In this document: piece after piece, positions 1 to 33,868 of the stretch
Layout: each line of letters begins with the position of its first letter
Numbering within the stretch: position 1 is the first letter of the stretch
Source of the DNA: Oscillospiraceae bacterium
GTDB lineage: Bacteria > Bacillota > Clostridia > Oscillospirales > Ruminococcaceae
Assembly (NCBI GenBank): GCA_021201235.1
Contig: JAJQFI010000015.1
Span: 1-33,868, forward strand
DNA: 33,868 nt
Direction: 5' to 3'
Notes under the pieces: model-generated
Database searches by the model: none
Told to the model about the DNA's origin: nothing
The model's input: only the letters and a program-made list of their open reading frames with translations
Program-made: the position numbers and the translations under genes

Positions 1-53
1 CCAATGACACGGGGATTTTCAGTCCCCTGCTCTACCAACTGAGCTACAGAGGC
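1..53 (-). tRNA. tRNA-Phe (GAA), 3' end cut by the window edge
   Basis: The reverse complement folds as a tRNA. The acceptor strand GCCTCTG is followed by TA and the D arm GCTC...GAGC. The anticodon stem GGGGA/TCCCC encloses the loop CTGAAAA, giving anticodon GAA. The T arm and CCA end lie outside the window. It is the last visible member of a Val-Asp-Phe cluster read leftwards from the promoter at 290-318. Confidence 0.93.
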
Positions 54-76
54 ATCGCTTCCCCGAAAAAAGAGAA

Positions 77-153
77 TGGCGACCCGAACCGGGCTCGAAC
101 CGGTGACCTCTAGCGTGACAGGCTAGCGTTCTAACCAACTGAACTACCGGGCC
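77..153 (-). tRNA. tRNA-Asp (GTC)
   Basis: A complete cloverleaf on the reverse complement. The acceptor GGCCCGG pairs with TCGGGTC (two G-T wobbles), followed by discriminator G and an encoded CCA at 77-79. The anticodon stem CTAGC/GCTAG encloses CTGTCAC, anticodon GTC. The T arm ACCGG-TTCGAGC-CCGGT is canonical. It lies 5 bases from tRNA-Val and 23 from tRNA-Phe, consistent with one precursor transcript. Confidence 0.95.
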
Positions 154-158
154 ACAGA

Positions 159-234
159 TGGTGGGAACAATAGGGCTCGAACCTATGACCCCCTGCTTGT
201 AGGGCAGATGCTCTCCCAGCTGAGCTATGCTCCC
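159..234 (-). tRNA. tRNA-Val (TAC)
   Basis: A complete cloverleaf on the reverse complement. The acceptor GGGAGCA pairs with TGTTCCC, followed by discriminator A and CCA (159-161). The anticodon stem TCTGC/GCAGG (one wobble) encloses CCTACAA, anticodon TAC. The T arm is ATAGG-TTCGAGC-CCTAT. It is the first tRNA of the cluster, about 50 bases downstream of the predicted start site. Confidence 0.95.
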
Positions 235-289
235 ATCTGTCTTCGCTTCCACTGGAAGCGATTCGCTCCTATCTCGAAGCGACTTGTAT

Positions 290-318
290 ATTATATATCG
301 GCTTGGGCGATTTGTCAA
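290..318 (-). promoter_or_regulatory. sigma-A promoter of the tRNA-Val-Asp-Phe cluster
   Basis: On the minus strand a perfect TTGACA (313-318) is separated by 17 bases from a perfect TATAAT (290-295). It points at the three tRNAs with a predicted start near 283. Stable-RNA genes normally carry near-consensus promoters of this kind. Confidence 0.9.
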
Positions 319-352
319 GCCCTTTTTTCAAAAAATTTTTCGGATTTTGAAA

Positions 353-1270
353 TCAGGGCTCGCTCTCACAAATTGCCTCATAAAGCCGATCAAACATCGG
401 AAGTAATTCGTCGAAATTCTCCTGCATTTTCTCCAATTTCGTGCCACTGAGTTCCTGCGGCTGACGCATGCCGATATAAAGCTCGTCCGGCATCGCTTCC
501 CACCTGAGCTCTTCGCGTGTCAGGGCACAGCTGAGCCTGATTCCGTATTCGGTCATGCAGTCATCGTCATATCCCTCGTCCTGGGTGAAGTCGTGAACCT
601 CAAACTCCGTGGTGCCGTCGGAAATAATCATGATATTGTCGCCGGTCATGAGCTGGGTCATTATCTGAGCCTGCGCAGAGGTGGAGGAAGTGACGTCCTC
701 AAGGTCGCTGAGAACGATATTATAGACCAGAACGTGGACATAGCCGTTGCCGTCGAGGTCGTCGCAATACTGCTCAAGGAACTCCTCGACCTTCTCGGTT
801 CTCGCATAGAGGGAATTGTTTTCCATAACGACGAGGACGGTCATGTCCGCCTTCTCGCTCGTCACCTGGGAGTAGATGATATACCCGCCTGCCGCTATGC
901 AGAAAACGACGAGGATAATTATCCACTTCGAACGGTACCAGATGTTGTCAAGCTTTTCACCCAGCGTAAGCTCGGGTGTCTCTTCATGGACTTCCTTTAT
1001 GGTGTCCGACTCCTCGATAACGCCCATCTTGAGCTTGGTGAGCTCGATTTTCTTCTCCTGGAGCTCCTTCTCGTGCTGAGCCCGAGCCGCTCTGTCCCCC
1101 TTCGACGCCTCCTCGCGAGCCTTGACCTCCTCGTCAAGATAGAGCATCACGTCGGTCTTGGGCTTGTCCGGCATCTCGGAAGGGTGAACCTCGCCCTCCG
1201 GAACCGTCTCAACCTGCTCGCCGTCCTCACTTAAAATCTTGTCTTTTTCGTTTTCGTTCTGTTGAGACAT
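353..1270 (-). CDS. Unknown single-pass membrane protein with long acidic N-terminal region
   Basis: I do not recognise the family. The 305-residue protein begins with about 110 polar, very charged residues. These include a probable coiled coil at about 45-85 rich in Glu, Lys and Arg. One hydrophobic helix follows at about 116-134 (WIIILVVFCIAAGGY), then a C-terminal domain of about 165 residues. With no signal peptide and positive residues (YRSK) just before the helix, the long N-terminus is probably cytoplasmic and the C-terminal domain outside. The ATG is preceded by AAGGAGG at good spacing. Uracil-DNA glycosylase lies directly upstream on the same strand (20-base gap), so the two are probably co-transcribed. 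The gene ends about 35 bases before the tRNA promoter. Confidence 0.8.
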   Translation of the reverse strand: MSQQNENEKDKILSEDGEQVETVPEGEVHPSEMPDKPKTDVMLYLDEEVKAREEASKGDRAARAQHEKELQEKKIELTKLKMGVIEESDTIKEVHEETPELTLGEKLDNIWYRSKWIIILVVFCIAAGGYIIYSQVTSEKADMTVLVVMENNSLYARTEKVEEFLEQYCDDLDGNGYVHVLVYNIVLSDLEDVTSSTSAQAQIMTQLMTGDNIMIISDGTTEFEVHDFTQDEGYDDDCMTEYGIRLSCALTREELRWEAMPDELYIGMRQPQELSGTKLEKMQENFDELLPMFDRLYEAICESEP

Positions 1271-1290
1271 TGGGACCTCCTTATCTCATA

Positions 1291-1971
1291 TCAACTATGC
1301 GTTTCTCCCACCTGCCAATTAATCGGCGCCTCGCCGTTCTCCGCTAAGAACTGGTTCGTCCTTGAAAACGGTCTTGAGCCGAAGAAGCCGTTGAACGCCG
1401 AAAGCGGGCTTGGGTGGGCGGATTCTATAATCAGGTGTTGAGGGCTCGTGATAAGAGCCTTCTTGCTCCTTGCGTTCGCGCCCCAGAGGATGAAAACTAT
1501 CGGACTTTCGCGATCGTTGAGCTTTCTTATAATCTCGTCCGTGAGAATTTCCCAGCCTTTGCCCTTATGGGAATTCGCCTGCCCACGACGGACGGTGAGC
1601 ACCGTGTTCAAGAGGAGCACGCCCTGCTTCGCCCACGAGGTCAGATCCCCCGTTTTTGCCGGAGGGATGCCGAGGTCGGTTTCGAGCTCCTTATAGATGT
1701 TCTTCAGGGACGGCGGCAGAGCTGTCCCATCCTGCACGGAAAAGCAGAGCCCATGCGCCTGCCCGGGCTCGTGATAGGGGTCCTGCCCGAAAATTACCAC
1801 CTTGACAGAGCTATAGGGCGTGAGCTTGAGCGCCGTGTATATGTGATACATGTCGGGATAGACAGTGTTACTTGAATACTCCGTCTTGAGAAAATCGCGG
1901 AGCTCGAGGTAGTAGTCCTTCTCGAACTCGCCGCCGATTACCTCATCCCAGTCGTTACCGATGACGACCAT
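1291..1971 (-). CDS. ung: Uracil-DNA glycosylase (family 1)
   Basis: Removes uracil from DNA as the first step of base excision repair. From the ATG at 1971 the protein has 226 residues, normal for family 1. It shows the water-activating motif GQDPYH at residues 62-67 (catalytic Asp64), the LLLN strand with the uracil-reading Asn at 122, and the HPSPLS motif with the catalytic His at 186. A longer in-frame TTG start at 2007 exists. I prefer the ATG because the extra 12 codons overlap a small upstream coding sequence with its own strong ribosome site. The ATG follows that stop codon by one base, so translation is probably coupled, which explains why no clear Shine-Dalgarno precedes it. Confidence 0.95.
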
Positions 1972-1972
1972 A

Positions 1973-2074
1973 TCAGATAAACAGGGTGTAGAGCGACGAA
2001 TAAACAATCGCCGCCAACAGGAACACGACTATCAGTATTACGAATATTCTTGCGATAATGGGTTTCTTCTTCAT
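1973..2074 (-). CDS. Tiny single-pass membrane peptide (33 residues) coupled to ung
   Basis: A 33-residue reading frame starts MKKKPIIAR and continues as one strongly hydrophobic helix (about residues 10-27, rich in Ile, Val, Leu and Phe). It ends in TGA two bases before the ung ATG. A strong GGAGG lies seven bases upstream of the ATG, better than any site in front of ung itself. Size and layout (short Lys-rich start, one helix, few residues after it) resemble small Firmicutes membrane peptides such as the DUF4044 type, but I cannot assign the family. It may exist as a product or chiefly as a translational leader for ung. The run of hydrophobic codons makes coding more likely than chance. Confidence 0.7.
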
Positions 2075-2083
2075 AAGAGCCTC

Positions 2084-2126
2084 CTAAACAAACTGCCGCC
2101 CGACATAGAAAAACCGGTCGAGCGGC
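2084..2126 (-). terminator. Possible intrinsic terminator after secG
   Basis: On the minus strand GCCGCTCGAC and GTCGGGCGGC (2117-2126 and 2095-2104) form a 10-base-pair stem with one wobble around a 12-base T-rich loop. It is followed by AGTTTGTTTA. The tail is weaker than a pure T run. It lies between secG and the small peptide/ung unit, so it may only attenuate read-through. Confidence 0.5.
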
Positions 2127-2156
2127 AACGTCAAATCAATTTCGGTCGAATTCGAC

Positions 2157-2408
2157 TCAACCTGCGAAGCGCGCTATAATATTTACAACGATGCAGACCA
2201 CATAAAGAAGTCCTACGACAATCTTGGTGACGAGATTAAGTCTTGCCTCACGAGTGTTCTTCATGTTTCTGCCGTAGAAGGAATCGCTTCCTCCGCTGAT
2301 GGCAGAGCTCATTCTCGCACTGTCGGTGTCTGTAAACATAATGATAAGAACTATAGCAATACTGCAAAGAAGCAGTATGATTCCGCTGATTATATTGACA
2401 ACAGTCAT
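2157..2408 (-). CDS. secG: Preprotein translocase subunit SecG
   Basis: SecG is a small subunit of the SecYEG channel that stimulates SecA-driven export. The 83-residue protein has the family's two-helix hairpin: helix one at about 3-24 and helix two at about 60-80. Between them is the conserved Ser/Gly-rich cytoplasmic loop (RMSSAISGGSDSFYGRN). The ATG is preceded by GGAGGG at seven bases. A promoter at 2448-2476 serves it independently of glgP upstream. Confidence 0.93.
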   Translation of the reverse strand: MTVVNIISGIILLLCSIAIVLIIMFTDTDSARMSSAISGGSDSFYGRNMKNTREARLNLVTKIVVGLLYVVCIVVNIIARFAG

Positions 2409-2447
2409 CTTTTGCCCTCCAATCCGATAGAAATAGCATTTTAAAAG

Positions 2448-2476
2448 ATTATAACATGTCTCAAGATAAAATGCAA
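2448..2476 (-). promoter_or_regulatory. Promoter of secG
   Basis: Minus strand: TTGCAT (2471-2476), 17-base spacer, TATAAT (2448-2453). The predicted start is about 35 bases upstream of the secG ATG, whose GGAGG follows at the right distance. It lies between the glgP stop and secG. Confidence 0.7.
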
Positions 2477-2500
2477 TAGTGAAAAGGTGAAAATTTCGCT

Positions 2501-4912
2501 TTACTTCGAAAATCCCCAGATATTCTTTGCATACTCATCAACCGAGCGGTCGGCGGAGAATCTGCCGGCGTTCGCGATGTTCATGAGAGACATTCTCTGC
2601 CACTTGAGAGTATCCTGATAAATCTTCGAAACCTCTGCCTGAGCGCTTCTATAGGACTCGAAGTCCGCAAGAACCATGTAGGGGTCGGAGTGCTTGTAGG
2701 AGGATACAACATCGTCAAATCTGTTGCCGTTGATGCCGTTTGCAATCTTGTCGACTGCCGCCTTGATAACGGGGTCGCAATTATAGAGCTGTTCGGGACG
2801 ATAGCCCTGACGCTTGAGGTTCTCGACCTCTTCAACGGTCATACCGAAGTTGATTATGTTGTCCTGTCCCGCAGCCTCGCCGATTTCGATGTTGGCTCCG
2901 TCCTTGGTGCCGAGGGTTACGGCGCCGTTAAGCATGAACTTCATGTTGCCGGTTCCGCTCGCTTCCGTTCCGGCGAGTGAAATCTGCTCGGAAACCTCGG
3001 ATGCGGGCATGAGGAGCTCGGAGAGGGTTACGTTATAATTCTCGAGGAAGACAACGGAAAGCTTCTCGTTGATCTTCGGGTTCTTCTTGATCTCTTCGCC
3101 GAGAGACCAGATGAGCTTTATAATCTGCTTTGCGAGATAATAGCCGGGAGCCGCCTTTGCCGCGAAGATATAGGTCTTCGGCTGAACGTCGAGGTCGGGG
3201 TTCTCAAGGAGCCTGTTATACTCGGAAACGATGTTGAGAGCATTGAGGTGCTGTCTCTTGTATTCGTGAAGTCTCTTGATCTGAACATCGAAGAGGGTGT
3301 CGGGGTTGATGACAACGCCGGTCTCCGCCTTAATCTTCTTGGCGAATGCCTGCTTGTTCTTCTTCTTGACCTCGGCGAGACGCTGGAGAACCTCCGGGTC
3401 ATCCGCATACTTCTCGAACTTCTTGAGCTGGTTTGCGTCCTTAAGGTAGCCCTTGCCGATGGTGTCGTCAAGAAGCTTGCAGAGCTCGGGGTTCGACTGA
3501 TAGAGCCATCTGCGGTATGCGATACCGTTTGTGACGTTTGTGAACTTCTCGGGAGTGTTCTCGTACTCGTTTGCGAAGACGTCGCGCTTGATGATTTCCG
3601 AGTGAATCTGGGAAACGCCGTTGACATGGTGGCAGACCGCAACACAGAGCTTAGCCATGTGAACCTTGTTGTTCTGGATGATGGACATGGAAGTTACCTT
3701 CTCATGGTCGTGATACTTCTCCCAGAGCTCGGCGCAATAGCGGTTGTTTATCTCAACGATGATGGAGTAAACTCTCGGAATAACGGTCTTCAAGAGGTCG
3801 CTGTCCCACTTCTCAAGAGCTTCCGCCATGACGGTGTGGTTGGTATAAGCGAAGCAACCGGACACAATCTTATAGGCATCGTCCCACGAATAGCCGCAAT
3901 CGTCGAGGAGAATTCTCATCAGCTCGGGGATTGCGAGGGTCGGATGGGTATCGTTAATCTGGATTGCGACCTTATCGGCGAGATTGTCAAGAGTGCCGTA
4001 AGTAGCCATGTGGTGGTTTACGATATCGGCGACCGATGCGGCGCACATGAAGTACTGCTGACGGAGTCTCAGGGACTTGCCGTCGTTATGGTTGTCGTTA
4101 GGATAGAGAACCTTCGAGATAGCCTGAGCGGTGATATTCTGCCCGAGAGCCGCCGCATAGTTTCCGGAGTTGAACTTGTTCATATCGAACGACGGGCTGA
4201 TAGCCTTCCAGAGACGGAGCTTTGAAACAGCGTCGCTGTCATAGCCGGAGACATACATGTCATACGGCTCGGCGATAACGGTGGTGTAGTTCTCAAGGTT
4301 TACATGGTGATACTGATTGTTCCAATATTCCTTGAGGACGCCGTCGAAGTGAATCTCAATCTGGGATTCGGAATGCTCGACGAGCCAGCACTTGCCGCCC
4401 GGGAGCCAGTTGTCGGGGAGCTCATCCTGCCAGCCGTTTTCGAGCTTCTGGCGGAAGATTCCGTACTCATAAAGAATCGAATATCCGGTTGCCGGATAGC
4501 CGTCGGTTGCAAGACCGTCAAGGTAGCAAGCGGCGAGTCTTCCAAGACCACCGTTACCGAGACCTGCGTCCGGCTCCTGCTCATAGATGGATTCAAGGTT
4601 TGCGCCCAGATCCTTCAAAGCGCCCTGAGCCGCCTTGACCATGCCGAGATTATAGAGGTTGGTCTTCAAAGACCGACCCATTAAGAATTCCATTGAAATG
4701 TAGTAAACCTGCTTCTTACCCTCGGAATGAACCTTGGTGGTGTACTTGTGGCGCTTGTCGGAAAGCTCTCTTGTGATGATGTAAGCAAGAGCCTCATAAA
4801 GCTGCCTGTCCGAAGCCAGCTCCGGAGAAATACCGTACTTCACGTCAAGAACGTTGACGATTTCCTCTTTGAGTCCTTCCTTGGTGTAACGCTTGTTAAT
4901 AGCCTTAGGCAT
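2501..4912 (-). CDS. glgP: Glycogen/maltodextrin phosphorylase
   Basis: Cleaves alpha-1,4-glucan ends with phosphate to give glucose-1-phosphate, using pyridoxal phosphate. From the ATG at 4912 it has 803 residues, the usual length. The C-terminal catalytic half carries the cofactor motif EASGTGNMKF, with the Schiff-base Lys at about residue 658, followed by the conserved NGAVTLGTKDGANIEI segment. The N-terminal half contains GNGGLGRLAACYLD and IQINDTHPTLAIPELMR, both phosphorylase signatures. An upstream in-frame ATG would add five residues, but it overlaps the ribosome site. GGAGGG sits eight bases before 4912, so that start is chosen. The gene is monocistronic, with its own promoter at 5010-5039; no other glycogen gene is nearby. 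Confidence 0.97.
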   Translation of the reverse strand: MPKAINKRYTKEGLKEEIVNVLDVKYGISPELASDRQLYEALAYIITRELSDKRHKYTTKVHSEGKKQVYYISMEFLMGRSLKTNLYNLGMVKAAQGALKDLGANLESIYEQEPDAGLGNGGLGRLAACYLDGLATDGYPATGYSILYEYGIFRQKLENGWQDELPDNWLPGGKCWLVEHSESQIEIHFDGVLKEYWNNQYHHVNLENYTTVIAEPYDMYVSGYDSDAVSKLRLWKAISPSFDMNKFNSGNYAAALGQNITAQAISKVLYPNDNHNDGKSLRLRQQYFMCAASVADIVNHHMATYGTLDNLADKVAIQINDTHPTLAIPELMRILLDDCGYSWDDAYKIVSGCFAYTNHTVMAEALEKWDSDLLKTVIPRVYSIIVEINNRYCAELWEKYHDHEKVTSMSIIQNNKVHMAKLCVAVCHHVNGVSQIHSEIIKRDVFANEYENTPEKFTNVTNGIAYRRWLYQSNPELCKLLDDTIGKGYLKDANQLKKFEKYADDPEVLQRLAEVKKKNKQAFAKKIKAETGVVINPDTLFDVQIKRLHEYKRQHLNALNIVSEYNRLLENPDLDVQPKTYIFAAKAAPGYYLAKQIIKLIWSLGEEIKKNPKINEKLSVVFLENYNVTLSELLMPASEVSEQISLAGTEASGTGNMKFMLNGAVTLGTKDGANIEIGEAAGQDNIINFGMTVEEVENLKRQGYRPEQLYNCDPVIKAAVDKIANGINGNRFDDVVSSYKHSDPYMVLADFESYRSAQAEVSKIYQDTLKWQRMSLMNIANAGRFSADRSVDEYAKNIWGFSK

Positions 4913-5009
4913 TTTAAATCCCTCCAAAAGATAGATTTTAATAGCTTACGGTAAACGAGACCCGAAGCCCCGTTCCCCTTGTTGATTTCAAGTATACTTT
5001 GCCTTGCTT

Positions 5010-5039
5010 ATTATAATACATCAAACGGGGGAATGTCAA
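5010..5039 (-). promoter_or_regulatory. Promoter of glgP
   Basis: Minus strand: TTGACA (5034-5039), 18-base spacer, TATAAT (5010-5015). This gives a leader of about 90 bases before the glgP ATG at 4912. Confidence 0.85.
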
Positions 5040-5073
5040 TAGTTAATTTGAAACGGGGCTTTTTAAAAGAAAT

Positions 5074-5097
5074 AAAAAAAGCCGTTGACAAAACGGC
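5074..5097 (-). terminator. Intrinsic terminator of the toxin messenger
   Basis: On the minus strand GCCGTT-TTGTC-AACGGC is followed by seven T residues: a perfect 6-base-pair stem, 5-base loop and T run. It ends transcription coming from the promoter at 5464-5492. The same bases contain the TTGACA of the opposing plus-strand promoter (5085-5090). Confidence 0.88.
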
Positions 5098-5113
5098 ACT
5101 CATGAGTTATAAT
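5085..5113 (+). promoter_or_regulatory. Promoter of the antisense (antitoxin) RNA
   Basis: Plus strand: TTGACA (5085-5090), 17 bases, TATAAT (5108-5113), a perfect consensus. Predicted start about 5120. No long reading frame with a ribosome site follows, which fits a non-coding transcript. Confidence 0.88.
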
Positions 5114-5119
5114 AGATGA

Positions 5120-5240
5120 CAGAGAAGTGGAACTGCCGCTAACAGTTCCGAGTCAACCTCACAAGTACGGATTTAACATCCGTATAGGGGTGGAAAGTGA
5201 CCGTCACCGTTTGCTTAAGTTACAGGGCGGTTATTTTTTT
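5120..5240 (+). ncRNA. Predicted antisense antitoxin RNA, about 120 nt
   Basis: The transcript from the consensus promoter folds into consecutive elements: a hairpin GGAACTG/CAGTTCC (5129-5149), a hairpin TACGGAT/ATCCGTA (5166-5184), and a terminator-like stem ACCGTC/GGCGGT (5200-5231, one wobble) followed by TATTTTTTTC. It is fully complementary to the 3' untranslated part of the toxin messenger and overlaps the last codons of the peptide. This is the layout of RatA-type antitoxins paired with TxpA-type toxins, which act by duplex formation and RNase III cleavage. The class assignment is inference from architecture; I saw no extended sequence identity to a named RNA. Confidence 0.72.
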
Positions 5241-5323
5241 CGTCCGTCTGACCAAACGTCGAACAGCTTAAAAACAACTGTAAACACTAAACTCAGAAGC
5301 AATAAAACTTCGGAAGTTGTCAT
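5231..5323 (-). CDS. Putative type I toxin, 30-residue hydrophobic peptide
   Basis: The 30-residue frame starts MTTSEVLLLLS, continues as one hydrophobic helix (about residues 5-22), and ends with a charged tail DVWSDGRKK. This matches the pattern of the small holin-like toxins of Firmicutes (TxpA/BsrG-like, Hol_Tox type): an N-terminal polar cap with Glu, one helix, then a basic C-terminus. GGGAGG lies about nine bases before the ATG. The messenger would run from about 5457 to 5074, with a 134-base leader containing a hairpin (5373-5391), and be opposed by the antisense RNA at 5120-5240. Such peptides insert in the membrane and stop growth when unpaired. The module sits between glgP and phage lysis genes, a common place for this class. 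Confidence 0.75.
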   Translation of the reverse strand: MTTSEVLLLLSLVFTVVFKLFDVWSDGRKK

Positions 5324-5463
5324 GCTTATCGACCTCCCTTATTTTATGTAATCTCTGTGGGGCAGAAACTACCGGAGCAGTAACTGCTCCGCAGGAAGAG
5401 GTCGACCATATTGAGTCGCAAGCATGTATACCTACTTTTGACTCTCACTTCTCTGTCGCTATA

Positions 5464-5492
5464 ATTGTACACTATAAAGTATTTTTTGTCAA
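5464..5492 (-). promoter_or_regulatory. Promoter of the toxin messenger
   Basis: Minus strand: TTGACA (5487-5492), 17 bases, TACAAT (5464-5469). Predicted start about 5457. It faces the promoter at 5085-5113; the two transcribe towards each other across about 340 bases. Confidence 0.85.
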
Positions 5493-5515
5493 CACATTTC
5501 TAAATTTCGACAAAT

Positions 5516-5543
5516 AAAAAGCCGTCTGCGCGACGGCTTTTTT
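5516..5543. terminator. Bidirectional terminator after the phage lysis genes
   Basis: AAAAA, the stem GCCGTC-TGCGC-GACGGC (5521-5537), then TTTTTT. It works on either strand by sequence. It immediately follows the endolysin stop codon on the minus strand (the TAA lies in the A/T tract), so it most likely ends the phage operon. Confidence 0.9.
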
Positions 5544-6183
5544 AGCTTCTGATAACATTCAACCCTTTAGATTCAATAATCCTCCTGTAGTCCTTATACG
5601 CCACATCCTGATCGAGTCGGGAGGGATAGACGCCCTGAAGGACCTCGGACGAGGAGTATTGCCAGATGCCTAAAATCGGGTAGGTGTAGAGGACTTTGCG
5701 ACGCTCTTCGCTCGTGTAGCATGCGAGCCAGACGTCGAAGTGTCTGAGCCTATCCATGTCGAGATAGTGCTTGATGAAGTTCGCATAGGAATAGAGCATC
5801 GCATAACAACCGGCGTCCTCGATTTCGGTTAAGAATCTGAGGGCGATGTCGGTGCACTTCTCTTTGCCGAGCGCCTTCTGCGTGCCGTCCTCGATGTCGT
5901 ATACTATCGGATGGGTGAGCCTCTTGCCCTTAATCCACGAGAGCATCATTCTCGCCTCTGTCGAAGCCTGCTCCTCGGTTGTGGCGTAGCTATAGAGATA
6001 CGCCCCGACGGACAGCCCTGCGGCTCTTGCCTTCGAATAGTGGCTGTCGAATGCCGAATCCTTGCCCTTAAGGCTCCCCGCCTTCGCCATGACGAAGCTG
6101 TAGCCGAGGTCTTTGAGCTCCTCATAGTCCATCCTCATCGGCGACTGATATTTTGAAACGTCTATGCCTTTGTATTCGCTCAT
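5542..6183 (-). CDS. Phage endolysin, GH25 lysozyme
   Basis: Hydrolyses beta-1,4 bonds between MurNAc and GlcNAc in peptidoglycan. The 213 residues are a single GH25 domain. The first strand is GIDVSKYQ (Asp8); the catalytic pair is in YDIED (Asp96 and Glu98), preceded by HPIV; and GIWQYSS lies near the C-terminus. There is no signal peptide and no cell-wall-binding repeat, so export would depend on the holin encoded directly upstream. Its ATG overlaps the holin stop (ATGA). Position at the end of the operon is standard for phage lysis cassettes. Confidence 0.93.
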   Translation of the reverse strand: MSEYKGIDVSKYQSPMRMDYEELKDLGYSFVMAKAGSLKGKDSAFDSHYSKARAAGLSVGAYLYSYATTEEQASTEARMMLSWIKGKRLTHPIVYDIEDGTQKALGKEKCTDIALRFLTEIEDAGCYAMLYSYANFIKHYLDMDRLRHFDVWLACYTSEERRKVLYTYPILGIWQYSSSEVLQGVYPSRLDQDVAYKDYRRIIESKGLNVIRS

Positions 6184-6428
6184 TTATATTCCTCCTGTTC
6201 TTCCGGATTATCTTTCTTGCCTGTAATCTGCTTTGAAATAGTTATCGCCGCCGTGAGGACTCCCTCAACTCCACTGCAACCCATAACGCAGGTGATGAGG
6301 GTGTCCGGCACAGCGTCTTTTATATAAAATGTCACAATCATCGCTATTGTGAATAGTCCCATGAAGCCTCCGAGAATGATAAGCACTCTGTCAATCGTCC
6401 CGAGAGGCTTTTTGTCTGTCTTTTTCAT
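6180..6428 (-). CDS. Phage holin
   Basis: An 82-residue protein with two hydrophobic helices (about 14-36 and 42-64), a basic N-terminus (MKKTDKK) and a charged tail ending EEQEEYK. Two helices with a charged C-terminus, and placement directly before a GH25 endolysin with a 4-base overlap, indicate a holin that permeabilises the membrane. Its start overlaps the stop of the preceding gene (TAATG). I see no residue-level signature that fixes the exact holin family. Confidence 0.82.
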   Translation of the reverse strand: MKKTDKKPLGTIDRVLIILGGFMGLFTIAMIVTFYIKDAVPDTLITCVMGCSGVEGVLTAAITISKQITGKKDNPEEQEEYK

Positions 6429-6688
6429 TACCTATGAGCCTGCTGGTTAAGATACTTGTCAAGCTTGTCCTTTGCGGTTGTGACAGCGTGATTAGCGCCT
6501 AATTGTCCCAATCCGTCGAGGCAAGCCGAGAGTGCGAAGCATATAAGCGTATTTTCTTCCTTGATTCTAAGAATTTCCGCCGCCTGCTTCTTCTGTCCCA
6601 AATACCACTTCACTATCGACACGGCAAACCCCGAAGCCACGGTCAGCGCAGAGATTACCGATGCCGTTTTGATTATCATGTCAGCCAT
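6428..6688 (-). CDS. Small holin-associated phage membrane protein
   Basis: From the ATG at 6688 (AAGGAGG at good spacing) the product has 86 residues. One hydrophobic helix at about 4-25 is followed by a WYLGQKKQ turn, a helical Glu/Lys segment with EEN, and a C-terminal segment with ACLDGLGQLG, ending LNQQAHR. Small phage proteins of this pattern are common before holins in Firmicutes prophages and may act as a second holin or holin regulator (XhlA-like layout). A longer frame upstream would add an Arg-rich stretch lying within the neighbouring gene's 3' end and is not supported. Confidence 0.75.
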   Translation of the reverse strand: MADMIIKTASVISALTVASGFAVSIVKWYLGQKKQAAEILRIKEENTLICFALSACLDGLGQLGANHAVTTAKDKLDKYLNQQAHR

Positions 6689-6698
6689 TTCTGCCTCC

Positions 6699-7742
6699 TT
6701 AGCTGTCCGTCGGGCTTGCCGCATAGAGCGTGAGCTTCGCCGAAAGCCCGTCGGAATCAAAATATATCTTCTGCGACGCAAGGGTGAACTCCCCTATTGT
6801 GCTTCCGTCGGGTTTTGTAACAAGCACCCTGTCCCCGGGCTCTAAAACCGGGTTGCATCTTGTCTTTAAAGTGAGCTCAAAGCACTGATTCTTCGCCTCG
6901 TAGTATCTCCACGCGACAATCAGGGCAAACGAGCTGTCGACGAAATCGTTGTCCAAAAATTCCGCCAGGCAACCCCTCGTATAGGTTCCCCACGACGCTC
7001 CGAAGGAGCTTCCCTCGTTCTCGCCGGTGACCTCGACATAGTCGGTGTGACTTCCGAGCTTCAAGCCGGAATACCCGAGTATGCTCCCAGAAACTATTTC
7101 CGCCGAATAGCCGCTTCTTCCCGCAAGGTTCTCGAAGTGAACCGTTCCCGCTCTGTCGACCCAGACGGAAGCCATTCCTGCGGCTTGCGCAAGCTTCAGA
7201 AGGCAGTCCCTCTGCGAATCGACGGTTGTGAGCATGTTCGGATAGACGGTTGCCTCGAGCGTTGCGTCGTCACAGTACAGGTCGAGCCCTGCAAGCGCTC
7301 CCGACGGAGCATTTATAAGCGTCGCCATACTGACCGCCGAGCTCGTATAGAGCCCCGTCATGTACTTCTCCATATAGGTCGCGACCCTGTCGGACGCCTC
7401 TATGCTGACCGTCAAGCCCAAATCGGGCGTGTCAATCTTGTCGATATAGTATTTCCCGACGCTGACGTATTCGTCGTTGATGCCGATCAAGACTTCAAAG
7501 CGTGCCCCGACATAGTCTTTTTCCTGCGAGGCGAACGAGAGCCCGAGGCTGTCAATCGCTGTGAGCTTAAGTGACCTCGATGGGAAGCTCTCGCCGGTGA
7601 TGTCGAGCCCTTCGGTGAGCTCGAGGCTGATAACGTCGCCGGTGCCGAGCTCCATGCCCTCATAGTCACCTAAGAAGGCTATCTTTATCCCGACTTTTCT
7701 TAGCTCGCTGTCGGGGTTAAAATCGCTCGTGTGAGTCTGCAT
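6699..7742 (-). CDS. Phage structural protein, tail-hub-like
   Basis: 347 residues. The N-terminal third has short beta-rich segments; VSVGKYYIDKIDTPD is followed by ASDRVATYMEKYMTG. The pattern 'strand-FTI/YYI-D...D-x-A' resembles hub/baseplate proteins of phage tails that carry a structural ligand at the tail axis. The assignment is by pattern and position only. It starts three bases after the previous stop, and its own stop lies in the ribosome site of the next gene. If it is the hub, it is odd that no tape-measure, tail-tube or fibre gene accompanies it. Confidence 0.6.
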   Translation of the reverse strand: MQTHTSDFNPDSELRKVGIKIAFLGDYEGMELGTGDVISLELTEGLDITGESFPSRSLKLTAIDSLGLSFASQEKDYVGARFEVLIGINDEYVSVGKYYIDKIDTPDLGLTVSIEASDRVATYMEKYMTGLYTSSAVSMATLINAPSGALAGLDLYCDDATLEATVYPNMLTTVDSQRDCLLKLAQAAGMASVWVDRAGTVHFENLAGRSGYSAEIVSGSILGYSGLKLGSHTDYVEVTGENEGSSFGASWGTYTRGCLAEFLDNDFVDSSFALIVAWRYYEAKNQCFELTLKTRCNPVLEPGDRVLVTKPDGSTIGEFTLASQKIYFDSDGLSAKLTLYAASPTDS

Positions 7743-8426
7743 TTATTCCACTTCCTTTCCCGTGGCGGTGATGTCGACGGCATACCATTCGCTGACGCCC
7801 TCGTCGTCAAACTCACAAGCCTTAATCTTCGGAATATCGAAGAGAAAATCGGCGGTGACGCTCCCCAAGGCGTCGGGATATGTCACGCTTAAGAACGGCG
7901 AAGCTTCAATCATAGATATAAGCACTTCAAGCGTTGCTTTTGATAGCTTTATATCACCGACGCTGAATGTGATTTTACTTCCGATAACATCAAGAACCGT
8001 CGTGCCGTCCGAAGCCGTTGCGGTGCTCCCGATTCGCTTTTTCTGGATAGTGTAATCAGTCCCGAGAGGAAGGATAACAGTAGAAGTCCCGTCGGTAATC
8101 GTGAGAGAGCCGGAAACGGTGGTCGAGTCGTCGTAGTCCTCGGCGGAAAACTGCCGGAATGAGAAGGTCGCCATGTCGGGCGATTCCCCGGTGTCTTCTC
8201 CTGTAATCTGAAATGCCGAGCCGTCGGAAACCCTCTTGAAAACGTCGCCATAGCTCAGGTCGACATCGGGCGAAACAGTAAGGGTGTATTTTCTTACGAG
8301 CTTCGAGTCCTCCTCTGAGGAGCTGTCAAGAATCAGGGCGCCCGTAAAGGTCTCGCCCTCGGTGAACCCATCCCCGGTCACCGTAAGCTTCGAAAATTCC
8401 TCCGAAAAGATTTCAACAAGGCTCAT
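7743..8426 (-). CDS. Phage structural protein of unknown role
   Basis: From the ATG at 8426, which overlaps the previous stop as TAATG, the protein has 227 residues. It is beta-rich and acidic, with many Thr, Ser and Asp residues. An N-terminal domain (about 1-110) includes VKR/FKR-type strands and DGSAFQITGED. A second part (about 115-227) ends in DITATGKEVE. I do not recognise the family. Position after the connector gene suggests a head-completion, stopper or tail-terminator role. A longer upstream frame exists but overlaps the connector gene and lacks a ribosome site. Confidence 0.65.
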   Translation of the reverse strand: MSLVEIFSEEFSKLTVTGDGFTEGETFTGALILDSSSEEDSKLVRKYTLTVSPDVDLSYGDVFKRVSDGSAFQITGEDTGESPDMATFSFRQFSAEDYDDSTTVSGSLTITDGTSTVILPLGTDYTIQKKRIGSTATASDGTTVLDVIGSKITFSVGDIKLSKATLEVLISMIEASPFLSVTYPDALGSVTADFLFDIPKIKACEFDDEGVSEWYAVDITATGKEVE

Positions 8427-8824
8427 TACAGCTTCCTCCATTGGTTGAGCCTCGAAGCGAACACCTTCTGCCACGAAGCCGAATCGCCGCCCTCGAGCTC
8501 ATAGGAATAGCCGCCGAAGCTCTCTTTTTTATAGGGCGACGGAGATGCCATATCCGAAGCCATATACTCCTCGATTTCCGAGCATACGCTCAGGAATTCC
8601 TCGGGAGGGTTCATAAGTGCGATGTCTCCCGAAAACTCCTCGTCCTTGAGCGTGTCGTCGGGATAGAGATGCACGCCGTCGTTATATTCGCTTCCCCAAA
8701 TGAGATAGTAGCCGTCAGTCATAAAGTCGGCGTTCGTAAGCGCACCGCCCGAGATTGTGAACTTCCCCGCATGAACAGAGGATATAAAATAGTTTCTTAT
8801 GTGCCTGCAAACAGCTTCAATCAT
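8426..8824 (-). CDS. Phage head-tail connector-like protein
   Basis: 132 residues. The N-terminus MIEAVCRHIRNYF and the central segments SGGALTNADFMTDGYYLIWGS and the SPYKKESFGGYSYE stretch match the connector proteins that follow capsid genes in many Clostridia prophages. These bind the portal and close the head after DNA packaging. The order scaffold, capsid, then this gene supports the role. AAAGGA is present about 12 bases before the ATG, and the stop overlaps the next start by one base. Confidence 0.72.
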   Translation of the reverse strand: MIEAVCRHIRNYFISSVHAGKFTISGGALTNADFMTDGYYLIWGSEYNDGVHLYPDDTLKDEEFSGDIALMNPPEEFLSVCSEIEEYMASDMASPSPYKKESFGGYSYELEGGDSASWQKVFASRLNQWRKL

Positions 8825-8893
8825 TCTTTTTTCTTTCCTTTCTTAATTCCCTTTCGGGACGGGGAGAAATCTCCCCATCCCATTCTGCCGGTT

Positions 8894-9733
8894 TTAGGCT
8901 ACGGTGCAGACGAGCACGGCGATAGCTGTCGGGGCGGTGACCTTTGCGCCGTAGACGTGAAGACCCTTGACGGCGTCGGCAAAGCGCTTTTCGGGGCGAT
9001 AAGCGGTGGTCTCAAGAACCTGCTCCGCATAGGTGCAAGCCGAAGAAACCTGTGCCGTGACCTTGTAGCACTCGCCGTCGTAATAGCAGTTGTTCGACTC
9101 ATAGATGTCGAATCCTGCGATTCTTCCGATGAAGCCGCTTCTTGTGGTCTCCTCGCCCATATTGCCGGAGCCGGTGAATCTCGAATCCTGCAACAGAAGC
9201 GCATAGACGTCGGGCGGCAGAACGATGCTTCTGCCCTCGTGAGGGACGTTGTTCTTGTCGAGGATTAGTCGAAGCTGAACGATGTAGCCGTAGACGTTGT
9301 CGGCGGTGAGAGCGATGGGTGCGTCCGAGCCGATGACGTTTGCGTCATCTGCGCCGTTCACCAAGGTCTCGAGGATATAGGCATCCGCCGCGTCGTTCAG
9401 GGCGTAGGCGCTTCTCTCCATAGCCTTGTCCATGATGTTTCCCGCCGCCTGCGCCTGCTCCACGTCGTCAATCTGGAAGTTGAAGTACTTCGCATTGTCG
9501 ATTTCGAGCATGCTGTCGGAGACGGAGAGGCTTTCGGGGTCGCCGATTTCGGAATCGGCTTCGTAGTCGGAAACGGTGATGTTTCCGATACTGTTGATGT
9601 GGACGGCAGAACCGCACTGCTTGATTTCGCCCTCGTAATCTCTGTTTACGAGGGAAGCCGCGACGTGAACCTTGTCAAGAGCATTGAGGAGTCTTGCGCT
9701 CCAGAGCTCGGGGATGAATGTAGATATTGCCAT
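8894..9733 (-). CDS. Phage major capsid protein
   Basis: The 279-residue protein begins MAISTFIPELWSARLL, a start seen in coat proteins of the P22/gp5-like group with the HK97 fold. The C-terminal half contains IVLPPDVYALLLQDSRF and a GFIGRIAGFDIYESN strand-turn typical of the axial domain. It is preceded at the usual position by the scaffold gene and followed by a connector gene. AAAGGAAA lies before the ATG. The frame is intact from end to end. Confidence 0.88.
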   Translation of the reverse strand: MAISTFIPELWSARLLNALDKVHVAASLVNRDYEGEIKQCGSAVHINSIGNITVSDYEADSEIGDPESLSVSDSMLEIDNAKYFNFQIDDVEQAQAAGNIMDKAMERSAYALNDAADAYILETLVNGADDANVIGSDAPIALTADNVYGYIVQLRLILDKNNVPHEGRSIVLPPDVYALLLQDSRFTGSGNMGEETTRSGFIGRIAGFDIYESNNCYYDGECYKVTAQVSSACTYAEQVLETTAYRPEKRFADAVKGLHVYGAKVTAPTAIAVLVCTVA

Positions 9734-9755
9734 AAATTTTTTCCTTTCTTTTTTA

Positions 9756-10340
9756 TTAGTCGTAATTGCTTACTCTCAGCGATTGCTTGATCGCCGGGTA
9801 GTTTTCGTTGATTTCCCTTGGGGACATCCTTCTTATGTCGTCCCTCGAGTAGCCTTTGTCGGATGAATTGCGGGGCGGAGTCGCCGTTTCGGCTCCCAAG
9901 AGATATCTCTTCGGGATAAATCCCGACCAGAGCCGGAGTATCGAATCCTTGACGGCTTCCTCGTCGATAAGCTCGCCGCTTTCGTCAAGCTCGATGCGGT
10001 CGAAATCCGTAACCTGTAAAATAGGGTTCACACATTCCTCCGGGATGTGAAGTTCTCTTAACATTTCCGTCACTGCCTGCTTCTTAGCCTGCACTGCCTT
10101 CTCCTTCGAAAGCTCCTCCCTGAATGCTTGATACTCTTTTTCAAGAGCCTCGTATTTCGCCCGATAGTCGTCAAGACTGTTCTTCGCGTTATCAAGCTCG
10201 CCCGTCAGACCTGTCAGCCTCTCAACCTCGGCTTTGTAGCCCTTAAGAGCCTCGACCGTCTCCCAGTGAGCCTTGAAGATAGCGTCCGCGTTTTCGTCCG
10301 TAATGCCCATTTCTCTGAGCATCCTTCGTGTCAATGCCAT
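9756..10340 (-). CDS. Phage capsid scaffolding protein, GP20-like
   Basis: From the ATG at 10340 the product has 194 residues. It begins MALTRRMLREMGITDE and continues with a long coiled coil (about 25-105) rich in Glu, Lys and Leu, both typical of GP20-type scaffold proteins. These guide capsid assembly and leave the head before packaging. The tail contains basic residues near RRMSPREINENYP that could contact the capsid protein. AAAGGAAAG precedes the start. The 20-codon extension upstream would run into the portal gene and is not adopted. Confidence 0.85.
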   Translation of the reverse strand: MALTRRMLREMGITDENADAIFKAHWETVEALKGYKAEVERLTGLTGELDNAKNSLDDYRAKYEALEKEYQAFREELSKEKAVQAKKQAVTEMLRELHIPEECVNPILQVTDFDRIELDESGELIDEEAVKDSILRLWSGFIPKRYLLGAETATPPRNSSDKGYSRDDIRRMSPREINENYPAIKQSLRVSNYD

Positions 10341-10377
10341 TTTTCTTTCCTTTCTCGTGTAACTTCTTCTACACAAT

Positions 10378-11673
10378 TTATATGCCCAGTGCTTCCGCAC
10401 ATAGTGCCTTGATTGTTTCGTCGTCGAAAAGCCCTCTCAGAAGAAGCGCCGTCTCGACTCTTTCCCGTTCCGTCTGCGCCTTTTCGTATTCGTTTACGAT
10501 GGTGTCGCGCTTGAACGTGCAGGTGTCCTCGATTCCAAGAAGCTCCAAGAGCCCGTGAATGAACTTGAGAACCGAATACTCGAGCATGTTCGAATAGAGG
10601 TTCATCGGCTCATAAGCCGCCTTTATCGCCGTTGCGGTCGAGGCGCCACCCGAGACCATGTCAAGGTTCAAGACCATGAAGTCGCGATACATCTCGTTTT
10701 CAAGACGCGTGAGCATCGCCTCCCGGCTGGCATAGGGAACCTCGGTTGTGTGGGATTCGGCTTGTGCGCCGTCGTCCTCGATGACCGCCGCCTTGACCGT
10801 CTTCATGTGCTCGACGAACCGTGCAAGGTCGATGTCGTCCATGCCTCCTGCATTCGAAATCGTCCAGTAAATCATAGATACGTCGTCAATGTCGTTTGCA
10901 AAGCCCGATTCGATGAGGTCGTAGCAGTCAATCTGCCGACGCAGTCCCACAATCCCCGACTGCTTTCTTGGGGAGTAAAGCGGGACTATCGGAAGCTTCG
11001 GATAATTCTCGTCTGTCACGACTTCGTCCATGTAATCCGACTTTACGACAACCTGCTTGTAAGCCCTCTTCGGCTTCATCTCCGAGAGCTCCTCGCCCCT
11101 GCGCCTGATATACTCGGTGTAGCCGTCAAGCTCATAGAGCGTAATCCTGAGCGGCTTGTCAATGTCCAACTGCCAGAAGCGGATTCCGGCTTTAAGCTCG
11201 CCCGTCTCCTCGTCATACAGCGGCAGGAATTCCTGCGCTCCGAAAACCTCGACACGGTCGTTGTTCATAAATCCATACGAAACGCCGCCATTGAGAGCGT
11301 CCGTCAGAGCTTCCTGAAGCGAGTGGTCGAAGCTGTCGCCGCCGAGGAGCTTCTTCGTCCCTTCGCCCTCGAATCTGGCGCCGTATCCCAAGAGATACTG
11401 CACCGTCTGGGTGACGAACCGGAAATAGACGTTTGAAGCAAGGCGATAGTTCGCCGAATAGTTGTCCGGCACGGCTCTTCCCGAAACGGTATAGAGTAGC
11501 TTCCGGTATTTCGTGATGGTCGGGTTTTCGTTCCGCCAATAGGCAAGAGCATCGAGGGTGTCGCGGTAGGTTTTTGAAAGCTTATAGTCCGCAACCGCAC
11601 CCAATAAGAACTCTTTTAACTCTTTTTCACCCTTCTTTGCCTTCTCCAGGTCCTGATATGTATATGTATGCAC
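10378..11673 (-). CDS. Phage portal protein, SPP1 gp6-like
   Basis: 431 residues, the normal size of SPP1-type portals, which form the dodecameric DNA channel of the head. Visible features include the N-terminal NYSANYRLASNVYFRFV region, the QYLLGYGARFEG segment characteristic of the family, DVSMIYWTISNAGG, and MVSGGASTATAIKAAYEP in the C-terminal third. The start is GTG: GGGAGA lies about 10 bases upstream and there is no nearby in-frame ATG. The gene follows the large terminase by 22 bases, the standard packaging gene order. Confidence 0.93.
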   Translation of the reverse strand: MHTYTYQDLEKAKKGEKELKEFLLGAVADYKLSKTYRDTLDALAYWRNENPTITKYRKLLYTVSGRAVPDNYSANYRLASNVYFRFVTQTVQYLLGYGARFEGEGTKKLLGGDSFDHSLQEALTDALNGGVSYGFMNNDRVEVFGAQEFLPLYDEETGELKAGIRFWQLDIDKPLRITLYELDGYTEYIRRRGEELSEMKPKRAYKQVVVKSDYMDEVVTDENYPKLPIVPLYSPRKQSGIVGLRRQIDCYDLIESGFANDIDDVSMIYWTISNAGGMDDIDLARFVEHMKTVKAAVIEDDGAQAESHTTEVPYASREAMLTRLENEMYRDFMVLNLDMVSGGASTATAIKAAYEPMNLYSNMLEYSVLKFIHGLLELLGIEDTCTFKRDTIVNEYEKAQTERERVETALLLRGLFDDETIKALCAEALGI

Positions 11674-11695
11674 TTAAATAAATCTCCCTTTCTTT

Positions 11696-12916
11696 TCAGA
11701 GCAGTGCAAGCCGTGTCGGCTCCTGCTCGTTTCTTTTCTTCGCGAGTATTGTCGACGAGAAGTATCTTATCTCGTCCATTGCGTGGTCGAATTCCTTTAC
11801 TACCTTGTCGTTCCCTGCCTTGTCGTCCCAACGGTAAAGCGAAAACTCCCGGATGGCGTTCTTACAGCTTCTGTGGATTTTCAGCTTACCCGATTTCAGG
11901 AACCCGGCAGTCAGTCGGATGCCGTTCATCACGTCGTTGTCGGCTTTCTTCACCCTGAACCGCCCACGCTTGCGAATCAGAGTTATAAAGCTCGACGCCG
12001 ACGGGTCGACAATGACATATCGGATTGGCAAATCCCCCGCCAGAGCCTCAAGCGCCAGATAGTAATCTTCATCTGTAAGCTGCTTCTTCTCGGCTCTTCC
12101 GTCGTAGTAATATTCCGAAATCCTCGTCGCAACGCCGTCCGAAATGCACCACAGCCCCATCGAGCAGGGATTCATCGTCCCATAGTCGCAGGAAATGTAA
12201 TATTCTCCGCACATCGGGACCTCATTTGTGAAGTATTCTTCACACATTTCGTAGACCAGTCCCTCCGCCAGAACCCATCTGCCCTCGATGTATCTCTCAT
12301 AGAAGGCTCCCGAATAGTAGCTCTTGTAGCGCCCTATAATGCGTTTCGAGAGAGACGGGTTGTCCTCAAGCTTGAAATGAAGATAGAGGACGTTGCGCTC
12401 GTCGGCTTTCAGAATCCACTCCCGATAGAACCAGTGCTCGGGCGACTCGGGGTTACAGCTAAACCACAGCTTCGAGCCCTCAACCGAGCATCTCGCCACT
12501 GCCTGCGAGACGAACGACTTCGGCATCAGCGCAACCTCGTCGATAAGAGCTCCCGCAAAGGTTCTTCCCTGAATCAGCATAAAGCTCGACTCGTCCTTGC
12601 CGCCGAAAACCTCGAAAAGGTTTCTTTTTCTCCCATCCGAGACCTCCATCACTTTACTTGAAGGCTTCCACCTGATTCGGTACTTTTTGGCGAGATAGCT
12701 CATCGACATAAACGGCAGGATAATGTTCTTGACCGCGCCGTCGGCTGTCTTCCCGCAGATTCCGAACCGCTGACCCGAGAAATTCGCCATCGCCCAGTCG
12801 ACGAATGCAACAGTCATCACCGAGGTTTTTCCGGAACGGATTGCGCCGTCGCAGATGAGCGCGTCATAGTCCGACCCGGCAAACGCAAAAATCTTTTTCT
12901 GCTTCTCACTGAGCAT
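11696..12916 (-). CDS. Phage terminase large subunit (PBSX type)
   Basis: The packaging motor ATPase and nuclease, 406 residues. The ATPase domain has Walker A GAIRSGKTS (24-32), Walker B ALIDEV (123-128) and the coupling motif SCNPESP (153-159). The C-terminal RNase H-fold nuclease shows the expected acidic residues in SCDYGT (Asp244), VDPSA (Asp304) and HAMDEIRYF (Asp381). All catalytic positions are present, so the protein looks functional. The ATG is preceded by a GGGGG-rich ribosome site. It is next to the presumed small-subunit gene. Confidence 0.95.
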   Translation of the reverse strand: MLSEKQKKIFAFAGSDYDALICDGAIRSGKTSVMTVAFVDWAMANFSGQRFGICGKTADGAVKNIILPFMSMSYLAKKYRIRWKPSSKVMEVSDGRKRNLFEVFGGKDESSFMLIQGRTFAGALIDEVALMPKSFVSQAVARCSVEGSKLWFSCNPESPEHWFYREWILKADERNVLYLHFKLEDNPSLSKRIIGRYKSYYSGAFYERYIEGRWVLAEGLVYEMCEEYFTNEVPMCGEYYISCDYGTMNPCSMGLWCISDGVATRISEYYYDGRAEKKQLTDEDYYLALEALAGDLPIRYVIVDPSASSFITLIRKRGRFRVKKADNDVMNGIRLTAGFLKSGKLKIHRSCKNAIREFSLYRWDDKAGNDKVVKEFDHAMDEIRYFSSTILAKKRNEQEPTRLALL

Positions 12917-12928
12917 CCCCTCACCCCC

Positions 12929-13195
12929 TTACTGCGGCTTGTCGCTCCTGAGGTCCTTCTCAAGCTCAAAAATGCTCTTGCTCAGAGGGTCGTCCGTCCG
13001 GGCGGCGCTTTCATTTTCTCCGAGAAAGTTGTCCGAGAGGGACGAAATCGCGCCCGTGAGCTGAGAGACGCTTGCGCTCTGCAATTTCTCCTCGTCGTTC
13101 AGAATCTCAAGGCACTTTTCTATAATTTCGCTCGCCCTGAGCCTGTTGGAATCGCTGATATCCCGCCTATCCAAATTCATTCCTCCGAATTTCAT
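12929..13195 (-). CDS. Possible phage terminase small subunit or fragment
   Basis: An 88-residue product from the ATG at 13195 (an alternative ATG lies at 13180). It is mostly helical, with LRASEIIEKCLEIL followed by SVSQLTGAISSLSDNFL and a charged C-terminus. The second segment resembles the oligomerisation part of small terminase subunits, but the DNA-binding helix-turn-helix usually at the N-terminus is not visible, so the gene may be shortened or diverged. AGGA lies four bases before 13195, while GGAGG lies almost directly on the 13180 ATG; the start is therefore uncertain. The location, 12 bases before the large subunit, is the main argument. Confidence 0.55.
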   Translation of the reverse strand: MKFGGMNLDRRDISDSNRLRASEIIEKCLEILNDEEKLQSASVSQLTGAISSLSDNFLGENESAARTDDPLSKSIFELEKDLRSDKPQ

Positions 13196-13271
13196 ATTTT
13201 CCTGAAAAAAGTGCTTGACAAATCGGAGAAAGCTTGCTATAATACAATTGTGTGTTTTTGATAACATTCAT
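13167..13271 (-). CDS. Small reading frame ahead of the phage operon (34 residues)
   Basis: A frame starting MNVIKNTQLYYSKLS, preceded by AAAAGGAGAAATAAAA (a very good ribosome site). It ends in TAG inside the start of the next gene and in another frame, an overlap of about 29 bases. The product is polar and basic, not a membrane peptide. It could be a leader peptide, a remnant of the missing N-terminus of the small terminase (which would require a frameshift), or a short regulator. The plus-strand promoter at 13215-13243 lies inside it. Confidence 0.4.
   Translation of the reverse strand: MNVIKNTQLYYSKLSPICQALFSGKYEIRRNEFG
13215..13243 (+). promoter_or_regulatory. Consensus promoter pointing away from the phage genes
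   Basis: Plus strand: TTGACA (13215-13220), 17 bases, TATAAT (13238-13243). No coding sequence follows before tRNA-Ser, which has its own promoter. The transcript would be antisense to the start of the phage operon and would contain a strong hairpin at 13308-13337 (13-base-pair stem, loop TCAG). Confidence 0.7.
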
Positions 13272-13412
13272 ATTTTTATTTCTCCTTTTTTCTTTTCCAA
13301 TCTTTGAAACAAAGTCGTCCTCAGGGGCGGCTTTGTTCTTTACGGCGGCTTTTCCATGTATCGGAGCTCCGCCACCACAGAAACTTTGTTCTGAACTTTT
13401 GTTCTGCATCTA

Positions 13413-13440
13413 ATGATACTCCTGAAATCCGATTTGTCAA
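13413..13440 (-). promoter_or_regulatory. Probable promoter of the phage operon
   Basis: Minus strand: TTGACA (13435-13440), 16 bases, TATCAT (13413-13418). It is the only promoter-like sequence upstream of the whole packaging-to-lysis gene set and lies just after a terminator that blocks read-through from the right. Its TTGACAAATCGGA also occurs in the opposing promoter at 13215. Confidence 0.6.
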
Positions 13441-13451
13441 CCCCAAAATAC

Positions 13452-13493
13452 AAAAAAATCCCCCTCAGTCCGCTTTTCGGGACTTCGGGGGCA
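13452..13493 (-). terminator. Intrinsic terminator upstream of the phage operon
   Basis: Minus strand: CCCCC and AGTCC pair with GGACT and GGGGG in a two-part stem, followed by ATTTTTTT. It would insulate the phage operon from leftward transcription. Confidence 0.7.
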
Positions 13494-13520
13494 AAACCGA
13501 ATAAATTTGTGAAAAAGGGC

Positions 13521-13549
13521 TTGACAACACCCAAAAAATAGCGTATAAT
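13521..13549 (+). promoter_or_regulatory. Promoter of tRNA-Ser
   Basis: TTGACA (13521-13526), 17 bases, TATAAT (13544-13549). Predicted start about 13556, 42 bases before the mature tRNA. Confidence 0.9.
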
Positions 13550-13597
13550 ATCGTAGTTCGATTGAAGAGGTGTCTCACGAACGTGTAAACCAGTAAT

Positions 13598-13690
13598 GGA
13601 GAAGTCGCCTAGCCCGGTTTATGGCGCACGACTGGAACTCGTGTATGGGTTGATAGCTCATCGAGGGTTCGAATCCCTCCTTCTCCGCCA
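13598..13690 (+). tRNA. tRNA-Ser (GGA)
   Basis: A 93-base class II tRNA. The acceptor GGAGAAG pairs with CTTCTCC, followed by G and encoded CCA. The anticodon stem CACGA/TCGTG encloses CTGGAAC, anticodon GGA. A long variable arm (GGGTTGATAGCTC region) precedes the T arm GAGGG-TTCGAAT-CCCTC. It has its own promoter and terminator. It lies at the right edge of the phage island, and tRNA genes are frequent phage integration sites, but no second copy of its 3' end is visible in the window. Confidence 0.96.
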
Positions 13691-13727
13691 AAAATAACTA
13701 CCCCCAAAACTGGGGGTAGTTATTTTT
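13690..13727. terminator. Strong bidirectional terminator after tRNA-Ser
   Basis: A 17-base-pair perfect inverted repeat (13690-13706 and 13711-13727) with core ACTACCCCC/GGGGGTAGT, flanked by A5 and T5 tracts, loop AAAC. Confidence 0.92.
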
Positions 13728-13739
13728 GATGGATGTTGT

Positions 13740-13866
13740 GAGGGTGAGCACCCTCGAGAAAATTGCCACCCACAAAGAACAGCAACTTCGCGCTTGCAGA
13801 AAGCAAAACAGAATCCGAAACCTATCCTCACAAAGGCAATTTTCAAAGCAACGCCGAAGGCGTTGC
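13740..13866 (-). terminator. Hairpin cluster downstream of the flavin reductase gene
   Basis: On the minus strand GCAACGCC-TTC-GGCGTTGC (13848-13866) is followed by TTTGAAAATT, a plausible weak terminator for the gene ending at 13911. Nearby are an inverted repeat GAAAATTGCC/GGCAATTTTC about 70 bases apart and a hairpin with arms GAGGGT/ACCCTC near 13740-13755. No gene is visible here. Confidence 0.45.
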
Positions 13867-13910
13867 GTGGGTTCAGAATTCCTCCGAACCTTGAGCATTT
13901 ATCTTTGTAT

Positions 13911-14474
13911 TTACTTCAGCTTCATTCCATCCTTGAACGCCTCTCCAACTCTCTCGGTTACTTTGTAATACCCGTGAGTATACGGATCAAACGCAATCGC
14001 CGATACCTTTTCTATATCAACCTTGCCGTCAGTCAGAACCGCCTCATCAGCCGTAGTGTTCACAATTTTACCGATAACTCCGCAACCGTACTGGTCGTCC
14101 TGATACTCGATGAACTCGCACTCCATGCAAAGTGGGAACTCGTTGATGATGGGAGCATCAACCCTCTCCGATTTCTTGGCGGTCAGACCGCTTTTTGCGA
14201 ATTTGTCGGGAACCTTGTTTCCCGAAACCACTCCGAAGTAGTCCGCCTCGACAACATGCTTACTGTCGGCAATGCTTACGGTAAAAGCTTTTCTTGCCTT
14301 GATGTTCTGAACGGTTTTATGGGTCTCCGTGAGATTCAGAATAATATAGTCCCTCTCAAGCATCGTTCCCCAAGCGGCGTTCATAACGTCAATACTGCCA
14401 TCCTCATTGTAAGTAGCAATCATCAGCACCGGCATCGGGAAAATAGCCTCGGTTGTCTTTATGTCTCTTCTCAT
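13911..14474 (-). CDS. Flavin reductase-like FMN-binding protein
   Basis: The product is 187 residues from the ATG at 14474, which has AGGAGG eight bases upstream. The fold is the split-barrel of flavin reductases and related FMN-binding proteins. It starts with PMPVLMIATYNEDGSIDVMNAAW, followed by YIILNLTETHKT, then FTVSIADSKHVVEADYFG and FPLCMECEFIEY, all typical of the family. Members often bind FMN and reduce free flavin or small quinone-like molecules; the substrate cannot be told from sequence. The gene is divergent from an isochorismatase-like hydrolase, with a shared 104-base intergenic region. Confidence 0.9.
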   Translation of the reverse strand: MRRDIKTTEAIFPMPVLMIATYNEDGSIDVMNAAWGTMLERDYIILNLTETHKTVQNIKARKAFTVSIADSKHVVEADYFGVVSGNKVPDKFAKSGLTAKKSERVDAPIINEFPLCMECEFIEYQDDQYGCGVIGKIVNTTADEAVLTDGKVDIEKVSAIAFDPYTHGYYKVTERVGEAFKDGMKLK

Positions 14475-14578
14475 AAAATTAATCCTCCTTAGGGTATTGT
14501 CTTTCGACTGATTATATGGTATCATATATGAGTAAAAATTTCAAGTACCAACATTTTTGTAAGAAGTGGAGAATAACA

Positions 14579-15091
14579 ATGAAAACCCTCATAGTAATCG
14601 ACATGCAAAACGACTTCATCGACGGGGCTTTGGGCACTGCGGAGGCGGTCGCTATAGTCCCGAATGTCAAAAAGAAAGTTGCGGAATATCTTAGTTCCGG
14701 CGGGACGGTCATCTACACCCGTGACACCCATACTGAAGACTATCTCTCCACTCAGGAGGGCAAGAACCTGCCCGTCGTCCACTGTGTCAGGGGCACCAAG
14801 GGTTGGGAGATTGCCAACGGAGTTTATGCTGACGGATGTCAGGTCGTCGACAAGCCGTCGTTCGGCTCTACCGAGCTTCCGAAGGTGCTTGCCGGGATTC
14901 CGAATCTCGAGTCAATCGAGCTCATCGGGCTCTGCACCGACATCTGCGTCATCTCGAACGCAATGATTTTAAAAGCCGCATTCCCCGAGGTACCGATAAC
15001 GGTCGACAGCTCCTGCTGTGCCGGCGTAAGCCCCGAGAGCCACGAAAATGCTCTCAAGGCAATGGCAGTCTGCCAGATAAAAATCGCATAA
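14579..15091 (+). CDS. Isochorismatase-family cysteine hydrolase (nicotinamidase-like)
   Basis: 170 residues, beginning MKTLIVIDMQNDF. The catalytic triad of the family is visible: Asp8, Lys92 (VDKPSF) and Cys123 (LCTDICV). A metal-site pattern like that of nicotinamidases is suggested by Asp49 and His51 (TRDTH) and His68 (VVHC). It probably deamidates nicotinamide to nicotinate for NAD recycling, though other amide substrates are possible. GGAG lies 7 bases before the ATG. An upstream in-frame ATG at 14516 would add 21 residues unlike the family. Confidence 0.88.
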   Translation: MKTLIVIDMQNDFIDGALGTAEAVAIVPNVKKKVAEYLSSGGTVIYTRDTHTEDYLSTQEGKNLPVVHCVRGTKGWEIANGVYADGCQVVDKPSFGSTELPKVLAGIPNLESIELIGLCTDICVISNAMILKAAFPEVPITVDSSCCAGVSPESHENALKAMAVCQIKIA

Positions 15092-15092
15092 G

Positions 15093-15126
15093 AAAACCCC
15101 GTGTGGACTATCCCGCACGGGTTTTT
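15093..15126. terminator. Bidirectional terminator between convergent genes
   Basis: AAAA, stem CCCGTGTG/CGCACGGG (15098-15105 and 15114-15121, one wobble), then TTTTT. The stop codon of the minus-strand gene (15108-15110) sits in the loop, so both converging genes share it. Confidence 0.88.
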
Positions 15127-15749
15127 GTCATAAGAAGCCTGATTGTAATCACGAGGACCAAGGCATACATCGCCCCGCTTGTGATTGCGGACAGAGTCAG
15201 CATGCTCTCGGCGCCGCCGTTCACCATGATGAGGGTGTTCTGAAGCGACATCACCGACACAATCGCATCAATAAGGTTTATCGCCCGAAGCTCCGAGATT
15301 AAGATATTTCCCGAGAGCTTTTTCTTTTTGCTCCCGAAATTCACCGACGCCATGATTATCTTGTAGGTCGTATACGCCGCCATCGCAATCGCCGGAATCT
15401 TGCCCATCGTGACCGGCTTTTCGAACATCACCATCAGTGCAATCGGGCATATGAGAGCGATATTGAGGAGCATGAGAAACGCCGAGCTTACCCGAAACGT
15501 CCGAAGGCGAGCCTTGTTTCTATTCTCCTGCGTCCTGATTTTCCTCTCCGAAAGAAGAATTATCTCCCGGATAATTGCAAGGATTATGTAGTAAGCCGCA
15601 ATGCTCCCATGCCAGAGCGAGCCCTTCGCTATCCCGAGATAGCCGTTATATGCGGCGAACCCGACGGTTATCCCGAGGGACAGCCATGCCGAGGAGAAAG
15701 TCCTGAATTCATAGTCGGTGCGGTATTTCTCGATGAAGCTATTTTTCAT
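15108..15749 (-). CDS. Unknown integral membrane protein
   Basis: 213 residues from the ATG at 15749. About six hydrophobic segments are visible, grouped as 16-35, 45-60, 90-115, 118-135 and two in the last 60 residues. Basic loops (SERKIRTQENRNKARLR, GSKKKKL) indicate cytoplasmic sides. I do not recognise a family or motif. The start lies inside the last codons of the TetR gene (11-base overlap), so the two are translationally coupled; the protein may be the regulator's main target. Confidence 0.78.
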   Translation of the reverse strand: MKNSFIEKYRTDYEFRTFSSAWLSLGITVGFAAYNGYLGIAKGSLWHGSIAAYYIILAIIREIILLSERKIRTQENRNKARLRTFRVSSAFLMLLNIALICPIALMVMFEKPVTMGKIPAIAMAAYTTYKIIMASVNFGSKKKKLSGNILISELRAINLIDAIVSVMSLQNTLIMVNGGAESMLTLSAITSGAMYALVLVITIRLLMTKTRAG

Positions 15750-16335
15750 ACTGATTTCCCGGTCTGACGCAATCTTCAATAATGACGCATATCATCTCGA
15801 CCGAATCCTCGCAATCTTTAGCCAGCCAGCGCCTGATTATCGCCATTATGCCATCGATATAGTAATCAATGTAATAGGCTTGGTGCTCTGCGGGAATATC
15901 AAACCGGCTCATGATAGGCTTAAGTATATACTTTTTCATATACTCAAACTTTTCGTTTGCCTGGGTTCCGCTTGAATTCCGGAACGATGCCCGGTAAATC
16001 GACTTGTTGTCCCGGATGAATTCGAGATACGGCTTGAGATAATTGTCTGTGATGAGGACGAGGTCGCCGAGGTCTTTACTCTGAATATTCCCAACGAAAT
16101 CCTCGCCGCTCTCCGGGAAGCAAGCCTGAAATCTCGAGTCCATCATCTCGACCGTCTCATCGACCAGATCCCCGATGGTCTCATAGTGGAGATAAAACGT
16201 CGAGCGGTTGACGCCTGCTCTCTCGCATATCTCTTTTACCGTAATAAATTCTAAATCTTTTCGCTCCAAGAGTTGGAGCAAAGCCTCGTCCATCAGAAGG
16301 GCGGTATTGAAATATTTGCTTTCGGATTTATTCAT
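15739..16335 (-). CDS. TetR/AcrR-family transcriptional regulator
   Basis: 198 residues. The N-terminal DNA-binding helix-turn-helix reads ITVKEICERAGVNRSTFYLHY (about residues 31-51), the TetR signature. The remainder is an all-helical ligand/dimerisation domain of the type found in Firmicutes TetR proteins with a C-terminal YYIDYYIDGIMAIIRRWL helix. The start at 16335 is preceded by GGGCGGTGG. It is the middle gene of a three-gene operon with membrane proteins on both sides, suggesting local control of a membrane or efflux-related function. Confidence 0.92.
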   Translation of the reverse strand: MNKSESKYFNTALLMDEALLQLLERKDLEFITVKEICERAGVNRSTFYLHYETIGDLVDETVEMMDSRFQACFPESGEDFVGNIQSKDLGDLVLITDNYLKPYLEFIRDNKSIYRASFRNSSGTQANEKFEYMKKYILKPIMSRFDIPAEHQAYYIDYYIDGIMAIIRRWLAKDCEDSVEMICVIIEDCVRPGNQYEK

Positions 16336-16361
16336 ATTGCCACCGCCCTTTCTAAAAAACT

Positions 16362-16721
16362 TTATTCCGCCTTGTCGCTTATCTCTTTTGCAAGCCTTAA
16401 GATGTCCGAAGCATACTGCTTCTTGCCGCTCTCTAAGAGTCTCTTGTAGATGGGATAGTTCACGCTCACGCCGATGATTCCGATAACGCCGATGACGATT
16501 CCCAAAGCAATCATAGCCGCAGTTCCGCCGCCGATAACTCCCATAGCAAGGCACATCCCGACGCCAAGCACCAAGGTCATGATAACCCCAAAGGTGTAGT
16601 CAAACACCTCCGCCTTCGCCCGAGCCTTGTGGTCAAGCTTTTTAAGGGCGACGATTTTACTGGTGTCCTTCGGCGCATAGTCCTTCGCAATCGCTTCCGC
16701 AACAATTTTGTCTGTGTTCAT
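16362..16721 (-). CDS. Small two-helix membrane protein, conserved in Clostridia
   Basis: The 119 residues start MNTDKIVAEAIAKDYAPKDTSKIVALKKLD. Two membrane helices follow (about 44-62 and 68-86), then VNYPIYKRLLESGKKQYASDILRLAKEI. I recognise this as a family common in Clostridia and often mislabelled as dihydropteridine reductase; no reductase motif is visible and the function is unknown. AGGAG lies before the ATG. A TATAAT at 16767-16772 on the minus strand lies 46 bases upstream. It is the first gene of the operon with TetR. Confidence 0.83.
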   Translation of the reverse strand: MNTDKIVAEAIAKDYAPKDTSKIVALKKLDHKARAKAEVFDYTFGVIMTLVLGVGMCLAMGVIGGGTAAMIALGIVIGVIGIIGVSVNYPIYKRLLESGKKQYASDILRLAKEISDKAE

Positions 16722-16805
16722 TATAAAAGTCTCCTAAACATTATTTCAGCCCCGGCTGATGATTTTATTATAGGAGATTTCGCGTCGGAACTGAACAACA
16801 CGGTT

Positions 16806-17705
16806 TTAATTTTGTGTTGAGTTGAGGATTGCCAACTTCTGCATCTCTCCGAGATACGCCGCCGACGCCCTCGAGAAGACCTGATACTTTTTCCAGACAA
16901 AGTATAAATCCGACTCCCATGTGGGATATACCGGCTTGAAGCAGAGCCCGCTGTCGCCTGACGTGTTGATGAGCCTGTCGAGCCCGATGAGATAGCCGAA
17001 CCCCGATTTCACGAACTGCGAGGCGTTATAAATCAGGTCGTATTTCAGGACGATATTCAGCTCGTCCTCGCTGCGTTTAAGCCAACGGAACATCTCGCCG
17101 GTTTTCGAAGCCTGCTGAGAGACAATCAGCGGCTTGTCCCAGAGGTCTTCCGCCGTTATGCAGTCCTTTCCCGCAAGCGGGCTGTCGTCCCGCATGAGCA
17201 CTCCCCAGGTGTCTTTTGTAGGGAGACGAATATAGTCATACTTTTCAAACCCTGTCGGCTCGGCGACCAGAAGCCCGAAGTCGATGAGTCCCTTGTCGAG
17301 CCTTTCGGCAACCTGCTCGCCGTCTCCGGCATAGATGTGGTAATGGATATTCGGGTACTTTTTCTGGAGCTCACAGGCGGCATCCGCCAGGTAAGAAATC
17401 GCCTCCGACTCCCCGCCGCCGATATAGACATCGCCGCTTATATCGTAATCGGAGGAAATCATCTCGTTTTTCGTCTTCTCCATCAAGTCTATAAGCTCTT
17501 CGGCGCGTCCCCGAAGAAGCATGCCGTCGTCCGTCAGGGTAACTTTTCTGCTCCCACGGATAAACAACTGATTCCCAAGCTCGTCCTCGAGGTCCTTAAT
17601 CGCCCTTGAAAGCGGCGGCTGTGTCATGTGAAGCGTCTCGGCGGCTTTTGTGATGCTCTCTTCCCGGGCAACCGCCAGAAAATATTGAAGCGACCTTATG
17701 TCCAT
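16806..17705 (-). CDS. LysR-family transcriptional regulator
   Basis: 299 residues, the family norm. The N-terminal winged helix-turn-helix MDIRSLQYFLAVAREES...ITKAAETLHMTQPPLSRAIKDLE is classical (residues 1-60), followed by a two-lobe ligand-binding domain. The ATG at 17705 follows GGGAGG by six bases; 23 further residues upstream are not needed. It diverges from the flavodoxin/aldo-keto reductase gene, with a palindrome at 17743-17757 between them. LysR proteins usually control the divergent neighbour, so a redox or carbonyl-reduction regulon is likely. Confidence 0.95.
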   Translation of the reverse strand: MDIRSLQYFLAVAREESITKAAETLHMTQPPLSRAIKDLEDELGNQLFIRGSRKVTLTDDGMLLRGRAEELIDLMEKTKNEMISSDYDISGDVYIGGGESEAISYLADAACELQKKYPNIHYHIYAGDGEQVAERLDKGLIDFGLLVAEPTGFEKYDYIRLPTKDTWGVLMRDDSPLAGKDCITAEDLWDKPLIVSQQASKTGEMFRWLKRSEDELNIVLKYDLIYNASQFVKSGFGYLIGLDRLINTSGDSGLCFKPVYPTWESDLYFVWKKYQVFSRASAAYLGEMQKLAILNSTQN

Positions 17706-17742
17706 CTGAATCCCTCCCGCATCTATTCTATCACAGAAATCC

Positions 17743-17757
17743 ATACTTTTCAAGTAT
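17743..17757. promoter_or_regulatory. Probable LysR binding site
   Basis: ATACTT-TTC-AAGTAT, a perfect 6+6 inverted repeat containing the T-N11-A pattern recognised by LysR proteins, 38 bases upstream of the lysR ATG and 90 bases before the flavodoxin gene. A TATAAT follows towards the flavodoxin gene at about 17803. Confidence 0.65.
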
Positions 17758-17847
17758 ATATCCCGATATAACATACATATTTGATATTATTCAATCGCTG
17801 TGTTATAATAATATTGACCCAAAAATATTGATATGGAGGTAACAGCG

Positions 17848-18582
17848 ATGAAGAAGTTTATTGCGATACTGCTTTCAGCTCTTTTGCTCACATCCTGCGG
17901 TGCGGAAGCCATTTCGGAAGAGCAAACCACCGACGCCGTCAGCGGAGCGACTGAGACCACTACAGAATCCACCACCGAAGTCACGGAAACCACTTCCGAA
18001 CCCACCGAAGCGACAACCGAAACGCCCGAAGCATCCGAAGTTAAAATCCTCGTCGCCTATTTCTCCTGCACCAACACCACCGAGCAAATAGCCGAATGGA
18101 TTGCCGACTATACCGGCGCAGACCTCTACGAAATAGTCGCCGCCGACCCATATACCGATGAGGATTTGGCATACTACACCGGCGGGCGCGCCGACCAAGA
18201 GCAGAGCGACGATTCTGCCCGACCCGAAATCTCGGGCACGGTTGAAAATATCGAAGATTACGACGTAATCTTTCTCGGCTACCCCATCTGGCACGGTCAG
18301 GCTCCGAAAATCGTCTATACTTTCTTAGAAAGCTATGATTTCGGAGATGTCACCATCATCCCTTCTGCACCTCCCACTCAAGCGGCATCGGCTCAAGCGC
18401 CGAAAACCTGCACTCGCTCGTCTCCGATTCCGTCACATGGGACGACGGCAGAAGATTCTCTGGGGATGCCACAGAAAGCAATGTTATCGAATGGGTTGAG
18501 AGCTTGGATTTACCGGAAAACGAGGCAAGCGAAATGTCCGAAGTGGGCGTATTCAACTTTGAAACTAAGACAGTTCTCTTAA
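17848..18582 (+). CDS. Lipoprotein flavodoxin, C-terminal part out of frame (frameshifted)
   Basis: The product begins MKKFIAILLSALLLTSCGAE, a lipoprotein signal peptide with lipobox LTSC and Cys as residue 17. About 50 residues rich in Thr and Glu follow as a flexible spacer. Then comes a flavodoxin_4-like domain: VKILVAYFSCTNTTEQIAEWIA (FMN phosphate loop) and DYDVIFLGYPIWHGQAPKIVYTFLE. After residue ~171 the frame is lost: the family sequence FCTSHSSGIGSSAENLH is present one base out, without a stop, and runs on into the aldo/keto reductase frame. The residues after the shift to 18582 are therefore probably not native. The ATG at 17848 has GGAGG eight bases upstream; the 17833 ATG overlaps that site. 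Confidence 0.85.
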   Translation: MKKFIAILLSALLLTSCGAEAISEEQTTDAVSGATETTTESTTEVTETTSEPTEATTETPEASEVKILVAYFSCTNTTEQIAEWIADYTGADLYEIVAADPYTDEDLAYYTGGRADQEQSDDSARPEISGTVENIEDYDVIFLGYPIWHGQAPKIVYTFLESYDFGDVTIIPSAPPTQAASAQAPKTCTRSSPIPSHGTTAEDSLGMPQKAMLSNGLRAWIYRKTRQAKCPKWAYSTLKLRQFS

Positions 18583-19361
18583 ACAGCGGCTACGAAATGC
18601 CGATTATGGGTCTCGGGACCTACAGCCTTTCGGACGAAGAGTGCGCAGTATCAATCGCCGCACTTCTTGAAGCCGGAGGACGGCTCATAGACACCGCCTA
18701 CATGTACGGCAACGAAGCCGCAGTCGGTCAGGCGATACTCGATTCCGATGTCCCTCGTGAGGAGATTTTCGTCATAACAAAGCTCTATCCGACGCAGTAT
18801 TCCTACGCCGCAGAAGCAATCGACGACGCACTTGAGCGGATGGGGCTCGACTATATCGACATGATAATTCTTCACCATCTGGGTGACGGCGACGTTGAGG
18901 CGTATCTTGCCCTTGAACAGGCGGTTGCCAACGGCAAAGTCCGCTCAATCGGGCTTTCAAACTGGTATGTCGAAGAGCTTGAAGAGTTCCTGCCGCAGGT
19001 CAACATCACTCCCGCACTCGTCCAAAACGAAATCCACCCATACTATCAGGAGAACGACGTCATTCCATATATCCAGAGTCTCGGAATCGTCGTCCAGGGT
19101 TGGTATCCTCTCGGCGGAAGAGGGCACACATCGGAGCTTCTTAACGACGAGACGATTGTCGCCATCGCCGAAGCTCACGGCGTCTCCTCGGCGCAGGTAA
19201 TCCTTCGGTGGAATCTCCAGAAGGGCGTAGTCGTAATCCCCGGCTCGAGCGACCCCGACCACATAAGAGAGAATCTCGACCTGTTCGGCTTCGAGCTGAC
19301 AGATGAGGAGATGGACGCAATAAACGCATTGGACAGAAACGAAAAGCACGACTGGTATTGA
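18534..19361 (+). CDS. Aldo/keto reductase, likely C-terminal half of a split fusion gene
   Basis: A complete (beta/alpha)8 aldo/keto reductase domain, which reduces carbonyls with NADPH. The catalytic tetrad is present: Asp53 (LIDTAYMYGN), Tyr58, Lys83 (ITKLYP) and His114 (IILHHLG). The C-terminal cofactor region VVVIPGSSDPDHIREN is typical of the family. The ATG at 18534 with GAGG eight bases upstream could start translation on its own, but the frame is open upstream and carries the C-terminal part of flavodoxin. The original gene was therefore probably one protein of about 500 residues. If the fusion is exported as a lipoprotein, its NADPH supply is unexplained. Confidence 0.9.
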   Translation: MSEVGVFNFETKTVLLNSGYEMPIMGLGTYSLSDEECAVSIAALLEAGGRLIDTAYMYGNEAAVGQAILDSDVPREEIFVITKLYPTQYSYAAEAIDDALERMGLDYIDMIILHHLGDGDVEAYLALEQAVANGKVRSIGLSNWYVEELEEFLPQVNITPALVQNEIHPYYQENDVIPYIQSLGIVVQGWYPLGGRGHTSELLNDETIVAIAEAHGVSSAQVILRWNLQKGVVVIPGSSDPDHIRENLDLFGFELTDEEMDAINALDRNEKHDWY

Positions 19362-19387
19362 CGCATATCACATAATTCTGCTATAAT
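19358..19387 (+). promoter_or_regulatory. Internal promoter before the alcohol dehydrogenase gene
   Basis: TTGACG (19358-19363, overlapping the aldo/keto reductase stop codon), 18 bases, TATAAT (19382-19387). This gives a short leader to the ATG at 19419, so the dehydrogenase can be made separately from the upstream gene. Confidence 0.65.
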
Positions 19388-19418
19388 AATCTCAACAAAT
19401 ATAAACGGAGGTACACAC

Positions 19419-20591
19419 ATGAACGACTTTATTTTCCACAATCCCGACAAGGTTTATTTCGGCAAGAGCCATCTTAAGAATCTGCCGGCGGAGCTCAAGG
19501 CTTTCGGCAATAAGGTTCTCCTCGTCTATGGCGGCGGCTCTATCAAGCGCAACGGGCTTTATGACGAGATAGTCACTCTCTGCAAAGATAACGGCATCGA
19601 GCTCTTCGAGCTTTCGGGAGTTGAGCCGAACCCGAGGCACTCCACCGCCAACAAGGGTGCGGAAATCTGCAAGCGTGAAGGCATTGACGTTGTACTTGCG
19701 GCAGGAGGCGGCTCCACCATCGACTGTGCCAAGGGCGTTGCGGCGGCGGCAAAGACCCCCGATGGCGACGTCTGGAAGCTTGTTTCCGGCGGAGTCTGGG
19801 TAACAGACGCTCTCCCTGTCGTCGCGATTCTCACGAACGCCGCAACCGGCTCCGAAATGGACGCCTGGGCGGTCATATCCAACATGGATACGAACGAAAA
19901 AATCGGTCTCGGCGGCTCGGCGCTCATCCCGAGGGTCGCCTTCGAGAACCCCGAGTACAGCTACACTCTGCCGTCCTACCAGACCGCTTGCGGAGCGTTC
20001 GACATCTTCAATCACGTCTTGGACAACTACTATCTCGCCGGAGACGCGACTTTTGATTTGCTTCTTGAAATGCAGGAAGCCGTCATGCGCTCGGTCGTCA
20101 AGTGGGCGCCGATTGCGATGAAGGAGCCGGAGAACTACGAAGCGAGAGCCAATCTTATGTGGGCGTCCTCGATGGCGCTCAATACCATCCTCGACGGCGG
20201 AACCGTTCACGGCTGTGCCTGCCACGCGATGGAGCACGAGCTCTCGGCATACTACGATATCACCCACGGTCACGGCTTGGCAATCCTCACTCCCCGCTGG
20301 CTCAGCTATATTCTGGATGAAAGCACCGCTCCCGCAATCCAGCGCTTCGGTGTGACCGTTTTCGGAGTTGAGCCCTCCCTCGAGCCGATGGACGGCGCAA
20401 AGAAGGCTATCGAAGCCTGCTCGAAGTTCTGCTTCGAGACCTTGGGACTTCAGCCGAACCTCAGCGACCTCGGCATCGACACCACCCATTTCAAGGCTAT
20501 GGCAGAGCATGCCTGCGCCGGCGGCGTCATCACCGGACTCAAGAACCTCACCCCTGCGGACGTCGAAAAGATTTACGAAATGTGCCTGTAA
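19419..20591 (+). CDS. Iron-containing alcohol dehydrogenase (butanol dehydrogenase-like)
   Basis: Interconverts aldehydes and alcohols with NADPH or NADH. The 390 residues follow the family pattern. The N-terminal cofactor domain has VLLVYGGGS and GGGSTIDCAKG (residues 96-106). The C-terminal domain has candidate metal ligands Asp195 and His199 (CGAFDIFNH), His269 (CHAMEHEL) and His283 (ITHGHG), the last two spaced 14 residues apart as in E. coli YqhD. GGAGG lies eight bases before the ATG. With the aldo/keto reductase just upstream it suggests local handling of toxic aldehydes or alcohol formation under LysR control. Confidence 0.95.
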   Translation: MNDFIFHNPDKVYFGKSHLKNLPAELKAFGNKVLLVYGGGSIKRNGLYDEIVTLCKDNGIELFELSGVEPNPRHSTANKGAEICKREGIDVVLAAGGGSTIDCAKGVAAAAKTPDGDVWKLVSGGVWVTDALPVVAILTNAATGSEMDAWAVISNMDTNEKIGLGGSALIPRVAFENPEYSYTLPSYQTACGAFDIFNHVLDNYYLAGDATFDLLLEMQEAVMRSVVKWAPIAMKEPENYEARANLMWASSMALNTILDGGTVHGCACHAMEHELSAYYDITHGHGLAILTPRWLSYILDESTAPAIQRFGVTVFGVEPSLEPMDGAKKAIEACSKFCFETLGLQPNLSDLGIDTTHFKAMAEHACAGGVITGLKNLTPADVEKIYEMCL

Positions 20592-20614
20592 GATAGTTTT
20601 TTCCACGAGCAAAA

Positions 20615-20664
20615 CCACTCCGAAAAAATGCACTCAAGTGCAAATTTTCGGAGTGGGATTTTTT
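20615..20664. terminator. Terminator between convergent genes, with nested hairpin
   Basis: Stem CCACTCCGAAAA/TTTTCGGAGTGG (20615-20626 and 20645-20656) with an inner stem TGCAC/GTGCA, followed by GATTTTTTAT. It ends alcohol dehydrogenase transcription; A runs on the left side may let it act for the minus-strand gene too. A related hairpin occurs at 22314-22358. Confidence 0.88.
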
Positions 20665-20668
20665 ATAT

Positions 20669-21283
20669 TCAGATTTCTTCCCAGTCAATCTTCCTGTCCT
20701 TAAAATAATACTCCCTGTCGTGCTCGTTGACCTCACGCAGAATATGGCAGGGATTCCCGACAGCGACGACGTTTGAGGGAATATCCTTCGTAACGACGCT
20801 TCCCGCACCGATTACGACATTGTCGCCGATGGTGATGCCCGGCAGAATTATGACCCCTGCACCGAGCCAGCAGTTCCTGCCGATGTGCACAGGCATATTG
20901 TACTGATAGCCCTTTTCCCGTAGCTCCGGAAGAATCGGGTGCCCGGCGGTTGCAATGATCACATTCGGACCAATCATTGTGTAATCTCCGACGTAGATAT
21001 GCGTATCGTCGACCATTGTCAGATTGAAGTTGGCATAAACTGCCTTCCCAAAATGGACGTGTCCTCCGCCGAAGTTGGCATGAAGCGGCGGCTCGATATA
21101 GCACCCGTCACTAATCTCGGCAAACATCTCCCGAAGAAGCCGGCTTCGTTTCTCCATCTCGCTCGGGCGGGTAGCGTTGAAGTCATATAACTGCTCCAGC
21201 TTCTTGACCTGCACCGCCAATATTTCCTCATCCCCGGGGAGATAAAGCTCTCCCGTGTGCATACGCTCTTTCATAGTACTCAT
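20669..21283 (-). CDS. Sugar O-acetyltransferase (maltose/galactoside type)
   Basis: Transfers acetyl from acetyl-CoA to a sugar hydroxyl. 204 residues with the N-terminal helical cap ([18 protein letters not shown]) followed by a left-handed beta-helix made of hexapeptide repeats such as [13 protein letters not shown] and [25 protein letters not shown]. The catalytic His is residue 115 (ATAGHP), the same number as in E. coli galactoside acetyltransferase. The start has GGAGG five bases upstream. It stands alone between two terminators and an AraC gene; the biological substrate is unknown. Confidence 0.95.
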
Positions 21284-21415
21284 GGTTGCCTCCTAAATAT
21301 TATAATATAGTCTTGACTGTATCTTGCCGGTATTTTATAATAAGTATAGTACGGGAGTGTGGCTTTTACAATCACATTTTCACCAATTATTATAACAATT
21401 CTGCGAGGTTACATC

Positions 21416-22294
21416 ATGCCAATGACTATGGAATTAACAGACAACCATCCGGAAAAAGTTCAATACAATTCTCCTGACTTTCCGATTTATATCCGTCGGG
21501 CACTGCTGTCCACTTATCCGAACTTTTCAGCCGGTATTCACTGGCACGATGATATTGAGCTGATTTTTATAATAGACGGTGAGATGACCTATAATGTGAA
21601 CGGAATCCTGACAAACCTTAAAAGCGGAGAAGGTATCTTCGTCAATTCCAAACAGCTTCATTTCGGGTTTTCGGCGGACAAGCACGAATGCGACTTCATC
21701 TGTGTTCTTCTCCACCCATCTCTTTTGTGTGCCGTAGCTGAAACCGAACGGCGGTTCGTGCTTCCGGTAATAAGAAATTCGGATGTCCCTTATGTGCGTC
21801 TCACTTCCGACGTCCTCTGGCAAAAAGAAATTCTTGAGCTGATTCGGAAGTTATATAGCGATAGCAATACGGCTATAGCACCGTTAAAAACACAAGCAAC
21901 ATTTTTTGAAATCTGGTCGCTTCTTTACGAAAACATTTCTTTGAAATCTACTACTGCAAAAGCTGAAAATCTCGATTTGACAATCATCAAAAACATGGTG
22001 AGATTTTTGCAACAAAACTACGACAAAAAAATATCTCTTTCCGAAATCGCCATCTCCGGCTCGGTGGGACAAAGCAAATGCTGCAAGCTTTTTGCACAAT
22101 ACTTCGCTATGTCGCCGATTCAGTATCTGAATCAATACCGGCTGAACAAGAGCACCTGTCTTCTGAAAGAAACTGACCTGTCGATAACAGAAATAGCCCT
22201 GACTATCGGCTTCAACGGAGGAAGCTACTATGCGGAAACATTCAAGCGTTGGCTCGGTAAAACGCCGTCAGAATATAGAAAGCATAATCGCTAA
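21416..22294 (+). CDS. AraC-family transcriptional regulator
   Basis: 292 residues from the ATG at 21416. The N-terminal cupin-like sensing domain contains AGIHWHDDIELIFIIDGEMTYNVNG and the LKSGEGIFVNS strand. The C-terminal domain has two helix-turn-helix motifs: ISLSEIAISGSVGQSKCCKLF and SITEIALTIGFNGGSYYAETFKRW, ending GKTPSEYRK. The start is chosen because GAGG lies about nine bases upstream; other ATGs at 21422 and 21428 are possible. It is divergent from the acetyltransferase, with 132 bases between, and may regulate it. Codon use is more A/T-rich than in its neighbours. Confidence 0.93.
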   Translation: MPMTMELTDNHPEKVQYNSPDFPIYIRRALLSTYPNFSAGIHWHDDIELIFIIDGEMTYNVNGILTNLKSGEGIFVNSKQLHFGFSADKHECDFICVLLHPSLLCAVAETERRFVLPVIRNSDVPYVRLTSDVLWQKEILELIRKLYSDSNTAIAPLKTQATFFEIWSLLYENISLKSTTAKAENLDLTIIKNMVRFLQQNYDKKISLSEIAISGSVGQSKCCKLFAQYFAMSPIQYLNQYRLNKSTCLLKETDLSITEIALTIGFNGGSYYAETFKRWLGKTPSEYRKHNR

Positions 22295-22313
22295 AACCAA
22301 ATCAAGTGCGAAT

Positions 22314-22358
22314 CACTCCGAGAATTTGCATAAAAGTGCGTTTTCCCGGAGTGGGATT
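22314..22358 (+). terminator. Terminator of the AraC gene, related to the one at 20615
   Basis: CACTCCG (22314-22320) pairs with CGGAGTG (22347-22353) and is followed by GGATTTTT. Shares CACTCCG, AGTGC and GGAGTGGGATTTTT with the terminator at 20615-20664. Confidence 0.75.
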
Positions 22359-22377
22359 TTTGCAATTATAACAAAAC

Positions 22378-22409
22378 CCGAGCAAGGCTAATCTTGCTCG
22401 GTCTTTTTT
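22378..22409. terminator. Bidirectional terminator, overlaps the ribbon-helix-helix gene end
   Basis: CCGAGCAAG-GCTAAT-CTTGCTCGG followed by TCTTTTTT on plus; on minus it is followed by GTTTTGTT. The last codons and stop of the minus-strand gene form part of the stem. Confidence 0.82.
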
Positions 22410-22675
22410 GCACTGGCATCGCCATTGGCATTGCCATTGGTATTGCCATTGGTATTGCCATTGGTATTGCCATTGGTATCACTCAAATCCACCTCAAGCG
22501 GCTTATCAATCTCCTTCCCGACATACCCGCCGGTCTTCCTTCTTTGGCGGACACATTCGGTCAGAAGGTATTCAATCTGCCCATTGAGGGAGCGGAAATC
22601 GTCTTCAGCCCAGGCGGCGAGGTCGCTGTAGAGCTTCTCCGAAATCCTTAAAGGTACTGCTTTTTTATCAGCCAT
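22388..22675 (-). CDS. Ribbon-helix-helix (Arc-like) protein with repeat tail
   Basis: 95 residues. The N-terminal half reads VPLRISEKLYSDLAAWAEDDFRSLNGQIEYLLTECV, a ribbon-helix-helix pattern of the Arc type (short strand then two helices) that binds DNA as a dimer. The tail contains five NxNG units encoded by a 12-base tandem repeat (22421-22480), then ASAKKTEQD. It follows the SPFH gene by 17 bases and is probably co-transcribed. It may regulate that operon through the palindrome at 23782-23804, but this is inference. Confidence 0.85.
   Translation of the reverse strand: MADKKAVPLRISEKLYSDLAAWAEDDFRSLNGQIEYLLTECVRQRRKTGGYVGKEIDKPLEVDLSDTNGNTNGNTNGNTNGNANGDASAKKTEQD
22421..22480. repeat. 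12-base minisatellite, five units
   Basis: Five tandem copies of GCCATTGGTATT, the first and last differing at one base. On the coding (minus) strand each unit encodes Asn-Thr-Asn-Gly or a close variant. The 12-base period keeps the frame, so copy number could vary without inactivating the protein. Confidence 0.92.
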
Positions 22676-22692
22676 CTATCCTCAGTTCTTTC

Positions 22693-23748
22693 TTAGTAAA
22701 GGCTGCCGGAGTTCACAACCGGCTGTGCATCGTGGTTGCCGCAGAGAACAACGAGGAGATTCGAGACCATTGTCGCCTTTCTCTCGTCGTCCAGATTCAC
22801 GAGCCCGCCTTCGTTGATTCTCTCAAGCGCCATCTCGACCATGCCGACGGCACCGTCAACAATCATCTTTCTTGCGTCGATTATAGCCGAAGCCTGCTGA
22901 CGCTGGAGCATAACCGCCGCAATCTCGGGAGCATAAGCAAGATAAGTGATTCTCGCTTCGACGATTTCCAAGCCCGCATCGTCGACCCTCTGCTGAATCC
23001 TGTCCTTGATTCTTGCGGCGACAATCTCGCTCGAGCCTCTGAGGCTTCCTTCGTCGGCGATTCCGTCGCCCGTGGTGTCAACGTTCGGAGCGACGTCGTA
23101 TGGGTACATCTTGACGATTTCACGAAGAGCCGAGTCGCACTGGAGCGAAAGATACTCTTTATAGTTATCGACGTTGAAGACCGCCTTCGCCGTGTCGACA
23201 ACCCTCCACATAACCGCAATTCCGATTTCAATCGGGTTTCCGAGGCAGTCGTTAATCTTCTGCCTTGAGTTATTGAGGGTCATAATCTTGAGAGAAATCT
23301 TCGTCTCGGCTGAGCTGATGTGAATCTCGCCCGAGGAGTTCACAAAAACAGGCGCAGTCTGGGTGTTCTTTGCTCCTGCAACGTCTCCCGACTGACTGAG
23401 CTTCGTTCTTCCTGCCGGATTGAAGGAAACGCAGAACGGATTGACATAATAGAACCCGTCACCCTTGAGCGTTCCGACGTATTTACCGAAAAGCGTGAGA
23501 ACTCTCGCCTCCTGCGGCTTGAGAACCTTCAATCCGAGAAACGGGAACCAACCGACACAGCACCATATAATTCCGACAGTCATAAGCACTCCGCCAAGCA
23601 CCATGCTCCCCTCTTCAAGAAGCACGCCGCCTGCAATAATCGCCAGCACTGCCAGAATCAGCCCGAAGATAGTCCCCAGTAGCACCGGCATACCCTTCTT
23701 CACTTTCTTAACCGGAAACTCCGTCATTCCAACATTGATATTTGCCAT
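22693..23748 (-). CDS. SPFH-domain membrane protein
   Basis: 351 residues from the ATG at 23748. Two membrane helices (about 19-41 and 49-68) are followed by KPQEARVLTLFGKYVGTLKGDGFYYVNPF, the start of an SPFH (stomatin/flotillin) domain, and by a long helical part ending in QQASAIIDARKMIVDGAVGMVE. An insertion at 224-234 reads DTTGDGIADEG, an Asp-rich loop resembling a calcium-binding loop. Such proteins form membrane scaffolds. A start nine codons further up is possible but lacks a ribosome site. It sits downstream of a palindrome and upstream of the ribbon-helix-helix gene. Confidence 0.9.
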   Translation of the reverse strand: MANINVGMTEFPVKKVKKGMPVLLGTIFGLILAVLAIIAGGVLLEEGSMVLGGVLMTVGIIWCCVGWFPFLGLKVLKPQEARVLTLFGKYVGTLKGDGFYYVNPFCVSFNPAGRTKLSQSGDVAGAKNTQTAPVFVNSSGEIHISSAETKISLKIMTLNNSRQKINDCLGNPIEIGIAVMWRVVDTAKAVFNVDNYKEYLSLQCDSALREIVKMYPYDVAPNVDTTGDGIADEGSLRGSSEIVAARIKDRIQQRVDDAGLEIVEARITYLAYAPEIAAVMLQRQQASAIIDARKMIVDGAVGMVEMALERINEGGLVNLDDERKATMVSNLLVVLCGNHDAQPVVNSGSLY

Positions 23749-23781
23749 ATATATTTCGCCTTTCTGCAACATCACTCACGA

Positions 23782-23804
23782 AGTGATATCATTTTGATAT
23801 CACT
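23782..23804. promoter_or_regulatory. Palindromic operator upstream of the SPFH operon
   Basis: Arms AGTGATATCA and TGATATCACT around TTT, a perfect 10+10 inverted repeat 34 bases before the SPFH ATG, followed by a further ATCATATC. No T run follows, so it is not a terminator. It fits a repressor site for the SPFH/ribbon-helix-helix operon. Confidence 0.6.
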
Positions 23805-23856
23805 ATCATATCGCAGAAAGCAGCACTTGTCAATAGGTTTGCGGAAAAATTCCCAT

Positions 23857-23902
23857 AAAACCCGAAGGCGCAAACACTCTTGCGAGCATCTGCGCCTCCG
23901 GT
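23857..23902 (-). terminator. Terminator of the str operon (after tuf)
   Basis: On the minus strand ACCGGAGGCGCA pairs with TGCGCCTTCGGGT across an 18-base inner part and is followed by TTTTAT. It lies about 30 bases after the tuf stop codon. Confidence 0.75.
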
Positions 23903-23930
23903 CAACAAAGGGGTCAAGAAAATGTCTTTA

Positions 23931-25130
23931 TCATTCGGTTGCGATAACAACGCCGGAGCCTACGGTTCTGCCGCCTTCACGGATAGCGAAGCGGAGTCCG
24001 TTCTCGATAGCAATCGGGGTGATAAGCTCAACGCTGATCTCAACGTTGTCGCCGGGCATGCACATTTCCTTTCCTTCGGGAAGGGTGATGGTGCCGGTAA
24101 CGTCAGTGGTTCTGAAATAGAACTGAGGTCTGTAGTTGGTGAAGAACGGAGTATGACGTCCGCCCTCTTCCTTCTTAAGAACGTAAACCTGTCCCTTGAA
24201 CTTGGTCAAAGGATGGATGGATCCGGGCTTGCAGAGAACCTGTCCTCTTTCGATGTCCTTTCTCTGAACACCTCTGAGGAGTGCGCCGATGTTGTCGCCT
24301 GCCTCTGCATAGTCGAGGGTCTTTCTGAACATTTCAAGACCGGTAACAACGGTCTTAGCTCTCTCTTCGGTGAGACCGATAATCTCAACTTCGTCGCCGA
24401 GCTTAACCTGTCCACGCTCAACTCTACCTGTAGCAACGGTACCACGTCCGGTGATGGTCATGGTGTCCTCAACAGGCATAAGGAACGGCATATCAGCCTT
24501 ACGGTCAGGAGTAGGAATATAATCGTCAACTGCATCCATGAGTTCCTTGATGCAAGCATACTCGGGAGCGTTAGGATCGGTGGAAGTGGACTCGAGTGCC
24601 TGAAGAGCGGAGCCCTGGATGATCGGAATGTCGTCGCCGGGGAAGTCGTAGGACGAGAGAAGGTCACGGATGTCCATCTCAACGAGCTCGAGGAGCTCAG
24701 GGTCGTCAACTTGGTCAACCTTGTTCATGAAAACAACGATTGCAGGAACGCCAACCTGACGTGCGAGAAGGATGTGCTCTCTGGTCTGAGCCATAGGTCC
24801 ATCAGAAGCAGCAACTACGAGGATTGCGCCGTCCATCTGAGCAGCACCGGTGATCATGTTCTTAACGTAGTCAGCATGACCGGGGCAGTCAACGTGAGCA
24901 TAGTGACGCTTGTCGGTCTCATACTCAACGTGAGCGGTGTTGATGGTGATACCACGCTCTCTCTCCTCAGGAGCCTTATCGATCATATCGTAAGCCTCAA
25001 ACTTTGCCTGACCCTTCATAGCCAGAACCTTGGTGATTGCAGCGGTGAGGGTGGTCTTGCCGTGGTCAACGTGTCCGATGGTACCTACGTTAACGTGGGG
25101 CTTTGTTCTTTCAAATTTTTGCTTTGCCAT
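23931..25130 (-). CDS. tuf: Elongation factor Tu
   Basis: Brings aminoacyl-tRNA to the ribosome with GTP. 399 residues, full length. The G domain shows [11 protein letters not shown], the switch II motif [13 protein letters not shown] and GSALQALE. Domains 2 and 3 contain [12 protein letters not shown] and the C-terminal [22 protein letters not shown] precedes the ATG. It is the last gene of the rpsL-rpsG-fusA-tuf operon, with a 110-base gap after fusA. Confidence 0.99.
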
Positions 25131-25240
25131 TGGAATTTCCTCCCTTGAAATTTGTATTGGTACTCTAATATTAACAGATTAGCGACCGAAATGCAAGAGA
25201 AATTTGCATTTACAGTGAAAAAGTTTTGTGAAATTTAAAA

Positions 25241-27325
25241 TCAGTCGTTCGAATGCTTGCGGCTCGACATGATGCTCTCGGCAACAGACTTCGGAACGTC
25301 GGTGTAGCTGTGCGGCTCCATCGTATACTGTCCTCTGCCCTGAGTCTTTGATCTCAAGTCGTTCGAATAACCGAACATCTCGGAAAGCGGAACAAGCGCG
25401 TCTATCTGAGCGACGCCCGAGTTGATTTCCTGACCGAGAATCTGTCCACGGCGTGAGTTAAGGTCGCCGATAGCGGTTCCCATATACTCTTCCGGAACAA
25501 TGCAGGCAACCTTCATGATAGGCTCGAGAATTACCGGGTCTGCCTTCTTCATTGCATCCTTGAATGCCATAGAACCGGCAATCATGAATGCGGTTTCGGA
25601 GGAGTCAACCTCGTGGTAAGAACCGTCATAAAGCTCAACCTTGACGTCAACAACGGGATATCCCGCCAGAACGCCGGACTTCATGGCTCCCTGAATACCC
25701 TTGTCTACAGCCGGGATGAATTCCTTCGGAATAGCACCGCCGACGATAGAGTTGGTGAACTCGTAGCCCTTGCCCGATTCGTTCGGAGAAAGTCTGATCT
25801 TGACGTGACCATACTGTCCCTTACCACCGGACTGACGAGCGTACTTGCACTCGACATCCGAAAGCTTTCTGACAGTTTCCTTGTAGGCAACCTGAGGTGC
25901 ACCTACGTTAGCCTCAACCTTGAATTCACGAAGCATTCTGTCAACGATGATTTCGAGGTGAAGCTCGCCCATTCCGGCGATGATGGTCTGACCGGTTTCT
26001 TCATCCGTCCAGGTCTTGAATGTCGGGTCTTCCTCGGCAAGCTTGTTAAGAGCGATTGCCATCTTTTCCTGACCTGCCTTGGTCTTCGGCTCGATAGCGA
26101 GCTGGATAACAGGATCCGGGAATTCCATTGATTCAAGAATGATCGGGTGCTTTGCATCGCAAAGTGTGTCACCTGTTGTGGTGTTCTTGACGCCGACTAC
26201 CGCATAGATATCTCCCGCATAGCAGGTCTCGATATCCTTACGGTGATTCGAGTGCATCTGAAGGACACGTCCCATTCTTTCGTTGACGTCCTTCGTGCAG
26301 TTCAGAACGGTTTCGCCTGCGTTAAGTGTTCCCGAGTAAACTCTGAAGAAGCAGAGCTTTCCGACGAACGGGTCAGTGGCAATCTTGAAAGCGAGTGCCG
26401 CAAACGGAGCGTTGTCGTCGGAGGGTCTTGTCTCCTCCTCGCCTGTCTCGGGGTTGATGCCCTTGATGTCGGGAATATCCGTAGGAGCGGGCATATAGTC
26501 GACAATCGCGTCAAGGAGCTTCTGAACGCCCTTGTTCTTATAGGAGGTTCCGCAGACAACGGGAACCATCTTGTTTGCGATTGTTGCCGCTCTTATGCCG
26601 GCTTTGATCTCTTCAATGGTGAGCTCCTCGCCGTCGAGATACTTCTCCATAAGGTCGTCGTTAAGCTCGGCTACCGATTCAACAAGCTGAGAGCGATACT
26701 TTTCAGCCTCTTCAACCATGTTCTCGGGGATGTCCTCAACCCTGATGTCGGTTCCGAGTTCGTTATAGTAAACATAAGCCTTCATCTCAAGGAGATCAAT
26801 GATGCCCTTGAAGAAGGTTTCGCTTCCGATAGGAAGCTGAATGGGAACGGCGTTTGCCTTAAGACGCTGGTGAATCATGTCGAGGACGTGATAGAAGTTC
26901 GCACCCATGATGTCCATCTTGTTGACGTAAATCATACGGGGAACATTATACTTGTCCGCCTGTCTCCAAACAGTCTCGGTCTGCGGCTCAACGCCTCCCT
27001 TGGCACACAAGACGGTTACCGCACCGTCAAGAACTCTCAAAGAGCGCTCAACCTCAACGGTAAAGTCAACGTGACCGGGGGTGTCGATGATATTGATTCT
27101 ATGACCCTTCCAGTAAGCGGTGGTAGCGGCGGAGGTGATTGTGATACCTCTCTCCTGCTCCTGCTCCATCCAGTCCATCGTAGCCGCACCGTCGTGAACC
27201 TCGCCGAGCTTGTGGTTGATTCCCGTGTAGTAGAGAATACGCTCGGTGGTGGTCGTCTTGCCGGCGTCGATGTGAGCCATAATTCCGATGTTACGGGTCA
27301 TCGACAAAGATACATCTCTTGCCAT
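25241..27325 (-). CDS. fusA: Elongation factor G
   Basis: The translocase GTPase, 694 residues. The G domain motifs are [15 protein letters not shown], the switch region [23 protein letters not shown] and NKMD. Domain IV is recognisable from [10 protein letters not shown] and [16 protein letters not shown], and the C-terminal domain from NSRRGQILG. The ATG has GGAGG nine bases before. Second-to-last gene of the str operon. Confidence 0.99.
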
Positions 27326-27445
27326 ACAAATCCTCCATGCCCCTTTGTGAGGGCTTTTTTACCTGCACTTTAGTGCTGTCTGCCCAACCCAAAAGCAGAC
27401 TGCCGAAAGAAAATACTTTTCTTAAAGATGATTTCCGGATGGAAA
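27326..27445 (-). other. Structured spacer between rpsG and fusA
   Basis: 120 bases without a gene. On the minus strand it contains a stem GTCTGC/GCAGAC, a small stem GCAC/GTGC and an AAAAAAGCCC...GGGGC stretch directly before the fusA ribosome site. No T run follows on this strand, so it is not a terminator; it could pace or regulate fusA translation. Confidence 0.35.
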
Positions 27446-27916
27446 TTACCAACGGAAATGAGCAAACGCCTTGTTTGCCTCTGCCATCTTGTGAGTGTCC
27501 TCACGTTTCTTGACAGCCGCACCGGTTCCGTTCATGGCGTCCATGATTTCGCCGGCGAGCTTCTCCTTCATGGTCTTTTCATGTCTGTCGCGTGCATACT
27601 TGACGAGCCATCTCAAGCCCAAGGTCTGTCTTCTTGCCGGACGTACTTCCATAGGAACCTGATAGGTAGCACCGCCTACACGGCGAGCCTTTACCTCGAG
27701 GTTCGGCATTATGTTTTCCATAGCCTGCTCGAAAGCTTCGAGTGCGGGCTTGCCGGACTTTGTTTCTACAATTTCGAATGCGTCGTACACAATCTTCTGA
27801 GCTACGCCCTTCTTACCGTCAACCATAACGTTGTTTATAAGACGAGTGACGAGCTTAGAATTATACACCGGATCTTCCAAAACATCACGTTTTGCAATAT
27901 TACCTCTTCTTGGCAC
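27446..27916 (-). CDS. rpsG: 30S ribosomal protein S7
   Basis: 156 residues, a primary 16S rRNA-binding protein that nucleates the 30S head. It begins [15 protein letters not shown] after the start and contains the family segments [26 protein letters not shown] and [10 protein letters not shown]. The start is GTG at 27916, read as Met: it gives the standard N-terminus MPRRG and has GGAGGG seven bases upstream. The upstream in-frame extension overlaps the ribosome site and is not native. Confidence 0.98.
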
Positions 27917-28114
27917 TTCGCTTCCCTCCTTCATTAATAAAATGCTATCATGGGTACTCGTTTTCACCCGAGAAAGCTGTCGGATAAGGTCTTCAGAGCC
28001 TTCCCGCAGTGACCCCGTCAGTCCGTTAGAGGTAACCTATAATAAATTATATGTCAACTCCACATGACTGTGGTGGATTTTACTTTGTTTGTTTGCTTTT
28101 CAGCGTTCTGTGGC
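27917..28114 (-). other. Spacer between rpsL and rpsG, 198 bases
   Basis: No gene is visible. It contains a small hairpin CCACA/TGTGG, a TTGACA next to a TATAAT that are too close to act as one promoter, and unstructured A/T-rich sequence before the rpsG ribosome site. In E. coli the equivalent spacer is the S7 autoregulatory site; I see no clear counterpart by eye. Confidence 0.4.
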
Positions 28115-28537
28115 TTACTTCTTGGTAGCCTTCGGTCTCTTTGCACCGTACTTGGATCTAGCCTGCATTCTCTTGGCAACGCCCTGAGTATCGAGGGTTC
28201 CTCTGATGATGTGGTAACGCACACCGGGGAGGTCCTTGACTCTGCCGCCTCTGATGAGAACAACGCTATGCTCCTGAAGGTTGTGTCCGATACCGGGAAT
28301 GTAAGCAGTGACTTCCGTGCCGTTTGTAAGACGAACTCTTGCAATCTTTCTCATAGCTGAGTTAGGCTTCTTAGGAGTCTGGGTCTTAACAGCGGTGCAG
28401 ACGCCTCTCTTCTGAGGGCAGGACAAATCAACGCTGACTTTCTTCTTGGAGTTGTAAATCTTCTGAAGAGCCGGAGCAGTGGACTTGTAAACGGAAACTT
28501 CTCTTTCCTTGCGAACCAACTGGTTAAAGGTAGGCAT
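28115..28537 (-). CDS. rpsL: 30S ribosomal protein S12
   Basis: 140 residues, the long form found in Gram-positive bacteria, with the extra stretch [15 protein letters not shown] relative to E. coli. It contains [22 protein letters not shown] (the two Lys whose replacement gives streptomycin resistance are both wild type here) and [14 protein letters not shown], whose Lys101 is the other classical position, also wild type. First gene of the str operon, after a leader with two hairpins. Confidence 0.99.
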
Positions 28538-28858
28538 GTTTTCTCTCCTTTCGTAAGAATTAAATTTGCGTGGATATTGAAACCCGGAAGTTGCGAAGCA
28601 ACTTCCCCAGATAGCTACGCCAGTAGCTATCTGTTCGCAGACTATTTAATTATACTTGTTGCTTAAGAATTTGTCAAGAAAAATTTTTCGGGGAAATATG
28701 ACGAATTTCAAAGCCGCAAAGGCAGCTTAACTGTGGTTTTTGTGCAAATTGCTCTCCGAAATGAGACATAAAGCAAAGAAGCCGCCTTTGGATGCTTTGA
28801 GGAACATGAAGAAGCCCAGAACTTTGTTCTGAGCTTTTCGCATCCTATAATATTTCCT
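28538..28858. other. Intergenic region of str leader and TetR gene end
   Basis: No coding sequence. From right to left it carries a hairpin at 28813-28835 (10-base-pair stem with one wobble, AGCCCAGAAC/GTTCTGAGCT, loop TTT) after the TetR stop, the str promoter at 28649-28677, and two leader hairpins at 28586-28606 (GGAAGTTGC/GCAACTTCC) and 28609-28632 (AGATAGCTAC/GTAGCTATCT). Confidence 0.7.
28649..28677 (-). promoter_or_regulatory. Promoter of the str operon
   Basis: Minus strand: TTGACA (28672-28677), 17 bases, TATAAT (28649-28654), a perfect consensus. The leader to the rpsL ATG is about 105 bases. Confidence 0.92.
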
Positions 28859-29422
28859 CTACAGCGCGTCCTTCCCCTCAATATACCCCCTGACGCCGCT
28901 GGACACAAGATTCTGCATCAGGTCGCTGATTTCCTCCGGGCTGATGTCCTTATTGTTTTCATGCCAACGCTCCAGGAGCCCGAACATGGCGGAGTTGACG
29001 AACGCGACGAGATAGTCGAAGTTCTCTGAGTCCGGGCGGACAGGGATGTACTGCGAAGCGAGAGGAATCAGTTCGGCTCTGACCCTCGGCAAAAAGCTCG
29101 AGTCCCCGTTCGGACCCAAGAGAATATAGATCTCCTCATTCATAGCGGAAAAGACCATCCGGAAAAATTCCGTTGGCGGTTTCTCATCTGACATGGATTT
29201 CTGAGCCACTGCCTTGACCTCACCGATAAGCTTGTCCTCGACATAGGACAATAAATCGTCGGTGTCCAAAAAGTACTCATAGAAGGTACTGCGGTTGTAG
29301 CCGGCACGCCGCGTCAGCTCGCTCACCGCAATCTTTGAAACCGGCTTTTCCTTTGCCAGAGCCCAAAAGGAGTCAACAAACTTTTGCCTTGTTCTATCTG
29401 TGATTTCCGGTTGTTTTTTCAT
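28859..29422 (-). CDS. TetR/AcrR-family regulator of the divergent redox/ADP-ribose array
   Basis: 187 residues. The helix-turn-helix reads IAVSELTRRAGYNRSTFYEYF (about residues 31-51), followed by a helical domain ending LMQNLVSSGVRGYIEG. It is divergent from the cysteine-cluster gene, with 153 bases between them. This region contains an array promoter and candidate operators (CAACA/TGTTG arms around GGT at about 29510-29523) that recur at the window's end, so one TetR protein could control two units. Confidence 0.93.
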   Translation of the reverse strand: MKKQPEITDRTRQKFVDSFWALAKEKPVSKIAVSELTRRAGYNRSTFYEYFLDTDDLLSYVEDKLIGEVKAVAQKSMSDEKPPTEFFRMVFSAMNEEIYILLGPNGDSSFLPRVRAELIPLASQYIPVRPDSENFDYLVAFVNSAMFGLLERWHENNKDISPEEISDLMQNLVSSGVRGYIEGKDAL

Positions 29423-29471
29423 CTAAAATCGCCTCTTCTTAATTATCCGACAGTTCCGGAAAAATTGGGGG

Positions 29472-29561
29472 TTGATAATACCTCCAAGCTGAGTATAATA
29501 TATATTATACAACAGGTTGTTGGATAATGTCAAGACAAATCTTCCCGTAATTTTGTCGGAG
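29472..29561 (+). promoter_or_regulatory. Array promoter with operator-like leader, copy A of a direct repeat
   Basis: TTGATA (29472-29477), 16 bases, TATAAT (29494-29499). The 55 bases 29507-29561 are identical to 33814-33868. The leader contains CAACA-GGT-TGTTG and an inverted relation between ATTATCCGACA upstream (29442-29452) and TGTTGGATAAT downstream, both suited to a TetR dimer. Confidence 0.8.
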
Positions 29562-29575
29562 AGGAGAGCGGATGT

Positions 29576-29911
29576 ATGAGTGACTCGGCTGGCGGATATG
29601 CCGTAAGCATATTCAAAGAATGGCTCAAGTGGCGTAATGACTGGGATTCCCTGTGCACCCGCTGCGGAAAATGCTGTTACACCCGCTCAATCGGCTCCGA
29701 CGGCAAGGTGAGGATTCATTATGACAACCCCTGTGAATATCTTGACACCCAGACGAATCTGTGCCGTGTGTATGAGGAACGATTCAAGAAGTGCAACCAC
29801 TGCGGAAAACTGACTTTGTACACGGCGCTGTTTAATACCACACTGCCGGAGGATTGTCCATATGTGACAACCTTCCGGGTGTGGATACACAAGCAGGATG
29901 AAGAAACCTGA
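29576..29911 (+). CDS. YkgJ-like Cys-cluster protein
   Basis: 111 residues with a Cys-rich motif CTRCGKCCYTRSIG (about 27-40) matching the CxxCxxCC signature of YkgJ/UPF0153 proteins, plus further Cys residues in NPCEYL, NLCRVYE, KKCNHCGK and EDCPY. These probably ligate a metal or iron-sulfur cluster; the biochemical role of the family is not established. GGAGAG lies about nine bases before the ATG at 29576. First gene of the array, 25 bases before the nitroreductase. Confidence 0.85.
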   Translation: MSDSAGGYAVSIFKEWLKWRNDWDSLCTRCGKCCYTRSIGSDGKVRIHYDNPCEYLDTQTNLCRVYEERFKKCNHCGKLTLYTALFNTTLPEDCPYVTTFRVWIHKQDEET

Positions 29912-29936
29912 TATACATTTTTAAGGAGGAATTTTT

Positions 29937-30467
29937 ATGCAAACATCGGAAGCAATCGCAAAAAGAAAGTCAACAAGGGACTTTGACCCCACAAAGGCTG
30001 TTCCGGACGAGGTTATCGACGAAATCGTCAAGGCGGGCTGTCAGGCTCCGGTCGGCGGAGGCAAGAGAGATTCTCTTCACCTGACAGTATGCAAGAGCCG
30101 TGAGATTCTCGAAGAAATCAATCAGTCCACCGCCGCGGCTATGAAGATGCCGGCGAGAGACTTCTTCTATGGAGCACCTGTCGTTGTCTTCGTTTCCGCT
30201 TCGGAGGAGCAGATGGCACCGGGAATTGAATATGCCAACTCCGCTTGCGTCATCGAGAATATGTTGATTGCCGCAACCGACGCGGGACTTGGAAATATCT
30301 ATCTCTGGGGACCTGTTCAGGGTCTTGCAAGAAACAAGGACATGTGTGCAAAGATGGGCATTCCGGAAGGCTTCAGACCTGTTTCCGCCGCCGCAATCGG
30401 CTATAGCCTGAGCGGTGAAGCAAAGCCGAGAGACCTGACCGTCTCACTCAGCACCAACTACATCTGA
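29937..30467 (+). CDS. Nitroreductase-family flavoprotein
   Basis: 176 residues. The N-terminus MQTSEAIAKRKSTRDFDPTKAVPDEVIDEIVKAGCQAP is the nitroreductase FMN-binding start (RKSTRDF), followed by IENMLIAATDAGLGNIYLWGP and the C-terminal region ending STNYI. Such enzymes transfer two electrons from NAD(P)H through FMN. The natural substrate cannot be told. AAGGAGG lies eight bases before the ATG. Second gene of the array; 33 bases before the next. Confidence 0.92.
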   Translation: MQTSEAIAKRKSTRDFDPTKAVPDEVIDEIVKAGCQAPVGGGKRDSLHLTVCKSREILEEINQSTAAAMKMPARDFFYGAPVVVFVSASEEQMAPGIEYANSACVIENMLIAATDAGLGNIYLWGPVQGLARNKDMCAKMGIPEGFRPVSAAAIGYSLSGEAKPRDLTVSLSTNYI

Positions 30468-30500
30468 TCTGAACTATTAAAAAAGCAAGGAGGCACTACT

Positions 30501-31193
30501 ATGGCAACTTACGAAGTCACACAGGAAGCAATGAAGAAGGCGATGAGCGAACGGCACACCGTCCGCAAGTACAAGACTGATAAGCTCCCTTCGGACATCG
30601 TCGAAAAGCTCAATTCGAGAATTGAGGAGAACAACAAAGAATATGCCTTGAACATCCGGCTTGTCCTGAACAACAAGGAGGCAATGCCCGGAATCATGGC
30701 TGCGACTATGTCGAAAAACGTCCTGAACTACATGATTTTAGCCGGTCCCGACAAGGCGTCGACCGACGAGGTGCTCGGATATGTCAGTGCCGACCTTATG
30801 CTGTATGCCCAGACACTTGGCTTGAATACCTGGTGGATAGGCGGAATGTACAGCAAGAAGAACGCAAGAAAGAATTCCGACGCTCCGGAAAATGCGAAAA
30901 TTATTGGAGTTGTAGCCGTCGGCTACGGAATGGAGCAGGGCGTTCCTCACAAGTCAAAGCCCGCAAGCGAAGTTTCTTCCTATGAAGGCGAAGCCCCCGA
31001 CTGGTTCAAGGCGGGAGTTGAAGCGGCTCTTCTGGCTCCGACGGGCATGAACCGTCAGGAGTTCACAATCAAAGGCACCGGCAATGAAGTTTCGATGACC
31101 GTTCCCGAGGGCTCGTTCTCAAAAGCAGACCTTGGAATCAGCAAATATTTCTTCGAGCTCGGTGCGGGAAAGGAAAACTTCACCTGGAAGTAA
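30501..31193 (+). CDS. Nitroreductase-like protein, TM1586 type
   Basis: 230 residues. It begins with an ERHTVRKYK motif, an FMN-phosphate-binding start like that of nitroreductases, followed by LNYMILAGPDK, LMLYAQTLGLNTWWIGGMYS and IIGVVAVGYG. Proteins of this larger two-lobe type (putative TM1586-like nitroreductases) carry two half-domains; the second half here has APDWFKAGVEAALLAPTGMNRQEF. GGAGG precedes the ATG. It is separated from the sirtuin genes by 118 bases with a hairpin. Confidence 0.87.
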   Translation: MATYEVTQEAMKKAMSERHTVRKYKTDKLPSDIVEKLNSRIEENNKEYALNIRLVLNNKEAMPGIMAATMSKNVLNYMILAGPDKASTDEVLGYVSADLMLYAQTLGLNTWWIGGMYSKKNARKNSDAPENAKIIGVVAVGYGMEQGVPHKSKPASEVSSYEGEAPDWFKAGVEAALLAPTGMNRQEFTIKGTGNEVSMTVPEGSFSKADLGISKYFFELGAGKENFTWK

Positions 31194-31311
31194 CTGCAAT
31201 CGTTGGTACCTCCACAAAGTCACATATAGATAAAGCACCACCCACCGAAAAAGCAACGATTTGGTGGGTCGGTGTTTATAACCGCATTTATAAAAATATG
31301 GAGATGAATTT
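31194..31311 (+). other. Spacer with competing hairpins before the sirtuin genes
   Basis: CACCACCCACC (31236-31246) pairs with GGTGGGTCGGTG (31263-31274) with one bulge. The loop holds CAACGATT (31254-31261), which is complementary to AATCGTTG (31198-31205). No long T run follows, so a terminator is doubtful; attenuation is possible. Confidence 0.45.
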
Positions 31312-32061
31312 ATGAGATACGAATCAAGTCAGCTAAGAGAATATATGGAACAAAGCGGCAAAACAGTCGCGGTAACGGGTGCCGGCATCTCCTATTTGTA
31401 CGGGATGAGACGCCTGAAGCAGAGCGTTGGGCTCATGAATTCAAGGCAGGTGCTCTCCCCTTCGTTCGTAAGAAGCAACCCGGATGATTTCTATAAAATA
31501 GTCAAGACATCTTTCCTGGATGCCACCTTCGAGAAGGGTCCGAGCGAGGTTCACAAACAGCTTGCGACCCTCGAAAAGCATGGCTTGCTATATGGGATAG
31601 TCACCCAGAACATGGACTGCCTGCATACGATTGCCGGTTCAAAGAACGTCGTCGAGTTTCAGGGAAGCTTCGGGGACAATATCTGCGTGGACTGCGGCAC
31701 AAGATACCTTAATTATAAAATCTGGAATCACGGGCACACACCCACCTGCGAAAAGTGCGGCTCGCCGCTGATGCCGACAACCTTCTGCCGGGAAAACAAG
31801 ATATCCGAGCAGGTCTCGAAGGAAAGCATGAAAAAAGCGCAGGAGATGATTTCCGAGGCGGATTTGGTCATAATCATCGGCACAACGGGATTCAGAAGCG
31901 ACGAGTATCTCAAGAAGATGAGAAAGGATACAAAGCTCGTCCAGATTAATCCCTCGGAAACTCCGCTTGACAGCGTTGCAAACTGGAATATCCACGCCGA
32001 CGCCGCAGAGGTTCTTGGCGAAGTAATGGACGGATGGGAGAAGTGCAAAGATGTTCTCTAA
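31312..32061 (+). CDS. Sirtuin-like protein 1 with Gln in place of catalytic His
   Basis: 249 residues of Sir2 fold. Visible motifs: GAGIS (23-27), TQNMDCLHTIAGS (98-110), VEFQGS (114-119) and a zinc site C-x2-C (Cys125, Cys128) with a second C-x2-C (Cys146, Cys149). Canonical sirtuins have a catalytic His in ELHG; here it is Gln117. The PDFR stretch that usually follows GAGIS is missing. Both changes are features of sirtuins that ADP-ribosylate instead of deacylating (SirTM type). NAD use is likely, deacylase activity unlikely. GGAG lies eight bases before the ATG; the stop overlaps the next start by 11 bases. Confidence 0.85.
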   Translation: MRYESSQLREYMEQSGKTVAVTGAGISYLYGMRRLKQSVGLMNSRQVLSPSFVRSNPDDFYKIVKTSFLDATFEKGPSEVHKQLATLEKHGLLYGIVTQNMDCLHTIAGSKNVVEFQGSFGDNICVDCGTRYLNYKIWNHGHTPTCEKCGSPLMPTTFCRENKISEQVSKESMKKAQEMISEADLVIIIGTTGFRSDEYLKKMRKDTKLVQINPSETPLDSVANWNIHADAAEVLGEVMDGWEKCKDVL

Positions 32062-32761
32062 ATCGGGCTTCGACGACAAGATACAGAAATTTGCGGAATA
32101 TGTTGACAACTGTAGCGGTATAGTTGCAATAACGGGTGCGGGAATTTCGATTTCCGGCGGAGGAGTGACCTACAGTCAGCTCTCCCGCAATCTTCGCCCC
32201 GGAGGTTTTGAAAGCGAATCGTTTCTTAAGTCCCATGTCAAAACCATGCTCCACTACAAACCGAGCTTAAGTCATTATGCCTTGGCAGATCTTGAACGTG
32301 AAGGCAAGCTCATAGGGGTCATCACGACGAACGAGGACTGCATGCACACCATCGCAGGCTCACAGAACGTCGCCGAGATTCAGGGAAGCTTCCAGATTAA
32401 CCGCTGTTCGGATTGCGGCAAGCACTTTGACGGCTATGAGATATGGAACAAGGATGAACTCCCTAAGTGCGATTCCTGCGGCGGAACGATTCTCCCGTGG
32501 GAGCTCTACAGCCACATCGGGCTGTGGGACGAAGGCGTCAAGGACGCGCAGAACTGGATTTCAAAAGCCGACCTGATAATAGTAATCGGCACCAACGGCT
32601 ACTATGGCGGCGTCTATTGGAACCACAGGCGGAGCGATGCCACCATAGTTCAGATTAACCCGGGGCACACAGCCTTCGACAGGGTTGCGGATCTGAACAT
32701 TCGCGAAGAATGCGACGACGTATTCAGAGAGCTTAAGGAAAGGCGGAGTAAAAATGCCTGA
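32051..32761 (+). CDS. Sirtuin-like protein 2, tandem paralogue
   Basis: 236 residues, clearly related to the preceding gene: GAGIS (29-33), TTNEDCMHTIAGS (92-104), AEIQGS with Gln111 at the catalytic His position, Cys119/122 and Cys140/143. After GAGIS it reads ISGGGVTYSQLSRNLRP, which resembles the TYS segment of SirTM proteins. It begins inside the end of sirtuin 1, with GGGAGAAG upstream, and its stop overlaps the macrodomain gene by 8 bases. Two copies may form a heteromer or have different targets. Confidence 0.85.
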   Translation: MFSKSGFDDKIQKFAEYVDNCSGIVAITGAGISISGGGVTYSQLSRNLRPGGFESESFLKSHVKTMLHYKPSLSHYALADLEREGKLIGVITTNEDCMHTIAGSQNVAEIQGSFQINRCSDCGKHFDGYEIWNKDELPKCDSCGGTILPWELYSHIGLWDEGVKDAQNWISKADLIIVIGTNGYYGGVYWNHRRSDATIVQINPGHTAFDRVADLNIREECDDVFRELKERRSKNA

Positions 32762-33734
32762 TGAAGAAAAGATGAAAGAGCTCGCCGAGAAGATGCGCGA
32801 AGCGGAAAACAAGGGTCTGACAGAGGAACAAATCAAGGCTCGTGATGCCGAAAGAGAAAAGCGCAGGCTTGAAAATATCAAGATTCTTGAGGACACGCTC
32901 GGCATTCTCGAAAAGGGCTCCTATGAAAAGGACGGCAAGGAGATAAATCTCAGATTCTCTGCCGCTGAAATGGAAGAGGCAAAAGTATATCTCCCCGAGG
33001 ATATCGAAGCTATTGAACAGTCGGCACCGGTTACAAAGCATTCGGATGAACGCGATATAAGCCGGATTTTCGGCTGTGAAAACGAAGATGCGCTTGTTCT
33101 TGCAAAGAAAAGATATCTTGAGATGAAGGAAGAGGGGGACTTTTCGCCGAAGGTATTGGTGCTGAATCTCGCTTCGGCTACCGAGCCCGGTGGACGCACC
33201 CGCAAGGGCGCAAGTGCGCAGGAGGAAGACCTCTGCCGGCGTTCGTCGCTCCTTCTTTCCCTCGAAAGCGAGAACGCAAAGAAGTATTATGACTATAACA
33301 ATTCCCTCAAGACCCACATGGGCTCAAACGGGATTGTCATGTCGGAAAATGTCGAGGTTATAAAAAATCACTTTTCCGAAACGCTTGCAGAGCCGTTCCC
33401 GATATCGGTTATGACCTGTACCGCACCGATGATTCGCATGGGGCTCGAGGGAATGACGCAGGAAGAGTATGAAAGCATGCTCGAAACCCGTATTCGGGGA
33501 ATGCTGACGGTCGCCGCAACAGAAAAATATCGCCATTTGATCTTAGGCGCATTCGGTTGCGGAATATACGGAAACGATGCAAGCCTTGTGTCAAGGCTGT
33601 TTTATGAGGCGATTATGGGCTTTTCCTATGCCGGAAAGCCGGCGGAGGCGCTGTTTGATTCGATAGACTTTGCCGTCCTCTGCAAGCCTGAAAAGGATTA
33701 TAATTACAAGGAATTTTGCAAGTATTTTTCGTAA
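32754..33734 (+). CDS. Poly(ADP-ribose) glycohydrolase-type macrodomain protein
   Basis: 326 residues, of the microbial PARG type (TIGR02452/DUF2263 group). About 70 N-terminal residues form a charged coil; then VLVLNLASATEPGG, the catalytic loop region GASAQEEDLCRRSSLLLSL (Gln156, Glu157, Glu158) and near the end LILGAFGCGIYGND. Such proteins remove ADP-ribose from proteins or cleave ADP-ribose chains. In the Gly-rich loop the third Gly of the usual GGG is Arg (PGGRTRKG). AAGGCGGAG precedes the ATG. Overlap with the sirtuins supports a shared pathway of ADP-ribose addition and removal. Confidence 0.88.
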   Translation: MPDEEKMKELAEKMREAENKGLTEEQIKARDAEREKRRLENIKILEDTLGILEKGSYEKDGKEINLRFSAAEMEEAKVYLPEDIEAIEQSAPVTKHSDERDISRIFGCENEDALVLAKKRYLEMKEEGDFSPKVLVLNLASATEPGGRTRKGASAQEEDLCRRSSLLLSLESENAKKYYDYNNSLKTHMGSNGIVMSENVEVIKNHFSETLAEPFPISVMTCTAPMIRMGLEGMTQEEYESMLETRIRGMLTVAATEKYRHLILGAFGCGIYGNDASLVSRLFYEAIMGFSYAGKPAEALFDSIDFAVLCKPEKDYNYKEFCKYFS

Positions 33735-33752
33735 TTGAACCGTCCGCGAACT

Positions 33753-33868
33753 ATCCGACACTTTGGAAATTGTTGGGGTTGATACCCGATTTCGGTTGAG
33801 TATAATATTAATCATACAACAGGTTGTTGGATAATGTCAAGACAAATCTTCCCGTAATTTTGTCGGAG
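33753..33868 (+). repeat. Copy B of the promoter/leader repeat, cut by the window end
   Basis: Similar to 29445-29561. TTGATA (33779-33784), 16 bases, TATAAT (33801-33806), then 55 bases (33814-33868) identical to 29507-29561. The upstream part, including TCCGACA, is similar but diverged. It presumably drives a gene beyond the window. Confidence 0.88.

Follow-up and report, generated by a model that had tools for sequence, protein, structure and literature searches.

Overlapping genes for two Gln-type sirtuins and a microbial-type PARG: a candidate ADP-ribosylation module in a putative redox-response operon

In the window, by which we mean the whole 33,868-nucleotide stretch of DNA that was analyzed, two tandem sirtuin genes (SirA and SirB) overlap each other and a gene for a microbial-type PARG. 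We propose, with a probability of roughly 0.55 and on the strength of sequence comparisons, that the three make up a reversible ADP-ribosylation module of sirtuin writers and a PARG eraser, held in a TetR-controlled redox/xenobiotic response operon. Our best reading is that the module would run parallel to the SirTM/Zn-Macro systems while being made of other parts, and that the operon would be induced by stress or redox. Cited papers are represented here by excerpts of their text.

The triplet, its neighbors and a repeated operator-like sequence

The triplet and the features around it are as follows:

28859–29422, minus strand: TetR-family regulator (Pfam TetR_C_8 and TetR_N), divergent to the operon
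29472–29533, no single strand: divergent promoter/operator region, with TTGATA-16-TATAAT on the plus and TTGACA-18-TATAAT on the minus strand (promoter scan)
29576–29911, plus strand: small CxxCxxCC protein, 111 aa (PF03692, E 0.0014, under the cut-off)
29937–30467, plus strand: nitroreductase-family flavoprotein (PF00881, 8.9e-19)
30501–31193, plus strand: TM1586-type nitroreductase (PF14512, 1.3e-60)
31235–31276, plus strand: conserved stem-loop between the TM1586-type nitroreductase gene and SirA
31312–32061, plus strand: SirA, Gln-type sirtuin, 249 aa (N100, D102, Q117; four Cys at zinc-ribbon places)
32051–32761, plus strand: SirB, Gln-type sirtuin, 236 aa (N94, D96, Q111; four Cys at zinc-ribbon places)
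32754–33734, plus strand: microbial-type PARG, 326 aa (QEE at 156–158 and the GAF loop invariant)
33779–33868, plus strand: second promoter/operator copy, ahead of ABC exporter genes located past the end of the window

An ORF check confirmed the overlaps given in the first-pass annotation, 11 bases for SirA/SirB and 8 for SirB/PARG, with all three genes on the plus strand. Profile searches likewise placed both sirtuins in the Sir2 fold (Pfam SIR2, 4.3e-24 for SirA and 1e-19 for SirB) and the third protein in the PARG group (Pfam PARG_cat_microb, 2.7e-26; NCBIfam TIGR02452, 3.3e-46), as had been proposed. Since the 11-base overlap, with the SirB ATG and the SirA stop, is preserved in 9/9 same-genus relatives, we consider it more than chance. 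Purifying selection acts on all three: across 21 pairs drawn from seven same-genus genomes, mean dN/dS was 0.063 for SirA, 0.066 for SirB and 0.100 for PARG. The supposed duplication of the sirtuin is real insofar as two tandem copies are present; at ∼38% identity between SirA and SirB, it is old, not recent. Elsewhere, in another genome, two tandem SirTM ORFs adjoin one macrodomain gene (locus L074).

The annotation had passed over the two nitroreductases, the CxxCxxCC gene, the TetR gene, the operator-like sequence shared with the exporters and the genome's own class M pair. The triplet is apparently the distal part of an operon that begins with the CxxCxxCC protein and the two nitroreductases. 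Counting the window, homologues of the TetR regulator (in the same place), the CxxCxxCC protein and the TM1586-type nitroreductase were found at 10/10 same-genus loci, and of the PF00881 nitroreductase at 7/10; ABC transporters lie 3′ of PARG in same-genus loci, four of them profiled in L004. TetR homologues also occur in L019 (60% identity) and L059 (36%), and the CxxCxxCC protein, whose Cys pattern is conserved among 12 aligned members, in L017, L019 and L057. The PF00881 nitroreductase lies 5′ of the sirtuins in L013, L015, L017 and L018, loci outside the genus that hold a flavodoxin together with a nitroreductase, and the TM1586-type enzyme adjoins Gln-type sirtuins in L060 and, on the opposite strand, in L014. 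Rrf2 is found at L015, L017, L018 and L021, also outside the genus, and MarR with a TM1586 nitroreductase in genome G372. A redox context recurs around Gln-type sirtuins with differing parts: TetR, Rrf2 or MarR; nitroreductases; flavodoxin. We count this recurrence in favor of the module; the extended operon of SirTM, too, has two oxidoreductases and is responsive to oxidative stress (PMC4518038, excerpts). Counted against the module is that the stretches examined of L016, L019, L021 and L059 yielded no homologue of either nitroreductase; upstream DNA in L020, L057 and L058 is too short for neighbors to be judged.

The promoter scan gave 9 promoters in the region, where shuffled sequence gave 4.3 (sd 2.2), and within the divergent promoter region lies an imperfect palindrome, ACAACAGGTTGTT, at 29509–29521. 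When the whole genome was searched with up to three mismatches, the operator-like sequence ATACAACAGGTTGTTGGAT appeared only at contig positions 29507, 33814 and 34002 (reversed control, 0), the third copy, at 34002, being placed before the ABC exporters. Positions 29508–29561 are repeated exactly (54 bp) at 33815–33868, after PARG, where shuffles give an expectation of 0.00; the 19-base core of this repeat has three copies genome-wide, all at the locus. In 8/9 same-genus relatives, a 16-base core (at most two mismatches) precedes the operon and recurs after PARG; in L007 it was found after PARG only. Among the loci outside the genus, L019 alone has it, as a copy that differs at two positions and separates TetR from the operon of that locus. 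These copies suggest an operator common to the operon and the ABC exporters. Because the operator-like sequence is unique to the locus and repeated before exporters, it adds to the case for the module.

Ahead of SirA, the stem-loop has 17 consensus pairs across the 10 same-genus loci, of which 11 are invariant and 1 is changed on both sides, while two pairs are broken in one or two of the loci. Folding of 31190–31315 gave a z of −2.2, with 5/200 shuffles folding equally well, and Rfam returned zero matches in 28000–33868. The element might serve as an attenuator, partial terminator or processing site. Together with the 118-base gap that precedes SirA, it makes a single operon transcript less certain.

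Residues of the two sirtuins

In reading the sirtuins, we relied on what we take to be the meaning of the motifs GAGxS, GIPDFR and GTS and of the zinc Cys, and on presumed motif expressions for sorting sirtuin loci and tree rows. The Gln that the annotation noted in place of the catalytic His is indeed found in both proteins, as Q117 of SirA (codon 31660–31662) and Q111 of SirB (codon 32381–32383). It is invariant in 26/26 aligned family members, the window's SirA and SirB counted in, as are GAGIS, the NAD-site Asn and Asp and the four Cys; this family alignment omits the L018 sirtuin at 8188–8973, which has two stops. In a mixed alignment, the catalytic column was H in 19/19 canonical rows and Q in 25/25 rows of SirA, SirB, single-copy and SirTM sequences; the genome's own HG sirtuin stands outside alignment A2. 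Both proteins have the Sir2 family profile, the NAD core (GAG, N, D) and the zinc-ribbon Cys, and both miss the NCBIfam deacylase cut-offs (best 140.6 versus 320 bits for SirA, 117.2 versus 243 bits for SirB). At the GIPDFR place, SirA has YLYGMRRLKQ or a near variant and SirB has GGG[VIM]TYxQ (16/17 SirB rows), and the GTS motif is altered across the family (alignment of 26). The SirTM motif GVGx[NT]TP is absent as well, its place being taken by IGTTGF in SirA and GT[NHR]G in SirB. Across the alignment of 26 members, neither SirA nor SirB showed an invariant Arg in the stretch of SirTM R192, the residue in contact with the Gln, which we take to be the Arg of NLR; in one profile alignment, NLR falls on SirB ELY. 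Since equivalents of R192 and GVGx[NT]TP were not found, SirTM chemistry may not carry over to SirA and SirB.

According to the excerpts of PMC4518038, Gln is needed for transfer by SpySirTM, its change to His abolishes transfer, and the SirTM Gln goes with transferase activity, deacylase activity being undetected. This requirement, combined with the invariance of Q, N, D, GAGIS and the four Cys, argues for the module. The same residues could mean, though we think it unlikely, that SirA and SirB are pseudoenzymes sensing NAD+, ADP-ribose or an ADP-ribosylated partner, with PARG acting on other substrates. Such proteins might well have lost GIPDFR and the catalytic His and altered GTS yet kept the NAD core and four Cys, and the missing SirTM R192 points the same way. 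However, Q, N and D stay invariant despite the ∼38% SirA/SirB identity, which suggests to us more than binding, and Gln in the same place is needed for SpySirTM catalysis (PMC4518038, excerpts).

Distribution and the PARG partner

The host is a gut-type clostridium. Contigs were scanned with six short peptide patterns, a method biased toward close kin, and 18 related loci were obtained. The triplet that the annotation had described from one genome proved to be conserved, contrary to the refuting outcome named there: it occurs at 10/10 same-genus loci, with SirA-SirB-PARG in 9/9 of the carriers L004–L012, and, complete or contig-split, in 7/12 cases outside the genus (loci L013–L021 plus genomes G309, G334 and G372, taken from a sample of the class). 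Within this outside set, PARG sits beside Gln-type sirtuins in 8/12 (L013, L015, L016, L017, L019, L020, G309 and G334) and is not beside them in 3/12 (L014, L018 and G372), and L021 stops at a contig edge before any PARG could show. Three sirtuins in the order SirA-SirB-SirB are found in six (L013, L015, L016, L017, L021 and, over two contigs, G334). Departures from the full module include a lone SirB in L014, and SirB and PARG without SirA in L019, while in L018 SirB copies accompany a truncated SirA and PARG was not found; that these loci and G372 lack the full module is counted against our reading.

The SirA/SirB family is rare. SirB-level matches occur in 9/30 other same-genus genomes and in 0/29 genomes of other genera. 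Among the matches listed for the class sample, 3/390 other genomes exceed 161 bits, the diverged G372 being one of them, and the 26 lower scorers read for motifs have no QG. At E 1e-50, the phylum sample gave 0/397 other genomes, and PARGs near this family were seen in 1/397 others at E 1e-40, as a weak match. The patchy occurrence across families suggests horizontal transfer. Phage cargo was rejected: two viral-contig stretches matched a pattern and neither encodes a relative; distant matches were seen in 35 phage records, and the three of these that were read (L022, L023 and L025) all hold HG sirtuins.

PARG and SirB were compared in 21 genomes (18 of 31 same-genus genomes, our own included, plus G309, G334 and G372). 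PARG is present in 12/12 genomes with SirB, including 10/10 same-genus ones, and absent from 8/8 same-genus genomes without SirB and from G372, which has a single diverged Gln-type sirtuin. That PARG tracks SirB across the genomes tested, together with the low dN/dS, supports the module. The protein itself is above curated cut-offs (PF10021, 93.2 versus 23.5 bits; TIGR02452, 158 versus 50 bits) and matches DrPARG and TcPARG in a PDB sequence search. With motif definitions taken from the excerpts of PMC7050489, we found QEE, GAF and GG invariant in 11/11 PARGs, the third Gly of GGGx6-8QEE being replaced to give GG[R/H/Q].

The excerpts of PMC11833690 describe E. coli as shielded by bacterial PARGs against the ADP-ribosylating toxin RhsP2. 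PARG could, on this precedent, confer immunity to such toxins, in which case the operon would be a toxin/xenobiotic defense with exporters and the sirtuins accessory or counter-modifying; the adjoining ABC genes do sit after copies of the same operator-like sequence. We regard this as quite improbable, because PARG tracks the sirtuins over the 21 genomes, none of its 12 carriers having a second PF10021 match, and because PADLOC, run on the three proteins, returned as its sole match a marginal AbiI for SirA (E 0.007). An anti-phage system was also rejected, since this match, taken as noise, was the only one that PADLOC gave on eight proteins.

Class M sirtuins, the proposed mechanism and known systems

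SirTM sequences were collected through family NF003163 (named PRK04143.1), which we take to be the family of zinc macrodomains encoded in SirTM operons. At 11/12 of the NF003163 loci read (not L064), the genome's own L075 included, an adjoining ORF has GAGLSxxAGF, TTNVDH and YTQGDYGL. The annotation was correct that the putative eraser here is no zinc macrodomain: SirA and SirB neighbor a PF10021 PARG, and the NF003163 macrodomain of the source genome is on contig C28 beside a SirTM ORF, as the genome's own SirTM/macrodomain pair. The reported absence of lipoylation genes from the triplet holds in the genes profiled; it is not distinctive, as some SirTM/macrodomain pairs come without them (PMC4518038, excerpts). 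A lipoylation link was rejected, the genome's one GcvH-like match being weak and on another contig.

The SirA/SirB profile scored 29 canonical sirtuins at 125–162 bits (mostly top-ranked by the same profile, with L030–L055 the best scorers of the class sample, so that these values mark the upper end), the genome's own canonical sirtuin at 100, ten SirTM ORFs at 11–22 with two more unmatched, and the G372 sirtuin at 241. Profile-profile scores were 268–329 for SirA or SirB versus canonical, 46–52 for SirTM versus SirA/SirB and 90–112 for SirTM versus canonical sirtuins, and the best PDB sequence matches were TmSir2 for SirA and AfSir2 for SirB. On the grounds of motifs, partner and profile scores, we do not assign SirA and SirB to class M. 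That SirA and SirB are ordinary deacylases with an alternative base, PARG acting on O-acyl-ADP-ribose, is very improbable, since, although their profile is far nearer canonical sirtuins than SirTM, the catalytic His is lost in 26/26, GIPDFR is lost too, and the source genome already keeps a canonical HG sirtuin (L001).

Phylogenetic trees separated SirA, SirB and SirTM into clades at 99–100 bootstrap (SirTM, 100/100), with SirA, SirB and the G372 sirtuin grouped at 96–98. SirTM joined SirA/B in the best trees, weakly (53/80); with three long canonical rows and the Q and T columns left out, support was 78/79. The canonical rows of the first tree fall into a single group, which leaves it silent on the origin of the Gln; the second omits L080 and L084 (motif filter failed) and thinned canonical and SirA/SirB rows. 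A clade of SirA/B, the single-copy Gln-type sirtuin and clostridial canonical sirtuins was disfavored (p-AU 0.044, then 0.0008), and SirTM with SirB and the single-copy sirtuin only was not rejected (p-AU 0.31). Long branches are in play in these tests of SirA/B placement. TTN is common to SirTM, SirB and the G372 sirtuin, SirA being without it. Class M may have descended from SirA/B-like forms, and the Gln may have arisen once or independently in the two groups; the best trees, by placing SirTM weakly beside SirA/B, count against a simple convergence story.

In the proposed module, SirA and SirB would bind NAD+ and, without the catalytic His, would not deacylate. One or both would move ADP-ribose onto a target, PARG would take it off, and the operon would be switched on once TetR leaves its operator. 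What they would modify is probably the product of a neighboring gene (the small Cys-rich protein or one of the nitroreductases) or else a redox protein; transferase activity, eraser specificity, target, TetR binding and inducing signal are all predicted. One objection is the common view of PARG as an enzyme for poly-ADP-ribose only. This is weakened, and the presence of PARG need not mean poly-ADP-ribose, because two bacterial PARGs took off Tyr-linked mono-ADP-ribose (PMC11541775, excerpts) and two took off 2′-OH RNA ADP-ribose (PMC11833690, whose excerpts call the physiological roles of bacterial PARGs unknown). By analogy with these reported substrates, the eraser might act on Tyr-linked mono-ADP-ribose or a ribose 2′-OH linkage. 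It is a long shot that the sirtuins split the labor, with one of them initiating a short ADP-ribose chain and the other lengthening it (or placing ADP-ribose on a ribose 2′-OH), for PARG to cleave. This would be a sirtuin-made oligo-/poly-ADP-ribose cycle in a bacterium in whose genome no PARP domain was found, a weak absence given that the control also matched nowhere.

The suggestion of a distinct ADP-ribosylation module stands in part: two Gln-type sirtuins and PARG are one conserved unit, co-occurring in the genomes compared, which would fit a writer/eraser system apart from SirTM/Zn-Macro. Among the titles and abstract starts listed, with few subscription journals, we found no description of sirtuins linked to PARG, and the excerpts of PMC9503650 hold nothing on PARG. 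PARG-linked sirtuins would be a variant of sirtuin and macrodomain-superfamily writer-eraser pairs, one for which we found no earlier description. If our reading is true, they represent a second Gln-type sirtuin family outside class M with a different eraser family, provide a physiological writer for bacterial PARGs, and offer a test of whether a change of His to Gln turns deacylases into transferases in general and of whether class M arose from forms of this kind. Candidate targets next door make the question directly testable.

Set beside class M SirTM (PMC4518038, PMC11490716), the sirtuins share QG for HG, the NAD-site Asn and Asp, an adjoining macrodomain-superfamily eraser, and oxidoreductases and a redox setting nearby; in addition, SirB resembles SirTM in TTN for TQN and in TY after GAGxS. 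They differ in their ∼20% identity to SirTM, in the GVGx[NT]TP and R192 equivalents not found in them, and in a system with a PARG-type eraser, two or three sirtuins and no GcvH-L/LplA2 seen alongside. Canonical deacylases (CobB, TmSir2, AfSir2) are the best sequence and profile match and share the NAD core and zinc-ribbon Cys, whereas SirA and SirB have Gln for His, have lost GIPDFR and have an altered GTS. The putative eraser shares PF10021/TIGR02452, QEE and the GAF loop with microbial-type PARGs (TcPARG 3SIG, DrPARG 5ZDB); unlike in the DrPARG catalytic loop, GGG is GG[R/H/Q] and the next FL is TR, and the genetic tie to Gln-type sirtuins sets it apart from both. DarT/DarG and RhsP2/PARG, as excerpted from PMC7050489 and PMC11833690, follow a similar writer-eraser logic, genetic or functional, but their writers are ADP-ribosyltransferase toxins of another fold, whereas the putative writers here have the sirtuin fold and stand in a redox operon.

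Elements in and beside the operon within the genus

Within the operon, we observed a conserved stem-loop between the TM1586-type nitroreductase gene and SirA (window 31235-31276), for which an Rfam search gave no match. Past the window end, on contig C26, the ABC transporter genes appear twice with a spacing of 3777 bases (L056 6043-12808), unlike the remaining loci of the same genus. This doubling reflects either a duplication or an assembly error.

Partial and single sirtuins outside the genus

Three loci outside the genus carry a partial extra sirtuin ORF 3′ of the module, and these ORFs are apparently copies in decay:

L015 9488-9985, partial extra sirtuin ORF
L018 8404-8976, partial extra sirtuin ORF
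L058 2190-2489, partial extra sirtuin ORF

The sirtuins of genome G334 are adjoined by short PARG-like and flavodoxin-like remnants (L057 7669-7728 and L058 110-288), which suggests gene loss in that genome. A lone, diverged Q sirtuin was found with MarR and TM1586 nitroreductase genes at L060 7964-9767, and a search of that genome returned no PARG match.

Class M pairs and sirtuin duplication

The window's own genome holds a class M pair separate from SirA-SirB-PARG (L075, contig C28:115773-116546). Its macrodomain scores above the NF003163 cut-off and is adjoined by a SirTM ORF, which was not among the PF02146 matches listed for this genome. Since one macrodomain gene at another locus is adjoined by two tandem SirTM ORFs (L074 1-1535), class M also shows sirtuin duplication.
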